Shown: in pieces, positions 1-64,000 of the stretch | How the letters are laid out: every line of letters begins with the position of its first letter | How positions within the stretch are numbered: the stretch's first letter is position 1 | From: Solidesulfovibrio sp. | Lineage (GTDB): Bacteria > Desulfobacterota > Desulfovibrionia > Desulfovibrionales > Desulfovibrionaceae | Length of the DNA: 64,000 nt | Direction: 5' to 3' | NCBI RefSeq assembly: GCF_038562415.1 | Contig: NZ_JBCFBA010000001.1 | Coordinates: forward strand, 434,001 to 498,000 | The notes under the pieces: model-generated | Told to the model about the DNA's origin: nothing | What the model saw: only the letters and a program-made list of their open reading frames with translations | The model's database searches: none | Position numbers and translations under genes: made by a program

Positions 1-214
1 TGCGGATGCGGCCCTGGCCGGCGTGGATGAACTGTTCGTGTTCCCAGGGATGCCGGTGCGGCGGGATGACGCCCCCGGGCGCGACCTCGATGACGCGCAT
101 GCAGAAGTTGTCGGCCCCGTCGGCCTTGCCGAGGACCACCCGGCCGGTGACGCCGCGCATGGTGGCGGACGTCAGTTCCCTGGCCGGGGCGTCGCGGTAA
201 TCGATGCTTTTCAT
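1..214 (-). CDS. cupin-domain protein (C-terminus outside window)
   Basis: Reading down from the ATG at 214, the protein begins MKSIDYRDAPARELTSATM and reaches a typical cupin motif 1, PPHRHPWEHEQFIHAG, with two His and a Glu spaced as in metal-binding cupins (about residues 48-63). The stretch GVTGRVVLGKADGADNFCMRV forms the preceding strands. A GGAG ribosome site lies 8-9 bases before the ATG. The gene runs off the left edge, so only about 71 residues are visible. Small single-domain cupins with this motif bind a divalent metal and act as sugar isomerases, dioxygenases or ligand sensors; the role here cannot be decided. Confidence 0.8.
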   Translation of the reverse strand, partial: MKSIDYRDAPARELTSATMRGVTGRVVLGKADGADNFCMRVIEVAPGGVIPPHRHPWEHEQFIHAGQGRIR

Positions 215-401
215 GGGCAACGCTCCTGGCGCCCTGCCGTCGGCGGAGTTTGCCGCCGGGCATCGGCGCCAGGGCAGCCTACGCCGGCGGCCTTGCGGCG
301 TAAAGCCGGCCGGGGAGCCGTCGCGGCGGACGGCAACCCTTCCCTTTCGGCCTGGCTTTGGCTAGCATGCCCCATCGCCCGCATCGCGCCCGGAGTTTTC
401 C

Positions 402-1214
402 ATGCCCCTCATGAGCTTCCGCCTCGTCCCGGCCCTTTGCCTCGCCCTGGCCCTGTCCGCCTGCGCCCCCGCCAACAAGGCCGCTTCCCCGACGGCCAAG
501 GCCACGAAAAAAACCGCCTCGTCGCAGCCCGTCCCCGCCCAGGGAGCCTCTCCCCAGGGCGCGGCCGCCCAAGGCGCGTCGACCCAGGGCAAAAACGGCT
601 TCCGTGTGGTCATGGGCCAGCCCCTGCCCGGCGACACCGCCAAGCCGGCCCAGGGCCAGGCGACCGCCGCGCCCCAGTTCGCCGCGTCGGCCCCGGCCGC
701 CGGCCAGGTCCCCTTCCCCGCCCCGGCCCCGGGTTCGGACCAGGCCCTGGCCCCGGCCGCGCCCGCCGGGGCGCCGACGGGTTTCGGGGGCCTCAAATGG
801 GGCGACGCGCCCCACACCTTCCCGGGACTGGCCGTGCACGAGACGGACAAGGCCGCCGCGGTCACCACCTGCATCTGGCCCCAAGGCCCCAAGGACGTCT
901 TCGGCGCCCCCATCCGCGAGGCCTACTACGAATTCCACAAGGACCGCTTCTACCACGTCTGGCTCGAATTCGACGGTCTGGCCGCCTACAGGACGGCCCT
1001 GGAAGGGCTCACCCGCGCCTACGGCCCGCCCAGCCAGGAAGACCCGGCCAAATACTACCACGCCTGGAACCTCGGCGAGGTCAATGTCTACTGCGCCTAC
1101 CACCCCGCCGAAAACGACGGCGACGTCAGCTACTTCTACCAGCCCATCTACGAAACCATGATGGCCGCGCGCAAGGCGCAGGCCAAATCCGCGCCCAGGA
1201 GCAGGACGCCATGA
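402..1214 (+). CDS. secreted lipoprotein of unknown function
   Basis: The 270-residue protein opens with a lipoprotein signal: a short basic start, a Leu/Ala-rich core and the lipobox LSAC at about residues 18-21. Residues 22-125 are a low-complexity linker rich in Ala, Pro, Gln and Lys. A compact C-terminal domain (about 128-260) begins FGGLKWGDAPHTFPGL and is rich in Tyr, Trp and Phe (YYEFHKDRFYHVWLEF). This FxGLKWGD pattern recurs in small envelope proteins of Desulfovibrio-type bacteria, but I recognise no named function. The stop codon overlaps the ATG of the next gene (ATGA), so the two are probably translationally coupled. An in-frame ATG at 411 is an alternative start. Confidence 0.8.
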   Translation: MPLMSFRLVPALCLALALSACAPANKAASPTAKATKKTASSQPVPAQGASPQGAAAQGASTQGKNGFRVVMGQPLPGDTAKPAQGQATAAPQFAASAPAAGQVPFPAPAPGSDQALAPAAPAGAPTGFGGLKWGDAPHTFPGLAVHETDKAAAVTTCIWPQGPKDVFGAPIREAYYEFHKDRFYHVWLEFDGLAAYRTALEGLTRAYGPPSQEDPAKYYHAWNLGEVNVYCAYHPAENDGDVSYFYQPIYETMMAARKAQAKSAPRSRTP

Positions 1215-2716
1215 CCGCACGGCAAGCCTACGAAAGCCTCGTCGCCCACTCCCGGGAAAGCGCCGACCTCGGCGCCGCCCTGAGCCTGCTGTCCTGGGAC
1301 CAGCAGGTCATGCTGCCCCCGGCCGCCCATCCCGGCCGGGCCGCCCAGATCGGGGCCCTGACCGCCATCCTGCACCGCCGGGCCACGGACCCGCGCCTGG
1401 GCGAATGGCTGGCCGCCTGCGAAGCGGACGCGCCCCGGGAACCGGGGACGCCCGAGGCGGCCAACATCCGCGAATGGCGGCGCGATTTCGACCTGGCCGT
1501 GAAAATCCCCGAAGACCTGGCCGTGGCCCTGGCCCGGGCGGCCAGCGCCGGCCAGCGGGCCTGGGAATTCGCTAGGAAGGAAAACGATTTCAAGGCGTTC
1601 GCTCCGCACCTTCAAGAGCTGCTCGAACTTTCCAGGCGCAAGGCCGAAGCCATAGGCTACGCCGGCGAAGCCTACGACGCCCTGCTCGACACCTACGAGC
1701 CCGGCGAAACGGCGGCCAGCGTCGCCCCGATCCTGGCCGAGTTGCGCGACGCCAGCAAAGCCCTCCTGGAGGCGGTGAAGGACGCACCAGCGCCCAAGCC
1801 CCTGCCCGCCGGCCCCTATCCCGTCGCCGCCCAGCAGGCCCTGCTGGCCGACATCACGAGCCTGCTGGGCCTGCCCCCGGACGCCTCGCGCCTGGACGTC
1901 TCGGCCCATCCCTTTTCCACGCTCATCGGCCCGGGCGATGCCCGCATCACCGTGCGCTACGACGCGGCCGACTTCACGAAAGCCCTGTTCGGAGCGGTGC
2001 ACGAGACCGGCCACGCCCTCTACAGCCTCGGCCACGACAGCGGCGACGGCCGCCACGGCACGCCCATGGGCGAATTCGCCTCCCTGGGCGTGCACGAATC
2101 CCAGTCGCGGCTGTGGGAAAACCAGGTGGCCCGCTCCCTGCCCTTCTGGGAACACGTGCTGCCCCTGGCCGTTGCCCGGTTTCCGGCGCTTTCGGGCCTT
2201 TCGCCCGAGGAACTTTTCGCGGCCGTAAGCGCCATCCGGCCGGGGCTGATCCGGGTGGATGCCGACGAGACGACCTACAACCCGCACATCGTGCTGCGCT
2301 TCGAGCTGGAGCTGGCCCTGGTGCGCGGCGACCTGGCCGTGGCCGACCTGCCCGGGGCCTGGAACGAGAAATCCCGGGAGATCCTCGGGCTCGCGGCGCC
2401 GCGCGACGCCGAGGGCTGCCTGCAGGACGTGCACTGGTCCATGGGCGCTTTCGGCTATTTCCCCACCTACAGCCTGGGCAACGTCTACGCCGCCTGCCTG
2501 TTCGAGGCGGCCCGGGCCGCCCTGCCGGGCCTCGACGCCGCCATGGCCGCCGGCAGCTTCCGGCCCCTGCTCGACTGGCTTCGGGCCAACATCCACGAGA
2601 AAGGGCGGCTTTCGCGCCCGCGCGACCTGATCGCGGCGGCCACGGGCGAAAGCCCCACGGCCGGCCCGCTCATCCGCCATCTGCAAGCCAAGGCCAAGGC
2701 CGTCTACGGCCTGTGA
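1211..2716 (+). CDS. M32-family (Taq-type) metallocarboxypeptidase
   Basis: The protein has 501 residues, the usual length of thermostable carboxypeptidase 1 (M32). The zinc motif HETGH stands in GAVHETGHALYSLG at about residue 265, followed by the family signature MGEFASLGVHESQSRLWEN, which carries the second Glu. Other M32 landmarks are the N-terminal LLSWDQQVMLP and the C-terminal IRVDADETTYNPH and MGAFGYFPTYSLGN. Family members remove C-terminal amino acids from peptides in the cytoplasm, and no signal peptide is present. The start at 1211 overlaps the stop of the preceding lipoprotein gene; the frame stays open far upstream only because of the high GC content. Confidence 0.95.
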   Translation: MTARQAYESLVAHSRESADLGAALSLLSWDQQVMLPPAAHPGRAAQIGALTAILHRRATDPRLGEWLAACEADAPREPGTPEAANIREWRRDFDLAVKIPEDLAVALARAASAGQRAWEFARKENDFKAFAPHLQELLELSRRKAEAIGYAGEAYDALLDTYEPGETAASVAPILAELRDASKALLEAVKDAPAPKPLPAGPYPVAAQQALLADITSLLGLPPDASRLDVSAHPFSTLIGPGDARITVRYDAADFTKALFGAVHETGHALYSLGHDSGDGRHGTPMGEFASLGVHESQSRLWENQVARSLPFWEHVLPLAVARFPALSGLSPEELFAAVSAIRPGLIRVDADETTYNPHIVLRFELELALVRGDLAVADLPGAWNEKSREILGLAAPRDAEGCLQDVHWSMGAFGYFPTYSLGNVYAACLFEAARAALPGLDAAMAAGSFRPLLDWLRANIHEKGRLSRPRDLIAAATGESPTAGPLIRHLQAKAKAVYGL

Positions 2717-3057
2717 TCGGCCGCGCCGCGGCCTCGCCCGAAGGCCCGGCAGGGGGCCGGCGCCTTACGGAATTGTCGTAACCCGCCGCAACGATTCTCC
2801 TTGCCCTCCCGGGTGTTTAAGATTATCAACCGCCTCGTTTGACAATTTCAAACGCCGCCGGATCGCGGTTCCCACGGCCGCGTCCGGGTCTGCCCACAGC
2901 CGGGACGACCCTCTTTTTTCCTATACGATCCTGGGTTGTTGCCTTGTGGCACACCGTTGCCCGCGGGCCGTGGCATGGATCATGCTGCCTGTGGGGGCCG
3001 TCGGGGGACGGCTTGGACTCGGGGGATTGGTTTCACTTTTTCAAACGGGGAGAGCTC
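2717..3057. other. intergenic region upstream of the PBP gene
   Basis: This 341-base stretch holds no gene I can support. It contains a slightly AT-richer patch at 2815-2850 with a TTGACA at 2839-2844 but no convincing -10 partner at the right distance. A TATACGAT sequence near 2932 could be a -10 element without a good -35. The promoter of the D-Ala-D-Ala carboxypeptidase gene probably lies here. Confidence 0.4.
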
Positions 3058-4155
3058 ATGCGACGCGTTCTGTTCCTCGCCATCATTTTGTGCCTGATCG
3101 GTCCGAAAACGGCTTTGCCGGCGAAACATCCGGGCAAGCTGGCCGTCAAGGCCGCCATGGTCACGGAATACGGCTCGGGCCGGGTCCTTTACACCCAGGA
3201 CCCGGACAAACGCATCGCCCCGGCCTCCATCACCAAGGTCATGACCATGTACCTGGTCTTCGACCTGGTCTCCTCGGGCAAGGCCAGCTTCGCCGACAAG
3301 GTCAAGGTCAGCCGCCGGGCCGACGCCACGGGCGGCTCCACCATGAACCTGCGCACCGGCGAGGTCGTCACCCTCGACGAACTCATGCGCGGCATGGCCG
3401 TGGCCTCGGGCAACGACGCCGCCGTGGCCGTGGCCGAGCACTTCGGCGGCGTGCCCGCCTGGGTCGAGCGCATGAACCGCAAGGCCCAGGAACTGGGCAT
3501 GACCGCCACCACCTTCAAGACCCCCAACGGCCTGCCCGCCCCCGGCCAGCTGACCACGGCCCGCGACCTCATGAAACTGGCCACGAGCTACCTGCGCCAC
3601 TATCCCCAGGCCCTGCGCTACCACTCCGCCACCGAGGTCAGCCACCTGGGCGCCGTCCACGGCAACACCAACCGGCTCCTGGGCACGGTCGACGGCGTGG
3701 ACGGCCTCAAGACCGGCTACGTCGGCTCCAGCGGCTACAACATCATCGCCACGGCCAAACGCGGCGACACCCGGGTCATCGCCGTGGTCCTCGGCGGGCG
3801 CAGCAAGCAGGTCCGCAACCGCGAAACCGAACGCATCCTCAACGCCTCCTACTCCGGCGCCGTCAGCACCATGCTCGCCGCCACCGACGGCCCCGGCCAG
3901 GATGACGAGCCGGCCGCCCCGGTCAAGATCAAGCGTTCCCGCGCCGGCCGCCACCACGCCAAGGCCCTGCGCGTAGCCGACTCCGACCACGGCCGGGCCA
4001 AGATCGGCGCCAAGCGCGGCGCCTCGGCCCGCCTCGACGGCCACGACGGGGGCGTCAAAAAGACCCGCCACAAGGTGTCCGCGGAAAAATCGGCCAAGAC
4101 CGCTTCCCACGCCAAGTCCAAGAGCCACAAAAGGACCGGCGCCTCCGGCCGCTGA
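3058..4155 (+). CDS. D-alanyl-D-alanine carboxypeptidase (PBP5/DacA family)
   Basis: The 365-residue precursor has a signal peptide (MRRVLFLAIILCLIG to about residue 21). It carries all three serine-type penicillin-binding motifs: SITK (about residue 55), SGN in VASGNDAAV (about 115) and KTG in GLKTGYVGSSGYN (about 218). Such enzymes trim the terminal D-Ala from peptidoglycan stem peptides in the periplasm. The PBP5 C-terminal beta domain and amphipathic membrane anchor are missing. The last 75 or so residues are a Lys/Arg/His-rich tail (KKTRHKVSAEKSAKTASHAKS), which may bind cell wall or another polyanion. The ATG at 3058 follows a GGGGAGAG ribosome site. It stands alone in its own transcription unit. 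Confidence 0.93.
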   Translation: MRRVLFLAIILCLIGPKTALPAKHPGKLAVKAAMVTEYGSGRVLYTQDPDKRIAPASITKVMTMYLVFDLVSSGKASFADKVKVSRRADATGGSTMNLRTGEVVTLDELMRGMAVASGNDAAVAVAEHFGGVPAWVERMNRKAQELGMTATTFKTPNGLPAPGQLTTARDLMKLATSYLRHYPQALRYHSATEVSHLGAVHGNTNRLLGTVDGVDGLKTGYVGSSGYNIIATAKRGDTRVIAVVLGGRSKQVRNRETERILNASYSGAVSTMLAATDGPGQDDEPAAPVKIKRSRAGRHHAKALRVADSDHGRAKIGAKRGASARLDGHDGGVKKTRHKVSAEKSAKTASHAKSKSHKRTGASGR

Positions 4156-4350
4156 CCCCGCTCCCCAGTCGCGCGGCCGCCGCCCGGCACCTCCGGGAAG
4201 CGGCCGGGGCCTGTCGCCGGGTACCGGCCGCCGGTCACATGCAATCCTTCAATTGCGTGACAATCCAAGAGAAATACTGACAGCATTGACCCCATTGTTT
4301 CCCGGTTGGTAGTGTCGTTGCTTCTGCCAACCTCCAACCAGGAGACGTGT

Positions 4351-4560
4351 ATGAAAGTCAGCGCCAGAAATCTCATCCCCGGCACCGTCAAATCCATCAC
4401 CAACGGCATGGTCAGCAGCGAAGTGATCATCGAGATCGCCCCGGGCGTGGCCATCACGTCGGTCATCACCAAGCACTCCGTCGAGGACATGGGCCTTAAG
4501 GAAGGCGACGCCGTCAAGGCCATGGTCAAGGCCTCGAGCGTGATGCTGGTCACCGAATAA
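4351..4560 (+). CDS. mop: molbindin (single Mop domain), molybdate/tungstate-binding protein
   Basis: This 69-residue protein is one Mop/TOBE domain: KVSARNLIPGTVKSITNGMV, SEVIIEIAPG, ITSVIT and VEDMGLKEGDAVKAMVKASSVML. Mop proteins assemble as hexamers that store or buffer molybdate and tungstate in the cytoplasm. That role fits the aldehyde:ferredoxin oxidoreductase at 36.5-38.2 kb, which needs a tungsto- or molybdopterin cofactor. An AGGAG ribosome site lies 7 bases before the ATG. A possible promoter is TTGACC near 4286 with TAGTGT 18 bases on. A GC-rich hairpin follows the stop. Confidence 0.92.
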   Translation: MKVSARNLIPGTVKSITNGMVSSEVIIEIAPGVAITSVITKHSVEDMGLKEGDAVKAMVKASSVMLVTE

Positions 4561-4597
4561 CCCGTCCCAGGCAGTCGACAGGTTCGTCCCGCGCCCA

Positions 4598-4634
4598 GCC
4601 GGCCCCGGTCCGATGGCGGTCGACCGGGGCCGGC
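4598..4634 (+). terminator. GC hairpin downstream of mop
   Basis: A perfect 13-bp stem (arms 4598-4610 and 4622-4634, beginning GCCGGCCCCGGTC) encloses an 11-base loop. It lies 38 bases after the mop stop codon and before the deacetylase gene. No U-tract follows, so it is either a weak or Rho-assisted terminator or a 3'-end stabiliser. Confidence 0.55.
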
Positions 4635-4715
4635 GTTCGCCGCGCCTTGCCAAAGGCCGCGCCGCGGTGGCATCCTGACCCCGTGCGGCCGACAGGCGCC
4701 GCAGGGGAGGCGTCC

Positions 4716-5783
4716 TTGGAAAAGCCTTTTGCCGCGTTCCTTGCCGTGAGCCTCGTTTTGGGCTTCGTCCCGGCCGCCTTGGCCGGCCAGGCCGAAGGCG
4801 GCGGTTCCCGGGCGGTCTTTTCCGCCGTGGCCGGCCCGGACAGCCGCGCGGTCCAGCCGGCCGAGAAGAAATCCGGCCGCCTCACCGCCCCCGACCGCTC
4901 GCCGCCCGAGGCCACCGCCTTTCCGCCGCTCCCCTCCTTGCCGCCGGCCCTGGCCGGTTCCATCCGCCGGGTGGATACCCACGGCGAAAAACTCGTGGCC
5001 CTGACCTTCGACCTGTGCGAACTGGCCGACCAGGTGGCCGGCTACGACGGCGCCGTGGTCGAGGCCTTGCGCGCCGCCGGGGCCAAGGCCACCTTTTTCG
5101 CCGGCGGCAAGTGGCTGCGCTCCCATCCCCAGCGGGCCATGGAACTCATCGCCGACCCGCTGTTCGAAATCGGCAACCACGCCTGGACCCACGGCAACTT
5201 CGGCCGCCTGGATTCCCCGGCCATGGCCCGGGAGATCGCCTGGACGCAAGCCGAATACGCCCTGTTGCGGGAGCGTGTCGCCCGACAGGCCCGGGAAAAA
5301 GGCGTCGGCGAAGCGGCCATCGCCGCCATCCCCGCCGTGCCCAGGGTCTTTCGCTTCCCCTACGGCCGCTGCACCGACCAGGCCTTGCGCCTGCTCGCCT
5401 CCATGGGCATTGGCGCCGTCCAGTGGAGCCTCGCCACCGGCGACCCGGACCCGGCCGCGACGCCGCAGCGCATCCTGGACACCGTGCTGTCGCGCATCCG
5501 CCCGGGCGACATCGTCATCGGCCACGCCAACGGCTTCGGCCACGGCACGGCCGAGGCCCTGCCCCAGCTTTTGGCCGAACTGGCCAAGCGCGGCTACCGC
5601 TTCGTGACCGTCAGCGAGCTGCTGGCCGCCGGCCGGCCGGTGGCCGCCTCGGACTGCTACGATTCCCATCCCGGCGACACGGCCCGCTACGATGCCCTCT
5701 TCGGCGACGGCACCCTGCATCCGCGCAAAAAAAGCGGGCCGCGACCGGAACCGCGACCCGCTGTGGCACCGGATACCCCGTGA
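4716..5783 (+). CDS. secreted polysaccharide deacetylase (NodB-homology, TFDLC subtype)
   Basis: The 355-residue protein has a NodB fold. Motif 1 is LTFDLCE (about residue 93), followed by GYDGAVVEALRAAGAKATFF, motif 2 HAWTH (about 157), RFPYGRC (about 214) and GDIVIGHANG (about 265). The usual motif 1 is TFDDG; here Leu-Cys replaces the second Asp, so the metal site differs from classic chitin or peptidoglycan deacetylases. The TTG start at 4716 is chosen because a strong AGGGGAGG site stands 5 bases before it and a clean signal peptide (EKPFAAFLAVSLVLGFVPAALAG) follows at once. The 3' end carries the terminator of the convergent gene. Confidence 0.85.
   Translation: MEKPFAAFLAVSLVLGFVPAALAGQAEGGGSRAVFSAVAGPDSRAVQPAEKKSGRLTAPDRSPPEATAFPPLPSLPPALAGSIRRVDTHGEKLVALTFDLCELADQVAGYDGAVVEALRAAGAKATFFAGGKWLRSHPQRAMELIADPLFEIGNHAWTHGNFGRLDSPAMAREIAWTQAEYALLRERVARQAREKGVGEAAIAAIPAVPRVFRFPYGRCTDQALRLLASMGIGAVQWSLATGDPDPAATPQRILDTVLSRIRPGDIVIGHANGFGHGTAEALPQLLAELAKRGYRFVTVSELLAAGRPVAASDCYDSHPGDTARYDALFGDGTLHPRKKSGPRPEPRPAVAPDTP
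5727..5761 (-). terminator. intrinsic terminator of the minus-strand gene at 5787-6257
   Basis: Read on the minus strand, a hairpin with GCGGGTCGCG/CGCGGCCCGC arms (one mismatch) is followed by seven T. It lies inside the last codons of the convergent deacetylase gene, so the two transcription units overlap at their 3' ends. Confidence 0.75.
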
Positions 5784-5786
5784 CGG

Positions 5787-6257
5787 TCACTGCCCGGCCG
5801 GCTTTTGCGCCTCGGGCGCGGCCTCGCGGCGGAAATGGCTGACTGAAGCCACCTTGGAGTCCTTGCCGGCTTCCAGGTACTTGACGATCATGGTGTTCTT
5901 GCCGGTCAGCTTGCCGAAACAGGTGCCGTCGTCGTCGGCCATGAAGACCATGGCCCCGTCCAGGACGCCGACCACCGTCTCCTTGCCCTTGGCCGAGGCT
6001 TTCGTGCCGGAGAAATTCGGGCCGTCCTGCTTGTCGATGGTCAGCGTCCAGTCCAGGTGCTGGAATTTCGGGCTGTCGGAGGGCTCGGCATGGCCGGTCT
6101 TGCCCATGGACACGGTGTCGGACGTGCCCTTCCACACGCCCGTGATGTCGGGAACGGTTTTTTCCTTCTTTTCCTTGTGCTCGGCGGCCAGGGCCGGTAC
6201 GGCGATCAGGATGACGCCGACAAGGCCGGCCAGCAGCAGTGCGCGAAGACGAACCAT
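5787..6257 (-). CDS. small secreted protein of unknown function
   Basis: The 156-residue precursor has a clear signal peptide (MVRLRALLLAGLVGVILIAV, cleavage after ALAAE). The mature part begins with a Lys/Glu cluster (HKEKKEK) followed by ITGVWKGTSDTVSMGK. This opening and a later ..GAMVFMADDDGTCFGKLTGKNTMIVKYLEAG pattern look like a small beta-barrel of the lipocalin/ligand-binding sort, but I cannot name a family. The ATG at 6257 is preferred over the upstream 6299 start because GGAGG stands 5 bases before it and the signal peptide begins there. It is transcribed alone, with a terminator at 5727-5761. Confidence 0.75.
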   Translation of the reverse strand: MVRLRALLLAGLVGVILIAVPALAAEHKEKKEKTVPDITGVWKGTSDTVSMGKTGHAEPSDSPKFQHLDWTLTIDKQDGPNFSGTKASAKGKETVVGVLDGAMVFMADDDGTCFGKLTGKNTMIVKYLEAGKDSKVASVSHFRREAAPEAQKPAGQ

Positions 6258-6374
6258 GACAACCTCCGTTACGGACGATGCGCCCGGCACCGTGGTCATG
6301 ACGGCCGAGGGCGGGCCTTGGTAGGGAACAACCGCTTGAATGACACTTTGTCGTTGTAGGAAAAAGGATCAGCC

Positions 6375-7811
6375 ATGACAACCGATCGCGACCCCATTCT
6401 CGTGGCCGGCGGCGCCGCCGACTGCCTGCTGCTGCCCGCCATGGCCAACCGCCACGGCCTGGTGGCCGGGGCCACCGGCACGGGTAAGACCGTGACCCTG
6501 CGCCTTTTGGCCGAGGCCTTTTCCGCGCGCGGCGTCCCGGTCTTTCTGGCCGACGTCAAGGGCGACCTGTCGAGCCTGTGCGCCCCGGGCGGCGACAATC
6601 CCAAAATCGTGGCCCGGGCCCGGGAACTGGGCCTCGAACTCTCGCCTCGGGCCTTTCCCGTGACCTTCTGGGACGTCTTCGGCCGGCAGGGCCATCCGCT
6701 GCGCACCACGGTTTCGGAGATGGGGCCGCTGCTGCTGGCCCGCCTGCTGGGCCTCAACGAGACCCAGACGGGCGTGCTGGAGATCGTTTTCCGGGTGGCC
6801 GACGCCTCCGGCCTGCTGCTGCTCGACCTCAAGGACCTCCAAGCCATGACCGCCCAGGTGGGCGAGCACGCCCCCGAGTACCGCACCCGCTTCGGCAACG
6901 TCTCGGCGGCCTCGGTGGGGGCCATCCAGCGCGCCCTGGCTTCCCTGGGCGACCAGGGCGGGCAGGCCTTTTTCGGCGAACCGGCGCTGGATATCGACGA
7001 CCTGCTCCAGACCGACGCCTCGGGCCGCGGCGTCATCAACATCCTGTGCGCCGGGGCGCTGCTCGCCTCCCCCAAGGTCTACGCCGTCATGCTCCTGTGG
7101 CTTCTGGCCGAACTGTTCGAACGCCTGCCCGAGGTGGGCGACCCGGACAAGCCCAAACTCGTTTTTTTCTTCGACGAAGCCCATCTGCTGTTTGCCGACG
7201 CGCCGAAAGCCCTGCTCGAAAAAATCGAGCTGACCGTGCGGCTGATCCGCTCCAAGGGCGTGGGCGTCTATTTCGTGACCCAGTCGCCCCTGGACCTGCC
7301 GGACACGGTGCTCGGCCAGCTCGGCAACCGGGTGCAGCACGCCCTGCGCGCCTTCACCCCCCGCGACCGCAAGGCCGTGGAGGCGGCCGCCGCCACCTTC
7401 CGCCAGAACCCGGCCTTCGACGCGGCCGAAGCCATCACTGAACTGGGCGTGGGCGAGGCGCTCGTTTCCTGCCTGGACGGGCGCGGCCAGCCGGGTGTGG
7501 TCCAGCGCGCCCTGATCGTGCCGCCGGCCAGCCGGCTGGCGCCCCTGACCGAGGCCGAACAGCGGGACATCGTGCGGGCGAGCAACCTCTTTGGCCACTA
7601 CGAGCAGAGCGTGGACCGGGAGTCGGCCTTCGAACTGTTGCGCGACCGGGCCGAAAGCCGCGAGGAGCCGGAGAAGCCGGCCAAGCCCTCCCAGGCCGAA
7701 AAGCTGCTGACGGGCATGGCCCAAAGCGCCCTGCGCTCCATCGGCACGCAGATCGGCCGGCAGATCGCCCGGGGACTGCTCGGGGCGATCCTGGGCGGCT
7801 CCAAGCGCTAA
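6375..7811 (+). CDS. HerA-like ATPase, DUF853 family (YjgR type)
   Basis: The 478-residue protein starts close to its Walker A motif (GATGTGKT, residues 32-39), followed by FLADVKGDLSSL, a DUF853 hallmark. Walker B is LVFFFDEAHLLF (about residue 257), and the sensor region is GVYFVTQSPLDLPD. The tail IARGLLGAILGGSKR is also typical of the family. DUF853 proteins resemble the HerA/FtsK ring ATPases that move DNA, but their cellular role is not established; they are cytoplasmic and widespread in proteobacteria. The stop overlaps the stop of the convergent ABC permease gene by 4 bases. Confidence 0.93.
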   Translation: MTTDRDPILVAGGAADCLLLPAMANRHGLVAGATGTGKTVTLRLLAEAFSARGVPVFLADVKGDLSSLCAPGGDNPKIVARARELGLELSPRAFPVTFWDVFGRQGHPLRTTVSEMGPLLLARLLGLNETQTGVLEIVFRVADASGLLLLDLKDLQAMTAQVGEHAPEYRTRFGNVSAASVGAIQRALASLGDQGGQAFFGEPALDIDDLLQTDASGRGVINILCAGALLASPKVYAVMLLWLLAELFERLPEVGDPDKPKLVFFFDEAHLLFADAPKALLEKIELTVRLIRSKGVGVYFVTQSPLDLPDTVLGQLGNRVQHALRAFTPRDRKAVEAAAATFRQNPAFDAAEAITELGVGEALVSCLDGRGQPGVVQRALIVPPASRLAPLTEAEQRDIVRASNLFGHYEQSVDRESAFELLRDRAESREEPEKPAKPSQAEKLLTGMAQSALRSIGTQIGRQIARGLLGAILGGSKR

Positions 7812-8953
7812 TCCAGGGTCTGGCGGTAGCGCTTGACGCCAAGCCCCAGGGAGGCGAGCAGAAACAGGCAGATCGGCCACATGTGGGGCAGGATGTCGAA
7901 AAAGCCGTTGCCTTTGAGGACAATGCCGCGCACCACGCGCAGATAGTGGGTCAGCGGCAGCACCGAGCCGAGCCACTGGGCCCAGACCGGCATGCCCTGG
8001 AAGGGGAACATGAAGCCCGACAGCAGGATGCTCGGCAGGAAAAAGAAGAACGACATCTGCACGGCCTGGAGCTGGTTCTGGGCGACGGTGGAAAAGGTGA
8101 TGCCCACGCCCAGGTTGGCGGCGATGAAGGGAAAGGAGACGAGGAAAAGCAGGGGCAGGCTGCCGACGATGGGCACCTGGAAAAGGAGTATCGCCGCCAG
8201 GACAATAAGCGCCATCTGCAGATAGCCGACGATGATGTAGGGCAGGATCTTGCCCAGCAGCACCTCCACCGGCCGCACCGGGGTGATGAGCAGGTTTTCC
8301 ATGGTGCCGCGTTCGCGCTCGCAAGTGATGGCCAACGAGGTGATGATCACGAGCGTCATGGTCAGGACCACGCCCATGAGCCCGGGCACGATGTTGTACT
8401 GGGTGATGGCCTCGGGGTTGTAGCGGGCGTGCAGGCGCAAATCCATCGGGCCTTGCCCGGCGCGAAGAGGCAGCAACGGGCCGGTCAGGTCGCGGCTCAA
8501 GGCGTCGGTCGCCGCCTGGCGGATGGCGGCCACGGCGTTGGAGGTGGCCGAGGGGTCGGTGGCGTCGGCTTCGAGGAGCACCACCGGCCGGTCGCCGCGC
8601 ACGAGGTCGCGGCCGAAATTCGGCGGAATGGTCAGCACGAACTGGATGCGGCCCAGGCGCAGCAGTTCGTCGGCCTGCGCCTCGGTGACGATTTCCCGGG
8701 TGAATTCGAAATAGAGGCTGTTTTTCATGGCCGCGGCCAGGTCGCGGGAAAAAACCGAGCGGTCGTTGTCCAGGATGGCCGTGGGCAAGTGCTTGGGGTC
8801 GGAGTTGATGGCGTAGCCGAAAAGGATGAGCTGCAACAAGGGAATGCCGACCATCATGCCGAAGGTCACGCGGTCGCGGCGCATCTGCGTGAATTCCTTG
8901 GACACCATGGCCGCGAAGCGCCTGAATGAAAAAGAAACGCTTTTTCCCGTCAT
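7808..8953 (-). CDS. ABC-2 type efflux permease (YbhS/YbhR-like)
   Basis: The 381-residue membrane protein has one N-terminal helix (VGIPLLQLILFGYAINS). A large extracytoplasmic domain follows (about residues 50-170). Five more helices (about 180-375) include the ABC-2 signature region ERERGTMENLLITPVRPVEVLLGKILPY. It forms the membrane pore of the exporter with the ATPase at 8950-9870, whose stop overlaps this ATG (ATGA). Homologous systems usually have two permease genes; only one is present here, so it may act as a homodimer. It ends convergently against the DUF853 gene. Confidence 0.93.
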   Translation of the reverse strand: MTGKSVSFSFRRFAAMVSKEFTQMRRDRVTFGMMVGIPLLQLILFGYAINSDPKHLPTAILDNDRSVFSRDLAAAMKNSLYFEFTREIVTEAQADELLRLGRIQFVLTIPPNFGRDLVRGDRPVVLLEADATDPSATSNAVAAIRQAATDALSRDLTGPLLPLRAGQGPMDLRLHARYNPEAITQYNIVPGLMGVVLTMTLVIITSLAITCERERGTMENLLITPVRPVEVLLGKILPYIIVGYLQMALIVLAAILLFQVPIVGSLPLLFLVSFPFIAANLGVGITFSTVAQNQLQAVQMSFFFFLPSILLSGFMFPFQGMPVWAQWLGSVLPLTHYLRVVRGIVLKGNGFFDILPHMWPICLFLLASLGLGVKRYRQTLD

Positions 8954-9870
8954 GACAAGGCCTTGCGCATGAGGCTGATGAAGACCTCTTCCAGGTTGGA
9001 GGGGATGCGCCGAAAGGTCAGCGGCTCGCGCCGATACGGGGCCAGGCTCGCTTCCAGGGCGGCGGCGTCGCGGCCGCTGACGTGGAGCGTCACGCCGAAG
9101 GCCACCACCTGCTCCACGCCGGGCAGCCCGCGCAGCCTGTCGATAAGCGCGTACAGGTTCGGCCCGGTCACCTCGTAGGTGACCAGCCCCTCGGCGGCCA
9201 CGATTGCGGCCACCGTGCCCGTGGCCAGCAAATGGCCGTAGGCGATGTAGGCCAGGCGGTGGCAGCGCTCGGCCTCGTCCATGTAATGGGTGGAGATGAG
9301 CGCGGTGATGCCCTCGCCGGCGAGCTTGTGCACCTCGTCCCAGAAATCGCGCCGGGCCATGGGGTCGACCCCGGCCGTGGGCTCGTCGAGGAGCAACAGC
9401 CTGGGCTCGTGGATCATGCAGGCGGCCAGGGCCAGGCGCTGCTTCCAGCCGCCGGAGAGCGTGCCGGCCAGCTGGTCGCGAAAGCGGCGCAAGTTCATGC
9501 GCTCGATGGTGCGGCCGATGGCCGCCGCCCGGTCGGCCACGCCGTACATGCGGCTGATGAAATCGAGGTTTTCCCGCACGGTCATGTCTTCGTAGAGCGA
9601 GAACTTCTGGGACATGTAGCCCACGTGGGGTTTTATGAGCTCCGCCTGGGAGCGCACGTCGAAGCCCAGGCACGTGCCGCTCCCGGCGTCCGGGCGCAGC
9701 AACCCGCACAACATGCGGATGAAGGTCGTCTTGCCCGAGCCGTTGGGCCCGAGAAAGCCGTAGATCTCGCCGCGCCCGACCCGCATGTCGAGGTGGTCCA
9801 CCACGGTTTTCTTGCCGAAGACCTTGGTGAGGCCGGTGACGTCGATGACCGGCGCGCCGTCGGCCGTCAT
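8950..9870 (-). CDS. ABC transporter ATP-binding protein (drug-efflux, YbhF-like)
   Basis: The 306-residue ATPase has Walker A GPNGSGKT (about residue 42), signature LSGGWKQRL (about 139), Walker B LLLLDEPTAGVDP and H-loop ISTHYMDEAERC. The C-terminal third (YEVTGPNLYALIDRLRGLPGVEQV) is the accessory domain of the CcmA/DrrA family. It is a single ATPase domain, whereas E. coli YbhF has two. It overlaps its neighbours by ATGA on both sides, so fusion protein, ATPase and permease are made from one message. Confidence 0.95.
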   Translation of the reverse strand: MTADGAPVIDVTGLTKVFGKKTVVDHLDMRVGRGEIYGFLGPNGSGKTTFIRMLCGLLRPDAGSGTCLGFDVRSQAELIKPHVGYMSQKFSLYEDMTVRENLDFISRMYGVADRAAAIGRTIERMNLRRFRDQLAGTLSGGWKQRLALAACMIHEPRLLLLDEPTAGVDPMARRDFWDEVHKLAGEGITALISTHYMDEAERCHRLAYIAYGHLLATGTVAAIVAAEGLVTYEVTGPNLYALIDRLRGLPGVEQVVAFGVTLHVSGRDAAALEASLAPYRREPLTFRRIPSNLEEVFISLMRKALS

Positions 9871-10880
9871 GCCCCGCCTCCGGCCGGTTTCGGGGCCGTG
9901 GCCGGCTCCAGGGACACGTCCACCGGCTGGCCGGGATGCAGGCGCGCCGCCGTTTCCGGGGCAAAGCGCCCCTCCACCATGATGACCAGTTTTTCCCGGA
10001 AGCCCTGGCTGTAGATGACCGGCGGCGTGTATTCCACCGTGGGCGCGATGTAGGTGATGTGCGCCACGACCGGCTGCGCGCCGTCGGCGGCGACGCGGAT
10101 CTCCCGGCCCACGGCCAGGCCGGCGGCCACGGCCTCGGGCACGAAAAAGCGCACCTTGACGTTTTGCGGCGGCAAAAGCGTCACCACCGGTGCCCCGGCG
10201 GCCACCCATTCGCCCGGATAGTGCAGCACGTCGTAGACCAGGCCGGCCACCCCGGCCGGCTGGGACATCTGGCCCAGGTTCCAGCGGGCCTGCTCCAGGG
10301 CGGCCCGGGCCGCCTCCACGGCATCCTGGGCCGCGTGCACCTGATCGACGCGGCTGGGCAGCTTGCCCGTGGCCAGCTTGGCTTCCAGGGATTTCACCTG
10401 CTGCTTGTCCCGGGCGTGGGTGGTGCGGGAGGTGTCGAGCTCTTCCTTGGCGATGACGGACTGGCCGTACAGTTTGACGCGGCGGTCGTATTCCAGGCTG
10501 GACAGGGCGTGCTCGGCCTCGGCCCGGCGCAGGTCGGCCAGCAATTGGTCGATCTCCTCGGGGCGCAGGCCCTTTTGCCTGTCGCGAAGCGTGTCCTCGG
10601 CCTGGCGCAGGTCGGCCTCGGCCAGGGCCACGCCCTGGGCCTCGTAGGCGTGCTCCAGGACGTACAGCGTCTGCCCGGCCGAAACCAGGTCGCCGCGCGC
10701 CACCGGCAACACGTCGAGCCGCCCGGCGATCTTGCCGGCCACGTAGACGAATTCCCCTTCGATATAGCCCTGAAACACCGGCGGCCCCTTGGGCTGGCAG
10801 CCGGCCAGCAGGGCCAACGCAGCCAGCAGGGCCAGGCAGGCGCCCGCCGGGCCGGCCATCTCCCGCCTACGCCCCTGCAT
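9867..10880 (-). CDS. HlyD-family membrane-fusion lipoprotein (YbhG-like)
   Basis: The 337-residue protein has a lipobox LLAGC (about residue 28). A biotinyl-lipoyl half motif (GYIEGEFVYVAGKIAGRLD), a coiled-coil hairpin rich in Glu/Ala/Arg (about 90-190) and a beta-barrel domain follow. It links the inner-membrane ABC pump to an outer-membrane channel, which must be encoded elsewhere. The ATG at 10880 is chosen for its AGGAGG site 6 bases upstream; an internal ATG at 10859 lacks one. The gene begins 14 bases inside the end of the TetR gene. Confidence 0.92.
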   Translation of the reverse strand: MQGRRREMAGPAGACLALLAALALLAGCQPKGPPVFQGYIEGEFVYVAGKIAGRLDVLPVARGDLVSAGQTLYVLEHAYEAQGVALAEADLRQAEDTLRDRQKGLRPEEIDQLLADLRRAEAEHALSSLEYDRRVKLYGQSVIAKEELDTSRTTHARDKQQVKSLEAKLATGKLPSRVDQVHAAQDAVEAARAALEQARWNLGQMSQPAGVAGLVYDVLHYPGEWVAAGAPVVTLLPPQNVKVRFFVPEAVAAGLAVGREIRVAADGAQPVVAHITYIAPTVEYTPPVIYSQGFREKLVIMVEGRFAPETAARLHPGQPVDVSLEPATAPKPAGGGA

Positions 10881-11535
10881 GGGGAACCTCCTCGGGCCTG
10901 GCTCCCTCGCCCCCGGCGGCCAGTCCCCGGGCCAGGACTCCGCCCACGAAAGTGGCCGCCTCGGCCAGCGGCAGGTCGAGCCGCAACCCGATATCCTGGG
11001 CCGCGGCGGCAAACCGGGCCCGCAACGGTTCGGACAGGCTGTAGACGACCATGGTCCCGACCAGGGTCAGGTGGACCAGCACCGGCTCGGCGGCCATAAG
11101 CGTCCCGTCCTGGCGCCCGCGCTCCAGGATGCTTCGCGTGACGCCGAAGATGCGCCGGAACTCGACCATGGCCGCCGCCGGCATGCTGGCCCCGCCCGAG
11201 GCCATCTCCAGGGCCATGATGCGCGGCAGCATGGGCAGCCGGGCAAAAAGCTCGGCCAGGGCGCCGGCCAGGGCGGCGAACGGCCCGCCCGCGCCGACGG
11301 GGCTTGCCGCCGCCCGCTCCAGCGTCCCGGCCACCTGGCCGAACAGGTGGAGCAGCACGGCCTCGTAGAGCGTTTCCTTGTTGCCCACGTGGTAGTACAG
11401 CCCGGCCTTGTTGACGCCGGCCCGCTTGGCGATGGCCTCGACGGTGGCCCCGGAAAAGCCGACCCGGCCGAATTCCAGGGCCGCCGCTTCGAGGATGCGC
11501 TCCCGGGCGCTTGTGGAGACATCGGTTTCAACCAT
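10867..11535 (-). CDS. TetR-family repressor of the efflux operon (CecR/YbiH-like position)
   Basis: The 222-residue protein has the TetR N-terminal domain ARERILEAAALEFGRVGFSGATVEAIAKRAGVNKAGLYYHVGNKETLYEAV (residues about 11-58) and a C-terminal ligand domain of the CecR kind. It is the first gene of the TetR-HlyD-ATPase-permease operon, the same order as E. coli cecR(ybiH)-ybhG-ybhF-ybhS. An inverted-repeat operator lies just upstream, which suggests self-repression. A TTG at 11544, three codons further upstream, is an alternative start. Confidence 0.9.
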   Translation of the reverse strand: MVETDVSTSARERILEAAALEFGRVGFSGATVEAIAKRAGVNKAGLYYHVGNKETLYEAVLLHLFGQVAGTLERAAASPVGAGGPFAALAGALAELFARLPMLPRIMALEMASGGASMPAAAMVEFRRIFGVTRSILERGRQDGTLMAAEPVLVHLTLVGTMVVYSLSEPLRARFAAAAQDIGLRLDLPLAEAATFVGGVLARGLAAGGEGARPEEVPHAGA

Positions 11536-11550
11536 ACCGTCCAACCTTTT

Positions 11551-11576
11551 GGTTTAAACAAACGGTTAAACCGTTT
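11551..11576. promoter_or_regulatory. probable TetR operator between the efflux operon and mlaE
   Basis: Two overlapping dyads lie 15-41 bases before the tetR start: GGTTTAA-N8-TTAAACC (11551-11572) and the exact palindrome AAACGGTTAAACCGTTT (11560-11576). TetR proteins bind such dyads as dimers, usually over their own promoter. The site sits between divergent units (the tetR operon to the left, mlaE 113 bases to the right). Confidence 0.7.
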
Positions 11577-11688
11577 TTTCCATCCCGTCAAGGCCGAGAA
11601 GGGGCCGCAACGCTTCCCTTTCCGATGAAGAAGGTGTAACGCACAGCGCGGCCGGTTCGAAAGAAAGGCCGACAAGCACCAGCACACC

Positions 11689-12495
11689 ATGAACGATACC
11701 CTCGCCCTGCTCTTTTCCCCCGTGGCCCTGCTCGGCCGGACGGTGCTGTCCGTGGTGGCCGAACTGGGCGGGTTCTGCATCTTCCTGTTCCAGGGCCTCT
11801 ACCGCATCGTCGCGCCCCGGCCGTCGGCGGGCAAGATCGTGCAGCAGGTCTATTTCATCGGCGTCAAATCCATCTTCGTCATCGTGCTCATCGGCCTTTT
11901 CACGGGCATGGTGCTGGGGTTGCAGGGCTATTACACCCTGGTCAAATTCGGCTCCGAGGGGCTTCTCGGCGCGGCCGTGGCCCTGTCCATCATCCGGGAG
12001 TTGGGGCCGGTGCTGACGGCCATCATGATCACCGGCCGGGCCGGCTCGTCCATGGCGGCCGAGATCGGCATCATGCGCATTTCCGAGCAGATCGACGCCC
12101 TGTGGACCATGGGCATCAACCCCATGCGCTACCTCATCGCGCCCAAGCTCGCCGCCTCGCTCATCTGTTTTCCGCTGTTGACGGCCATTTTCGACGTGGT
12201 GGGCATCGGCGGCGGCTACCTCACGGGCGTGGTGCTTCTGGGCATCAACCCCGCCGTCTATTTCGACCGCATCGACGCGGCGGTGGAGCTTGGCGACGTG
12301 ACGAGCGGGTTCGTCAAATCCCTGGTCTTCGCCCTGCTGGTGGCGGCCATCTGCTGTTACGAGGGCTATTTCACCCATGCCCGGCGGGACGGCTTCGGGG
12401 CCAAGGGCGTGAGCCTGGCCACCACGGCGGCGGTGGTCGTCTCCTGCGTCACCATCCTGGTGGCGGACTACGTCCTGACCTCGTTTCTCCTGTGA
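11689..12495 (+). CDS. mlaE: MlaE-family permease of the phospholipid ABC transporter
   Basis: The 268-residue protein is the permease of the Mla (Ttg2B/YrbE) lipid-transport system. Visible family blocks are FTGMVLGLQGYYTLVKFGSEGLLGAAVALSIIRELGPVLTAIMITGRAGSSMAAEIG and ISEQIDALWTMGINPMRYLIAPKLAA. It has five or six helices. It works in the inner membrane with an MCE-domain protein (mlaD, next gene) and an ATPase (MlaF). No mlaF or mlaB lies beside it. RBS evidence is weak at the first ATG. Confidence 0.94.
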   Translation: MNDTLALLFSPVALLGRTVLSVVAELGGFCIFLFQGLYRIVAPRPSAGKIVQQVYFIGVKSIFVIVLIGLFTGMVLGLQGYYTLVKFGSEGLLGAAVALSIIRELGPVLTAIMITGRAGSSMAAEIGIMRISEQIDALWTMGINPMRYLIAPKLAASLICFPLLTAIFDVVGIGGGYLTGVVLLGINPAVYFDRIDAAVELGDVTSGFVKSLVFALLVAAICCYEGYFTHARRDGFGAKGVSLATTAAVVVSCVTILVADYVLTSFLL

Positions 12496-12552
12496 GACCG
12501 CCGCGAGCGTCGAGTTGCAACTTCGCCGGGATCACCGTAAAAGGCCATTTGC

Positions 12553-13002
12553 ATGAAAAAATACTCCATGGAAACCACGGTCGGGATCTTCGTCCTGGCG
12601 GGCCTTTTGTGCGTGGCCTACCTGACCGTCAAGCTCGGCAAGCTCGAGGTCCTGGGCGGCGACCGCTATCCGGTGACGGCGCGCTTCAAGGACGTCACGG
12701 GACTCAAAACCGGGGCCTACGTGGAGATGGCCGGGGTGCGCATCGGCCGGGTCTCGGGCATCACCCTCGACACCAAGGACAACATGGCCCTGGTGCGGCT
12801 GGACATCGACAAGGGCGTGCGCCTGACCGACGACGTCATCGCCTCCATCAAGACCAGCGGGCTTATCGGCGACAAGTTCGTCAAGGTGTCCCCGGGCGGT
12901 TCGGACGACGTCCTCGGCCCGGGGGGCGTGATCACGGAAACCGAGGCCTCGGTGGACCTCGGCGACCTCATCGGCAAATATGTTTTCGGGGGCGTCAAAT
13001 AG
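12553..13002 (+). CDS. mlaD: MlaD-like MCE-domain lipid-binding protein
   Basis: The 149-residue protein has one N-terminal membrane anchor (TVGIFVLAGLLCVAYLTV) and one MCE domain (about residues 38-117: YPVTARFKDVTGLKTGAYVEMAGVRIGRV.., ASIKTSGLIGDKFVKVSPGG). MlaD forms a hexameric periplasmic ring on the MlaE/F complex that carries phospholipids. The gene starts 57 bases after mlaE. The C-terminal Gly/Asp tail is short, as in MlaD. Confidence 0.94.
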   Translation: MKKYSMETTVGIFVLAGLLCVAYLTVKLGKLEVLGGDRYPVTARFKDVTGLKTGAYVEMAGVRIGRVSGITLDTKDNMALVRLDIDKGVRLTDDVIASIKTSGLIGDKFVKVSPGGSDDVLGPGGVITETEASVDLGDLIGKYVFGGVK

Positions 13003-13054
13003 GCCAAAGGCCCGCCTGCGCCCGGACCATTACAAGAAGTACTGGGAATTTCGT

Positions 13055-13645
13055 ATGAAACGTCTGCTGCGTCCCGTGCGCCTCGCCTTGGTGCTCACCG
13101 TCCTGACCGCCTCCGCGGCCCTGGCCGGGCCGCCCACCGAAAGCCTCAGCGCCTCCATCGACAAGATCATCGCCTTGCTGGCCGATCCGGCCTACAAGAA
13201 CCCGGACACGCGCCCGGCCATGCGCGCCAAGCTGATCGCGGCCATCGACGCCGTCTTCGACATGAAGGAACTCTCGCGCCGGGCGCTCGGGGCCGACTGG
13301 GGCAAGTTCACGCCCGAGCAGCAGGATCGTTTCGTGGCCGCCTTCGGACAATTGCTGCAAAATACGTATCTTGACAAAATCGAAAGCTACACCGATGAAA
13401 AGGTGCAGTACCTCAAGGAACAGGCACTGGGCGCGGACAAGGCCGAGGTGGACACCAAGGTCGTGGGCAAGGGCAAGGAGATTCCCATCGCCTACCGGCT
13501 GGCCAATCGCGGCGGCTGGAAAGTCTACGACGTGGTCATCGAGGGCGTGAGCCTCGTGCAGAATTACCGCAGCCAGTTCGGCCAGATCCTGACCAACGAG
13601 ACGCCGGACGCGCTGATCGCGAAAATCGCCGCGAAAAAGTCCTAG
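13055..13645 (+). CDS. mlaC: MlaC-like periplasmic phospholipid-binding protein
   Basis: The 196-residue precursor has a signal peptide (RPVRLALVLTVLTASAALAG). The MlaC/Ttg2D fold shows LSRRALGADWGKFTPEQQDRFVAAFGQLLQNTYLDKIESY and WKVYDVVIEGVSLVQNYRSQFGQIL. MlaC shuttles lipid across the periplasm between the MlaA outer-membrane complex and MlaD. The start at 13055 is taken because the signal peptide begins there; an upstream ATG at 12980 lies inside mlaD. Confidence 0.94.
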   Translation: MKRLLRPVRLALVLTVLTASAALAGPPTESLSASIDKIIALLADPAYKNPDTRPAMRAKLIAAIDAVFDMKELSRRALGADWGKFTPEQQDRFVAAFGQLLQNTYLDKIESYTDEKVQYLKEQALGADKAEVDTKVVGKGKEIPIAYRLANRGGWKVYDVVIEGVSLVQNYRSQFGQILTNETPDALIAKIAAKKS

Positions 13646-13717
13646 GTCGGGCGCGAAAACGGCCCGGGCCGCACGGAACAGACGGGAACGAACGGATCCA
13701 TCCGGGGAGCGAAAACC

Positions 13718-14533
13718 ATGTCCACCACCATGCCACGCAACTTCCTGCTCATCCTGCTCGCCGTGACCCTGCTGGCCACCTCCGGCTGCCATGCCAAGAG
13801 CCAGGCCAACAGGGACTTCGCCAAGGTGGCCGCCGATGCGTCGCCGGCCCAGGCTCCCGCCGCCGTCGCCGACGCGGACTATGCCGAAACGCTCCCCGCC
13901 CCCGTGGCCGATCCCTTCTACTACTGGAACAAGTTCTGGTTCGGCTTCAACCATATCTTCTACAGCGGCCTCATGCGCCCCTTCGCCAAGGGCTACGCCC
14001 TGGTCGTGCCGTCCATGGTCCGCACGGGCCTGCACAACGCCTACCAGAACTTCATCTTCCCCATCCGCTTCGTCAACGCCCTGCTCCAGCTCAATTTCAC
14101 CAAGGCCTCCAGGGAGTTCGGCCGGTTCATGCTCAATTCGACCCTGGGCATCGGCGGGCTCATGGACGTGGCCAAGGCCGACCCGAACCTCCAGCCCGGC
14201 AACGAGGACTTCGGCCAGACGCTGGGCTACTGGGGCGTGGGCGACGGCTTCTACATCGTCTGGCCTTTCCTTGGCCCCTCCTCGGCCCGCGACACCGTGG
14301 GCCTGGCCGGCGACGCCGTGGCCAACCCGCTCTTCTGGATTTTCGGCCCCTGGTCCATCCAGGGCGAGGACAACCCCTGGTACCTGTCCTACGTCGTCAA
14401 GGCCGGCGACGTGTTCAACAACCTGCCCGACACCCTGGAGACCTACGACAGCGTGACCAAGCCGGCGGTCGATCCCTACAGCGCCATCAAGGACGCCTAC
14501 ATCCAGTTCCGCCGCAACGCCGTCTCCGAGTAA
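13718..14533 (+). CDS. mlaA: MlaA (VacJ) outer-membrane lipoprotein
   Basis: The 271-residue protein has a lipobox (ATSGC, about residue 26). The MlaA blocks are ADPFYYWNKFWFGFNHIFY, FGRFMLNSTLGIGGLMDVA, DFGQTLGYWGVGDGFYIVWPF and LGPSSARDTVG. MlaA removes misplaced phospholipid from the outer leaflet of the outer membrane and passes it to MlaC. It is the fourth gene of the mlaE-D-C-A set, 72 bases after mlaC, with a GGGGAG ribosome site. Confidence 0.95.
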   Translation: MSTTMPRNFLLILLAVTLLATSGCHAKSQANRDFAKVAADASPAQAPAAVADADYAETLPAPVADPFYYWNKFWFGFNHIFYSGLMRPFAKGYALVVPSMVRTGLHNAYQNFIFPIRFVNALLQLNFTKASREFGRFMLNSTLGIGGLMDVAKADPNLQPGNEDFGQTLGYWGVGDGFYIVWPFLGPSSARDTVGLAGDAVANPLFWIFGPWSIQGEDNPWYLSYVVKAGDVFNNLPDTLETYDSVTKPAVDPYSAIKDAYIQFRRNAVSE

Positions 14534-14580
14534 CGACGCATCCAAGCCGCCGCCGCGCCCCGCGCGGCGGCGGCACGACC

Positions 14581-15441
14581 ATGCCCCGCGCGCCCTCCTC
14601 CCCGCCCGACGACCGCATCCTCGACGCCCGGCCCCTGCCCTTCCTGGGCCAAGGCGCCCTGGCCCTGTGGGCCAGCTTTCGCCGCCGCCGCTTTTCCCGC
14701 CACGCCCACGACGGCTACGCCCTGGGCGTCATCGAGGCCGGGGCGCTGGGCTTTCGCTACCGGGGAAGCCGGCTGGTGGCCCCGGCCGGCAGCATCAACC
14801 TCGTCCAGCCGGGTGTGCCCCACGACGGCGAGCCGGCCCTGGCCGAGGGTTGGCGCTACCGCATGCTCTACCTGCCCGCCTCGGCCCTGGCCATGGTCCT
14901 GCCCGAAGGGGCGCCCCTGCCGTATTTCCGCCCGGGCGTCATCGAGGATTCCGACCTGGCCTCGCGCCTGGCCCGGGTCCACCGGCTGTTGCTCTCCCGC
15001 CGGGCCGGGGAACTGGCCCGGCAGACGCACCTGCTGGCCCTGCTCGCCTGCTGGATCACCCGTCACGCCGACGCCTCGCCCCGGGCGACGCCCGTCGGTC
15101 CCGAGCCCCGGGCCGTACGCCTGGTCCTGGAGACGCTCGACGCACGCTTCACGGAAAACGTCCGCCTGGCCGAACTGGCCGCGGCCACGGGCCTGAGCCC
15201 CTGGCATCTGGCCCGGGTCGTCACCCGCCAAACGGGCCTGCCGCCCCATGCCCACCTGCTCGAAAGGCGCCTGCGGGCCGCCCGGGAGGCCCTGGCCGGC
15301 CGGGACAGGCTGGCCGACATCGCCGCCGCCTGCGGTTTCGCCGACCAGAGCCATCTGACCCGGGCCTTCGCCGCCCGTTTCGGCCTGACCCCGGCGGCCT
15401 ACCGCAAGATCATGCAAAACGGGAGCGGCGCGATCGCGTAG
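14581..15441 (+). CDS. AraC-family transcriptional regulator
   Basis: The 286-residue protein has an N-terminal cupin-like ligand domain (about 25-140, with RHAHDGYALGVIEAG and NLVQPGVPHDGEP). The C-terminal double helix-turn-helix of AraC type (about 180-278) shows VRLAELAAATGLSPWHLARVVTRQTGLPPHAHLLERRL and ADIAAACGFADQSHLTRAFAARFGLTPAAYRK. It directly precedes an EamA transporter gene on the same strand (31-base gap), so it probably controls export of a small metabolite. The effector cannot be told from sequence. Confidence 0.93.
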   Translation: MPRAPSSPPDDRILDARPLPFLGQGALALWASFRRRRFSRHAHDGYALGVIEAGALGFRYRGSRLVAPAGSINLVQPGVPHDGEPALAEGWRYRMLYLPASALAMVLPEGAPLPYFRPGVIEDSDLASRLARVHRLLLSRRAGELARQTHLLALLACWITRHADASPRATPVGPEPRAVRLVLETLDARFTENVRLAELAAATGLSPWHLARVVTRQTGLPPHAHLLERRLRAAREALAGRDRLADIAAACGFADQSHLTRAFAARFGLTPAAYRKIMQNGSGAIA

Positions 15442-15472
15442 CCTGCGGCGAAATGGTCTTGCCGGAGGCGTC

Positions 15473-16387
15473 ATGTCCCCTCGTCACAAAGCCGTGGCTT
15501 CACTCGTCGCGGCCATGGTCCTGGTCGGTTCCTCGGTGGCCGTGGGCCGCATCCTCGTGGCCAGCCTGCCCATCCACTTCGCCTCGCTGGTCCGTTTCCT
15601 CCTGGCCAGCCTGGTGCTCGCCCCTCTGGTCGCCCTTGGGCCGGGCGGCTTTCCCCGCCTGTCGCGGCGCACCCTGGCCATTCTCGGCGGCCAGGCCGTG
15701 TGCGGCTCGTTTCTGTTCACCGTGTGCCTGCTCGGCGGGCTGCGCCTGACCGGCGCGGCCGAGGCCGGGGTGGTGGCGGCGACGACGCCGGCCGCCGTGG
15801 CCCTGCTCGGCTGGGCGTTTTTCCGGGAGCGCCCCCGGCCCCGGGCCCTGGCCGGCATCCTGGCCGCCATGGCCGGCCTAACCTGCCTGCATGCCGGCGA
15901 GGCCACGGCCGGCGCCGGGCCGGCGCCCCTGGCCGGCAACGCCCTGGTCCTTTGCGCCGTGGGCTTCGAGGCCGTGTTCCTGCTGCTGCGCCGGGCCGTG
16001 ACCGAGCCGCTGTCCCCCCTGGCGGCGGCCATGTGGGTCTCGCTTTGGGGCGCGGCCCTGTTTCTCGTGCCGGGACTGTGGCAGGCGGCCAGCCTGCACC
16101 GGGCGGATGTGACGCCCGCCGCCGTGGCCGCCGTGGTCTACTACGGCCTGGGGGTCACGGCGGCGGCCTACATCCTGTGGTTTTACGGCGTGGTGCGGGT
16201 GGATGCGGCCACGGCCGGCGTGGCCACGGCGGTGATGCCCGTGGCGGCCCTGGCCTTCGCGGCGCTTTTGTGCGGGGAACGGATCGGCTGGCGCGAGCTG
16301 GCGGGCTGCGCCGGGGTGCTGGCCGGCATCCTGTGCCTGGCCGGCGGCAGGAAAGCCGCCGCGGCCGGTGGCGAGGCCAAGACGTGA
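15473..16387 (+). CDS. EamA/DMT-family transporter
   Basis: The 304-residue protein has ten hydrophobic segments in two EamA repeats. The first contains SSVAVGRILVASLPIHFASLVRFLLASLVLAP and the second GLGVTAAAYILWFYGVVRVDAATAGVATAVMPVAALAFAALLCGERIGWRELAGCAGVLAGI. Members export amino acids, purines or other metabolites across the inner membrane. It lies in a likely operon with the preceding AraC regulator. Confidence 0.93.
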   Translation: MSPRHKAVASLVAAMVLVGSSVAVGRILVASLPIHFASLVRFLLASLVLAPLVALGPGGFPRLSRRTLAILGGQAVCGSFLFTVCLLGGLRLTGAAEAGVVAATTPAAVALLGWAFFRERPRPRALAGILAAMAGLTCLHAGEATAGAGPAPLAGNALVLCAVGFEAVFLLLRRAVTEPLSPLAAAMWVSLWGAALFLVPGLWQAASLHRADVTPAAVAAVVYYGLGVTAAAYILWFYGVVRVDAATAGVATAVMPVAALAFAALLCGERIGWRELAGCAGVLAGILCLAGGRKAAAAGGEAKT

Positions 16388-16418
16388 CCACCGGCCGCAG
16401 CGGGATATCGACGGGGTA

Positions 16419-17345
16419 TCAGGAGCCGGTTTTTTTCGGCGGCGGCACGTACCCGTCGGGCAGGGGCGGAGCCGGCTCCACGATGGGCGGCGCGATGGGG
16501 GCCGAGGCCTTGGGCGCGGCGGCCGCCGCGGCAGCCGGCGCGGCCTTGGCCGGCGGCGCCGAACCGAGGGGGCGCTCCTCGGCCAGGCGCGGCTCGGCCA
16601 CGCCCCCGGCCAGCAGTTCGGCCTCGAGCTCGGCCCGGCTGCCTTCCTTGGCGGCATAGACCTTGTAAAAGGTCTTGTTGTTGAGCTTGCCCTGTTCGAT
16701 GCGGGCGGAAAAGCCCCGAGCCTCCAGGTTGGCCAGCAATTCCTTGGCCGATTCGGCATGGGCGAAGGCGCCCACCTGGAAGGTGAAAAAGGCGTGGTCG
16801 CCCGGCGCGCCCACGGCCTCGGCCGGCTTGGCGGCGGGGGGCGCCGCCTGGGGCGCGGGCGCGGCCGGAGCCTGGGCCGCCTGGGCCGGCGCGCCGCCGG
16901 GCTGCTCGAACAGGGAAGCGCCGGGCCTGTCCACCTCCGGGGCGCCCTGGGGCGCCGGGGTGAAGGGCTTGGGCACGAACTGCCGGCCCGAGGGCTGGGC
17001 CGCTCCGGGCGCGGCGGCCGACGGCGGCGAGGCGACCGGCGGTGGGCTCGCGACGGGTGGCGCAGAGGCCGGTGGCGGTGGCGGACTGGCGGCCGGTAGC
17101 GCATAGGCCGATGGCGGCGGACCGGCGGCCGGCGGCGCATAGGCCGGTGGCCCGGCGACCGGCGGCGGCGTGCCCGGCGCCGGGGGCGGGGGGGGCGGCG
17201 GCGTGGCCGGCTGGCGGGGCCAGCCGGTATCCGTGGGCGATTCCGGCGCCGGATGGCCCAGGATCTCCTTCTCGAACGTCTTGTCCGCGGCGCAGCCGGA
17301 CAGGCACAACACGGCCAGGACGGATGCGGTCAACACAAGCCGCAT
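16419..17345 (-). CDS. SPOR-domain lipoprotein
   Basis: The 308-residue protein has a lipobox (LCLSGCA, about residue 17), a long Pro/Ala-rich linker (about 40-180, with PPPPPPAPG and repeated SPPP/ASPP units) and a C-terminal SPOR domain (about 205-275: FFTFQVGAFAHAESAKELLANLEARGFSARIEQGKLNNKTFYKVYAA). SPOR domains bind denuded glycan at the division septum, so it may be a cell-division or peptidoglycan-remodelling factor anchored in the outer membrane. The ATG at 17345 has an AAGGAG site 5 bases upstream; the frame is open further upstream only by chance. Confidence 0.88.
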   Translation of the reverse strand: MRLVLTASVLAVLCLSGCAADKTFEKEILGHPAPESPTDTGWPRQPATPPPPPPPAPGTPPPVAGPPAYAPPAAGPPPSAYALPAASPPPPPASAPPVASPPPVASPPSAAAPGAAQPSGRQFVPKPFTPAPQGAPEVDRPGASLFEQPGGAPAQAAQAPAAPAPQAAPPAAKPAEAVGAPGDHAFFTFQVGAFAHAESAKELLANLEARGFSARIEQGKLNNKTFYKVYAAKEGSRAELEAELLAGGVAEPRLAEERPLGSAPPAKAAPAAAAAAAPKASAPIAPPIVEPAPPLPDGYVPPPKKTGS

Positions 17346-17380
17346 GGCGACTCCTTTGGTCAGGGATTGGAGGGAAAGGG

Positions 17381-17761
17381 TCAGGCGACGGCGATGCCCA
17401 CCAGCCGGCCGAGGAGATCCCGGGCGGCGTGGAAATCGCGCATGGCCCTGTCCATGGCGGCCCTGTCGCCGGTGGCGGCGGCCTGTTCCAGGGCTTCGGC
17501 CGCCCGGCGCAGTGCCTCGGCCCCGATGGTGGCGGCGGAGGTTTTGAGGGTATGGGCGTGCAGGGCCACGGCCTTGTCGTCGCCTGCCCGCCAAGCCGTG
17601 TCGAGCAGCGAGCGGCGATCCACGACCTCCCGCCAGATGTGTTCGAAAATCCTGGCGAAATCGGCCCGGCCCACGCCCATGCGCCGCCGTGCCGCCTCGG
17701 GGTCGAAGGCCTCGCGGACCGCTTCGGCCGTCTCCAGGCAACAGGGGTACATGCCCTTCAT
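17381..17761 (-). CDS. free-standing histidine phosphotransfer (HPt) protein
   Basis: The 126-residue all-helical protein has the HPt motif HAHTLKTSAATIGAEALRRAAEALEQAAATGD (about 67-98). The second His fits the phosphorylated His of HxLKxxxxxxG. HPt proteins pass phosphate between hybrid kinases and response regulators. It sits between the SPOR and L,D-transpeptidase genes; no response regulator is next to it, so the partners are elsewhere. A second ATG lies at 17752. Confidence 0.85.
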   Translation of the reverse strand: MKGMYPCCLETAEAVREAFDPEAARRRMGVGRADFARIFEHIWREVVDRRSLLDTAWRAGDDKAVALHAHTLKTSAATIGAEALRRAAEALEQAAATGDRAAMDRAMRDFHAARDLLGRLVGIAVA

Positions 17762-17804
17762 GCGCCCTCCCAGGCAGCCGCGGGCGCCGCGCGCCCCGGC
17801 CGGC

Positions 17805-18806
17805 CTATTGCAGAAAGACCACTTCCGTGCCGACGTCGATCAATTTGGCCAAGTCCTTGCCTTCGTCGTTGCGCATGCGGATGCAGCCGCTGGTCACCGG
17901 CCGCCCGATGGAGCCGGGATTGTTGTTGCCGTGGATGCGAAAGCCGAAGCCATGGGACAGGATGATCTTGAAAGGCCCCATGGGGTTTTCCTTGACCCCG
18001 GGCTTGACCACTTCCGGCAATTCCTTGCCCTGCTTGCGGGCCCGCTCCTTCATGGCCGCCGTGGGCCGCCACCAGGGCTCGAAGCTGATGCCCGTGACCA
18101 CGCCCCAGCCCTGGGGCGCTTCCATGTCCCGGCCGGGCACGGCCACGGTGTAGGCCCGGGCCAGATGGCGCGAGCCGTCGGGCAGGTTCTCGTAGAGATA
18201 GAGCCGGCGCTGGGACAGACGCACCTCGATGGAATAGCGGTTCTTGCTGGCGGTGAATTCCGCGATCCGTTCGTCGAACATGCCGCCCGCCTGGGCGCCG
18301 GAGCGGACCAGGTTGGCCAGATAGAATGCCAGCCCGCCGCCGTCGGCCACGGGCCTGTAGGGCAGCGGCCCCGGTTTCGGCAACGCCTGGGGTGTCGCCG
18401 GCTTGGCCGCAACCGCTTTCGGGGCGCCGGGGGCCGTCTTGCCCTCGGCCGCCGCTTTCGGGGCGACGCCGGCCGCCTTGCCCCCGGACGCCGGTTTGCG
18501 GGCCGGCGTCGCCGGATGCGGCTCCCCGCCGGCACTCGGCGCGTCGTCGACGCCGACAAGCCGGCTGCCCGCAACCGACCCGCCCGCGCCGTCGGTCCGG
18601 CTGGCAACCCGGAAGTCGCCGCCGGCCCCGGCCTTGGTTACCACCGGGGCGTCCTGTTTTTTCCCCGCCCGGGACACGTCGCCGGACGGTTCTCCGATCA
18701 GGATCGAATTTTTTCCGCTCTCCGCCAGCGCGTCCTCGCCCCGAGCCACGGCCGGTGCGACCGCGAACAATCCCGCCGCCAAGGCGATAAACAACCAACC
18801 CCGCAT
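17805..18806 (-). CDS. L,D-transpeptidase (YkuD domain), secreted
   Basis: The 333-residue precursor has a signal peptide (MRGWLFIALAAGLFAVAPAVA), then an Ala/Lys/Pro-rich linker (about 60-150). The catalytic domain (about 190-333) starts YSIEVRLSQRRLYLYENL and ends in the active-site motif HGNNNPGSIGRPVTSGCIRM (Cys nucleophile at about 313). Such enzymes make 3-3 cross-links in peptidoglycan or attach lipoproteins to it. A GGGAGGGAG ribosome site precedes the ATG at 18806. Confidence 0.92.
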   Translation of the reverse strand: MRGWLFIALAAGLFAVAPAVARGEDALAESGKNSILIGEPSGDVSRAGKKQDAPVVTKAGAGGDFRVASRTDGAGGSVAGSRLVGVDDAPSAGGEPHPATPARKPASGGKAAGVAPKAAAEGKTAPGAPKAVAAKPATPQALPKPGPLPYRPVADGGGLAFYLANLVRSGAQAGGMFDERIAEFTASKNRYSIEVRLSQRRLYLYENLPDGSRHLARAYTVAVPGRDMEAPQGWGVVTGISFEPWWRPTAAMKERARKQGKELPEVVKPGVKENPMGPFKIILSHGFGFRIHGNNNPGSIGRPVTSGCIRMRNDEGKDLAKLIDVGTEVVFLQ

Positions 18807-18862
18807 TGCTCCCTCCCCATCGCCAACACCCCTCCCCACAAGGGGGTTTCGCGACGCCACAT

Positions 18863-18884
18863 GAAAAACCGCCGCCTCAGGCGG
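18863..18884 (-). terminator. intrinsic terminator with the stop codon in its loop
   Basis: On the minus strand CCGCC-TGA-GGCGG-CGGTTTTT follows: the three-base loop is exactly the TGA stop codon of the nitroreductase gene. The hairpin therefore overlaps the end of the coding region, with five T after it. Confidence 0.6.
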
Positions 18885-19782
18885 TCTTGTAGCGCACCAG
18901 CGGCCGCCGCCGCGACGTCTGGCGCGCGTAGACAACATCCGGCCAGCCCAGGGCCACCACGGCATGGACGGACTCCTCGCGCGGCAGCCCGGCCGCCGCC
19001 TTGACCCGCCCGTCGTGGCGCATGGCCTCCACGGCGTAGCCGATCAGGCAGGTGCCAAGGCCCAGGGCATGGGCCACGAGCAGCATGTTCTGGGCGGCGA
19101 GCAGGGCATCCTCGGCCGGGCAGCTCGCCCCGGGCCGGGAGCCGATGATGATCGCCGCCGTGGCGCCGTGGAACAGCCGGTCCGTGCGGTCGCGGTCCCA
19201 CATGGCCAGCGCCGCCGCGACGGAAGCGTAATACTCCCGGAAATAGTTCTCAAGCTCCGACCGGCCAAGCAGCGCGTAGGCCTTTCGAAAAAACGCGTTC
19301 GCCGCGAGCTTGTTGAGCCGGCGATAGAATCCGGCCACGGCCTCGCCCAGGCCCACGACCGCCGCCCGTGAGGTCAGCACGGAAAACGTCCAGGCCTGGG
19401 AGTTGGTCCCGGACGGCGCGGTGACGGCGGCGCGCACCAGATCCTCGAGCAGGGGCCCCGACACGGCCGCCTCGGTGTAGCAGCGGCAGGAGCGGCGCGA
19501 ACGCAGGAGATCGACGAGTTCCTCGGGGGAGAACTCCCCCGGCGCCACGACCGTTCCCGGCGGCGTGAAGGTGGCGAAGCCGTCGGCGAAATTCTCGGCC
19601 TCGGGCAGGGCCACGGCCTCGGCCGGACAAACGGCCCGGCACTGGCCGCAGCCGATGCAGGCCGAACCCGCCACCACCGCCCGGCGGCCGTCGAAGGAAA
19701 GGACGCCCGCGGGACAGGCCCGGGCGCAGGCGCCGCAGCCCAGGCAAGCCTCGGGATCGATGCGGGGAACGGGTTGTGCCAT
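18877..19782 (-). CDS. ferredoxin-nitroreductase fusion
   Basis: The 301-residue protein has two [4Fe-4S] motifs (CLGCGACARACP at about 14 and CIGCGQCRAVCP at about 43). A nitroreductase FMN domain follows (about 78-301: RRSCRCYTEAAVS, APSGTNSQAWTFSVL, ASCPAEDALLAAQNMLLVAHALGLGTCLIG, VVALGWP). This family, common in anaerobes, uses ferredoxin electrons to reduce an unknown substrate in the cytoplasm. It follows the NlpC/P60 gene by 46 bases. Confidence 0.93.
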   Translation of the reverse strand: MAQPVPRIDPEACLGCGACARACPAGVLSFDGRRAVVAGSACIGCGQCRAVCPAEAVALPEAENFADGFATFTPPGTVVAPGEFSPEELVDLLRSRRSCRCYTEAAVSGPLLEDLVRAAVTAPSGTNSQAWTFSVLTSRAAVVGLGEAVAGFYRRLNKLAANAFFRKAYALLGRSELENYFREYYASVAAALAMWDRDRTDRLFHGATAAIIIGSRPGASCPAEDALLAAQNMLLVAHALGLGTCLIGYAVEAMRHDGRVKAAAGLPREESVHAVVALGWPDVVYARQTSRRRPLVRYKTA

Positions 19783-19828
19783 GCAATCCTCGTCGTCATC
19801 CGGGATGCCGGCCGCGCCGGGCCGGGGT

Positions 19829-20521
19829 TCAGGGCCTGGTTTGGGCCGCCTGGGGCGCCTCGGCCCGGGCCAGTCGCCGGGCCGAGACGAACCAGCGCTC
19901 GTAGTCCGTGCCGGAAAGCCGCTCCACGCCCACGCCCCCCCGGCGGGGGCTCGAATGGAGCATGCGGCCGCCGCCCAGGTAGATGCCCACGTGGCTTATG
20001 CCCACGGCCTTGTCCGTGGCGAAAAAAAGCAGGTCCCCGGCCTCCAGTTCGGTGGGGGCCACGGGCGCGCCCAGGGCGGCCTGCAGGCGGCTTTGCCGGG
20101 GCAACTCGCAGCCCAGGCGCGAAAAAACGGCTTTCGTGAGCCCCGAACAGTCGATGCCGGCCGTATCGTCGCCGCCCAGGCGGTAGGGCGCGCCCATGTA
20201 CGGCGCGGCCAGGCCCAGGATGCGCTCGCCGCGTTCGGGCAGCGGCCCCAGGTCCACGGGCATGGCGACCCGGGGCCGGGCCGGCGGCGGGCCGCCCAGG
20301 GCGTCCTGCTCCCGCAACGCCCGCACCACGGCGGCGAAATCGGCCTTGCCCTCGTAGAGCGGCTTGTAGTGCTCGTTGACCTTGACCGGGCTCGTATGGA
20401 GCATGCCCAGGCTGTCCTCGTAGCCGTACATGGTCCGGGCAAGGCCGGGCGCCGGCAGGGCCAGGCCCGCAAGGGCCGCCAGCGCGGCGGCGACGCGTCC
20501 CAGGCCGCCCCCCAAGCTCAT
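19829..20521 (-). CDS. secreted NlpC/P60 (C40) peptidoglycan hydrolase
   Basis: The 230-residue precursor has a signal peptide (RVAAALAALAGLALPAPGLA). A short N-terminal part follows (MYGYEDSLGMLHTS, resembling DUF4124). The C40 domain (about 95-215) has the catalytic Cys in GIDCSGLTKAVF and His in GISHVGIYLGGGRMLHSS. It cleaves peptidoglycan stem peptides. Its ATG overlaps the stop of the histidine-kinase gene (ATGA), so the two are co-expressed. Confidence 0.92.
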   Translation of the reverse strand: MSLGGGLGRVAAALAALAGLALPAPGLARTMYGYEDSLGMLHTSPVKVNEHYKPLYEGKADFAAVVRALREQDALGGPPPARPRVAMPVDLGPLPERGERILGLAAPYMGAPYRLGGDDTAGIDCSGLTKAVFSRLGCELPRQSRLQAALGAPVAPTELEAGDLLFFATDKAVGISHVGIYLGGGRMLHSSPRRGGVGVERLSGTDYERWFVSARRLARAEAPQAAQTRP

Positions 20522-21873
20522 GCGCCGCCTCCATAGGTGAAACTGCTGGTGTCGCTGATACGCGTGGTCTTGACGCACTCCCGGCGAAAGGCGCACAGCG
20601 CCTGGCCGCAACGGTCGTGCACGCCCCAGGCGAAGCACGGGGCGAAACCCTCCCCCTGCTGGATGGCCCGCACGGCGTCGATGGTGGTCAGCCCCGACAC
20701 GTCCAGGCCCAGTTCCCGGGCCTTGGACTTGAGTTCCCGCACGTCGAGCCCCAGGGGGCCGTAAAAAGCCTCGCGGCCGAGCCCGTCCTCGGGCGTGTCG
20801 AAAAGCCGCATGACCACGGCCAGGCCGCCGCCCGAAACCGGCTGCAACTCGATGTCGCCGTTGTGCTCCAGCACGGCCTTGCGGGCGATGGTCAGGCCGA
20901 TGCCCGCCCCGCGCGCCTTGGTGGTGAAAAACGGATCGAAGACGAAGGGCAGCAGATCCGGCCGCACCCCCGAGCCGTCGTCCGTCACGGTCAAGACCAC
21001 GCCGTGGTCGCGCCGCACGAGGGCCACGGCCACCCGGGCCACGTCGTGCCCGGAAAATTCCAGGGCATTGGACAGCACTTCCTGAAGGGCCTGGCCCAGC
21101 AGGGCCGCGTCGGCCACGATTTCGACATCCTCGAGCGCAAGCGAACACTCCAGGCCCTTGTGCAGGCTTTCGGCCTCCCGCTCGGCGCGGGCCACGGCCT
21201 CCCCGATCAGAGCGGGGAGACGGACGGCCGTCAGGCGCGGGTGCGGCAAGGTGGCCAGGCGCACCACCGCCGCCACCAGTTCCTCCAGACGGCGGGCTTC
21301 CTGGTAGATGATGTCGGGATGCTCGGTGGAAAGATGGCGTTCCTTGTGGTCGCGCAGGAGCTTGAGGGCGAAGCCGCCGATGGCCGCCGCCGGGTTGCGG
21401 ATCTGATGGGCCACGGACAGGGCCAGGTTGTTGAGGCTTTCGATCATGTCGCATTGCAGGCGGTTTTTCTCCCGCAAGACGATGTTTTCCCGTTCCCGGC
21501 TGCGATAGAGCGCCGTGACGTCGTCGATGAGCAGGGTCACGCCCACGCGCTTGCCGCCGTTTTCCGGGCAGGAGGCGATCATGGAAAAGCGCCTGGGCTC
21601 CCCGTCCGGGCGCAGGTAGTCGGTCAGGCAGTGGCGGAAGGCCCGGCCGTGTTCCACGGCCTCGGTCAGGTTGCGGTTGAACTGCTCGTTGGCCGGCTCG
21701 GGGCGTATCAGTTCGCGCCAGTCCTTGCCTTCCAGGCCGTCCGGCGGCAGGCCGAGGAGGACCCCGGCCGAGGGGCTGGCCACCAGGACGACCCCGTGCG
21801 GATCAAAGACCACCAGCCCCACCGGAAGGGTTTTGATGACGTTGTGGACCAGTATCTGTCTCACGCTTGGCAT
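20518..21873 (-). CDS. PAS-domain sensor histidine kinase, cytoplasmic
   Basis: The 451-residue protein has an N-terminal PAS domain (about 8-120: IKTLPVGLVVFDPHGVVLVASPSAGVLLGLPP). The HisKA H-box is LALSVAHQIRNPAAAIGGF (His about 163), and an HATPase domain follows (LQEVLSNALEFSG, DDGSGVRPDLLPFVFDPFFTTK, GAGIGLTIARKAV). The last 90 residues form an extra Cys-containing tail (CFAWGVHDRCGQALCAFRRECV) that could bind a metal or iron-sulfur cluster. It has no transmembrane helix. It is coupled to a peptidoglycan hydrolase gene. A TTG at 21912 is an alternative start. Confidence 0.9.
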   Translation of the reverse strand: MPSVRQILVHNVIKTLPVGLVVFDPHGVVLVASPSAGVLLGLPPDGLEGKDWRELIRPEPANEQFNRNLTEAVEHGRAFRHCLTDYLRPDGEPRRFSMIASCPENGGKRVGVTLLIDDVTALYRSRERENIVLREKNRLQCDMIESLNNLALSVAHQIRNPAAAIGGFALKLLRDHKERHLSTEHPDIIYQEARRLEELVAAVVRLATLPHPRLTAVRLPALIGEAVARAEREAESLHKGLECSLALEDVEIVADAALLGQALQEVLSNALEFSGHDVARVAVALVRRDHGVVLTVTDDGSGVRPDLLPFVFDPFFTTKARGAGIGLTIARKAVLEHNGDIELQPVSGGGLAVVMRLFDTPEDGLGREAFYGPLGLDVRELKSKARELGLDVSGLTTIDAVRAIQQGEGFAPCFAWGVHDRCGQALCAFRRECVKTTRISDTSSFTYGGGA

Positions 21874-21963
21874 GACGCGATCCCGGCCGGCGGGTTGCCG
21901 GCCTTCCTTCAAATAGGCCTGGTCCGCCCCGATGACAAGCCCCGGAGAAACCGAGGCGAAATG

Positions 21964-22752
21964 TCAGGGCTTTTTGGCCTTGGCCGCGGCCGCCTTGGGG
22001 TCCTTGGCCACGGTCACGAATTCCTCCAGCACCTCAAGCGGCACGGCCCCGCGCACCGGCGCGCCATTGATGAGGAAAATCGGCGTGCCGTTGAAGCCGA
22101 AATCCCGGGCTTCCTTGACGTCGGCCGCAATGCGGTCGGCCAGGTCCTTGCGCTCCAGGTCCTTGGCCAGCCGCTCCATGTCCACTCCCAGTTCCTTGGC
22201 CATGGCGCCCAGGGCCTCGTCGCCCTTTTCCGTCACGTCCTTTTGGGCGGCGAAGGCCTTGTCCATGAAGGTCCAGGCCTTCTTGGGGTCCTGGAGGTTG
22301 ATGGCCTCGAAATAGAGCGCGGCCCGGACATCGTTTTTGCCCGTGGCGAAATGCTTGAACACCAGGCGCACGTCCTTGGGGTGGTTCTGGAGGAGCCTTT
22401 TGACCGTATCGGACGCCTGGGCGCAGAAATGGCACAGGAAATCGGAATATTCGACGATGGTCACGGCCGCGTCCTGGGGCCCCAGGGCCGCCCGCCCGGC
22501 GTCCAGGGCCGGTTTGAGCGGTTTGGCCAATTCGCTGGCGAACCGGGCGCGCTCCATCTCCTTCTGGCGGTTGCGGGCCGTGGTCTCGATGACCTCCAAC
22601 ACGGCCGGCCCTTGCTGCCGGATGGCCTCGACAATGATTTCGGGATGTTCCCGCAGCACTTTCTGCACGCGGTCCAGGTCGTCGTCGGCCCGGGCCGGAC
22701 CGGCCACGGCGGCGGCCAGGACAGGGGCGATCAGCCAACTCCACTTGCGCAT
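21964..22752 (-). CDS. DsbA/Com1-like periplasmic thioredoxin-fold protein
   Basis: The 262-residue precursor has a signal peptide (MRKWSWLIAPVLAAAVAGPARA). A short helical N-terminal domain (about 28-80) precedes a DsbA fold with active site CHFC (about 111). The cis-Pro loop is in FGFNGTPIFLINGAPVRG. Such proteins make or isomerise disulfides, or move electrons, in the periplasm. A GGAGG site stands before the ATG at 22752. Confidence 0.9.
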   Translation of the reverse strand: MRKWSWLIAPVLAAAVAGPARADDDLDRVQKVLREHPEIIVEAIRQQGPAVLEVIETTARNRQKEMERARFASELAKPLKPALDAGRAALGPQDAAVTIVEYSDFLCHFCAQASDTVKRLLQNHPKDVRLVFKHFATGKNDVRAALYFEAINLQDPKKAWTFMDKAFAAQKDVTEKGDEALGAMAKELGVDMERLAKDLERKDLADRIAADVKEARDFGFNGTPIFLINGAPVRGAVPLEVLEEFVTVAKDPKAAAAKAKKP

Positions 22753-22871
22753 GGGTCCTCCGATGGTTGGTTGCGACGGCGTGTGCCGTGGCCGGTTCAT
22801 AGAACCTTTCGCCCCGGCTGTCATCCGCCGCCGGGCATCGACTCCCGCCGGCCGGCATGGTAGGGAGCCCC

Positions 22872-22961
22872 ATGGAATATCTGGTCCTCATGGCCGCCCT
22901 CGCCCTCGGGGCCATCGCGTTTTGCCTGACCGGACAGAAAGGCCGCTCCGGCGGCACCTGA
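22872..22961 (+). CDS. possible 29-residue single-helix membrane protein
   Basis: An ATG at 22872 with AGGGAG four bases upstream opens a 29-codon frame: MEYLVLMAALALGAIAFCL (one hydrophobic helix), then TGQKGRSGGT. The hydrophobic helix followed by a short positive tail resembles small regulatory membrane proteins. It precedes a rhodanese lipoprotein gene by 88 bases. The frame is short, so it could be chance. Confidence 0.4.
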   Translation: MEYLVLMAALALGAIAFCLTGQKGRSGGT

Positions 22962-23049
22962 CTGCCCGAGGCCTGCCGTCGCGGGCGACGGGGCAGCCAG
23001 GCACGCGGCGCCGGCGACGACCGGCGCGACGACACCTGAAGGAGCGACC

Positions 23050-23577
23050 GTGAGGCGACGGCAGCGTATCCCTTGGCCGCTTTTGGCCCTGATGGCCCTG
23101 GCCGCCCTGGCCGCCTGTTCCCGGCCGCCGGCCGACGACGCCGGCCGCAAGGCCCGGGTGTACGAACTTTTTGCCGGCTACCGGAAGGACTTCCCCCAGG
23201 CCCCGGAAATGCCGGCCGAGGTGGCCGTGGCCCTGGCGGGGCGGGGGGAGCTTTTGCCCATCGACATGCGCGAGCCGGCCGAACGGGCCGTCTCCACCCT
23301 GCCCGGCGCCGTCACGGCCAAGGAGTACCTGGCCGACCCGAGCCGTTTCGCCGGCAAAAAAGCCGTGGCCTACTGCACCATCGGCTACCGCAGCGGCGTG
23401 TGGGCGCAACAAGAGGCCCTGGCCGGGCGTGCCGTGGCCAACCTGGCCGGCGGCCTCCTCGGCTGGCTCCATGCCGGCGGAACCCTGGTCGACGCCAAGG
23501 GCGCGCCCACCAAGACCGTCCACGTCTACGGCCGGACCTGGGACCTGGCCCCCACGGGCTACGTCTCGGTCTGGTAG
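23050..23577 (+). CDS. rhodanese-domain lipoprotein
   Basis: The 175-residue protein starts at GTG 23050 behind GAAGGAG. It has a lipobox (ALAAC, about residue 20). A rhodanese domain follows (about 55-150: FCPSTC is absent, but LPIDMREPAERAVSTLPGAV and the active-site loop AYCTIGYRSG are clear, Cys about 113). Such proteins bind or move sulfur, or have lost that activity. It is anchored in the membrane facing the periplasm. Its 3' end overlaps the convergent glycosyltransferase gene by 19 bases. Confidence 0.87.
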   Translation: MRRRQRIPWPLLALMALAALAACSRPPADDAGRKARVYELFAGYRKDFPQAPEMPAEVAVALAGRGELLPIDMREPAERAVSTLPGAVTAKEYLADPSRFAGKKAVAYCTIGYRSGVWAQQEALAGRAVANLAGGLLGWLHAGGTLVDAKGAPTKTVHVYGRTWDLAPTGYVSVW

Positions 23578-25589
23578 GGAAGGCGGCCGTAGTAGCGCCG
23601 GAAGTAGCGCCAGCCGGTCGTATCGGCCAGTCCCAGGCGCCGGCCGGCCAGGTAGGCGCCGCACAGCCCCAGCACGCGGCCAAGCTTGGCCGCAAATCCC
23701 CCGCCCTCCCAGCGGCGCGGCGAAACGGCCAGGCCGCCGCCGCAAAGCGCCGTCTCGCCGGCCTGCCGCAGCCGCAGGGCCAGCTCCACGTCTTCCATGA
23801 GGGCCATCCCCGGCATGCCCCCGACGCTCTCCAGGGCCCGGCGGCGGAAGAACTGGCCCTGATCGCCGAAGCTTATGCCGAAGGCCCGGGCGCGCAGGGC
23901 ATTCAAGCCTTCGAGAAGGCGCAGCCCCGGCCCGCCGGCGGCAAAGCGCATGCCCACCGCCCCGCCGGCCAGCCCCGGCGTGGCCCGAAACGCCGCGAGC
24001 ACCCGGCGCGGCACATCGGCCCGGCAGACGCAGTCGGCGTGGACCACGAGCACGGCCTCGCCCCGGCAGGCGGCCACACCGGCGGCGATCTGCCCGCCCC
24101 GGCCGCCGCCGGCCAAAAGCAGCCGCGCCCCGTGGGCCAGGGCGACAAGGGCGGTGGCGTCCCGCGAGCCGCCATCGACCACGATCACCTCCACCACCTC
24201 CCCGGCCCGCGCGGCCGGTCCCAGGGCGGCCAGGCAGGCGCCCAGCCGGGCGGCCTCGTTTCGGGCCGGCACCACCACCGACAAACCGGCAACAGGGGGC
24301 CAGTCCTGGGCAGGGACCAGCAGCCCCGGTCGAAACCAGCCCCGCACGATCAGGCCGGCAAAGGGCAGCCACACGGCGGCCATGGCCGCAGCCTCGCCGC
24401 CGAGGCCGCCGGGCCGCAGCCAGGTCGGCGTGGCAGCCAGGCCCTGGGCCGCCAGCAGCCACCAGACGGCCCAGGTCGGCCGGGCCAGCCACAACGGCAC
24501 AAGGGGCAGGAAGTACCAGGGATAGACAGTCGGCAGGCAGGCGAGCACCGTGACCAAGGCCGCCACGGGCCCGCGCCGACTGTCCTGGATGGCCAGCCAG
24601 AGGGCGGCCAAGGCCGCGCCGCCCAGGGCCAGGGAGCAAAGCGGCGCCCACCGGCCGCAAACCGGCCACAACAGCGCCGTCACCGGCCCGCCGTGGGCGG
24701 TGTGGCCGACGAAGGCGAACAGGGCACTGAAAAAACTCCCGCCGCCGTCATCGAAAAACCCGAAGGCCAGAAAGGGAACCAGCACCAGCCAGGCTTTGCG
24801 GACATTGTCCGCCCGCAGGAAAAAGAACACCAGGACCAGGGCCGGATATTTGATGAGCCCGGCCGCGCCCAGGCACAAAAAACCCGGCCCGTCGCGGCGC
24901 GCCCCGAAGGCCGCCACGGCCAGGGCGAGCAGCGGCAGCATGGCCGCGTCCAGATGCCCCTCCCCGGCGCCCATGGCCAGGGAAAGGGGGTTGAGCGCCG
25001 CCAGGGCCAGCAAGGACACCGACGCGGCGCGGCGCCACAACCAGCCGGCCAGGACGGCGCAGCCAAGCAGGTCAAGCAGGCCGGCGGCGGCCTTGAAGGC
25101 CAGGGGTGTGGGTGAAACGGCGGCCACCAGCCGGCAGTACAGCTCGGCCAGGGGCGGATAGGCGGCGGCCAGTTCCTGGTGGTTGACCCCGGCCAGGACC
25201 GGCCGCAGGGTTTCGGGCAGCAGGGCCCAAAGGCGCGCGTCGCCCGGGGCCAGGGCGTAGGGGTTGCCGCCGGCCAGTTGCAGGGCGCCTTCGATGACGT
25301 AGCGGTTGACGTCGCTGTCCGCCGGCCAGGCCCACACGAACACCAGGCGCAGGCCGAGCCCCAGGCCCAAAAGGACGGGCACGGCCCTGGCCCGCGACCA
25401 GTCGGGGAAACACCTGGCCAACCAGGCCAGGGCGCCAAAGGCGGCCAGCCAGCAGGCGGCGTAACCGGCCCGCCCGGCCGTCAGCGGGCCGCAGGCGGCC
25501 AGGGCGAGCAGGCAGACGCCCAACGCCCACAGGGGACGAAGCCCGTGGCCCCCGGGAGAAGGGTCCGGATGGCGGCCGGGCGCGGGCAT
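23559..25589 (-). CDS. bifunctional membrane glycosyltransferase: GT-C-like N-terminus fused to GT2
   Basis: The 676-residue protein joins two enzymes. Residues about 1-440 have ten or more helices and a GT-C mannosyltransferase-like loop (ADSDVNRYVIEGALQLAGGNPYALAP). Residues about 450-676 are a GT2 domain of the TIGR04283 kind: LSVVVPARNEAARLGACLAAL, VDGGSRDAT, GGGRGGQIAAG, VLVVHADC. The protein could take a sugar or lipid-linked sugar from one active site to the next at the inner membrane. It starts 2 bases after the stop of the DUF547 gene and has no ribosome site of its own, so it depends on coupling. Confidence 0.85.
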   Translation of the reverse strand: MPAPGRHPDPSPGGHGLRPLWALGVCLLALAACGPLTAGRAGYAACWLAAFGALAWLARCFPDWSRARAVPVLLGLGLGLRLVFVWAWPADSDVNRYVIEGALQLAGGNPYALAPGDARLWALLPETLRPVLAGVNHQELAAAYPPLAELYCRLVAAVSPTPLAFKAAAGLLDLLGCAVLAGWLWRRAASVSLLALAALNPLSLAMGAGEGHLDAAMLPLLALAVAAFGARRDGPGFLCLGAAGLIKYPALVLVFFFLRADNVRKAWLVLVPFLAFGFFDDGGGSFFSALFAFVGHTAHGGPVTALLWPVCGRWAPLCSLALGGAALAALWLAIQDSRRGPVAALVTVLACLPTVYPWYFLPLVPLWLARPTWAVWWLLAAQGLAATPTWLRPGGLGGEAAAMAAVWLPFAGLIVRGWFRPGLLVPAQDWPPVAGLSVVVPARNEAARLGACLAALGPAARAGEVVEVIVVDGGSRDATALVALAHGARLLLAGGGRGGQIAAGVAACRGEAVLVVHADCVCRADVPRRVLAAFRATPGLAGGAVGMRFAAGGPGLRLLEGLNALRARAFGISFGDQGQFFRRRALESVGGMPGMALMEDVELALRLRQAGETALCGGGLAVSPRRWEGGGFAAKLGRVLGLCGAYLAGRRLGLADTTGWRYFRRYYGRLPYQTET

Positions 25590-25591
25590 GG

Positions 25592-26335
25592 TCAGCGCCC
25601 GTTGAGGGACCAGTCGTAGGGCAGGTAGGCCAGGGTCCGCTCCTTGGCCGCGTCCATCCGCCCGGCCAGCTCCGGGTCGGCATAGCGGCGGATGAAGGCC
25701 CACACGCCCTGCCGGCCGCCGAAATCGTCGCCGTACCAGTCGAAGAGGCGGCTGACGTGGAGCGCGCCGTCCGCATGAAACGTATTGGCCGGATTGTTGA
25801 TGAACCGGCGCGCCGCCGCGTCCAGGGCCGCGTCCAGGCTGGCCCCCTCGTAGGGCGCGCCGGCCAGGGGCGGGCAGCTCACGGAGGCGCAGTTGACGGC
25901 GAAATGGACCCGGGGGTCGCGAAACATCGGCCGCAGGATGCCGTGCTCCACGTCGTCGAGGCTGACCGTGCCGCTTTGAAGCCGCACGAAGACGCGCTTC
26001 CAGGGCGAACGCAACAGGCTGCCGGCCTCCTTGATGGAAGTGATGCCGGGATAGTGTTCGAGGATGAGCTTGAGGGTCCAGGCGTTGTAGACGTTGATGT
26101 AATAGGCGAAGCGGTCGTTGCGGGAAAGGCTTTCCGGGTCCACGGCGGCCATTTCAGCGAGGGCGGCGTCGAGGTCCTTTTCCCGGCTTTTGAGCCCGGC
26201 GTAGTCCACCCGGCCGTCATGGACGTGGCCCGACAACAGGGCCGCATAGGGCGCGTCCCGGTCCGGGCCGGCCAGGGCCACGCCGACCGAGAGCAAGACC
26301 AGGGCGCAGGCCGCCGCCATACCGCCTCGAAGCAT
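25592..26335 (-). CDS. DUF547 secreted protein
   Basis: The 247-residue precursor has a signal peptide (RGGMAAACALVLLSVGVALA). The DUF547 core shows RFAYYINVYNAWTLKLILEHYPG, SPWKRVFVRLQSGTVSLDDVEHGILRPMFRDPRVHFAVNCASVSCPPL and FIRRYADPE. The conserved NCAS.SCP cysteine motif is intact. The function of this widespread periplasmic family is not known. A GGGAGGG site supports the ATG at 26335. It is coupled to the glycosyltransferase gene, so a role in envelope glycan handling is possible. Confidence 0.9.
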   Translation of the reverse strand: MLRGGMAAACALVLLSVGVALAGPDRDAPYAALLSGHVHDGRVDYAGLKSREKDLDAALAEMAAVDPESLSRNDRFAYYINVYNAWTLKLILEHYPGITSIKEAGSLLRSPWKRVFVRLQSGTVSLDDVEHGILRPMFRDPRVHFAVNCASVSCPPLAGAPYEGASLDAALDAAARRFINNPANTFHADGALHVSRLFDWYGDDFGGRQGVWAFIRRYADPELAGRMDAAKERTLAYLPYDWSLNGR

Positions 26336-26358
26336 GCGCCCTCCCGCCCTTTCGGCCG

Positions 26359-26769
26359 TCAATCGAGTTCCTCGCACAGCGCCCGGCCAAGGCCGCCCGG
26401 CCGCATGGGCCGCCAGGGCAGGCCCGAGGCCGGGGCGTCGCGGTCCAGGGTCTTGCCGCTGACCCCGACCCAGACCGCCGCCCGGCGGGCGACACGCTTG
26501 CCGGCGCAATCGAGGGTCACCTGCTCCAGGGAATAGGCCACCGCTTCGGGCACCTCGTGGTCCTCGGCCAGTTCCCGGCCTTCCTGCTCGGAAAAAACCC
26601 GTTTCACCCGGACCTGGACGAAATCCCCCGTCACGCGCACCGAATGGCGGTCGTAGTAGAGGGTCACGGACTGGTCCGCATGGGCAGCCAGATACTTCCA
26701 GTCCGTGGCCAGGGCCGGCCCGGCCCCGACCGCTCCCCACAGCAGGCACAACAAGAGCACCAGGCGCAT
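26359..26769 (-). CDS. small secreted protein, surface-adhesin-E-like domain
   Basis: The 136-residue precursor has a signal peptide (MRLVLLLCLLWGAVGAGPALA). The domain TDWKYLAAHADQSVTLYYDRHSV...VQVRVKRVF looks like the surface-adhesin E/SAPE family by its opening W-x-Y and YYD pattern. The assignment is tentative. The ATG at 26769 has GGAGGAG upstream. It is the first gene of a run of minus-strand envelope genes (with DUF547 and the fused glycosyltransferase). Confidence 0.7.
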   Translation of the reverse strand: MRLVLLLCLLWGAVGAGPALATDWKYLAAHADQSVTLYYDRHSVRVTGDFVQVRVKRVFSEQEGRELAEDHEVPEAVAYSLEQVTLDCAGKRVARRAAVWVGVSGKTLDRDAPASGLPWRPMRPGGLGRALCEELD

Positions 26770-26859
26770 CCGCTCCTCCTCTCCCACGATCCCCACGATT
26801 TTCCAGCCTTGGAACTACCACCGGCCGGGCCGGGGCACAAGCGCCCCCGCCCGCCCCCT

Positions 26860-26888
26860 TTGACGAACGCGCCAACGCGCCGTATGAG
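26860..26888 (+). promoter_or_regulatory. sigma-70 promoter of rnpB
   Basis: TTGACG (26860-26865) and TATGAG (26883-26888) are 17 bases apart. The RNase P RNA begins 6 bases after the -10 box, as expected for a transcription start. Confidence 0.85.
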
Positions 26889-26893
26889 GAAAC

Positions 26894-27260
26894 GGGGAGT
26901 CGGACAGGCTGTCGTCGCGGGCCTTTCGGCCCGGGGAGGAAAGTCCGGGCTCCGCAGGGCGGGACGCTGGGTAACCCCCAGCGGGAGCGATCCCGGGAGA
27001 GCGCCACAGAAAGCAAACCGCCCGCGCGATCCCGCGCGGGTAAGGGTGAAACGGTGGGGTAAGAGCCCACCAGTTGCCGCGGTGACGCGGCAAGCTCGGC
27101 AAGCCCCGTTCGGAGCAAGACCAAATAGGAGGGCGTCAAGGCTGGCCCGGCCGTGCCCTCGGGTAGGTTGCTTGAGGCCGCGGGTAACCGCGGTCCTAGA
27201 GGAATGACGGCCGCCCCGGAATTTCCGGGGAACAGAACCCGGCTTATCGGCCGGCTCCCC
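26894..27260 (+). ncRNA. rnpB: RNase P RNA (bacterial type A)
   Basis: All landmarks of the catalytic RNA of RNase P are present in order: 5' P1 strand GGGGAGTCGG, GAGGAAAGTCCGGGCTCC (P4/CR I) at 26936, GGGTGAAACGGTGGGGTAAG near 27043-27062, AGAGGAATGACGGCCG near 27196, ACAGAACCCGGCTTATCGG near 27231 and the closing strand CCGGCTCCCC, which pairs with the 5' end. A run of seven T follows at 27261. The RNA processes the 5' ends of tRNA precursors with RnpA. The exact 3' end is estimated. Confidence 0.97.
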
Positions 27261-27292
27261 TTTTTTTCCACCGCCAACCCAAAGGAATCCCC

Positions 27293-28519
27293 GTGTCGGT
27301 GTGGACCGTGCTGCTCGCCGCCGGATCGGGCACCCGCCTGGCCGAGGCCTCGGGCGGCGTCAAGAAACAGTTCCTGCGCCTGGCCGGCAAGCCCCTCTAC
27401 TGGCGCGCCCTGACCACCTTCGCCAAATGCCCGGAGATGGCCGGCATCGTGGTCGTTTTTCCGCCGGACGAGCTGGACGAGGCCCGCCGGGAACTGGAGG
27501 CGCTTTTGGCCACGCACGACCCCGGCCTGGCCGTGGCCGTCACGGCCGGGGGGGCACGGCGCCAGGATTCCGTGGCAAACGGCCTGGCCGCCCTGCCGGC
27601 GGACTGCCGCACCGTGCTCGTGCACGACGCCGCCCGGCCCTTCGTCGACGCGGCCCTCATCGCCCGGGTCCTGGACGCCCTGGCCGCCGGGGCCGGCGCC
27701 GTCATCCCGGCCCTGCCCGTCACCGACACCGTCAAGGAGGTCCGCGACGGCCTGGTGGCGCGCACCCTCGACCGCGGCGCCCTGGCCGCCGCCCAGACGC
27801 CCCAGGGGTTCGACGTCCGCCTGTTGCGTCAGGCCTTTGCCCAGGCCGGCGAGGACGTTGACGTCACCGACGACGCGAGCCTGATCGAGCACCTGGGGCA
27901 GCCCGTGACCATCGTGGCCGGCTCGCCCGAAAACCGCAAAATCACCAACCCCGAGGATCTGGCCTTGCTCGCCGAACGCGCCGCCCCCGTCCATCCCGTT
28001 GTCGGCTACGGCTACGACGTCCACCGCTACGCCGATCCGCAAAAACCCGGCAAGCAGCCGGCCCGGCCCATGAAGCTCGGCGGCTACCCTATCCTCGGCG
28101 CCCCCGAGGTGCTGGCCCACTCCGACGGCGACGTGCTGCTCCATGCCCTCACCGACGCCATCCTCGGCTGCGTGGCCGCCGGCGACATCGGCACGCTGTT
28201 TCCGGACTCCAACCCGGATTTCGACAACATGGCCTCGGGCGTCTTCGTCAGCGAGGCGCTCCTCCTGGCCCGGTCCAGGGGCCTGACCATCAGCCACGTG
28301 GACCTGACCATCATCGCGCAAATCCCGCGCATAGGCCCCCATGCCCAGGCCATCCGCTTGAACGTCGCGGCGCTTCTGGGTCTCGACCGGTCCCGGGTCA
28401 ACGTCAAGGCCACCACCGAGGAGGGGCTGGGGTTTACGGGCGAAAAAAAAGGCATCAAGGCCGTGGCCGTGGTCACGGGCCTGCGCCGCCCCGTGGACGC
28501 GGACGCGCCCGCGCCCTGA
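27293..28519 (+). CDS. ispDF: bifunctional IspD/IspF (MEP isoprenoid pathway)
   Basis: The 408-residue protein fuses two enzymes. IspD (about 1-230: VLLAAGSGTRL, VHDAARPFVD, ALPVTDTVKEV, AAQTPQGF, TDDASLIEHLG) makes CDP-methylerythritol. IspF (about 240-408: VGYGYDVHRY with the zinc Asp/His pair, AHSDGDVLLHALTDAILG, DIGTLFPDSNP, TTEEGLGFTGE) makes the cyclodiphosphate. The fusion skips the IspE step between them, which another protein must supply. The GTG start has AAAGGA upstream. It follows rnpB directly. Confidence 0.97.
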   Translation: MSVWTVLLAAGSGTRLAEASGGVKKQFLRLAGKPLYWRALTTFAKCPEMAGIVVVFPPDELDEARRELEALLATHDPGLAVAVTAGGARRQDSVANGLAALPADCRTVLVHDAARPFVDAALIARVLDALAAGAGAVIPALPVTDTVKEVRDGLVARTLDRGALAAAQTPQGFDVRLLRQAFAQAGEDVDVTDDASLIEHLGQPVTIVAGSPENRKITNPEDLALLAERAAPVHPVVGYGYDVHRYADPQKPGKQPARPMKLGGYPILGAPEVLAHSDGDVLLHALTDAILGCVAAGDIGTLFPDSNPDFDNMASGVFVSEALLLARSRGLTISHVDLTIIAQIPRIGPHAQAIRLNVAALLGLDRSRVNVKATTEEGLGFTGEKKGIKAVAVVTGLRRPVDADAPAP

Positions 28520-28548
28520 GGCAAGCCCCCGCCGAGGTTTCCCAGGCC

Positions 28549-28857
28549 ATGGCCCCGACCGCCGAACCATCCCCCCCGCCGCCGGTCAAGCTCAACAGCG
28601 CCCGGCTTCGCACCTGGCGGGCCCTTTTCGCCAATCCGCCCCGCTCGGATATCGCCTGGGACGAGGTCACGGCGCTCGTCCGGGCCCTTGGCGGCCGGGA
28701 AATCCACCACCACCAGAAGACCACCGGCTCGCGGGTCCGCTTCCTGCTCGGCGGGGTGAAAGGTTTTTTCCACCGGCCGCATCCGGAAAACGTGCTGGGA
28801 AAACTCTGCGCCGCCGATGTCCGGGAATTTCTCGTCCGGGCCGGCGCGGCCGCTTGA
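28549..28857 (+). CDS. hicA: HicA-like mRNA interferase (possibly altered active site)
   Basis: The 102-residue protein has a Pro-rich start and then a HicA-type dsRBD fold (about 37-98: WDEVTALVRALGGREIHHHQKTTGSRVRFLLGG...FHRPHPENVLGKLCAADVREFL). HicA toxins cut mRNA and need a His in a GSH-like position; here that place reads GSR, with a His cluster six residues before. The toxin may be inactive or use another His. A HicB-like gene follows at once, as in hicAB pairs. Confidence 0.8.
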   Translation: MAPTAEPSPPPPVKLNSARLRTWRALFANPPRSDIAWDEVTALVRALGGREIHHHQKTTGSRVRFLLGGVKGFFHRPHPENVLGKLCAADVREFLVRAGAAA

Positions 28858-28871
28858 ACCTTGGGGGGAAC

Positions 28872-29090
28872 ATGGCCACCGACACCTGCTACGCCACCTA
28901 CAAGGGCTACTGCCTGGAATGCCGGGCCGAGGACGGGGGACTGCACGGCCGCATCGCCGGCATCCGCGACGTGGTGACCTTTCACGGCGCCACGCCCGAG
29001 GCCCTGCAACGGGCCTTCGAGGAGGCCGTGGACGACTACCTGGCCGTGTGCGGCGAGGCCTGCCTGGCGCCGGACCCGGCCGGCCGCTGA
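28872..29090 (+). CDS. hicB: HicB-like antitoxin (no DNA-binding tail)
   Basis: The 72-residue protein is a single HicB domain: YKGYCLECRAEDGGLHGRIAGIRDVVTFHGATPEALQRAFEEAVDDYL. HicB neutralises HicA by binding it. The C-terminal helix-turn-helix or ribbon-helix-helix tail found in many HicB proteins is missing, so autoregulation must work another way, if at all. The ATG at 28872 follows GGGGGG; a TTG at 28854 overlaps the hicA stop. Confidence 0.8.
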   Translation: MATDTCYATYKGYCLECRAEDGGLHGRIAGIRDVVTFHGATPEALQRAFEEAVDDYLAVCGEACLAPDPAGR

Positions 29091-29162
29091 CCGCGCTCCG
29101 CCTCGGTTTTCCGACCAATGGTGGCGTCCTTGCGACGTCGGCCTCGTCGTAACGCCGCCTAG

Positions 29163-29191
29163 TTGACAATAATTTTCATTTTCAATACCAA
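29163..29191 (+). promoter_or_regulatory. promoter overlapped by a Fur-box-like site
   Basis: An AT-rich island in GC-rich DNA carries TTGACA (29163-29168) and, 17 bases on, TACCAA. The 19 bases at 29165-29183 (GACAATAATTTTCATTTTC) match the classic Fur consensus GATAATGATAATCATTATC at 14 of 19 positions. The site would let iron-bound Fur block the MoxR/VWA operon, whose first codon is 134 bases downstream. Confidence 0.6.
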
Positions 29192-29324
29192 TTGCGCCAC
29201 CCGGATCGCCCGCCCCTGGGGCCTCGCCCGCGCGTCGGCCGGCCCGGAAGTCCGCGCCGGGTGGGCGGCGTGTTCCTGCTCCGCAAGGCGGACGGTCCGG
29301 CATCAACCTTTCGGAGGCTTTTCC

Positions 29325-30308
29325 GTGATTCCATCCCAGATCGCCCGTGCCCTCGAAACGCTGCTCGCAGCGCGCCAGCCCGTGTTCCTCTGGGGGCCGC
29401 CGGGCGTGGGCAAAAGCCAGGTGGTGGCGCAAACCGCCGCCGCCCTGGACCTGCCCCTGATCGACATCCGGGCCGTGCTGCTCGATCCCGTGGACCTGCG
29501 CGGCCTGCCGCACATCGGCCAGGACGGGCGCACCCACTGGCGCGCCCCGGCCTTTCTGCCGACCGGCGGCCAGGGCGTGCTGTTCCTCGACGAACTCAAC
29601 GCCGCCCCGCCGCTGGTGCAGGCCGCCTGCTACCAGCTCATCCTCGACCGGGCGCTCGGCGAATACCGCCTGCCCGACGGCTGGCGCGTGCTGGCCGCCG
29701 GCAACCGCGACCAGGACCGGGCCGTCACCCACCGCATGCCCACGGCCCTGGCCAACCGTTTCGTGCACCTGGATTTCGAACCCCACCTGGAGGATTGGAT
29801 CGCCTGGGCCGAATCGTCCGGCATCCGGCCGGAAGTCGTCGCCTTCCTGCGCCTGCGCCCGGCCCTGCTCCACGATTTCGACCCGGCCCGGGCCGAGCGG
29901 GCCTTCCCCTCGCCGCGCACCTGGGCATTCGTCTCCGGCGTGCTTTCGGCTCGGCCCGACGGCCGGGTGGAGCGCGAACTGCTGGCCGGGGCCGTGGGCG
30001 AGGGGGCGGCCGTGGAATTGGCCGCCTTTTTGCGCCTGTGGCGCGAGCTTCCCGACACCGACGCCGTGCTGGCCGATCCCGAAACCGCGCCGGCGCCGAA
30101 CGATCCGGCCGTGGCCCAAGCCATCTGCGAGGCCCTCGGGCGCCTGGCCAGCGCCGAAACCATGCCGGCGCTCTCGCGCTACGCCGCCCGGCTGCCGGCG
30201 GAATTCGGGGTGCTGCTCATGCGCGAGGCCGCCCGCCACGACCAGGCGATCGTCGCCACCGACGCCTTCGCCACGTGGGCCCGCGCCAATGCCGAGGTTC
30301 TGGCGTGA
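29325..30308 (+). CDS. MoxR-type AAA+ ATPase
   Basis: The 327-residue protein has Walker A GPPGVGKS (about residue 24), then VDLRGLPHIG and Walker B VLFLDELNAAPP (about 84), and sensor 1 VLAAGNRDQD. MoxR ATPases act with VWA proteins as chaperones that insert metal or mature enzyme complexes. The next gene encodes such a VWA protein. The GTG at 29325 with CGGAGG seven bases upstream is chosen over earlier in-frame starts. It overlaps the next gene by GTGA. Confidence 0.92.
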   Translation: MIPSQIARALETLLAARQPVFLWGPPGVGKSQVVAQTAAALDLPLIDIRAVLLDPVDLRGLPHIGQDGRTHWRAPAFLPTGGQGVLFLDELNAAPPLVQAACYQLILDRALGEYRLPDGWRVLAAGNRDQDRAVTHRMPTALANRFVHLDFEPHLEDWIAWAESSGIRPEVVAFLRLRPALLHDFDPARAERAFPSPRTWAFVSGVLSARPDGRVERELLAGAVGEGAAVELAAFLRLWRELPDTDAVLADPETAPAPNDPAVAQAICEALGRLASAETMPALSRYAARLPAEFGVLLMREAARHDQAIVATDAFATWARANAEVLA

Positions 30309-31636
30309 ACGGCCCCGATCCCGTGACCAGGAAACTGAGCCGGGCCAGGATGGAGCTGGTGCTGGCCCATCCCTTCTTCGGGGCCATGGCCCTGCGGCTT
30401 TCCCTGCGCGAGGACACGGGCTGCCGCGATCTGTGGACCGACGGCGTGACGCTCGGCTACAACCCCAACGCCCTGGCCGGCCGCGACGAGGAAGAGGTCA
30501 CCTCCCTGCTGGCCCACGTGATCCTGCACGTTTCCTTCGAGCACCACCTGCGCCGGCGCGGACGGGACAAGACGCTGTGGAACAAGGCCTGCGACTTGGC
30601 CATAAACGGCCTGCTCGTGGAGGCCGGCTTCACCCTGCCCAAGGGCTCCCCCTTCGAGGCGGCCAGGACGGGGTTGACGGCGGAGGCCATCTACGCCTCC
30701 CTGGCCGCCGACCTCGAGGAACGGCCCGGCGGCGGCGGCGGCAAGCCGGCCAGACGCCGGGAGGCGGCCTCGCCCGAGGCCCTGGGCGGCGGCGAGGGAA
30801 GCGCCCCCTTTGCCGGCAAGACGCCCGAGGCCACGGCCGCCAAGGACGCGCCGGACATGGCCCGGGCGAAAAAGGCCCGCCAGTCGGCCAGCGGGGACAA
30901 GGACGCCCCGGACAAGGCCCGCGACGGCGCGCCCGGGGCCATCGCCGGCGAGGTGCGCGACCATCCCGACCTTGCCGGCGACCCGAGCGAGGCCAAGGCC
31001 CGGGACCTGGCGGCCAGGGTGCGCCAGGACGTCGGCCAATCCCTGCGCGCGGCGGCCGACATGGGCAACCTGCCGGGAAACCTGGCCCGGCATCTGGGCG
31101 AACTGAGCCGGCCGAAACTCCCCTGGGCCACGCTGCTGCGTCGCTTCGTCCTGTCCCGGGCGGTTGGCGACTTCACCTGGTCGCCGCCCAACCGTCGCCA
31201 CATCCATGCCGGGCTCTACCTGCCCTCGCCGCGCAGCCAGACCCTCGGCGACGTGGTGCTGGCCATCGACACCTCGGGCTCGGTGGGAAGGGCGCTGCTG
31301 GCGGCCTTTTGCGCCGAACTGTCGGCGATCCTCGATGTCTGCGACGCCCGGCTGGTCGTCTATTTCTGCGACGCCGCCGCGTCCCAACCCGTGATCCTCA
31401 CGCGAAACGATCCACCGCTTTCGCTGTTTCCCACGGGCGGCGGCGGCACGGACTACCGGCCGGTGTTTCTTCGCGTCGCGGCCGAAGGCCTGCGACCGGC
31501 CTGCCTGATCTATTTGACGGACCTGCAATGCGACCGTTTTCCCGACGAGCCGGACTATCCCGTGCTCTGGGCCGCGCCGCCCGGGTCCGGCAACCGGCCG
31601 CCCTTCGGCGAGGTCCTGGAACTTCCCCCCCTGTAG
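30305..31636 (+). CDS. VWA-like protein with DUF2201 metallopeptidase-like domain
   Basis: The 443-residue protein has an N-terminal DUF2201 domain (about 10-140) with an HxxxH-like stretch in LLAHVILHVSFEHHLR. A charged, Ala/Lys-rich linker follows (about 140-240). The C-terminal VWA-like domain (about 320-443) has the MIDAS start AIDTSGSVG and GGGGTDYRPVF. It is the partner of the MoxR ATPase in the preceding gene; the GTG start overlaps that gene's stop. The pair may mature a metalloprotein. Confidence 0.9.
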   Translation: MNGPDPVTRKLSRARMELVLAHPFFGAMALRLSLREDTGCRDLWTDGVTLGYNPNALAGRDEEEVTSLLAHVILHVSFEHHLRRRGRDKTLWNKACDLAINGLLVEAGFTLPKGSPFEAARTGLTAEAIYASLAADLEERPGGGGGKPARRREAASPEALGGGEGSAPFAGKTPEATAAKDAPDMARAKKARQSASGDKDAPDKARDGAPGAIAGEVRDHPDLAGDPSEAKARDLAARVRQDVGQSLRAAADMGNLPGNLARHLGELSRPKLPWATLLRRFVLSRAVGDFTWSPPNRRHIHAGLYLPSPRSQTLGDVVLAIDTSGSVGRALLAAFCAELSAILDVCDARLVVYFCDAAASQPVILTRNDPPLSLFPTGGGGTDYRPVFLRVAAEGLRPACLIYLTDLQCDRFPDEPDYPVLWAAPPGSGNRPPFGEVLELPPL

Positions 31637-31645
31637 GAGAACGCC

Positions 31646-32104
31646 ATGCTCATTACCTGGCACATCGAGAAAAAACGCGGCAACCTGCGGCCGGAACTGT
31701 CCTATTCGGTCATTCTGGAAGGCCATGAAAAAGGCCTGGCCCTGCCCTACGTGCGGGTGCAATCGACCATTCCCGAGCCGCCGGCCGCCTGGCAGGCCCA
31801 CTGCCACCCCGGCGAGCACGAGCGGGCCGGGGCCGCGCCGGCCGGCTGCTACAGCCTGGCCACGCCCAGCCACGCCATGCGCGGCACGGGCCAGACCTTG
31901 CGTCTGCCCTGGCGGGCGGACAACCGCTATCCCGAGGTGGTGGCGTCGTTTCGCCAATTGCGGGAGGCATTCGAAGCGGAACTGGCCGCGGCCCGGGCCA
32001 GCGAGCCCATGGACGAGGGCGGGGAACTGAGCGTTTCCCTGGAGCTCAAGCGCGACATGGCCCTGGCCATCGTGGCCGACCGGCTGTTGCGCCTGGCCAC
32101 GTAG
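31646..32104 (+). CDS. unknown protein in the MoxR/VWA operon
   Basis: The 152-residue protein begins MLITWHIEKKRGNLRPELSYSVILEGHEKGLALPYV and has a helical C-terminal half. It carries no signal peptide or membrane segment. I do not recognise a family. It starts 9 bases after the VWA gene with a TAGGAGAA ribosome site, so it belongs to the same operon and may be a substrate adaptor or target. Confidence 0.8.
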   Translation: MLITWHIEKKRGNLRPELSYSVILEGHEKGLALPYVRVQSTIPEPPAAWQAHCHPGEHERAGAAPAGCYSLATPSHAMRGTGQTLRLPWRADNRYPEVVASFRQLREAFEAELAAARASEPMDEGGELSVSLELKRDMALAIVADRLLRLAT

Positions 32105-32111
32105 CGGCCCC

Positions 32112-32144
32112 GCCCGCGCCGGATTCGCCAAACCCGGCGCGGGC
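32112..32144. terminator. GC hairpin between convergent genes
   Basis: A perfect 11-bp stem (GCCCGCGCCGG at 32112-32122, CCGGCGCGGGC at 32134-32144) lies between the convergent MoxR-operon and pgi stop codons. It has no U-tract in either direction but could end transcription from both sides with Rho. Confidence 0.55.
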
Positions 32145-32159
32145 GAGAAAAGCCCGGGC

Positions 32160-36343
<4,184 letters not shown>

Positions 36344-36472
36344 GTGGCGACCTCCTTGGCGGATGCAACGGCCCCGGGTCGGGATGCAGCCCGAGGCGTA
36401 CCACGCCTAGCACGGCGGGGGGCGGAATGCACGCCCGGCACGGTGGCCACGCCGTCGATCGCGGCCGTAGCC

Positions 36473-38242
36473 TCAGGCCGGCGGCACGGGCTGGCCGAGG
36501 GAGGCCACGGCCGTGGCATAGGCGGCGCGCAGCGCCTCCATGTACACCGCGTCCACGGGCCCCTTCCAGGTCGTGACTTCGGCAAAGCGCTTGGGAATGC
36601 GCGTGGCCGCCGGATCGTAGCCGGTGCGCATCTTTTGGCGCCACCTGGCCCGGCGGGCGTTCTCGGCGGCGGCGTCGATGTTTTGGGCCAGTTCCCCGTG
36701 GCCCAGGCAGGTGAGCGCGGCGGCCACGACCTCGGGCTTGTAGACCTCCCGGGCGAACAGGCAGGCCACCAGCGAGGTCAGCAGGACGCGTTCGCGTTCG
36801 TCGTCGACCAGGAACCTGACCACGGCGGCCACGTCCTTTTCCTTGTGCTTCTGGTCGTAGGAATAGGCCCCGGTGTCCAGGTGGGAATGGCGGAAGGCCA
36901 CGGTCTGGGAGGCGAAATAGGTTTCGCCCGTGGCGTAGCCGGCCATCTCCTGGCCGAGCACGCAGGCGAAATCCTCGCCGCCGTAGATCTTGGCGGCGTG
37001 GAGCGCCCCCTGGCCCAGGGCGGCGTAGAAGTCACCCGCCTTGTGGCCAAGCAGCCACATGGCCCGTTTGAAGGCGGCCGCGTCGCCGAAGGCCAGCTTC
37101 ACCTCGGTTTCCTTTTCGGAAACGAGCCCCTTTTGCGTGGCTTCCACGGCCCAGGCCAGGGCCACGCCGGCGGAGATGATGTCCAGGCCCTGCCGGTCGG
37201 CCATGTCGTTGATGGCCAGGACCTCGGACGGATCGGTCACGCCGAGCATGGGGCCGGCGGCGAAATTGGGCTCGTGGTCGTAGGCCACCTGGTGGATGGC
37301 GAAGCGGTGGGAGGCGGAAAACATCTCGCGCACCATGCCCACGTGGATGCAGCCCACCGGGCAGCCGGCGCAGGCGGCGTTGTGCATGAGCAGTTTTTCG
37401 GCGAAAGCCTCGCCGGAGACCTTGTCGGCCTCGGGGTCGCTGGTGGCCGTCAGGTTGCGCCAGGGCAGGGACTTCAGCGCGTTTAAGGGCAGGACGTTGG
37501 CCGGGGTGCCCAGGTCGTGGTATTTCTCCATCATCCCGGACGCGGTGACCTTTTCGTGGATGTCCTTAAAGAGCTTGGGGTAGCTTTTGTCCTCGGGCAG
37601 GGCCAGGTCGCCGTCGCCCATGAGCACCACGGCCTTGCAGTTCTTGGCGCCAAGGACCGCCCCGGCGCCCAGGCGGCCGAAGTGGCGGTAGGTGTCGACG
37701 TTGATGCAGGCGTAGGCGCTGCCGTTTTCCCCGGCCGGGCCGATGCGCAGGATGCTGCGGTGGCCCGAGGCCCCGGCGGCGATCTTGCGCAGCAGTTTGC
37801 CCGTGGTGAAGACGTCGGCCCCGCGCAGGTAGTGGACGTCGAGCAGTTCGATGCGCCGGGAGCCGACCACCAGGGTGGACAGCCGGGCCGCCTTGCCGGT
37901 CAGGACCAAGGCGTCGTAGCCGGCGAACCGCAGCGACAGCGCCGAGCGCCCCCCGGCGTGGGACTCGGCGTAGTTGTTGTTGTAGGGGGATTTGAAGCCG
38001 CACACGGTCTTGCTCATCAGCGGGAAATAGCCCGTGGCCGGGCCGATGGCGAAAATGAGCGGCTGGCCCGGGTCAAAGGGATGGGCCTCGGGCAGGCCGT
38101 ACTTCTCGTAGAGCAGCGCGGCCAGGCCCGAGCCGCCGATGACGTCCAGGCGGCCGGGAACCAGCCGGATGTCGGCCCGGGCGGCCGTCAGGTCGTACAC
38201 CAGGACGCGAAAGAGGTTCTTGTCGTTATTTTCCGGCGACAT
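36473..38242 (-). CDS. aldehyde:ferredoxin oxidoreductase family protein (tungstopterin)
   Basis: The 589-residue protein has the AOR layout. An N-terminal cofactor domain contains GGSGLAALLYEKYG and TGYFPLMSKTVCGFKSPYNNNYAESHAGG; RLGAGAVLGAKNCKAVV follows. The [4Fe-4S] ligands are CAGCPVGC (about residue 291) plus a late Cys (LLTSLVACLF, about 507). AOR enzymes hold tungsten or molybdenum between two pterins and oxidise aldehydes to acids with ferredoxin. It overlaps a polyferredoxin gene by 17 bases, its probable electron acceptor. The aldehyde cannot be told. Confidence 0.94.
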   Translation of the reverse strand: MSPENNDKNLFRVLVYDLTAARADIRLVPGRLDVIGGSGLAALLYEKYGLPEAHPFDPGQPLIFAIGPATGYFPLMSKTVCGFKSPYNNNYAESHAGGRSALSLRFAGYDALVLTGKAARLSTLVVGSRRIELLDVHYLRGADVFTTGKLLRKIAAGASGHRSILRIGPAGENGSAYACINVDTYRHFGRLGAGAVLGAKNCKAVVLMGDGDLALPEDKSYPKLFKDIHEKVTASGMMEKYHDLGTPANVLPLNALKSLPWRNLTATSDPEADKVSGEAFAEKLLMHNAACAGCPVGCIHVGMVREMFSASHRFAIHQVAYDHEPNFAAGPMLGVTDPSEVLAINDMADRQGLDIISAGVALAWAVEATQKGLVSEKETEVKLAFGDAAAFKRAMWLLGHKAGDFYAALGQGALHAAKIYGGEDFACVLGQEMAGYATGETYFASQTVAFRHSHLDTGAYSYDQKHKEKDVAAVVRFLVDDERERVLLTSLVACLFAREVYKPEVVAAALTCLGHGELAQNIDAAAENARRARWRQKMRTGYDPAATRIPKRFAEVTTWKGPVDAVYMEALRAAYATAVASLGQPVPPA

Positions 38243-38675
38243 GGCAGCTCTCCAGGCAGGGCGCGGCCGGGTCGGCGGCCTCCACCAGTTCCAGGCAGTC
38301 GTGGGGGCAAAAGGGGATGCACTGGCCGCAGTGCAGGCACACGGCCGGGCTTCCGGCCGCGTCCAGGTTGATGGCCTCCACCGGGCAGGCGGCGGCGCAC
38401 TGGCCGCAGCGCACGCACAGGGATTTTTTGAGCGTCACCCCGCCGCCGGCCTTGCGTTGGGCCATGGCCCCGGTGGGGCAGGCAACGGCGCAGGGGGCGG
38501 GGTCGCAGGCCAGGCAGAGGACGGCCTGGTAACCGCTGGACACGCCGCCCGTGGACCGGATGCGGATGCCGGCGGTGTTCCAGGAGAAGCTTTTATAGAC
38601 AAGCCTGGCGCAGGCCAGGGAACAGGAATGGCAGCCGATGCAGCGCTCCATCCGCAGGGCGCGGTGTATTTTCAT
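38226..38675 (-). CDS. polyferredoxin partner of the aldehyde oxidoreductase
   Basis: The 149-residue protein has four iron-sulfur cluster motifs: CIGCHSCSLAC, CLACDPAPCAVACP, CVRCGQCAAACP and CLHCGQCIPFCP. The layout is that of the electron-transfer subunit found beside AOR genes (HycB/DMSO-reductase FeS-subunit type). It would carry electrons from the tungsten enzyme at 36473-38242, which it overlaps. An AAGGAG site lies upstream of the ATG at 38675. Confidence 0.94.
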   Translation of the reverse strand: MKIHRALRMERCIGCHSCSLACARLVYKSFSWNTAGIRIRSTGGVSSGYQAVLCLACDPAPCAVACPTGAMAQRKAGGGVTLKKSLCVRCGQCAAACPVEAINLDAAGSPAVCLHCGQCIPFCPHDCLELVEAADPAAPCLESCHVAGK

Positions 38676-38818
38676 GGAAGCGGGCTCCTTTGGCCAGAAG
38701 TCAAAAAAGACATAAGAGTTCCGGGGGATTCCAATAGGCACCCTGGCAGACACGCAAGGCCCGGTCAACCGTGTTTCCACGGCAATCCGGCTTTTTGCTC
38801 GAAACGGGCCCGACCTCC

Positions 38819-38847
38819 TTGACCAGGCCCTCGATTGCGCCTATAGA
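38819..38847 (+). promoter_or_regulatory. sigma-70 promoter of tRNA-Ala
   Basis: TTGACC (38819-38824) and TATAGA (38842-38847) are separated by 17 bases. The mature tRNA starts 14 bases after the -10 box. Confidence 0.85.
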
Positions 38848-38860
38848 CCTTCTTCCCAAC

Positions 38861-38936
38861 GGGGGCGTAGCTCATCTGGGAGAGCGATGCGTTCGCAACG
38901 CATAGGTAGTGGGTTCAAGTCCCATCGCCTCCACCA
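38861..38936 (+). tRNA. tRNA-Ala, anticodon CGC
   Basis: The 76-base gene folds as a complete tRNA with encoded CCA. The acceptor GGGGGCG pairs with CGCCTCC and contains the G3:U70 wobble that identifies tRNA-Ala. The D-arm is GCTC...GAGC, the anticodon arm is ATGCG-TTCGCAA-CGCAT (anticodon at 38894-38896), and the T-arm is GTGGG-TTCAAGT-CCCAT. It reads GCG codons. Its last 20 bases are the left attachment site of the element at 38917-48571, so the 3' end is the element's copy and the gene stays whole. Confidence 0.97.
38917..38936. repeat. attL core (20-bp direct repeat, left copy)
   Basis: AAGTCCCATCGCCTCCACCA forms the end of the T-arm, the 3' acceptor strand and CCA of the tRNA-Ala gene. 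The identical sequence recurs at 48552-48571, which marks the crossover region of the integrase. Confidence 0.95.
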
Positions 38937-38988
38937 CCGGCATAGAACAGGGTAGTCCAATATGGACTTCAAACCCTGAAAATCCCTG

Positions 38989-39025
38989 ACAAAGCTGGGC
39001 TAGCAATAGTCCAGCTTTGTCTTTT
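38989..39025 (+). terminator. replacement terminator after the tRNA, inside the element
   Basis: ACAAAGCTGG / CCAGCTTTGT arms (38989-38998 and 39011-39020) are followed by CTTTTC. The hairpin stands 52 bases after the tRNA and can end its transcript, now that the original terminator has been pushed to 48581. Confidence 0.75.
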
Positions 39026-39062
39026 CCCGTCTTTTGACATCCAACATTTATCGGGTATCAAA

Positions 39063-39173
39063 CCGTACACGGCGGCCATTTTTCGGCCCGACCGTACACG
39101 GGGGTTATCCGAGTCCCGTACCGTGTTTTGAACCGCGTACCCGCCCCCTACGCTGCCGTACACGGCCGTACAC
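39063..39173. repeat. CCGTACAC repeats beside attL (likely integrase/excisionase arm sites)
   Basis: The 8-mer CCGTACAC occurs at 39063, 39092, 39156 and 39166, three times as CCGTACACGG, between attL and the integrase gene. A fifth copy lies at 48478, just inside attR. Arm-type sites of tyrosine integrases are short repeats that flank both att cores in this way. The copies nearest int may also let the integrase or AlpA protein control the int promoter. Confidence 0.65.
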
Positions 39174-39188
39174 CAGGAGGATGGAGCT

Positions 39189-40394
39189 ATGCCCTTAACG
39201 GACACCGCGATTCGCAGCTTCCGGCCCACGGACAAAATCCAACGCATCCGAGACGAGCGCGGCCTGTATCTGGAGGTCCGGCCCAACGGGAACAAGTTTT
39301 GGCGTTTTCGATATTGGATCGACAAGAAAGAGCGCATCCTCAGCCTAGGCCCCTACCCGGAAATATCCCTCCGGGAAGCACGGGAGCGCCGCGAGGAGAC
39401 GCGCAAACTCCTGGCGGGTGGCAAAGACCCGGCCGAGGTCAAAAAGGCCGCCCGCGAGGAAGCCGAAGCGCCCGCGGAAACTTTTGAGCCCATCGCCCGG
39501 GAATGGCACGCACGGAAGTCAAAGACGTGGGTCATCGAGCACGCCGAAAAAATCATCCGCCGGTTCGAGCTTTATATCTTCCCCTGGGTTGGCGCCAAAC
39601 CGATTCGAGAGATCAGCGCGCCCGACCTACTCCAATGCCTGCGACGTATTGAAGATAAAGGAACCATCGAGACTGCCCACCGGGTTCACCAGATTTGTAG
39701 CCAGGTCTTTCGATACGCTATCGCCACGGGCCGCGCCGAGCGTGACCCTACCGCCGACCTTCGCGGTGCCCTGACTCCGGTCAAAGGCAATCACCGTGCG
39801 GCAATAACCGACCCAGCCGGCGCGGGTGAGCTTATGAGGGCTATCGGCGCATACTCCGGTTGCTTCACCACAAGGGTGGCTTTAGCCTTCGGCGTTTTGA
39901 CGTTTGTCCGACCGGGTGAGTTGCGGCACGCCGAATGGGCAGAGATCGACATGGAGCGCGCGGAGTGGCGGATTCCAGGGCCGAAGATGAAGATGCGCGA
40001 GCAGCACATTGTTCCCCTGGCCCAGCAAGCCTTGGAGCTACTAGAACAGCTTTGGCCGCTTACAGGATCGGGGAAATTCTTGTTCCCCTGCGTCCGATCC
40101 GACGCGCGGCCAATGTCCGAGGTCACGATTTTGGCCGCCCTGCGCCGCCTAGGGTACACCCAGGACCAAATGACCGGCCACGGGTTCCGGGCCATGGCCA
40201 GCACGCTACTTAACGAGGCCGGCTGGCCGCCAGACGTGATCGAGCGCCAGCTAGCCCATGCCGAGCGCAACAAGGTCAGGGCCGCCTACAACCGGGCATC
40301 GCTGCTGCCCGAACGCCGACGCATGATGCAGGCGTGGGCAGACTACCTGGACGCCTTGCGCGACGGGAAGGTTGAAGCGACCTGCGCCCCCTAA
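39189..40394 (+). CDS. int: P4-type tyrosine integrase
   Basis: The 401-residue protein has an N-terminal DUF4102 arm-binding domain (about 1-90: MPLTDTAIRSFRPTDKIQRIRDERGLYLEV, FRYWIDKKERILSLGPYPEISLREARERR) and a central SAM-like domain. The C-terminal catalytic domain has Arg in FVRPGELRHAEW, HGFR (about 330), a second His in QLAHAERNKVRAAY and the Tyr nucleophile in that last motif. It inserts the element into the tRNA-Ala gene whose 3' end is 252 bases away. AGGAGG precedes the ATG. Base composition is close to the host's. Confidence 0.96.
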   Translation: MPLTDTAIRSFRPTDKIQRIRDERGLYLEVRPNGNKFWRFRYWIDKKERILSLGPYPEISLREARERREETRKLLAGGKDPAEVKKAAREEAEAPAETFEPIAREWHARKSKTWVIEHAEKIIRRFELYIFPWVGAKPIREISAPDLLQCLRRIEDKGTIETAHRVHQICSQVFRYAIATGRAERDPTADLRGALTPVKGNHRAAITDPAGAGELMRAIGAYSGCFTTRVALAFGVLTFVRPGELRHAEWAEIDMERAEWRIPGPKMKMREQHIVPLAQQALELLEQLWPLTGSGKFLFPCVRSDARPMSEVTILAALRRLGYTQDQMTGHGFRAMASTLLNEAGWPPDVIERQLAHAERNKVRAAYNRASLLPERRRMMQAWADYLDALRDGKVEATCAP

Positions 40395-40420
40395 AATTAT
40401 TTTTTTACGGTAAAACAGTA

Positions 40421-40466
40421 AAAAACGCCAATTCTCTGAGGATAAACTCAGAGAATTGGCGTTTTT
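40421..40466. terminator. strong bidirectional terminator after int
   Basis: A perfect 20-bp stem (arms 40421-40440 and 40447-40466) with a 6-base loop GATAAA starts with five A and ends with five T, so it can end transcription in both directions. It insulates int from the alpA-replication operon. Confidence 0.92.
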
Positions 40467-40528
40467 GCGTTTCCGGGGGCGTTGACCGTGGTGTGCTAGG
40501 GTGGCGCAACTAAATCGGAGGTAGTCCC

Positions 40529-40762
40529 ATGCAGACTGCAAAGACTTTGACCACGACCCCCCTTCCCCTCACAACCCCGCACCTCTTGCGGGAAAGGCAG
40601 GTGCTCCAGCATTTCCCCGTCTCTCGGTCCGAACTTTGGAACCGGGTCCGGGACGGGCGTTTCCCAGCCCCAGTGAAGCTCTCACCCAAGGTCGCCGCGT
40701 GGCGCAGTGTGGATGTGTTGCGCGTACTTGAAGAGTACGGGTGCGTGGATGGGGCGGCCTAA
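40529..40762 (+). CDS. AlpA-family DNA-binding regulator
   Basis: The 77-residue protein has one winged helix-turn-helix of AlpA/MerR type: LLRERQVLQHFPVSRSELWNRVRDGRFPAPVKLSPKVAAWRSVDVLRVLEEYG. In P4-like and PICI-like elements this family acts as excisionase or as switch for int and replication genes. It stands at the head of the replication operon, 3 bases before the primase gene, behind GGAGG. Confidence 0.92.
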   Translation: MQTAKTLTTTPLPLTTPHLLRERQVLQHFPVSRSELWNRVRDGRFPAPVKLSPKVAAWRSVDVLRVLEEYGCVDGAA

Positions 40763-40765
40763 GTC

Positions 40766-41569
40766 ATGAAATTGCAAAAGGAAACCCCCCAAGGGCTGGC
40801 ACCCGAGGGGGGTCAAGAGGCGTGGATTGACGATTTCTTCAAACTTAATAACGGACATCCCCATATAAGTCAAGGGGTGTTCGCTTGGCTGTGGGTGAAC
40901 GCTGACCGCTTCATCCCTTTGGATGCAAAGCACTATTGCTTCAAAATTGAACGTAAAGTTGCGACTTGGTATAGCGTTGTGTACAGCAAACATCGCATTG
41001 CCGTAGACGCTGCGGCCAATCACGCACACTTCTTTTCGATCCATGGCTTTGAAGATGAACCGCTTCCTACCAGTGATCCGCGAAACCTTGATATTGTGCG
41101 CTACGGCCATTGGCACTTGGACTTTGATGCAGATCAATCCGATATTACGCCCGCGTTGATCGATCTTCGCAAGCTGCTGTTCCGAATCCTGCCAGACTAT
41201 GGCGTGGACCCAAAAGTGGTGCCAATTTACTATAGCGGTGGCAAAGGCTTTCACGCGACTATCTTTAACACCTTACTTGGAACCGAAGCCGGTTCCAATA
41301 TTCTTTGGTCTATCTACGGTGAAATGGCAAAGGAGCTAAAGAAGGAACTTCCTACCCTTGATACAGGGATATATAAAAGCGGCAAGGGACAACTTTATCG
41401 AATCCCAAACGTAAAAAGAGAGGAAAAGAATTGTATCCATAAAATCCCTCTCTTGCTGTCGGAAGTAGCAGAACAAGGCGGCTTGTCGATTCCTGAGATA
41501 GTGGAGCTTGCGAAACAACCTCGCCTTATTGCTTTACCTGCTGTCCCTAAAAGCGAGGTGAAGCAATAA
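40766..41569 (+). CDS. archaeo-eukaryotic-type (AEP) primase
   Basis: The 267-residue protein has the AEP catalytic motifs: HLDFDAD (about residue 117, metal-binding Asp pair), YYSGGKGFHAT (about 154) and YRIPNVKR (about 213). It is smaller than full PrimPol proteins and covers mainly the catalytic domain, so it likely needs the helicase encoded next door; their frames overlap by one base (TAATG). It would start DNA synthesis at the element's own origin. Codon use is AT-rich compared with the flanking host genes and the integrase gene. Confidence 0.85.
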   Translation: MKLQKETPQGLAPEGGQEAWIDDFFKLNNGHPHISQGVFAWLWVNADRFIPLDAKHYCFKIERKVATWYSVVYSKHRIAVDAAANHAHFFSIHGFEDEPLPTSDPRNLDIVRYGHWHLDFDADQSDITPALIDLRKLLFRILPDYGVDPKVVPIYYSGGKGFHATIFNTLLGTEAGSNILWSIYGEMAKELKKELPTLDTGIYKSGKGQLYRIPNVKREEKNCIHKIPLLLSEVAEQGGLSIPEIVELAKQPRLIALPAVPKSEVKQ

Positions 41570-43410
41570 TGGGCTCTTTACACACGTTAGTGGAAATCGG
41601 GAAGGCAAGAGCTGGAAAGGATGCGAAAAAACCTATTGCGCCATGGACGGAAGAACAAAAGCAAAAGTTCAAGGAGTTGTTCAAAGACAGTGAACCGGCT
41701 TGTATTGTAGCGTCCAGGACCATGACGGATTATGGCGACAATCCAAACATAGACTTTAATAAGCTAGTTACAATGGTGAAAGTCCCATACTACAAAGTAT
41801 TGGGGTTTCCCGTTGAAGCTGCTATTGAGTGCGAAAGCGATTGGCTAAGTATCTTTGAAGGAAGTGCAAGCTACGATACCGTAAAAAAGCGCACTCAACA
41901 CTTCAAAGAACAATGGAGCTTCGACGGCGCTTTTAGTTGTGCGGTCAACCGTTCCTATATCAAGGGGGTTGACTGTTCTGGCTGTCCTTTCAATGAGCAT
42001 GTTGAAGACTATACACCTCTAAAAAATGTTTATGGGAGTGTAGAGGAAGGGATACAGGACATCAACAGGCTTCATAGTCACGTAATTATCGGAAAAGATA
42101 CTTACGTGCTGAAGATCAACCCACCGAGTGATAAGGGCGATAATGTAACCTTTATGAAGCTACAGGCTTTTCGGGATTGGTACCCGGAAGTTGTTGCTAA
42201 TACTGGAAAGGTGGATAATGACGGGAAGCCGATATACACAGGACTTGCGCCAATATGGCTTAGAAGCAAAGACAGAAGAAAGTACGATGGAGTGGGCTTC
42301 TATCCATATCCTGTCGTAACGCCACCAAACTACTTTAATATGTTTCGCGGGCTTAAAGCAGCAAGAATGAATAGTGTTCCTGGTGCGTCATGTGGTCGAT
42401 ACCTTGAACACGTTCATGATGTAATATGTAGCGGCAATGAACGCATATACAACTATGTCCTAGCATGGCTGGCCCACCTGATTCAACAACCGGGTGACGA
42501 CAAGCCGGGTACTGCAATAGCAATCCGTGGACCACAAGGAAGTGGCAAGGGCACGTTCACCCGTTGGATTCAAAGCGTTATTGGCCCGGCGCATTCAATG
42601 AAGATTTCAACTGAGGAAAGGCTAATCGGTAAGTTCAACCATCACCTCATGGACAAGATTTTTGTCAATGCTGATGAATGCGTCTGGAGTGGGAACAGAA
42701 AGGTTGCTGGCGTGCTCAAAGCATTAATAACGGAAAGCCCATTGGACTTCGAGCAAAAGGGTATCAACGCTGTATCCGTCGATAGTTATACTCGGGTAGT
42801 GTTCACGAGTAATGAACGGTGGATGGTGCCAGCCGACGCTGATGACAGAAGGTTTGTTGTGCTGGATTGTGCAACAACGCACGTTAAGGATATGACGTAT
42901 TATCGTTCAATCATGGACGATATGAAAAACGGTGGCGTTGTTGAGTTGTACAACTTCTTGCTTCATTATGACTATGAATCTGTAGATATTCACCAAGCAC
43001 CAAGTACGCGCGCTTTGATTCTACAGAAGTTGCAAACGCTAACGTCGGTTGATCGGTGGTGGTACACTGTACTTAGTCGTGGATCATTCTCTAGTCACGA
43101 TGGTGTCATGGAGTGTGTTGAAGAGGGTGAACCTCAAACTGGTTGGCCAGTTAATCCAGAGTTTAAGGTGACCCAGGACTTGTACTCAAGCTATAAAGAA
43201 TCACTAAAAGGCAGCGGCAAGCGGGTAGAGGATGATGAGACATTCGGAAGTCGCCTGAAGGATTTGACCGGGGTGACGCCATCGCGTCGGTCGATCCAAG
43301 GGCAGCGGCGGCGGCGGGGCTTCGCACTCCCGTCCCTGCCGGAGTGCCGGGCCGCGTTCACGAGGTTCATGCATTCGACCGAGGAAGACATGGATTGGCC
43401 CGAGGCGTAG
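41569..43410 (+). CDS. D5/SF3-type replicative helicase
   Basis: The 613-residue protein has an N-terminal part with a Cys motif (CAVNRSYIKGVDCSGC, about 124-139) and an SF3-like ATPase: Walker A GPQGSGKGT (about 320), Walker B IFVNADE (about 364), and SNERWMVPADADDRRFVVLD (sensor/arginine region, about 407). This family, typical of phage and satellite primase-helicases (DUF5906/D5), unwinds DNA at the origin. The last 50 or so codons (from about 43260) switch sharply to GC-rich sequence with a run of Arg codons (RSIQGQRRRRG), which suggests a recombination join. A repeat-bearing hairpin terminator follows the stop. Confidence 0.88.
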   Translation: MGSLHTLVEIGKARAGKDAKKPIAPWTEEQKQKFKELFKDSEPACIVASRTMTDYGDNPNIDFNKLVTMVKVPYYKVLGFPVEAAIECESDWLSIFEGSASYDTVKKRTQHFKEQWSFDGAFSCAVNRSYIKGVDCSGCPFNEHVEDYTPLKNVYGSVEEGIQDINRLHSHVIIGKDTYVLKINPPSDKGDNVTFMKLQAFRDWYPEVVANTGKVDNDGKPIYTGLAPIWLRSKDRRKYDGVGFYPYPVVTPPNYFNMFRGLKAARMNSVPGASCGRYLEHVHDVICSGNERIYNYVLAWLAHLIQQPGDDKPGTAIAIRGPQGSGKGTFTRWIQSVIGPAHSMKISTEERLIGKFNHHLMDKIFVNADECVWSGNRKVAGVLKALITESPLDFEQKGINAVSVDSYTRVVFTSNERWMVPADADDRRFVVLDCATTHVKDMTYYRSIMDDMKNGGVVELYNFLLHYDYESVDIHQAPSTRALILQKLQTLTSVDRWWYTVLSRGSFSSHDGVMECVEEGEPQTGWPVNPEFKVTQDLYSSYKESLKGSGKRVEDDETFGSRLKDLTGVTPSRRSIQGQRRRRGFALPSLPECRAAFTRFMHSTEEDMDWPEA

Positions 43411-43416
43411 CGGCCT

Positions 43417-43467
43417 ATCTGCCAGGGGTGGCCCAGCCTTGCCATAGGCCCCCCTGGCAGATTTTTT
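43417..43467 (+). terminator. terminator of the replication operon, built on the origin repeat
   Basis: Arms ATCTGCCAGGGG (43417-43428) and CCCCTGGCAGAT (43451-43462) pair perfectly, with an inner TGGC/GCCA pair, and six T follow (43462-43467). The stem contains the repeat TGCCAGGGGTG that recurs through the next 240 bases. Confidence 0.8.
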
Positions 43468-43670
43468 ACCGTTATTTCATTTAGTTAAATAGCCATGCCA
43501 GGGGTGTCATAGCAAAAAGATGTTTTGAAAAAGATTGATGTGAAGTGCTTGGCCATTAAAGAATTTGCGCGTTTTGCTATGACACCCCTGGCAACAGCTC
43601 TTAACTTATCGTCGGGACTTATCATTTTCTGTCAGGGGGGGCTATGGCAGGCCTGGTCCACCCCTGGCAA
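43420..43670. repeat. TGCCAGGGGTG repeat cluster, candidate replication origin
   Basis: The 11-mer TGCCAGGGGTG occurs four times exactly: direct at 43420-43430 and 43496-43506, inverted at 43583-43593 and 43659-43669, with near-copies at 43450 and 43631. The middle two belong to a perfect 22-bp inverted repeat (43496-43517 and 43572-43593) around a 54-base AT-rich spacer. The cluster lies directly after the primase-helicase genes, where P4-like replicons often keep origin repeats. The 586-base stretch 43411-43996 holds no convincing gene; a frame at 43525-43821 looks like chance. Confidence 0.7.
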
Positions 43671-43943
43671 TCACATCACCCACCCTGATCGGACGCGCGC
43701 CGGGCAGGCAGCGCGCCACCACCCCCGTGGCGGCCTCGCCAGCGGGCCGTGGAGGCGTCCTACGCTCCCGATCCGACCAACAGGTCACGCCGACGACAAA
43801 CGGCCGGCTAGAGCGTTCTAAGGGGATGGGGGTAAAAATCTTTGGAAGTTCGCGCCTTTAGACCGAGTGCGCCCCAAGATTCGAGCGCTGTCAAATTTGC
43901 AGGGTTTTTCCGACCGTGGAGGTAGAGTTCGTCATAAAACTTT

Positions 43944-43973
43944 AAGCGCGCCATAAAATTATATGACGCGCTT
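43944..43973 (-). terminator. hairpin after the RHH-ParB-like gene
   Basis: AAGCGCG-T-CATA on the minus strand pairs with TATG-G-CGCGCTT (arms within 43944-43973, one mismatch, AT-rich loop). It lies 24 bases beyond the stop of the minus-strand gene at 43997; TTT-rich sequence flanks both sides, so it could act in either direction. Confidence 0.6.
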
Positions 43974-43996
43974 TTAAATTTAAGCAGAATCAGGTT

Positions 43997-44665
43997 TTAT
44001 TTTTCTGCTAGTTCGTCCCATTCAGCCTTGAACTTGCTACTTTCTTCCGAAGAAAGTTCACGACGATGCAGATTTTCAGCTATTGCTTGGAGTTTCATTA
44101 TTTCCGGCTTGTCCTTAACAACAAAGGCGTCAATACTACGGCTGTGAGTTAACCTAACCGCTTCAAGTCGTTTAAATCCTGAAACAACTTCATATCTAGC
44201 CTGTTCTTTTCCATTCTTTATCACAGTATGCTCTTTTACCGTGATCGGGTTTATCAATCCAACCTTATGAATACTGTCCGCAAGTAAGTCAATGAAGTCC
44301 TTGTCTTCGTAATGCACAAAACGCGGGTCAATCAAATCTAAGTCAATTCTTTCCAATTTATGAGTAGGACCAACCATTGACTGTTCCAATGGTTGGATGG
44401 GCCTACCCGCCCAGCCGCCTAGCAGCATTCCTGAAAGCACCTCAGAATACGTCTGCCCTGTTTCAGTGCAAAGCCGTTTCAGTTCTTGGTAAGCGTCGTC
44501 CGGTAGATTGATACTGACTTGCTTAACTTTGGCCAGACGTAGCCGGTAACGCCGTGTCTGCTGTCGCTCTGCTGCTGATGCAGGATCGAGAAGCCGAGCA
44601 CTCGCCGCTTCCTCTTCTGGCGTTCGTGGCCGTTCCCGTAATTTTCTTTCTTCCGAAGGTTTCAT
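43997..44665 (-). CDS. RHH + ParB-like (ParB/Srx fold) protein
   Basis: The 222-residue protein combines a ribbon-helix-helix domain (about 48-82: VKQVSINLPDDAYQELKRLCTETGQTYSEVLSGML) with a ParB N-terminal domain (about 105-205: IDLDLIDPR, DLLADSIHKVGLINPITVKEH, YEVVSGFKRLEAVRL, LQAIAENLHRRELS). The ParB helix-turn-helix domain is missing, so the RHH part probably binds DNA instead. The ATG at 44665 is chosen because AAAGGGGAG precedes it; the upstream ATG at 44728 has no ribosome site and would place palindromic sites inside the gene. No ParA partner is present. It may control copy number, partition or transcription of the element. Confidence 0.85.
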   Translation of the reverse strand: MKPSEERKLRERPRTPEEEAASARLLDPASAAERQQTRRYRLRLAKVKQVSINLPDDAYQELKRLCTETGQTYSEVLSGMLLGGWAGRPIQPLEQSMVGPTHKLERIDLDLIDPRFVHYEDKDFIDLLADSIHKVGLINPITVKEHTVIKNGKEQARYEVVSGFKRLEAVRLTHSRSIDAFVVKDKPEIMKLQAIAENLHRRELSSEESSKFKAEWDELAEK

Positions 44666-44676
44666 AGCTCCCCTTT

Positions 44677-44766
44677 GTGACAAGTCACTTTTTTGTTTTT
44701 CGTTACTGGTCACAACGGGCTGTCCCATCGTGACCAGTCACATAAATAAGTTTCGTGACTGGTCAC
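44677..44766. promoter_or_regulatory. four phased GTGAC-N2-GTCAC palindromes
   Basis: The dyads lie at 44677-44688, 44702-44713 (one mismatch, GTTAC), 44730-44741 and 44755-44766, with starts 25, 28 and 25 bases apart, close to whole numbers of half helical turns. All are upstream of the chosen start of the RHH-ParB-like gene, so they are probably its operator or a parS-like centromere. Confidence 0.8.
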
Positions 44767-45145
44767 GTCAAGGGGGTGCCGCGCGTTTTCCGCAAGTGGT
44801 GCTGGCCCCATTTGCGCCAGGGGCCGGTGCGACACACCCACCGCCACCCGGGCCGCGCCTCGCCCCCGCCCACTCCTGCGCCATTACCCGTCATGGTTGA
44901 CGCCTATCCTGCTGAAATCCTTCCCGGAATCAGAAATTCTTAGGCCAGCTCGCCGGCCCGCAAAATAAGCCAGTCATTCCGCTATGTTGGGAATAGGCGA
45001 CATGGTGGCCAAAAAAGTGGCCCGAAATGGCGTCCTGGAGACCCCCAAAAAGGCCGCATTTTCCTTATATAACACACAATTTTCACGAGACCCCTTGCAA
45101 TGACCAAATTTTTATGCTTACAATATGCTTACAGGAGGTGGAGAG
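44767..45145. other. intergenic stretch with tandem ATGCTTACA before the capsid operon
   Basis: I see no gene here: the short frames lack ribosome sites. The end is AT-rich and carries ATGCTTACA twice (45114-45122 and 45125-45133, 11 bases apart), just before the ribosome site of the RHH gene. A TTGCAA at 45095-45100 may be part of its promoter, so the repeat could be the autoregulatory operator of the RHH protein. Confidence 0.5.
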
Positions 45146-45457
45146 ATGACCACCAAAATGACTCACATGCTCCGCGTCGCGCCCGAGACCGCCCGAAGGC
45201 TCAAAGCCTACGCCCGGGAGGACGGCCGGACGATGGACGGAGCAATCAACGCACTGCTCGATGAGAAAGGTTTTCCGCGACATCACTTGCCTGACCCGTT
45301 TTTATGGGCCGGTGATCCTGAAGGGACCGAACGGTTCCAGGCGATGCTGACCGCCGCCGAAGCGGCCGGCGATGCGCCCCTTGCTGATTTTGCCCGTGAA
45401 CGGCTGCGCCAGATCGAGGACTACGTGGCCGGCAAAACCAGCGAGGCCGAAGAGTGA
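45146..45457 (+). CDS. RHH-like (Arc/CopG-type) small protein
   Basis: The 103-residue protein starts MTTKMTHMLRVAPETARRLKAYAREDGRTMDGAINALLDEK, a ribbon-helix-helix-like N-terminus, followed by an acidic helical tail. It resembles antitoxin-type or phage repressor RHH proteins. AGGAGG lies 8 bases before the ATG at 45146. The stop overlaps the next start by GTGA, and a capsid gene follows, so it may regulate capsid expression. No toxin gene is paired with it. Confidence 0.7.
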   Translation: MTTKMTHMLRVAPETARRLKAYAREDGRTMDGAINALLDEKGFPRHHLPDPFLWAGDPEGTERFQAMLTAAEAAGDAPLADFARERLRQIEDYVAGKTSEAEE

Positions 45458-45624
45458 GCACACCCACGAGCCCACGCGATGCGGAACGCATGTTCCGTGA
45501 ACAAGGCTTTTCACGCAAAGCCGCCAAAATCGCCGTTGCGGGAATGCGCTCCCAAGGTGCTTTTAAGCAAAAGCCCAAGCAAAACTTTGTAACCAGAATC
45601 TTCAACGCTCTAAAAGGAGAGTGA
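45454..45624 (+). CDS. 56-residue basic protein between RHH and capsid genes
   Basis: The GTG at 45454 overlaps the preceding stop (GTGA) and opens 56 codons: MSTPTSPRDAERMFREQGF, then SRKAAKIAVAGMRSQGAF and a Lys-rich end KQKPKQNFVTRIFNALKGE. It ends 4 bases before the capsid ATG, and the capsid ribosome site AAGGAGAG lies in its last codons, so translation is tightly coupled. I do not recognise a family. Its position suggests a head-assembly factor such as a scaffold or size determinant, but this is inference. Confidence 0.65.
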   Translation: MSTPTSPRDAERMFREQGFSRKAAKIAVAGMRSQGAFKQKPKQNFVTRIFNALKGE

Positions 45625-45628
45625 CAGA

Positions 45629-46738
45629 ATGGAAGCTGAAATCAAAAGCCTTATCGAACAACAGGGACAGGCGTTCCTTGACTTCAAGGCCAAACACGAC
45701 GGCGACATTGAACAGCTTAGTGCGGCCATGGATGAGCTTTTCAAGAAGGCCAACCGTCCGCCTGCGGCTGGTGGAGGTTCTTGGCGCGGCGATGAAATCA
45801 AGTCAAAGCTGGCCAGTTACATCAAGTCCGGCGACATGTCGTTGTTTGGACAGAAGGCCCTGACTACTGCGACTGATTCCGGTGGCGTTGTTGTGCCGAA
45901 GCAGCTTGCTTCTGAAATTGTGAATCTGCAACAGAAGTACAGTCCGCTTCGTTCCGTCTGCCGTGTCGTGCAGATTGAAACGCTCGCCAGCAACTATAGC
46001 CAGCCTGTAAATACAGGCGGAGTTGATAGTGGTTGGGTTGGTGAAGTCGATGCCCGGCCCGCTACCAACACGCCGAACCTGTCTAACGTGGATTTCCCGG
46101 ACAGCGAGGTTTATGCAAATCTTCCGATTTCGCAATGGTTTGAGGAAGACGCCCGTGTTGCTGATTGGCTGGTGAATGAAATTGCCAAGGAATTTTCCCG
46201 CAAAGAAGGCGCGGCCTTCGTTAGCGGCAATGGCGTGAAGCAGCCGAAGGGCATCCTTGCTTACGCTACTGCGGCCACGGACGATGATACGCGGGCCTAT
46301 GGAACGATTCAGCACGTCGTTTCCGGCGATGCTGCGGCTATCAAGCCTGACAGCTTGATTGACCTGCTTTACACTTTGCGCCCGGAATACAGAAGCAACG
46401 CCACTTGGTTGTGCAACTCCAAGACGCTGGCCGCTATCCGCAAGTTGAAGGACGGCGACGGCAATAGCATGTGGCAGCCGGCCCTTATGCAGGGACAGCC
46501 GCAACTGTTGCTTGGCTATCCGCTGCTTGAATGCAACGACTGGCCGGACGTTTCGGAAAATGCTTTCCCGCTGGCCGTTGGTGACTTCCGCTCGGCTTAC
46601 TACATCTTGGACAGGACGCAAACTTTGCTGAGAGACCCGTTTACGGCGAAGCCGAATGTCTTGTTTTATGCCCGCAAGCGCGTTTCTGGTGCTCTCGTTG
46701 ACAGTCAGGCCGTCAAGCTCTTGAAGATTTCGGCCTAG
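45629..46738 (+). CDS. HK97-fold phage major capsid protein
   Basis: The 369-residue protein has the HK97 gp5 layout. Residues 1-45 form a coiled-coil delta domain (MEAEIKSLIEQQGQAFLDFK). Then GGVVVPKQLASEIVNLQQKYSPLRSVCRVVQ starts the shell domain, with an E-loop region around GWVGEVDARPATNT, NLPISQWFEEDARVADWLVNEIAKEFSRKEGAAFVSGNG (spine helix) and LLGYPLLECNDWP...LAVGDFRSAYYILDRTQTLLRDPFT (P-domain/A-domain end). This is a full-length, intact capsid subunit. There is no prohead protease, portal or terminase nearby, which is unusual for HK97 heads and points to helper dependence or decay. Confidence 0.95.
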   Translation: MEAEIKSLIEQQGQAFLDFKAKHDGDIEQLSAAMDELFKKANRPPAAGGGSWRGDEIKSKLASYIKSGDMSLFGQKALTTATDSGGVVVPKQLASEIVNLQQKYSPLRSVCRVVQIETLASNYSQPVNTGGVDSGWVGEVDARPATNTPNLSNVDFPDSEVYANLPISQWFEEDARVADWLVNEIAKEFSRKEGAAFVSGNGVKQPKGILAYATAATDDDTRAYGTIQHVVSGDAAAIKPDSLIDLLYTLRPEYRSNATWLCNSKTLAAIRKLKDGDGNSMWQPALMQGQPQLLLGYPLLECNDWPDVSENAFPLAVGDFRSAYYILDRTQTLLRDPFTAKPNVLFYARKRVSGALVDSQAVKLLKISA

Positions 46739-46748
46739 TAAATAGTTA

Positions 46749-46770
46749 CGTCGGCCTTCTCCCCGACGTG
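46749..46770 (+). terminator. hairpin after the capsid gene
   Basis: ACGTCGG (46749-46755) pairs with CCGACGT (46764-46770) 10 bases after the capsid stop. There is no T-run, so it is a weak terminator or an mRNA-end stabiliser. The following bases up to 46968 hold only a small inverted repeat (TTACAGTA/TACTGTAA at 46856-46889) and no gene. Confidence 0.45.
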
Positions 46771-46968
46771 GCATCATCATTGCCAGGGCTGGATACACCT
46801 GCGGGACGCTTGCCAGCCCATTACAAAATTTCGCGGTGATACAGCCGCAATCGATTTACAGTAAGCGTCCGCCCCGGCGCATACTGTAACCGGCCCGGCG
46901 GTGGAGAATCCGGCAGGCACCATGCAACCTGCAAACCCACCGCTGGACCGGGATTCAATGATGATGTA

Positions 46969-47352
46969 CTATACAGAAGAGGTATTTGAAGGAAGTAAGT
47001 GCAATTCAATTTTTCCGCCGAGAGTGTCGTCTGGACAGGAAAATAGCGCAGACAGCTTGGCAAGTGGCTTGTGTCCTTTGTCTATCATTTGAGATAGTTT
47101 TTCAGCTTCCTCACTTGCAATGTATCCAATTTGACCATGCTCAGAAATAATAGCTATTGCGTTAGGATCATAAGGGTTATTTGGCTCTCTTACTGCATTT
47201 ACGACCGCCCATTTTTTTAGTTTAGAGAAGGCGGCTTGGCGGTTAGTTCCATCCCTGTTATCATGTCTTGTTCCAACAACACTCAAATCTTCAATAACAA
47301 CTGTTCCTTCTGGAGGATTGTTCCAATCGTTCCAGGAAATGTAAAAGTCCAT
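46969..47352 (-). CDS. free-standing HIRAN-domain protein
   Basis: The 127-residue protein has a HIRAN domain (about 22-100): LSVVGTRHDNRDG...AFSKLKKWAVVNAVREPNNPYDPNAIAIISEHGQIGYIASEEAEKL. HIRAN domains of HLTF-type helicases bind 3' single-stranded DNA ends. Here no helicase is attached. It may guard or recognise replication intermediates, or act against host defence; this is inference. The ATG at 47352 is chosen for AAGGGG eight bases upstream; a longer start at 47406 has no ribosome site. Confidence 0.8.
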   Translation of the reverse strand: MDFYISWNDWNNPPEGTVVIEDLSVVGTRHDNRDGTNRQAAFSKLKKWAVVNAVREPNNPYDPNAIAIISEHGQIGYIASEEAEKLSQMIDKGHKPLAKLSALFSCPDDTLGGKIELHLLPSNTSSV

Positions 47353-47505
47353 ACTTTGTTTCCCCTTATAAGTATGCCCCATCTGTTTGTTCGTGAATAT
47401 TGTCATATCGGAAAAGTGGTTGGGTGGCCACGATTTTGTGCATTTCCCCTTGACGATTTATTCCATGCCCAGATAAACTCTCTTTTGTCTAAACTGCTAG
47501 GGTGT

Positions 47506-47537
47506 CCCGCGCCCTTAATCGCGGGGTTTTGTTTTTT
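47506..47537 (+). terminator. intrinsic terminator
   Basis: CCCGCG (47506-47511) pairs with CGCGGG (47520-47525), followed by GTTTTGTTTTTT. No plus-strand gene ends nearby, so it may close a short leader or small RNA that starts at or before the left 17-bp repeat. Confidence 0.65.
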
Positions 47538-47573
47538 AGCGATATAGCGCCGCACTGTGTCGGTGATATACCG

Positions 47574-47640
47574 GGCTCCAAGATTCCTTGCGTGGTGACG
47601 CGTGGGGGCGCTCTAGCAGGCGTAGACAAATCTTGGAGCC
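47574..47640 (+). terminator. long hairpin with T-rich end, possible terminator or small RNA
   Basis: GGCTCCAAGATT (47574-47585) pairs perfectly with AATCTTGGAGCC (47629-47640) around a 43-base loop, and TTTTCTATTT follows. The 12-bp stem and the T-rich 3' flank resemble the closing stem of a structured RNA or an anti-terminator. The stretch 47353-47694 has no gene beyond these elements. Confidence 0.5.
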
Positions 47641-47694
47641 TTTTCTATTTGGCTCAAGGCTCTACAATTGTCTAAACTGCTAGGAGACTTCACC

Positions 47695-48087
47695 ATGACC
47701 ACGTTCACATTTCCCATTCCCGTCAACGTCCTTGAAGAAATCCAGCCCTACCCGCGTGACTGTCCCTCCGTTGAGATCGTCGAGGAAATCAAAGCCACCT
47801 GGGGAGATCGCGGCCCGTTGCCGGCCGGCGGGTATCACGTCGTTGTGGTCGTTCCCAAACTGACCGCCCACACCCGCGACGGCTTGCACAAGCCTGTGCT
47901 GACGTACATCTGGCGGGCGTTGCGTTTGGCCAACGTCCTCGATACCCCGCCGTCTACCGTGTACGTTGGTTTTGAGGCTGGCGACGTTGCCGAGCCAGTG
48001 GCCACGGTCACGATGCAACAAATCCGGCACCCGGACGGTACGCCGTTTGTGTTGCCCAACCGGGGGGCCGAAGCGTGCGCCGCCTGA
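47695..48087 (+). CDS. unknown 130-residue protein of the element
   Basis: The protein starts MTTFTFPIPVNVLEEIQPYPRD behind AGGAGA and has no signal peptide or membrane segment. It has a beta-rich middle (GGYHVVVVVPKLTAHTRDG) and TVYVGFEAGDVAEPVATVTMQQIRHPDGTPFVL near the end. I do not recognise a family. Its stop lies inside the next gene, which starts at 48075, so both are co-translated. Confidence 0.75.
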   Translation: MTTFTFPIPVNVLEEIQPYPRDCPSVEIVEEIKATWGDRGPLPAGGYHVVVVVPKLTAHTRDGLHKPVLTYIWRALRLANVLDTPPSTVYVGFEAGDVAEPVATVTMQQIRHPDGTPFVLPNRGAEACAA

Positions 48088-48359
48088 CGCTGACCGCCAC
48101 CGTCGCGGTGCTGCTGGCCGCCGGGCCGGCTCTGGCTGGGCAGGAGGGGGAAACACGGCTGTATGGCCCGTCTGGCGAGTATCAGGGGCGCGCTACGCCC
48201 GATGCTGCCAACCCGAGGCAAAAGAGCCTGTATGGGCCGCATGGAGAGTATCGGGGCAGGGCCATGGTGGACGACCAGGGCAACGCCAGGGTTTATGACC
48301 AGCACGGCAAATACATTGGCAGGACGACCGGCGGCAGGATGACGGACCCAAAGAAATAG
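48075..48359 (+). CDS. small secreted protein with three YGPxGEYxGR repeats
   Basis: The 94-residue precursor starts at GTG 48075, inside the previous gene's end. It has a signal peptide (RRLTLTATVAVLLAAGPALAG). Three repeats follow: LYGPSGEYQGRA, LYGPHGEYRGRA and VYDQHGKYIGRT, about 26-30 residues apart. Similar short tandem YGPxG units occur in envelope proteins carried by mobile elements, but no function is known to me. A strong terminator follows. It could alter the cell surface of the carrier. Confidence 0.78.
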   Translation: MRRLTLTATVAVLLAAGPALAGQEGETRLYGPSGEYQGRATPDAANPRQKSLYGPHGEYRGRAMVDDQGNARVYDQHGKYIGRTTGGRMTDPKK

Positions 48360-48378
48360 CGTCGGTTGGAGCGACGGA

Positions 48379-48413
48379 AAGGGTGTGTCGCTTCCGGCAC
48401 ACCCTTTTTGTTT
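48379..48413 (+). terminator. intrinsic terminator at the right end of the element
   Basis: AAGGGTGTG (48379-48387) pairs with CACACCCTT (48398-48406) around a 10-base loop, followed by TTTGTTTGTT. It closes the last operon of the element. Confidence 0.88.
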
Positions 48414-48477
48414 GTTGCCTCAACGCCATGAGGAGTGGTGATCCGTCAACGGGACCGTCAAAAACACTTTATTCCTA

Positions 48478-48485
48478 CCGTACAC
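48478..48485. repeat. CCGTACAC copy beside attR
   Basis: The only copy noticed near the right end of the 8-mer that stands four times beside attL. It is 66 bases from the attR core, consistent with an arm-type integrase site. Confidence 0.55.
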
Positions 48486-48551
48486 CGAAACGGACACCAC
48501 TTTGAAAATATTTTTTTAATCCTGTAATATCAGATAAATAAGTGGCACTTT

Positions 48552-48571
48552 AAGTCCCATCGCCTCCACCA
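48552..48571. repeat. attR core (20-bp direct repeat, right copy)
   Basis: AAGTCCCATCGCCTCCACCA is identical to the last 20 bases of tRNA-Ala at 38917-38936. It is a leftover tRNA 3' end with no tRNA body before it, as expected after integration. Confidence 0.95.
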
Positions 48572-48580
48572 AAGGAAAAC

Positions 48581-48613
48581 AAGGGTTTACGGCTGCAAGC
48601 CGTAAACCCTTTT
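48581..48613 (+). terminator. original tRNA-Ala terminator, displaced by the element
   Basis: A perfect 14-bp stem (AAGGGTTTACGGCT, loop GCA, AGCCGTAAACCCTT) with TTT stands 9 bases after attR. At this distance it would have ended the tRNA-Ala transcript before integration. The following bases to 48826 (part of the 467-base stretch without genes from 48360) show nothing else except a GCATACAG repeat. Confidence 0.85.
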
Positions 48614-48826
48614 CTTCTGCATACAGCATCTTGCATACAGAAAAATTCAGCCTGCGCCGGTAGACTGATCGGTTCCCAACCCGAAAACCGTGAAAGGGCA
48701 AAACCCGCGGTCGGGACCGGCGAGGGATGCTCCTTCCCGAAAACCCCTTGATATTCCCGATCACGGCGAGGTATGTTCGCATCGCCGCGAACCGCCGCCT
48801 AACGCCAAAAGAAGGAGAGGCCCAGC

Positions 48827-49333
48827 ATGCGCCATACGTCGGTCGTCCTTTCGCTGTCCCGCCTCCGGATGCTCTCCCTTGCCTGCGCCTTGTCGTTGCT
48901 GTTGCCGTGCGCCTTGCCCACCGGCTACGCCCGGGCCGATGAACTCGGCAAACCCGTCGGCCGGGTGACCATGGAAGTCGGCCAGGGCGGCTTCATCCTC
49001 AGCGCCACCGGCGGCAAGGGAACCCTGACCTTCAAGGGCCGCACCTACCCCATCAAGCTCGGCGGCCTGGGCGTCGGCGGACTCGGCGTGGCCAAGGTCA
49101 ACGCCGTTGGCGAGGTCTACCGCCTCGCGCGCCTCGAGGACTTCCCCGGCGCCTTCTTCCAGGCCCGCGCGGGCTATGCCGCCGTGACCGGCAAAGGGGT
49201 GCAATGGCTTGAAAATTCCAACGGCGTCATTCTCAAACTGCGGGCCACCACCAAGGGCGTGGCTCTCAACCTCGGCGCCGACGGCCTGAAAATCGAGATG
49301 GGGCCCATCAAGAACACCAAGCCCAAGGGCTAA
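48827..49333 (+). CDS. periplasmic protein of unknown function, Gly-rich
   Basis: The 168-residue precursor has a signal peptide (about 1-37, LACALSLLLPCALPTGYARA). The mature domain is glycine-rich and beta-like: GQGGFILSATGGKGTLTFKGRTYPIKLGGLGVGGLGVAKVNAVGEVYRL...GVALNLGADGLKIEMG. The overall look is that of periplasmic DUF1134/EipA-like proteins, but the match is not certain. AAGGAGAGG precedes the ATG; a later ATG at 48869 is possible. It is the first host gene after the mobile element. Confidence 0.75.
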   Translation: MRHTSVVLSLSRLRMLSLACALSLLLPCALPTGYARADELGKPVGRVTMEVGQGGFILSATGGKGTLTFKGRTYPIKLGGLGVGGLGVAKVNAVGEVYRLARLEDFPGAFFQARAGYAAVTGKGVQWLENSNGVILKLRATTKGVALNLGADGLKIEMGPIKNTKPKG

Positions 49334-49504
49334 GCGCCGGGGCTGACGCCACCTAGCCAAACGCTGCGGCGCGGGTGGGCAAAAAGCGCGCATCCGGGTG
49401 GCCTTGCGCCCCACTGTCCGGTCGGCCGGCGGGAAGCAGAGGCGGCCTTCGCCTCGGCTGGGCTGACCGGGGCCGGCGTCGGTTCCCGGTTGGAATGGGC
49501 GGCC

Positions 49505-50644
49505 CTAGGAGCGGACCATGTCGCGCACAAGCGGCGTGCGGCGCGCCAGCCAGGCCACGGCGAAGGAGGCCGGCAAGGCCAGGGCGCTGGCCAGCAGAAA
49601 CTTGGCGAAGGCGCCCAGGGCCAGGTGGCGCAAGCCAAGGGAAATGCCGATCAGCACCGGTGGATGGAACACGTAGACCGCGAAGGCGCAGGCGGACAGG
49701 CTCGCGACAAGCGGCGTCTGGGTGTTCCAGCGGGCGCGCAGCACGCCCAGAAGCCCCACGGACATGCACACGCCCGTGACCGATTCCCAGACGGCGAAGG
49801 CCGCGCTGGCCCAGTTCCACCCGCCGCGCAGGGCCGGGTTCCCGTCAAAGGCGCCGCTGTACACGATCAGGGCGATCAAAACCGGGATGCCCGACACGGC
49901 GGCAAGGACAAGCCGCCCGCCCCGGGCCGCGTCCATGCCCGCCAGCCAGTTACGGCCGTAAGCGACTGTCCCGAAGCAAAAAAGAAGCATGTACTGGGAA
50001 AAATACCCCAGCTGCATGTTGTACACGTTGGTGCCGATGGGCCAGCGCAGGCGCAGGAGAAAAGCGCCCAGCGCGATCACGGCGGCAAGCAGCGCCACCA
50101 CGGCCGACGGCGGCCGGGAGGGCTGGGCGGCGGGCTTCCCGGGGTGCGCCCCCAGCGAAGCCAGGGCGTAGACCAGGCAGAACACCAGGAGGGCCACGGC
50201 GAACCACATGGGGCCGGAGCCGCTCGGGAACGCGGTGGAGGTCAGGTAGCCGCGGTAATAGACGGAAAACGGGACATCGATGCGTACCCGCACGCCATTG
50301 AGAAGGTAATAGATCATCAAGGGCTGCATCACGGCCATATAGAAAAGCGACGGCAGTCCGAGGCGGACGAGCCGCCCCGTGACGAACGCGGCGGTTCCCT
50401 TGGAGCGCAGCGATGCGGCCGCATAGTAGCCGGCCAACAGGAACAGGGCGCCCATGAAAAACGCCTGGGAAAAAGACTGGAAAACCGCGAAAAAAAGGTG
50501 TGTGGCCGGGCCCTGGGGCAACGTTTCCTTGTAATACCAGCTGCCGAGGCCGGAATAGGTCACGGCCGCGTGCAGGCAGACGACCAGGGCGATGACGGCC
50601 AGGCGCAGGTTGTCCACGAAGAGCAGGCGCGGTTTCCCGCCCAT
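49505..50644 (-). CDS. acyltransferase 3 (OafA-type) membrane protein
   Basis: The 379-residue protein has ten or so helices of the acyltransferase-3 family. It begins LLFVDNLRLAVIALVVCLHAAVTYSG (the conserved His in helix 1) and includes FFMGALFLLAGYYAAASL with R-rich FVTGRLVRLGLP. Such enzymes put acetyl or other acyl groups on cell-surface sugars or lipids from the cytoplasmic side. AAGGAGG precedes the ATG at 50644. No glycan gene cluster surrounds it. Confidence 0.93.
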   Translation of the reverse strand: MGGKPRLLFVDNLRLAVIALVVCLHAAVTYSGLGSWYYKETLPQGPATHLFFAVFQSFSQAFFMGALFLLAGYYAAASLRSKGTAAFVTGRLVRLGLPSLFYMAVMQPLMIYYLLNGVRVRIDVPFSVYYRGYLTSTAFPSGSGPMWFAVALLVFCLVYALASLGAHPGKPAAQPSRPPSAVVALLAAVIALGAFLLRLRWPIGTNVYNMQLGYFSQYMLLFCFGTVAYGRNWLAGMDAARGGRLVLAAVSGIPVLIALIVYSGAFDGNPALRGGWNWASAAFAVWESVTGVCMSVGLLGVLRARWNTQTPLVASLSACAFAVYVFHPPVLIGISLGLRHLALGAFAKFLLASALALPASFAVAWLARRTPLVRDMVRS

Positions 50645-50766
50645 ATGCCCTCCTTTTGCCGTTTCGTTGTCATGGCGAGGCGAAACCGCATCCGGACTTT
50701 CTTGATTGCCCGTGAATATGCCATGCCCGCCGCGGCAGTACAATGAAAAAACAGCCGCCTCGCCCC

Positions 50767-51408
50767 TCAGTCCTGCCGGGCCACGGCCCGTAGCGTGCCC
50801 ACGGACAGGACTTCGCGGTAGGCCCCGGCGGCCAGCAGCTCCTCGTAGTAGGCGGTCACGCCGTCGAAGGTGCCGATGTCGTGGAAGACGGCCAGCCCCC
50901 GGGGCACGAGAAAGGGCGACCAGGACTCGAAATCGAAACGCGAGGCGGCGTGGGAGTGGTCGCCGTCGATAAAAAGCAGGCGCACGGGGTGGCTCCAGCC
51001 GGCCACGGCCTCGGCCGAGCCCAGGCCTGGGACATGGACCCAGTCCCGCAGGCCGACCCTGGCCAGGTTGGCCTCGAAGGCCTGGCGCAGCGTGCCGCCG
51101 GCAACCAGCGCGGCGGCGTGTTCCCCGCCGGGACGGTGCTCGGGCGATCCCTGGAAATGGTCCACGGCCACGACCTTCTCCCGCCGGCCGCGCTTGGCGC
51201 CCCGGGCCAGGTAGGCCGTGGAGCGCCCGGCGAAGCTGCCGATCTCCACGATGGTGCCCACGCCCGGGCCAAGCCGGGCCAGCAGCAGCAGGGCATAGCC
51301 CTCGATGGGGTCGAGGAAGCCCTCGATGGCGGAAAATTCGTCCGTGACCAGCCAGTAGTCCGAGGCGACGGACAGGTGGCGCAGGATGCTGTCGAGCTCG
51401 GGTGTCAT
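50767..51408 (-). CDS. class I SAM-dependent methyltransferase (Methyltransf_24 type)
   Basis: The 213-residue protein has the SAM site VEIGSFAGRSTAYLARGA (about residue 53), the acidic loop VAVDHF and, later, LLFIDGDHSHAASRFDFESW with a DGDHS motif typical of this family (metal-dependent O-methyltransferase-like), and PRGLAVFHDIG. The substrate is not known. It precedes, on the minus strand, the acyltransferase by 122 bases; the two may both modify surface glycans. Confidence 0.85.
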   Translation of the reverse strand: MTPELDSILRHLSVASDYWLVTDEFSAIEGFLDPIEGYALLLLARLGPGVGTIVEIGSFAGRSTAYLARGAKRGRREKVVAVDHFQGSPEHRPGGEHAAALVAGGTLRQAFEANLARVGLRDWVHVPGLGSAEAVAGWSHPVRLLFIDGDHSHAASRFDFESWSPFLVPRGLAVFHDIGTFDGVTAYYEELLAAGAYREVLSVGTLRAVARQD

Positions 51409-51541
51409 GGGAAAAGGCCGTTAGCAGGCCAGGGCGCGGCTTGTCATCCCGTCCCCGGGCGACCCGGGGACGGCGAGGCCGCACGGCGCGGTCGGGAGCG
51501 ACGCGCCGTGCGGAAGCGCAAGCCCGAAAGCCCGGCCCGTA

Positions 51542-52993
51542 TCAGCCGATGCAGGAACAGATGTACTTGATCTCCAGGTACTCCTCCATGCCGTACTTGG
51601 AGCCCTCGCGGCCGATGCCCGACTGCTTGACGCCGCCAAAGGGCGCGACCTCGTTGGAAACAAGCCCGGTGTTGTGACCGATCAGGCCGTATTCCAGGGC
51701 CTCGGCCACCCGCCAGGCCCGGCGGGCGTTTTCGGTGTAGAAGTAGGCGGCCAGGCCGTATTCCGTGTCATTGGCCGCCGCGACGACCTCCTCCTCGGTG
51801 TCGAAACGGAACAGCGGCGCCAACGGGCCGAAGGTCTCCTCGCGGGCCACCAGCATGTCCCGGGTCACGTCGGCCAGGATGGTCGGCTCGAAGAACTGGC
51901 CGCCCAGCGCATGGCGCTTGCCGCCGAGCAGCACCCGGGCGCCCTTGGCCAGGGCGTCGGCGATGTGGCTTTCCACCTTTTCCACGGCCTTGGAATCGAT
52001 CATGGGGCCGATTTGCACGCCCGGCTCGTTGCCCCGGCCGATGGGCATCCCGGCCACGGCCGCGGCCAGCTTGGCGGCGAAGGCGTCGTAGACGCCGGAC
52101 TGGACGTAGAGTCGGTTGGCGCACACGCAGGTCTGGCCGGCGTTGCGGTATTTCGAGGCGATGGCCCCGGCGACCGCCTCGTCGAGGTCGGCGTCGTCGA
52201 AGACGATAAAGGGCGCGTTGCCGCCGAGTTCCAGGGAAATGCGCTTGATGGTCGCGGCGCACTGGGCCATGAGCGTGCGCCCGACTTCCGTGGAGCCGGT
52301 AAACGACAGTTTGCGCACCGTGTCGCTTTGGGTCAGCACCCCGCCGATGCGCCGCGACTGGCCGGTGACGACCTGCAGCACGCCGGCCGGCACGCCGGCC
52401 TGGCGGGCCAGTTCGCCGATGGCCAGGGCGGTGAAGGGCGTCTGGGCGGCCGGGCGCACGATCATGGCGCAACCGGCGGCCAGGGCCGGCCCGGCCTTGC
52501 GGGTGATCATGGCCGCCGGGAAGTTCCAGGGGGTGATGGCGGCGCATACGCCCACCGGCTGCTTGAGCACGAGCAGCCGCTTGTCGGCCGTGGGCGCCGG
52601 AATGACGTCGCCGTAGACGCGGCGGGCCTCCTCGGCGAACCACTTGATGAACGAGGCGGCGTAGAGGATCTCGCCCCTGGCCTCGGCCAGGGGTTTGCCC
52701 TGCTCGGCCGTGATGATGGCGGCCAGGTCGTCGGCGTTGGCCACGAGCAGCGCGTGCCACTTTTCCAGCACGGCGGCGCGCTGGGAGGCGGCGAGTTTCG
52801 CCCAGGGTTTCTGGGCCGCCGCGGCCGCCGCGATCACCCCTTCGATTTCGGCCTCGTCAAGCTGCGGCACGCGCCCGACCAGGCTGCCGTCGGCTGGATT
52901 GGTCACCGCCATGGTCTCGCCGCCGCCGGCCTGCACCCATTGGCCGTTGACCAGACAGGCCTCGCGAAAAAGCTCCGTGTTGGAAAGCCGCAT
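51542..52993 (-). CDS. gabD: succinate-semialdehyde dehydrogenase (GabD-like)
   Basis: The 483-residue aldehyde dehydrogenase shows ITPWNFPAAMITRKAGPALAAGC, FTGSTEVGRTL, catalytic Glu in ELGGNAPFIVFDDADLDEAV and catalytic Cys in NAGQTCVCANR (about residue 287), plus PFGGVKQSGIGREGSKYGMEEYLEIKYIC at the end, a GabD hallmark. It oxidises succinate semialdehyde to succinate with NAD(P). The sigma-54 activator at 53325 is divergent to it and the aminotransferase at 55446 makes its substrate, so it belongs to the same GABA-type pathway. The RBS is a GAGGGGGA stretch. Confidence 0.93.
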   Translation of the reverse strand: MRLSNTELFREACLVNGQWVQAGGGETMAVTNPADGSLVGRVPQLDEAEIEGVIAAAAAAQKPWAKLAASQRAAVLEKWHALLVANADDLAAIITAEQGKPLAEARGEILYAASFIKWFAEEARRVYGDVIPAPTADKRLLVLKQPVGVCAAITPWNFPAAMITRKAGPALAAGCAMIVRPAAQTPFTALAIGELARQAGVPAGVLQVVTGQSRRIGGVLTQSDTVRKLSFTGSTEVGRTLMAQCAATIKRISLELGGNAPFIVFDDADLDEAVAGAIASKYRNAGQTCVCANRLYVQSGVYDAFAAKLAAAVAGMPIGRGNEPGVQIGPMIDSKAVEKVESHIADALAKGARVLLGGKRHALGGQFFEPTILADVTRDMLVAREETFGPLAPLFRFDTEEEVVAAANDTEYGLAAYFYTENARRAWRVAEALEYGLIGHNTGLVSNEVAPFGGVKQSGIGREGSKYGMEEYLEIKYICSCIG

Positions 52994-53324
52994 ACGATGT
53001 CCCCCTCTGGTTTCGATTGAAAAAGCCTGTGTCGATGACGGGTTACACGCCGCAACCTGTCCCGCTCGACGTTGCCTGGCCGCCAGTTCCCGGTCCGCCT
53101 TCCCCCGCTCCCGCCGCGGCCGGCCGAGGGCCGGGCGCGGGACCGAGGTCTGATGGGTTTGGGCGTATAAGCCCGGACGGGCACGGCGCGCAAGCCTCGT
53201 TTTGCCTGCCGCGCTCCTCGCCGCTGCGGTCAAGCGGCTTTGCCCTTGCCCCCCGGTCCGATTCCGTGCCATTTTGCCAGCGGCGCAAACCGTGCCGCAA
53301 ACCGCGCCCCATGGAGCCCAAGCC
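52994..53324. other. divergent intergenic region between gabD and the sigma-54 activator
   Basis: This 331-base GC-rich stretch holds no gene I can support. I looked on the minus strand for a -24/-12 promoter for gabD and for TGATTCA dyads and found none, so gabD seems not to share the regulation of the aminotransferase operon. Confidence 0.4.
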
Positions 53325-55010
53325 GTGCCAGCCCCCTTCACCGACGCCGACATCGTGCGCTCCCTGGCCGGGCCGTTGCTCGCCGTGGACGCCGACGGCC
53401 GGGTGACCGTGGCCAATGCCGCGGCCAAGGCCCTGCTCGGGGCCAAGGCGGCCGTGCCGGGCGCCGCCCTGCCCCTGGCCCGGCCCGACCTGTGGGCCGG
53501 AGTGTCGGCCTGCCTGGAAGGCGGCCGGCCGGGCTGCGTGGCCTTCGACGCCGACGGGCGGCCCCAAAGCGGCAATGTCGTGCCGATCCTGCGCGACGGC
53601 CGCGTGGTCGGGGCCTCGATCCTGTGCGGCGAACGGCTGTCCGCGGACGCCCAACTGCGCTCCATCCTCGATTCCGTGTCCGACGGCATCTGGATCTGCT
53701 CCGGCGAGGGCGTCATCCTGGAGATCAACACCGCCTCCGAACGCCTCAACTCCATCGCCGCCAAGGACTACGTCGGCAAGGACGTGGCCTGCATCGTGGC
53801 CGAGGGCATGGTCGACCGCTCGGTCACCCTGGAAGTGCTGGCGACCGGGAGGCAGGCCAGCATGATCCAGCACATCACCCGCTCGGGCAAGCAACTGCTG
53901 GTCACGGGCACGCCCGTGCTCGACGCCACGGGCGCGGTGTCGCTGGTGGTGGTCAACGAGCGCGACGTCACCGAGCTCAACAACCTGCGCCAGGGCCTGC
54001 AAAACGCCCGCAAGGTCGAGGAGCGCTACCGCAGCGAACTGGCCGAACTCTCGCTGCTGGAGCTGTCCCAAAAGGACATCGTCTCCCACAGCCCCCAGAT
54101 GCAGCGCACCATGCGCACGCTTTTGAAGCTCGCCCAGATGGACGTCTCGCGGGTGCTGCTGCTTGGCGAATCCGGCACCGGCAAGGGCCTTTTGGCCAAG
54201 TTCCTCCACCGGGTGAGCCCCCGGGCCCAGAAGGCGTTCATTCAGATCAACTGCCCGGCCGTGCCGGAAAACCTCTTCGAGGCGGAACTGTTCGGCTACG
54301 AGAAGGGGGCCTTCACCGGGGCGCGCGAAGGCGGCAAGGCCGGGCTCATCGAGCTGGCCGCCGGGGGGACGCTGTTCCTCGACGAGGTGGGCGACATTCC
54401 CCTGTCCGCCCAGGCCAAGCTGCTCAAGTACCTCGACGACCACGAACTGCGCCGCCTGGGCGGGGCCGAGGCGCGCCTGGTGGAATGCCGGGTGGTGGCG
54501 GCCACCAACTGCGACATGGACGCCCTGGTGGAACGGCGGTTGTTCCGCAAGGACCTCTACTACCGGCTCAACACGTTTCTCGTGCGCATCGCGCCGCTGC
54601 GCGAACGCCGCGACGACATCTTCGGCCTGGCCGAATTCTACCTCTCCCAGCAAAACGCCCGCCACGGCAAGGCCAAGCGTCTGTCGCTTAAGGCCATGCG
54701 CCTGCTTGAGGCCTACGATTTCCCGGGCAACGTGCGCGAACTGGTGAGCCTGATCCAGAAGGCCTTCGTCATGAGCGACGACGACGACCTGACCGAGGCC
54801 CTGGAAGAGGCGCTTGCCGGCGACGACGGCGGGGCGGCGGCGGGCGGCGGGCCGCGTCCCCTGGCGGAATCCATGGAGCAGGCCTCCCAGCGCCGGCTGC
54901 GCGAGGCCTTGGCGGCCTGCCGCACGACGCGGGAGATGGCGGCCTATCTGGGCGTGAGCCAGGCCACGGTGGTGCGCAAGCTCAAGCGCTACGGCCTGCA
55001 TCGGGATTGA
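53325..55010 (+). CDS. PAS-domain sigma-54-dependent activator
   Basis: The 561-residue protein has two PAS-like domains (about 10-95 and 105-220: LRSILDSVSDGIWICSGEGVILEINTASERLN) and a short coiled coil. The AAA+ domain has Walker A GESGTGKG (about 280), the sigma-54 contact loop GAFTGA (about 328) and Walker B GTLFLDEVGDI. A Fis-type HTH ends it (about 525-561: LAACRTTREMAAYLGVSQATVVRKLKRYG). It resembles regulators of amino-acid catabolism. The GTG at 53325 with GGAG upstream is chosen over the open upstream frame. Dyads beginning at its own stop codon are probably its binding sites. Confidence 0.9.
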   Translation: MPAPFTDADIVRSLAGPLLAVDADGRVTVANAAAKALLGAKAAVPGAALPLARPDLWAGVSACLEGGRPGCVAFDADGRPQSGNVVPILRDGRVVGASILCGERLSADAQLRSILDSVSDGIWICSGEGVILEINTASERLNSIAAKDYVGKDVACIVAEGMVDRSVTLEVLATGRQASMIQHITRSGKQLLVTGTPVLDATGAVSLVVVNERDVTELNNLRQGLQNARKVEERYRSELAELSLLELSQKDIVSHSPQMQRTMRTLLKLAQMDVSRVLLLGESGTGKGLLAKFLHRVSPRAQKAFIQINCPAVPENLFEAELFGYEKGAFTGAREGGKAGLIELAAGGTLFLDEVGDIPLSAQAKLLKYLDDHELRRLGGAEARLVECRVVAATNCDMDALVERRLFRKDLYYRLNTFLVRIAPLRERRDDIFGLAEFYLSQQNARHGKAKRLSLKAMRLLEAYDFPGNVRELVSLIQKAFVMSDDDDLTEALEEALAGDDGGAAAGGGPRPLAESMEQASQRRLREALAACRTTREMAAYLGVSQATVVRKLKRYGLHRD

Positions 55011-55283
55011 TTCACTTCTGAATCAGGCCGGGCTGTCCGCCGCCGTTGCCGGGGGCAGCCGTGGGGCGAACCCCGGTTTGGGCCTGTCGGCGCTTACGAA
55101 ATTTTTCTCGGTTTTCCTTTGCATTGCCTGATCGGCTTTGTCGCCAGTCCGGACAGGGCCGTCCGGGCCCGGGGTTTTCCCGCGCCGTTTCCGCCCGCCC
55201 CAAGTCCTGAATCAAAAATGAATCAGCGCTATCTCTTTTAGTTTTCTTTATATTAACATTTTTGTTGATTCATTAGTGAATCG
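55008..55283. promoter_or_regulatory. three TGATTCA/TGAATCA 7-4-7 sites (likely activator-binding sites)
   Basis: TGATTCA-N4-TGAATCA is a perfect palindrome at 55008-55025, overlapping the stop codon of the activator gene. TGAATCA-N4-TGAATCA lies at 55208-55225 and TGATTCA-N4-TGAATCG at 55266-55283. They are 70-350 bases upstream of a sigma-54 promoter, the usual range for enhancer sites. The Fis-type HTH of the activator likely binds them. The rest of 55011-55445 is AT-rich and contains no gene. Confidence 0.8.
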
Positions 55284-55354
55284 TCATCCCCTTTTCCCTG
55301 ACGAGGTTTTGCGATAATATACTAAAATTATTGGAAAAATAAAATTAGCGCCAC

Positions 55355-55369
55355 TGGCGTGCTTCTTGC
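55355..55369 (+). promoter_or_regulatory. sigma-54 (-24/-12) promoter of the aminotransferase-liv operon
   Basis: TGGCGTGCTTCTTGC has GG and GC exactly 10 bases apart, as in TGGCAC-N5-TTGC. It is 77 bases before the GTG of the aminotransferase gene and downstream of three dyads for the activator. Confidence 0.88.
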
Positions 55370-55445
55370 TCAAAGAGTCGGTTGACGTTTCGGTTTCCAT
55401 TCCCTGGGCACTTTTGCCCCAAACCGACAACCACGAGGATGCTTC

Positions 55446-56771
55446 GTGAATACCAACGACAAGGCGCACGATCTCCAGGCCATGCGCGACCGTTACGTTC
55501 CCAAGGGCCACCCCAGTGCCACGCCCTTCTTCGTCGAATCCGCCTCGGGCGCCTTGCTGCGCGACGTCACCGGCCGGGAATTCATCGACTTCGTCGGCGG
55601 CATCGGCGTTTTAAACGTCGGCCACTGCAACCCCCGCGTCGTCGCCGCCGTCAAGGACCAGGCCGACAAGTACCTCCACACCTGCTCCATGATCACCCTC
55701 TACGAGCCCTATGTCGCCCTGGCCAAACGCGTCTGCGAGGCCGCCGCCGGCCCTAGCCCCAAAAAGGCGCTGTTCGTCAACAGCGGTTCCGAAGCCGTGG
55801 AGAACACGGTGAAGATCGCCCGCTGCCACACCGGCCGCGCCGGCGTCGTGTCCATGAAAAACGCCTTCCACGGCCGCACCCTGCTGGCCATGTCGCTCAC
55901 CAGCAAGGTCAAGCCCTACAAGTACGGCTTCGGCCCCATGGCCGCCGAGGTCTACCAGTACCCCTACTACGCCTACTGCTACCGCTGCCCCCTGGGGCTG
56001 TCCTACCCCGACTGCGGCGCGGCCTGCGCCGAGAAGATGCGCGAGTTTTTCATCGGCACCGCCGCCGCCGAACAGATCGCCTGCGTCATCGCCGAGCCCG
56101 TCCAGGGCGAGGGCGGCTTCGTCGTGCCGCCGGTGGAGTTTTTCACCAAGCTCAAGGCCCTCTGCGAGGAGTGCGGCATCGTCTTCGTGGCCGACGAGGT
56201 CCAGTCCGGCTTCGGGCGCACCTCGAAGATGTTCGCCATGGAGCACTTCGGCATCGAGCCCGACCTCATGAGCATCGCCAAGAGCATGGGCGGCGGCCTG
56301 CCCCTGGCCGGCGTGGTCGGCAAGGCCGAGATCATGGATTCGGTCCATGTCGGCGGCATCGGCGGCACCTACGGCGGCAACCCCCTGGCCTGCCGGGCCG
56401 GCCTGGCCGTCCTCGACGCCATCGAGCAGGACGGGTTGCTCGCCGCCGCCGTGCGCCTGGGCGACACCCTGCAACAGCGTTTCGAGGCCTGGAAGGACGA
56501 ATTTTCGCTCATCGGCGACGCCCGGGGCCTGGGCGCCATGCGCGCCCTGGAGTTCGTCTCCGACCGCGCCACCAAGACGCCCTGCCCCGAGGCGGCCAAG
56601 GGCGTGGTCAAGTACTGCCAGGACCACGGCCTGCTGGTGCTGTCCTGCGGCAACTTCGGCAACTGCATCCGCGCGCTCATGCCCCTGGTCATCACCGACG
56701 AGCAGCTTTCGCGCGGCCTGGACATCATGGAGCAAGGCATTCGCGAGGTCCAAAAGACCCTCGGGAAATAG
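55446..56771 (+). CDS. gabT: 4-aminobutyrate-type aminotransferase (class III)
   Basis: The 441-residue enzyme is a class III PLP aminotransferase: FIDFVGGIGVLNVGHCNPRVVAAVK, FVNSGSEAVENTVKIAR, FHGRTLLAMSLTSKV, AEPVQGEGGF, VADEVQSGFGRT and the PLP lysine in MSIAKSMGGGLPL. It fits GABA aminotransferases (GabT/PuuE) by the GGTYGGNPLACRAGLAVLD region, but related omega-amino acids are possible. It turns GABA and 2-oxoglutarate into succinate semialdehyde and glutamate. First gene of a sigma-54 operon, with the transporter after it and SSADH nearby. Confidence 0.92.
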   Translation: MNTNDKAHDLQAMRDRYVPKGHPSATPFFVESASGALLRDVTGREFIDFVGGIGVLNVGHCNPRVVAAVKDQADKYLHTCSMITLYEPYVALAKRVCEAAAGPSPKKALFVNSGSEAVENTVKIARCHTGRAGVVSMKNAFHGRTLLAMSLTSKVKPYKYGFGPMAAEVYQYPYYAYCYRCPLGLSYPDCGAACAEKMREFFIGTAAAEQIACVIAEPVQGEGGFVVPPVEFFTKLKALCEECGIVFVADEVQSGFGRTSKMFAMEHFGIEPDLMSIAKSMGGGLPLAGVVGKAEIMDSVHVGGIGGTYGGNPLACRAGLAVLDAIEQDGLLAAAVRLGDTLQQRFEAWKDEFSLIGDARGLGAMRALEFVSDRATKTPCPEAAKGVVKYCQDHGLLVLSCGNFGNCIRALMPLVITDEQLSRGLDIMEQGIREVQKTLGK

Positions 56772-56814
56772 GCGAGGCCCGACCGACAGCAACCGTCAAC
56801 ACACGAGGTATGGC

Positions 56815-58062
56815 ATGAAGACAGGTTTGAAAGGATCGCTTCTGACGTGCTGCCTGGGCGCGGCCCTGGGCCTGGCCCTGGCCGCCTCGCCGGCCTTCGC
56901 GGCGGACAAGGTGGTCAAGATCGGCAACGTCGAGCCGCTTTCCGGCCCCTCGGCCTCGGTGGGCGTGCAGGGCAAGCAGGCCCGGGAAATGGCCGTGGAG
57001 GAAATCAACGCCGCCGGCGGCATCAAGTCCCTGGGCGGCGCCAAGCTCGAACTCGTCTACGCCGACAGCAAGTCCGACCCCACCGTCGGCGTCACCGAAA
57101 CCGAGCGCCTCATCAACACCGAGAAGGTCAACCTCATGACCGGCTGCTGGAACTCCGCCGTCACCTACCCGGCCACGCAGGTGGCCGAGCGCTACGGCAT
57201 CCCCTTCGTCGTGCCCGTGGCCGTGCGCGACACCATCACCGAGCGCGGCTTCAAAAACGTCTTCCGTGTGGCCGCCAAGGACTCCTGGTGGGTGCGCGAC
57301 CAGTTCCGCTTCCTCAAAGACATGCAGGACGAAACCGGCGTGAAGCTCAAGACCATCGCCTTTGTCTTCGAAAACGGCGACTGGGGCACGGGTTTCGCCG
57401 AAAAATGGCGCGAACTGGCCAAAAAGGACGGCTACCAGGTCGTCCTCGACGAGCCCTACCCCAGCACGGCCACGGACCTCACCCCGGTCGTGACCAAGCT
57501 CAAGTCCGCCAACCCCGACATCGTCCTGCTGGTGTCCAACGCCGCCGACGCCATCCTTTTAACCAACACCATGGCCGAAATGCAGGTCAAGCCGAAAGTC
57601 GTGCTGGCCAGCGGCGGCGGCCACGCCGATCCCAAGTTCCTGGAAAACACCGGCGACACCGCCTACGGCCTCTTCGACGAAGTCGAGTGGAACACCGACG
57701 TCAACAAGCCCGGCGCCAAGGAAACCAACGCCAAGTTCAAGAAGAAGTACGGCTACGACCTGACCGGCGAGTCCGTGGACGCCTACGCCGCCATGTACGT
57801 CATCGCCGACGCCCTGGAACGCGCCGGCTCCACCGACCCGGCCAAGGTGCGCGACGCCCTGGCCGCGACCAAGCTCACCACCGGCCCGGCCATGATCGTC
57901 TCCTACGACGGCGTGGAATTCGACAAGAACGGCCAGAACACCAACGCCGGCATCGTCATCGTCCAGGTGGCCAAGGTCGACGGCAAGCCCGAACGCGTCA
58001 CCGTCTGGCCCAAGGCCGCCCGCCGCGCCGGCTACACCCCGGTCTTCCCGGCCAACAAGTAA
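56815..58062 (+). CDS. livK: LivK-type amino-acid binding protein
   Basis: The 415-residue precursor has a signal peptide (KGSLLTCCLGAALGLALAASPAFA) and the Leu/Ile/Val-binding fold (type I): VKIGNVEPLSGPSASVGVQGKQAREMAVEEINAAGGI and VGVTETERLINTEKVNLMTGCWNSAVTYPATQVAERYGIPFV. It catches an amino acid in the periplasm for LivHMGF. In this locus the ligand is probably GABA or a similar amino acid. A stem-loop lies between it and livH. Confidence 0.93.
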   Translation: MKTGLKGSLLTCCLGAALGLALAASPAFAADKVVKIGNVEPLSGPSASVGVQGKQAREMAVEEINAAGGIKSLGGAKLELVYADSKSDPTVGVTETERLINTEKVNLMTGCWNSAVTYPATQVAERYGIPFVVPVAVRDTITERGFKNVFRVAAKDSWWVRDQFRFLKDMQDETGVKLKTIAFVFENGDWGTGFAEKWRELAKKDGYQVVLDEPYPSTATDLTPVVTKLKSANPDIVLLVSNAADAILLTNTMAEMQVKPKVVLASGGGHADPKFLENTGDTAYGLFDEVEWNTDVNKPGAKETNAKFKKKYGYDLTGESVDAYAAMYVIADALERAGSTDPAKVRDALAATKLTTGPAMIVSYDGVEFDKNGQNTNAGIVIVQVAKVDGKPERVTVWPKAARRAGYTPVFPANK

Positions 58063-58081
58063 CCCCAACGCTGCGTCAACA

Positions 58082-58107
58082 CCCGGGCGGCGCCGTCGCC
58101 GCCCGGG
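58082..58107 (+). other. intercistronic hairpin between livK and livH
   Basis: An 11-bp perfect stem (CCCGGGCGGCG / CGCCGCCCGGG) with a 4-base loop lies 20 bases after the livK stop. Such hairpins protect the 3' end of the binding-protein message so that it is made in excess of the membrane parts. It has no U-tract. Confidence 0.7.
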
Positions 58108-58129
58108 GCAAACGTCCGGAGAAGGCTGC

Positions 58130-59014
58130 ATGACCGCGGTGATTCAGGCAACGCTCAACGGCATCATGATGGGCGCCATGTACGGGCTGACCGCCCTTGG
58201 CCTCACCCTGATCTTCGGGGTGATGAAGGTGGTCAACTTCGCCCACGGCTCGCTCCTCATGGTCGGCATGTTCAGCGCCTACTGGCTGATCAAGCTCACG
58301 GGCATCCACCCGTACCTGGCCCTTCTGATCGTCCCCCCCATCCTCTACTTCTTTGGCTACTCCCTCCAGGATCTGGTGATCAAACCCGTGTTCAAGGCCG
58401 AACGGCAGGTCCGCGAACCCCTGACGGTCATCATCGTCACCACCGGCGTCTGGTACGTGCTGGACAACCTGGCGCTGATGCTTTTCGGCGCGGAATACCG
58501 CACCGTGCGCACGGCGATTTCCAACAAGTCCTTCGCCCTGGGACAATTCATCATCTCCATCCCGAAATTTTCCGGCTTCGTGGTGGCCGTGGCCACCGCC
58601 GTGGGGCTGGCCCTTTTCATGCGCAAGACCAAGATCGGCATGGCGCTTCGGGCCACGAGCCTCGACCGCGAGGCGGCCAACCTCATGGGCATCGACCAGT
58701 ACAAGGTCTACAACATCGCCTTTGGCCTGGGCACGGCCATCGCCGGCATCGCCGGCTGCGTGCTCATCCCCTTCTACTACGTCTATCCGTCCGTGGGCGT
58801 CGTCTTCGACATCCGGGCGTTCATCATCGTGGTCCTGGGGGGCCTGGGCAGCATTCCCGGCGCCCTGCTCGGCGGCCTGGTCATTGGCCTTATCGAATCG
58901 GTTTTTTCCCAGTTCATGGCCTCGACCTGGACCGAAGCCATCATCTACGCCATTTTCCTGGTCATCTTGTTCGTGAAACCCTCGGGTTTTTTCGGCAACA
59001 AACAGGACTGGTAG
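58130..59014 (+). CDS. livH: LivH-type permease
   Basis: The 294-residue protein has eight helices and family blocks NGIMMGAMYGLTALGLTLIFGVMKVVNFAHGSLLMVGMF, MALRATSLDREAANLMGIDQYKVYNIAFGLGTAIAGIAG and FIIVVLGGLGSIPGALLGGLVIGLIES. It pairs with LivM in the inner membrane. It is the third gene of the operon. Confidence 0.95.
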   Translation: MTAVIQATLNGIMMGAMYGLTALGLTLIFGVMKVVNFAHGSLLMVGMFSAYWLIKLTGIHPYLALLIVPPILYFFGYSLQDLVIKPVFKAERQVREPLTVIIVTTGVWYVLDNLALMLFGAEYRTVRTAISNKSFALGQFIISIPKFSGFVVAVATAVGLALFMRKTKIGMALRATSLDREAANLMGIDQYKVYNIAFGLGTAIAGIAGCVLIPFYYVYPSVGVVFDIRAFIIVVLGGLGSIPGALLGGLVIGLIESVFSQFMASTWTEAIIYAIFLVILFVKPSGFFGNKQDW

Positions 59015-59025
59015 GAGGCGACACC

Positions 59026-60042
59026 GTGAGCCGAAAACAACTCGACACCTCGCTGCTGACGCTGGCGGCCCTGGTCGCCTTCGGGCTGCCCCTGGTGGTG
59101 ACCTCGCCCACCTATCTGCAAATCCTCATCCTGCTGTTTTTTTACGCCTACCTGACCACGGCCTGGAACCTGGTGGGCGGTTTCGCCGGCGTGCTGCCGC
59201 TCGGGCATTCCGTTTTCGTCGGCATCGGCGCCTACACCTCGACCATCCTGACCCTGCAGTACGGCGTCTCGCCCTGGATCGGCATGCTCCTCGGCGGCGT
59301 GCTCGCCGCGGTGGTCGGCGTCGTCATCGGCCTGCCCACCTTCCGCATGCGCGGCGCCTATTTTTGCCTGTGCACCATCGCCTTCGCCGAAGGCATCCGG
59401 GTCATGGTGGAAAACATCGACTATCTGGGTCCGCTGCACGTCAACGGCCCCCGGGGGCTGCTCATACCGCTTAAGGAAGCCTCGTTCTGGCATTATCAGT
59501 TCATGTCCAAGCTGCCGTACTATTACATCATCCTCGTCATGCTCCTGGTCGTTCTGGCGCTTACCTGGTTCATCTCCCGCTCCAAGATCGGCTACTACCT
59601 GGCCGCCGGCGGCGAGGAGCCGGAAGCGGCCGCGGCGCTCGGCGTCAACGTGGCCAACTGCAAGCTCCTGGCCATGGCGCTGTCCTGCTTCTTCACGGCG
59701 CTTGCCGGCACCTTCTACGCCCAGCTCATGCTCTACTTCTACCCCAAGGGGCTCATGGGCCTGGACCTGTCCTTCGAGATCGCGTTCATCGCGCTCATCG
59801 GCGGCCGGGGCACCATCGCCGGCCCGGTCATCGGCGCCCTGGTGCTGCGGCCCTTAAACGAATTCACCCGCATCTACTTAAGCGACATGCTGCCCGGCCT
59901 GCACCTGGTCATCTTCGGGCTGATCCTCATCCTGGTCATGCTGTATAAGCCCCAAGGCCTGACCGCGCCCCTTGCCGCCGCCTACGACAGGCTCGCCCGC
60001 AGGATCACCCGTGACACGACGCCCAAGGGAGAAGCCGCATGA
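59026..60042 (+). CDS. livM: LivM-type permease
   Basis: The 338-residue protein begins at GTG 59026 behind AGGAGG and has nine or ten helices. Blocks: TTAWNLVGGFAGVLPLGHSVFVGIGAYTS, LPTFRMRGAYFCLCTIAFAEG, ALGVNVANCKLLAMALSCFFTALAGTFYAQ and IALIGGRGTIAGPVIGALVLRPLNE. It forms the pore with LivH. Its stop overlaps the livG start (ATGA). Confidence 0.95.
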   Translation: MSRKQLDTSLLTLAALVAFGLPLVVTSPTYLQILILLFFYAYLTTAWNLVGGFAGVLPLGHSVFVGIGAYTSTILTLQYGVSPWIGMLLGGVLAAVVGVVIGLPTFRMRGAYFCLCTIAFAEGIRVMVENIDYLGPLHVNGPRGLLIPLKEASFWHYQFMSKLPYYYIILVMLLVVLALTWFISRSKIGYYLAAGGEEPEAAAALGVNVANCKLLAMALSCFFTALAGTFYAQLMLYFYPKGLMGLDLSFEIAFIALIGGRGTIAGPVIGALVLRPLNEFTRIYLSDMLPGLHLVIFGLILILVMLYKPQGLTAPLAAAYDRLARRITRDTTPKGEAA

Positions 60043-60767
60043 GCAACATCCTCGAAATCTCCGGCCTCACCAAGCACTTCGGGGGGCTGACCGCCGTGAG
60101 CACCCTGGACCTGCACATGAAGCAGGGCGAGATCCTGGCGCTCATCGGCCCCAACGGCGCCGGCAAGTCCACGGTCTTCAACCTGGTGGCCGGGGTCTAC
60201 GCCCCTTCCGAAGGCACCATCCGCTTCAAGGGCCAGGTGATAAACGGTCGCAAGCCCTGGGACCTGTGCAAACTGGGGCTGGCCCGCACCTTCCAGATCG
60301 TCAAGCCCTTCGCCCCCAAGACGGTGCTGTACAACGTCATGGTCGGGGCTTTTTTGCACACGGGTTCCACGGCCAAGGCCCGGGACAAGGCCGAGGAGGT
60401 CATGGCCACCCTGGGACTCGCCCACCTGCGCGACCGCCTGGCCGGCAGCCTGACCATCGCCGACCGCAAGCGCCTGGAGATCGGCAAGGCCCTGGCCACC
60501 AACCCCGACCTGCTGCTCCTCGACGAGGTCATGGCCGGGCTGCGCCCCACCGAAGTCGACGACATGATCGCCGTCATCCGGGGCCTGCGCGACCGGGGCG
60601 TGACCGTTTTCGTCATCGAGCACATCATGCGGGCGGTCATGGCCCTGTCCGACCGGGTGGTGGTCATCCACTTCGGCCAGAAGATCGCCGAGGGCACGCC
60701 CGAGGCCGTGACCAGGGACGAGAACGTCATCAAGGCCTATCTCGGGGGAGACTATGACGCTGCTTAG
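60039..60767 (+). CDS. livG: LivG-type ABC ATPase
   Basis: The 242-residue ATPase has Walker A GPNGAGKST (about residue 38) and GLARTFQIVKPF. The degenerate signature region LTIADRKRLEIGKALATNPDLLLLDEVMAGLRPTEVDD carries ADRKR instead of the usual SGGQQ, a feature seen in some LivG proteins. Walker B is LLLLDE. It drives import with LivF. It overlaps livF by 14 bases. Confidence 0.94.
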   Translation: MSNILEISGLTKHFGGLTAVSTLDLHMKQGEILALIGPNGAGKSTVFNLVAGVYAPSEGTIRFKGQVINGRKPWDLCKLGLARTFQIVKPFAPKTVLYNVMVGAFLHTGSTAKARDKAEEVMATLGLAHLRDRLAGSLTIADRKRLEIGKALATNPDLLLLDEVMAGLRPTEVDDMIAVIRGLRDRGVTVFVIEHIMRAVMALSDRVVVIHFGQKIAEGTPEAVTRDENVIKAYLGGDYDAA

Positions 60768-61464
60768 CGTGGAACACATCGATGTCGCCTACGGCGACGT
60801 CCAGGTGATAAACGACCTGTCCCTGACCGTGGAGGAAGGCGAGGTCGTCAGCATCATCGGCGGCAACGGCGCGGGCAAGTCCACCCTGCTCAAGACCATC
60901 TCCGGGCTCATGTCCCCGTCCTCGGGCGTGATCCGCTTCAAGGGCGAGCCCATCCACACCCTGCCGCCCGAGCGCATCGTCGAGCGCGGCATCGTCCACG
61001 TGCCCGAGGGGAGGCGGCTTTTCTCGCTCATGACCGTGGCCGAGAACCTGGAGATCGGGGCCTACACCCCCCGGGCCCACAAGGAACGGGTCCAGACCCT
61101 GCGCCAGGTCCACGCCCTGCTGCCGCGCCTTCTGGAACGCCAGGGCCAGATGGCCATGACGCTGTCCGGCGGCGAGCAGCAGATGGTGGCCATCGGCCGG
61201 GGGCTCATGGCCCTGCCGGGCCTGTTGATGCTCGACGAACCGTCGCTGGGCCTGGCCCCCATCCTGGTCAAGTCCATCTTCGATACCCTGCGCAAGATCG
61301 CCGACTCCGGCACCACGGTCCTTCTGGTGGAACAGGACGTCAACCATTCCCTGCGCCTGTCCGACCGGGGCTACGTGCTGGAGCACGGCCGGGTGGCGCT
61401 TTCGGGCGAGGCCTCGCAACTGCTCGAAAACCCGCACATCAAGTCGGCCTACCTGGGCATCTAG
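60754..61464 (+). CDS. livF: LivF-type ABC ATPase
   Basis: The 236-residue ATPase has Walker A GGNGAGKST (about residue 37), GIVHVPEGRRLFSLMTVAENL, signature LSGGEQQMVAIGRGLM, Walker B LLMLDEPSLGLAP and H-loop LVEQDVNHS. It starts inside the end of livG with GGGGG upstream. It is the last transporter gene of the operon. Confidence 0.95.
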   Translation: MTLLSVEHIDVAYGDVQVINDLSLTVEEGEVVSIIGGNGAGKSTLLKTISGLMSPSSGVIRFKGEPIHTLPPERIVERGIVHVPEGRRLFSLMTVAENLEIGAYTPRAHKERVQTLRQVHALLPRLLERQGQMAMTLSGGEQQMVAIGRGLMALPGLLMLDEPSLGLAPILVKSIFDTLRKIADSGTTVLLVEQDVNHSLRLSDRGYVLEHGRVALSGEASQLLENPHIKSAYLGI

Positions 61465-61521
61465 CGCCATGCCCCGGCCCCGTTGCCCGCAACCGTCACC
61501 CCAAGCCATAAGGAGTGCCTC

Positions 61522-62178
61522 ATGCTCGTTGGCGATTGGATGTCGAAAGACGTCGTGACCGCGACCGATGACATCTCCATGATCAAGGCCGGCCGGATCA
61601 TGCGGGAAAAAAAGATCCGCCGCCTGCCCGTGGTGGACAAGGAGGGCAGGCTCATCGGCATCGTCTCCGAGCGCGACCTCAAGGCCGCCTCGCCGTCCTC
61701 GGCCACGACGCTTGACATGTACGAGATGACCTACCTGCTCTCGGAGATGAAGCTCAAGGCCATCATGACCAAGTCCCCCCTGTCCATCCGCCCCACGGAC
61801 ACGGTGGAGCGGGCGGCGCTTGTCATGCGCGACCACAAGATCGGCAGCCTGCCGGTGGTCGACGCCGCCGGCAAGGTGGTGGGCATCATCACGGACACGG
61901 ACATCTTTCGGCTCTTCGTCTCCATCACCGGCATCGACCAGGGCGGCATCCAGATCGGCCTGCGCCTGGGCACGAGCGAAGGCAGCCTCAAGCCCGTCCT
62001 CGACGCCCTGCGCGGCCACGAGGCCCGCATCATCAGCATCCTGTCGTCCTACGACCGCACCGACGCCACCCGTCGCGACGTCTCCATCCGCATCCAGGGC
62101 CTGCCCGAAACCCGCGAGCGCGAACTGCGCGCCCTGCTCGAAACCGGCAACCAGATCCTCTCCTGGACCCGCGACTAG
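61522..62178 (+). CDS. two-CBS-domain protein with ACT-like tail
   Basis: The 218-residue protein has a pair of CBS domains (about 1-65: MSKDVVTATDDISMIKAGRIMREKKIRRLPVVDKEGRLIGIVSERDL, and about 78-135: MTKSPLSIRPTDTVERAALVMRDHKIGSLPVVDAAGKVVGIITDTDIF). An ACT-like C-terminal region follows (about 140-218). CBS pairs bind adenine nucleotides and ACT domains bind amino acids, so it may sense energy and amino-acid state for the transport operon. It starts 57 bases after livF behind AAGGAG. Confidence 0.93.
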   Translation: MLVGDWMSKDVVTATDDISMIKAGRIMREKKIRRLPVVDKEGRLIGIVSERDLKAASPSSATTLDMYEMTYLLSEMKLKAIMTKSPLSIRPTDTVERAALVMRDHKIGSLPVVDAAGKVVGIITDTDIFRLFVSITGIDQGGIQIGLRLGTSEGSLKPVLDALRGHEARIISILSSYDRTDATRRDVSIRIQGLPETRERELRALLETGNQILSWTRD

Positions 62179-62185
62179 CCCTCCC

Positions 62186-62223
62186 CCGGGGCGCCATCCC
62201 TCAAACGCGGGATGCCGCCCCGG
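62186..62223. terminator. bidirectional GC hairpin between convergent genes
   Basis: CCGGGGCG-C-CATCCC (62186-62200) pairs with GGGATG-C-CGCCCCGG (62209-62223), 14 base pairs with one C/C mismatch. It lies between the CBS gene and the convergent methyltransferase gene; neither side has a U-tract. Confidence 0.65.
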
Positions 62224-62263
62224 CCGTTCGCCGTTTCCGGTCGAAGGGTTCACACCCGATGCT

Positions 62264-62875
62264 TCAGCCGGCGGCCGCTTTTCGGGCCAGCCAGACCGTA
62301 TGGCCGCCGCAGTCCGGGTCCTCGACCCGGTGCACGAGCACCTCGAAGCCGCATCGGCCGAGCCGTTCCCGGTATTCCCCGGCCGACAGGCTGTAGTGGG
62401 CGAAGGTGACACCGTCCATGACCCCGTCCGACCGGCCGTGCGCCGGCCCGGAGGTGAAAAGCAGCAGCCCCCCCGGCGCGACGAGCTCGCCGAATGCCGG
62501 GAACATGCCCCGCTGGTCCTCGTAGGGCAGATGGAAAAAGCTGTCCCAGGCCACCACCGCCGCGAAACGGCCGCGCAGGGGCAGCGCCCGCATGTCCGCC
62601 GCCACCAGCGCCATGCCCGGCAAGCGCCGCCGGCAGGCGGCAAGCATTCCCAGCGAGCCGTCCAGACCCACCACCCGCCGTCCGTGGCGCAGAAAATACC
62701 CGGCCATGGGCTCGCCGCCCCCGCAACCCAGGTCCAGCACGACTCCCGCGGCGGGAAGACCGGCCAGGACCGTTTCGAGGTATTCCCGTTCCAGAAGCGG
62801 CTCGTCCGCGCGACGCCTGGCCAGGAACCAGTCCGCGATTCGTTCGTAGCCATTGACAATCGCGTCGTTTCGCAT
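62264..62875 (-). CDS. SAM-dependent methyltransferase (class I)
   Basis: The 203-residue protein has SAM motif I VVLDLGCGGGEPMAGYFL (about residue 45), motif II GLDGSLGML, then VAADMRALPLRGRFAAVVAWDSFFHLPYEDQ and LVAPGGLLLFTSG. It belongs to the small Methyltransf_11/25 group. The substrate cannot be told. The ATG at 62875 is chosen for AAGGAG upstream; a longer frame to 63034 lacks one. Confidence 0.88.
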   Translation of the reverse strand: MRNDAIVNGYERIADWFLARRRADEPLLEREYLETVLAGLPAAGVVLDLGCGGGEPMAGYFLRHGRRVVGLDGSLGMLAACRRRLPGMALVAADMRALPLRGRFAAVVAWDSFFHLPYEDQRGMFPAFGELVAPGGLLLFTSGPAHGRSDGVMDGVTFAHYSLSAGEYRERLGRCGFEVLVHRVEDPDCGGHTVWLARKAAAG

Positions 62876-63006
62876 GGCGGGCTCCTTCGCCTCGCCTTGG
62901 CGGAGATTCGGGCCGGGCGAGGCGGTTGCGGGAAATAGTTGTTGGAAACAATGTCGTTTTTCGGGTATACACCGCAACAGGCACCCATAACGGAATCCGA
63001 AGGGAC

Positions 63007-64000
63007 ATGAGCAACGCATCGGACGATGGGCCAACGCCCCCCCAGCCGCGCCCGACCGAGAGGCAAGACGTCCTGCCGGACCGAAGTACGGCCGCCCCGG
63101 CGGCCGAGACCTTCCGTTTCGAAGACATCTTCCCCCTCGATGACATCCAGCGCATCCAGGACGCTTTTGCCGAGGCGGCCGACGTCGCCTCCCTCATCAC
63201 CGACCCCGACGGCCGGCCCATCACCCGGCCGAGCAATTTCACGCCCCTTTGTCGCGACATCATCCGGGCCACGCCCAAGGGCCTGGCCAACTGCCTGCGG
63301 TCGGACGCCAGGCTGGGCCGGACAACCAGCGGGGCGCCGACCATCGCCCGGTGCCTAAGCGCCGGGCTGCTCGACGGCGCCACCTGCGTCTTTTTCGGGG
63401 GCCGACACATCGCCACCTGGCTCGTCGGCCAGGTGGTCGACGAATCCACGGACCTGGAGGCGGTCCTGGCCTACGGCCGGGAGATCGGCGCCGACGCGAC
63501 GGCCTTCCGCCAGGCCCTCATGCGCGTTCCCCGCATGCCCCGGGAACGTTTCGCCAAGATCTGCCAGGCCCTGCGCCACTTCGCCAACCACCTTTCGTCC
63601 ATGGCCCTGCGCGCCCATCGCCAGTCCGAACTCATCGGCGAGCTGCGCCGGGCAAAGGACCGGGTCAAGGAGCGCGACCGGCGCCTGGCCGACATCATCG
63701 ATTTCCTGCCCGACCCCACCATGGTGGTGGACGCGGGCGGCACCGTGGTCTTCTGGAACCGGGCCATGGAAAAGCTCACCGGCGTCGGCGCCGTGGACAT
63801 GCTCGGCAAGGGGGACTTCGAGTACGGCAAGCCCTTTTACGGCTACCCGACGCCCCTGCTCGTGGACTACGCCCGGGGGGCGGTGACCCGGCCCGATCCC
63901 CGCTATGCCGTGGCCGAGCTGGCCGAGGACGCCATCATCGCCGAGGTCACGGTGGCGGCCCTGCCCGCCGGCCCGCGCCATGTCTGGGCCAAGGCCGTGG
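63007..64000 (+). CDS. PocR- and PAS-domain sensor protein (C-terminus outside window)
   Basis: An open frame from ATG 63007 to the window end gives 331 residues. After a disordered start comes a PocR domain (about 37-180): FRFEDIFPLDDIQRIQDAFAEAADVASLITDPDGRPIT, CRDIIRATPKGLANCLRSD, CLSAGLLDGATCVFFGGRHIATWLVGQV. Its conserved Cys residues are kept. A coiled coil (AHRQSELIGELRRAKDRVKERDRRLADII) leads to a PAS domain (PDPTMVVDAGGTVVFWNRAMEKLTGV). PocR domains bind small hydrophobic ligands such as diols; the missing C-terminus is probably a histidine kinase. Confidence 0.88.
   Translation, partial: MSNASDDGPTPPQPRPTERQDVLPDRSTAAPAAETFRFEDIFPLDDIQRIQDAFAEAADVASLITDPDGRPITRPSNFTPLCRDIIRATPKGLANCLRSDARLGRTTSGAPTIARCLSAGLLDGATCVFFGGRHIATWLVGQVVDESTDLEAVLAYGREIGADATAFRQALMRVPRMPRERFAKICQALRHFANHLSSMALRAHRQSELIGELRRAKDRVKERDRRLADIIDFLPDPTMVVDAGGTVVFWNRAMEKLTGVGAVDMLGKGDFEYGKPFYGYPTPLLVDYARGAVTRPDPRYAVAELAEDAIIAEVTVAALPAGPRHVWAKAV

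Follow-up and report, generated by a model that had tools for sequence, protein, structure and literature searches.

The window, a 64,000-nucleotide stretch of Solidesulfovibrio sp. DNA, carries an element of ~9.65 kb inserted in a tRNA-Ala gene, and we consider it probable that this element is an integrated phage satellite of the PICI/P4-like type whose capsid operon remodels the head of a helper phage. Because similar layouts recur in other bacteria, it does not look like a broken virus but like a working device by which phage heads are borrowed and reshaped. Seven loci, including the window, hold a lone capsid gene and replication genes of their own, and none of them gave a match to terminase, portal or connector. 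Two features of the capsid operon appear to be new: the C-terminal tail of a prohead protease kept as a free gene next to the capsid gene, and a shortened delta (scaffolding) region in seven of nine satellite-like capsids, though the latter is not exclusive to satellites.

Anatomy of the element

As the original prediction had claimed, the element is flanked by exact 20-bp direct repeats (Table 1). The repeat, AAGTCCCATCGCCTCCACCA, has two exact copies in the window and none in 100 shuffles of it, with up to 2 mismatches allowed in both searches. An empty integration site was found in one genome of the same genus, and the GC content per 500-base bin was 0.41-0.63 inside the element versus 0.64-0.73 in nearly all bins outside. 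Profile matches bore out the predicted P4-type integrase, AlpA-like protein, primase, D5-type helicase and intact HK97-type capsid protein. The original prediction had read the primase as one of the AEP type. The predicted gene list was incomplete, as it had overlooked a 56-residue ORF, a HIRAN-domain protein, and an RHH and ParB_N protein accompanied by four operator-like palindromes.

Table 1 Features of the element, with positions in the window
Feature	Position	Strand	Evidence or remark
tRNA-Ala (CGC), integration target	38861..38936	+	Rfam
att repeat, tRNA side, 20 bp, exact	38917..38936	+	repeat search
P4-type tyrosine integrase, 401 aa	39189..40394	+	PF13356, PF22022, PF00589
AlpA-like excisionase/regulator, 77 aa	40529..40762	+	PF05930, 2.3e-9
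Primase, 267 aa	40766..41569	+	phrog_16345, 5e-16; no Pfam match
D5-type helicase, 613 aa	41569..43410	+	PF19263, 7e-22; phrog_1156
RHH + ParB_N protein, 243 aa	43997..44728	-	RHH_5 below curated cut-off
Four GTGACNNGTCAC palindromes, 5' end of RHH-ParB gene	44677..44766	.	
Small RHH protein	45146..45457	+	RHH_10 below cut-off; relative in L064
Free prohead-protease tail, 56 aa	45454..45624	+	GTG start overlaps RHH stop codon
HK97-type major capsid protein, 369 aa, intact	45629..46738	+	PF05065, 4e-72
HIRAN-domain protein, 145 aa	46969..47406	-	PF08797, 2e-13
Protein without assigned function, 139 aa	47668..48087	+	ORF; no match
ORF without assigned function, 94 aa	48075..48359	+	no match
att repeat, far side, 20 bp, exact	48552..48571	+	repeat search

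The RHH and ParB_N protein is likely a repressor or partition factor. The palindromes at its gene, three exact and one with a mismatch, have start-to-start spacings of 25, 28 and 25 bases and are probable operators. The small RHH gene, presumed to be the first gene of the capsid operon, has an AGGAGG preceding the ATG at 45146, and its longest ORF begins at 45125. The HIRAN-domain protein is possibly cargo. The start of the 94-aa ORF resembles a signal peptide, and YGPxGEYxGRA repeats were seen in it by eye. The Rfam scan matched the tRNA alone, and promoter and terminator scans gave counts close to the shuffled means.

The claim that the remaining head genes are missing stood for terminase and portal but had to be amended for the protease. 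Profiles for the large terminase, small terminase, portal, connector and tape measure were each made from 3 to 5 phages and then iterated over the collected loci. Up to E 0.1, none of them matched within the element; such profiles could overlook head proteins from quite different lineages. The sole protease match in this search was the 56-residue ORF adjoining the capsid gene, and no lysis gene was among the matches listed in the Pfam and phrog searches of the element proteins. Within the scope of these searches, the element lacks genes for large terminase, portal, tail and lysis, as is expected of PICIs. It shares the integrase, AlpA-like regulator and direct att repeats with Gram-negative PICIs, and its own primase and helicase may be part of a replication module, which in PICIs comprises primase and ori. 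Gram-negative PICIs are excised, replicated and packaged when a helper induces them, and they have terS, cos or pac as a packaging signal; of these, the small terminase gave no match in the element.

Recurrence in other genomes

The survey took in 348 genomes of the order, a sample of 395 from the phylum and, from the genome collection, the 80 best of 131 places. Six loci in other genomes combine a lone capsid with their own, differing replication genes, and an integrase was seen in five of them. This recurrence of att-bounded replication genes and a lone capsid supports the satellite reading of the original prediction. Within the order, a capsid relative occurs in 20 genomes; its locus is satellite-like in 3, a head operon in 16 and ambiguous in one (L161). 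Close relatives were checked for the same segment inside a full prophage; the nearest capsid relative (L064, 81% identical) lies in a satellite-like locus between 48-bp repeats, and its core order is that of the window (integrase, primase, helicase, RHH, tail, capsid), with neither AlpA nor RHH-ParB seen there. Capsid relatives less than 50% identical do occur in prophages.

A helicase scan of viral contigs returned no relative. Capsid scans of viral contigs yielded 15 loci, 6 loci and 80 loci out of a larger, capped set, none of them satellite-like; portal, protease or large terminase accompanied the capsid in 12/15, 5/6 and 75/80, and the loci without these three (3/15, 1/6 and 5/80) lie on short contigs. 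Searches of phage and plasmid records listed capsid relatives in 370 records, in 119 and, for L135, in 587; five phage regions were inspected among the relatives listed.

A single clade of satellite capsids was considered but not adopted; a quick tree scatters them (5 changes, only 1 of which is forced by starred branches); this tree, which leaves out 8 head-operon capsids lacking the trimming motif, capsids of fewer than 330 residues and duplicates (L061, L063, L065), decides for neither one nor several origins. The capsid of L066 may be a recent capture, because it falls among head-operon capsids in the tree; it is 62% identical to that of L068 in the core.

The capsid and the free protease tail

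The capsid core is full-length and is modelled as an HK97 fold (mean pLDDT 79), with the capsids of RcGTA and the capsid-forming PICI EcCI2 (9gyi) as its nearest solved relatives. Its delta region, like those of six other satellite-like capsids (7/9), falls 9-36 residues short of the length seen in 103 of the 111 head-operon capsids measured; the length was measurable in 111 of 175 and not in the other 64, and the 8 measured values of 55-60 were taken as regex artefacts, the coil being seen at full length there. The other two satellite-like capsids, L038 and L043, have a different N-terminus of ~105 residues. Delta length alone was dropped as a satellite hallmark, since short N-termini also occur in the head operons L068, L072, L074, L076, L078 (Sphingopyxis-type) and the viral L144 and L146; possible starts lie 80-98 residues ahead of the GG motif in all seven.

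The ORF of 56 residues that precedes the capsid gene, and is coupled to it, encodes a prohead protease's C-terminal tail. The first hint came from phage records, in which it gave one weak match at E 0.8, annotated as prohead protease (one phage, two records). A free tail gene is present in 4/9 satellite-like loci, the window and three others, and 5/9 are without a confirmed one. The original prediction had named pseudogenes of head genes as evidence against a satellite. A piece of a protease gene was indeed found, yet it begins with a start codon of its own, is present in those three other loci as well and is under selection. Between the window and L064, the single locus pair used for this test, dN/dS was 0.22/0.74 for the tail (Fisher p 0.001) and 0.16/1.19 for the capsid, which indicates that both are under purifying selection.

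The protease tail points to a protease-capsid segment of a head operon as the source of the module. The same origin would suit a different account, in which the capsid gene is a passenger from a captured part of a head operon and its protein is unneeded for transfer or serves only in phage interference. We regard this as unlikely: the capsid frame is open in all nine satellite-like loci, the capsid adjoins unlike replication modules, and selection has acted on it between the window and L064.

Returning to the head-remodelling satellite, we tentatively propose, as one possibility, a module of two pieces, a capsid with a shortened built-in scaffold and a protease docking tail as a separate gene. 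The tail might be a trans scaffold, as would be suggested by lambda Nu3 and herpesvirus UL26.5, in which the C-terminal part of the protease, made alone, is the scaffold; it might instead be a decoy that excludes the helper protease from satellite heads.

Known satellites and the proposed mechanism

Like P4-like satellites, the element has AlpA, a primase and a helicase of its own and a tRNA site, and its integrase is 41% identical to that of P4. P4 uses one alpha protein for primase and helicase, whereas these are two separate proteins here. P4-like satellites carry Sid, Psu or Delta genes; no match to these was listed for the ten element proteins, in libraries that may lack such models. The Gram-negative PICIs (EcCICFT073, PmCI172) are also among the closest known systems. 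In its annotation, EcCICFT073 has an integrase, an HTH regulator and a DNA primase, followed by a small ORF and the major capsid gene, and the island lists neither terminase nor portal nor tail genes. It differs in that a head decoration gene is also present and, by eye, in that the capsid N-terminus appears to be of another type and the upstream 68-aa ORF is unlike a protease tail.

A lone-capsid satellite is not without precedent, a point on which the original prediction was wrong or incomplete: PMC10111431 reports a capsid gene for 21 of 29 Gram-negative reference PICIs, and such PICIs have been described from Enterobacteriaceae and Pasteurellaceae. SaPIbov5 likewise encodes a lone HK97-type capsid homologue, Ccm, which the available portion of its description gives as the only SaPI protein needed to redirect helper assembly, with a cleaved delta domain of residues 1-87 versus 1-128 in the helper protein. 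The element also has a lone capsid, with a delta region shorter than in most measured phage relatives. Its capsid appears to be of another lineage than Ccm: profile A3 matched 11 PDB sequences, among them 7rwz_B (402 aa) at E 0.0034 and none of Ccm's 355-aa length. SaPIbov5 further differs in its Gram-positive host, and that portion of the description mentions no protease tail.

The full-length core and the kinship to the EcCI2 capsid would also fit a minimal capsid-forming satellite, whose capsid builds the entire shell alone and for which the helper gives portal, terminase, protease and tail only. Capsid-forming PICIs bring several head genes, a set of terminase, portal, protease, capsid and connectors, whereas in the element the capsid gene is the sole whole head gene found, accompanied by the protease tail. 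The satellite shell would have to take up a portal and connectors of foreign origin, and Ccm alone is unable to form shells, as far as the available text on it goes; we consider this account improbable. It is very unlikely that the element is a decayed prophage whose remaining head genes were deleted in the present strain, despite an intact capsid gene with a protease tail beside it, because that tail is the only fragment of another head gene, with no terminase, portal, connector or tail gene trace at E 0.1, and the lone capsid recurs in L064, which retains the core gene order, and in five further loci.

In the favoured head-remodelling satellite, integrase and AlpA would serve insertion into and exit from the tRNA-Ala gene, and the element would be replicated by its own primase and helicase. 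A late operon of three genes (RHH, free protease tail and short-delta capsid), presumably transcribed as a unit, would target the head of an incoming helper phage. It is most likely that the satellite capsid would co-assemble with helper portal and capsid into a head sized for ~10 kb, and the tail may be either a competitor of the helper protease at the delta region or a small scaffold in trans. The helper would supply packaging, protease, tail and lysis. The host genome has no visible HK97-type helper prophage of the PF05065/PF04860 kind, since the element capsid is its only PF05065 match and no PF04860 portal matched. A search with phrog_2 for a resident helper gave three places, the best of which carries Terminase_6N, with no head operon seen by eye around it; phrog_2 was rejected as a marker because it is unspecific, the control matching in 13/14 genomes.

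If this reading is true, satellites from several groups of bacteria remodel phage heads with a similar small toolkit, and delta length together with a trans-acting tail would offer a handle on how head size is set. A free tail kept beside a trimmed-scaffold capsid would also hint at the role of the HK97-type protease tail. The loci described here would also extend lone-capsid satellites beyond Enterobacteriaceae, Pasteurellaceae and staphylococci, the hosts named in the accessible parts of the published accounts.

An element integrated at tRNA-Ala

The element starts in a tRNA-Ala(CGC) gene, and an exact 20-mer, AAGTCCCATCGCCTCCACCA, which is absent from shuffles, forms both of its ends. At a locus of another genome of the same genus (L274, G328), the tRNA-Ala is identical at 76/76 positions, and 724 aligned columns of the left flank show 85% identity; the 80 bases beginning with the att core directly adjoin at 77% identity (91% for 33 of them). 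Judged from its sequence, this locus reads as an empty integration site, resting on a single genome because the examined stretch held no tRNA-Ala in 11 other same-genus loci found via the right-flank gene.

The genes run in the order P4-type integrase, AlpA, primase, D5-type helicase and, on the opposite strand, an RHH-ParB protein. After these come an RHH gene, the 56-residue ORF and the capsid gene; genes for a HIRAN protein and two ORFs of unknown function complete the element. Four copies of the palindrome GTGACNNGTCAC lie where the RHH-ParB gene begins, their starts 25, 28 and 25 bases apart; with at most one mismatch, the palindrome was found 5 times in the window versus 1.4 times in shuffles, one shuffle also giving 5. 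These palindromes look like operators of the RHH-ParB gene and may control the capsid operon. The 94-aa ORF at the far end may be cargo; its start resembles a signal peptide, and YGPxGEYxGRA units recur in it.

The capsid protein matches PF05065 at 4e-72 and is the sole such match in its genome. A profile search of the host genome gave zero matches to the PF04860 portal, and phrog_9 was likewise without a match there. phrog_2, which we take to be the large terminase and which proved unspecific in a control (matches in 13/14 genomes), was found at three places (best 4e-25), the best of which carries Terminase_6N at 6e-6. The Terminase_6N-like gene (L163) of this genome, which lacks a PF04860 portal match, may be a prophage fragment.

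Coordinates of features in the window and in compared loci
Feature	Coordinates
tRNA-Ala(CGC), element's starting end	38861-38936
20-mer repeat, first copy	38917
Four palindromes	44677-44766
RHH gene, start of longest form	45125
RHH gene, ATG preceded by AGGAGG	45146
56-residue ORF	45454..45624 (+)
94-aa ORF	48075-48359
20-mer repeat, second copy	48552
Element far end	48571
AbiJ-like defence gene	L043:13690-14643
Repeat-ended contig	L064:1-9791
TerS-like, Clp-type protease and HK97-gp10 genes	L067:10636-12439
TerS-like and tape-measure-like genes	L177:5972-9547
Terminase_6N-like gene (L163, outside the window)	G000:C13:74839-75822

Satellite-like loci among capsid relatives

Capsid relatives occur in 20/348 genomes of the host order: 3 are satellite-like (window, G008, G310), 16 lie in head operons and 1 (L161) is unassigned. 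In the genome collection, the best 80 of 131 relatives were classified over stretches of up to 10 kb on each side. A portal, protease or large-terminase match lay within the stretch in 72, while 5 had an integrase and none of these three (L064, L065, L066, L067, L135), L065 being, by its length, the G008 contig again; the remaining 3 (L101, L124, L126) are on contigs too short or cut for classification. A phylum sample gave matches at E <=1e-30 in 7/395 genomes, three already encountered, two new (L176, L177), one in a head operon (L178) and one a fragment at a contig end (L179).

The capsid is alone in seven of the nine satellite-like loci. L067 and L177, without portal or large-terminase match, represent an intermediate gene set among related elements. 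Repeat-to-repeat spans are about 9.2-10.9 kb, and the replication genes differ among loci. On the L176 contig neither an integrase nor a second repeat was seen, and no tRNA was found at the L043 target. By eye, the L064 repeat resembles the 3' half of a tRNA; ARAGORN called none.

Satellite-like loci compared (L065 is listed for its source)
Locus	Source	Capsid	Direct repeat	Target	Replication
Window	Solidesulfovibrio sp.	lone	20 bp	tRNA-Ala(CGC)	primase, D5-type helicase
L038		lone	23 bp, part of tmRNA	tmRNA	Prim-Pol with DUF3987
L043		lone	21 bp, one mismatch		AAA_25
L064	Acidobacteria MAG	lone	48 bp, both ends of 9.8-kb contig		D5_N
L065	Desulfomicrobium MAG				
L066	Ca. Thiodiazotropha	lone	47 bp	tRNA-Met	DnaB-like
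L067	Geobacter MAG	with TerS-like gene	15 bp, weak		
L135	Ca. Oceanisphaera	lone	90 bp at 98%	tRNA-Met	D5_N
L176		lone		tRNA-Ala(CGC), as in window	D5_N with primase zinc finger
L177		with TerS-like gene			

The L064 contig terminates exactly at both repeat copies, which may reflect a circular form, a sample with mixed populations, or simply an assembly that broke at the repeat. Because its capsid is 81% identical to that of the window, L064 is perhaps misbinned. Two of its genes look like a HigBA pair. The AbiJ-like gene inside the L043 element is apparently cargo.

A protease tail ahead of the capsid gene

By tblastn, the 56-residue ORF had a single weak hit (E 0.8), to a gene annotated as prohead protease, and its PRDAERMFREQGFSRKAAKIAV aligns opposite protease tails such as IREAELALREAGFSRKQAKLIL. 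We built a profile from four satellite ORFs (window, L064, L135, L176) and searched it against 47,462 ORFs from all six frames of the loci, some of which overlap, so that some genes were counted twice. Of 117 matches at E <1, 110 fell in protease ORFs (193 ORFs were so marked), 5 were the query ORFs (one twice) and 2 were others at E 0.2. The protease matches included 17 at E <=0.001 and 76 at E <=0.1; among the matches listed (the 80 smallest values), the tail match ends 11-35 residues before the protease C-terminus. In reverse, protease profile positions 155-186 of 196 matched the window ORF at E 4e-4 (1,985 ORFs) and the profile matched the L135 and L064 ORFs at E 0.002, the L176 ORF not being among the matches at E 0.1; this search is a consistency check because the profile had been iterated over the loci.

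No catalytic protease part was found upstream of the tail in the window. The tail start codon overlaps the RHH stop (GTGA in the window, ATGA in L064), and for this one pair of loci dN/dS was 0.18/2.19 for RHH, 0.22/0.74 for the tail (Fisher p 0.001) and 0.16/1.19 for the capsid. By eye, no tail-like ORF was seen before the capsid in L038, L043, L066, L067 or L177; a partly masked ORF downstream of the L177 capsid gives a tail-like match. Given its position and retention, the tail is probably the segment through which the protease docks onto the capsid; lambda Nu3 and herpesvirus UL26.5 offer analogues.

Delta region and head assembly

Gram-negative PICIs carry a capsid gene in 21/29 reference elements, dispensable for transfer (PMC10111431); deleting the capsid or decoration gene of EcCICFT073 did not restore phage growth, and PmCI172 has a capsid homologue and makes small heads (PMC6092414). 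Redirection by SaPIbov5 needs no SaPI protein other than Ccm (355 residues), which builds the pentamers of T=4 heads, is unable to form shells by itself and has a delta domain of residues 1-87 versus 1-128 in the helper protein (PMC6893505, PMC8569155). Rpp, of 144-153 residues, is a different protein (PMC6739421); PMC11389934 and PMC12409344 served as general background. Literature searches, with most subscription journals outside their coverage, found nothing combining satellite, prohead protease, capsid and PICI, and only apparently unrelated work on phage satellites with Desulfovibrio.

The sequence comparisons document the element's anatomy, its recurrence, the att sites, the homology of the tail, the delta length and, for one pair of loci, selection. 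Beyond this, we propose that the satellite would depend on a helper, that its capsid would co-assemble and small heads would result, the tail having a possible role. Measured from the F..FK to the GG..VP motif, the delta region is 69, 70, 80, 75 and 73 residues long in lone satellite-like capsids and 69 and 73 in those with TerS (L067, L177); these are all 7 measurable by both motifs. Among head-operon capsids, 111/175 were measurable and 103/111 gave 89-105, the 8 values of 55-60 being taken for regex artefacts. The stretch from the F to the RP motif is 23 residues shorter in the window capsid than in the nearest prophage capsids of the family (L039, L042). The L038 and L043 capsids have a different N-terminus, with about 105 residues up to the GG motif. 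A short delta is not exclusive to satellites, since Sphingopyxis-type and two viral head operons also have one.

In an AlphaFold2 model of the capsid (mean pLDDT 79), residues 2-41 form a single helix and most of 42-86 are of low confidence. Among solved structures, the capsids of RcGTA (6tb9) and of the cf-PICI EcCI2 (9gyi) are nearest to it in both fold and sequence.
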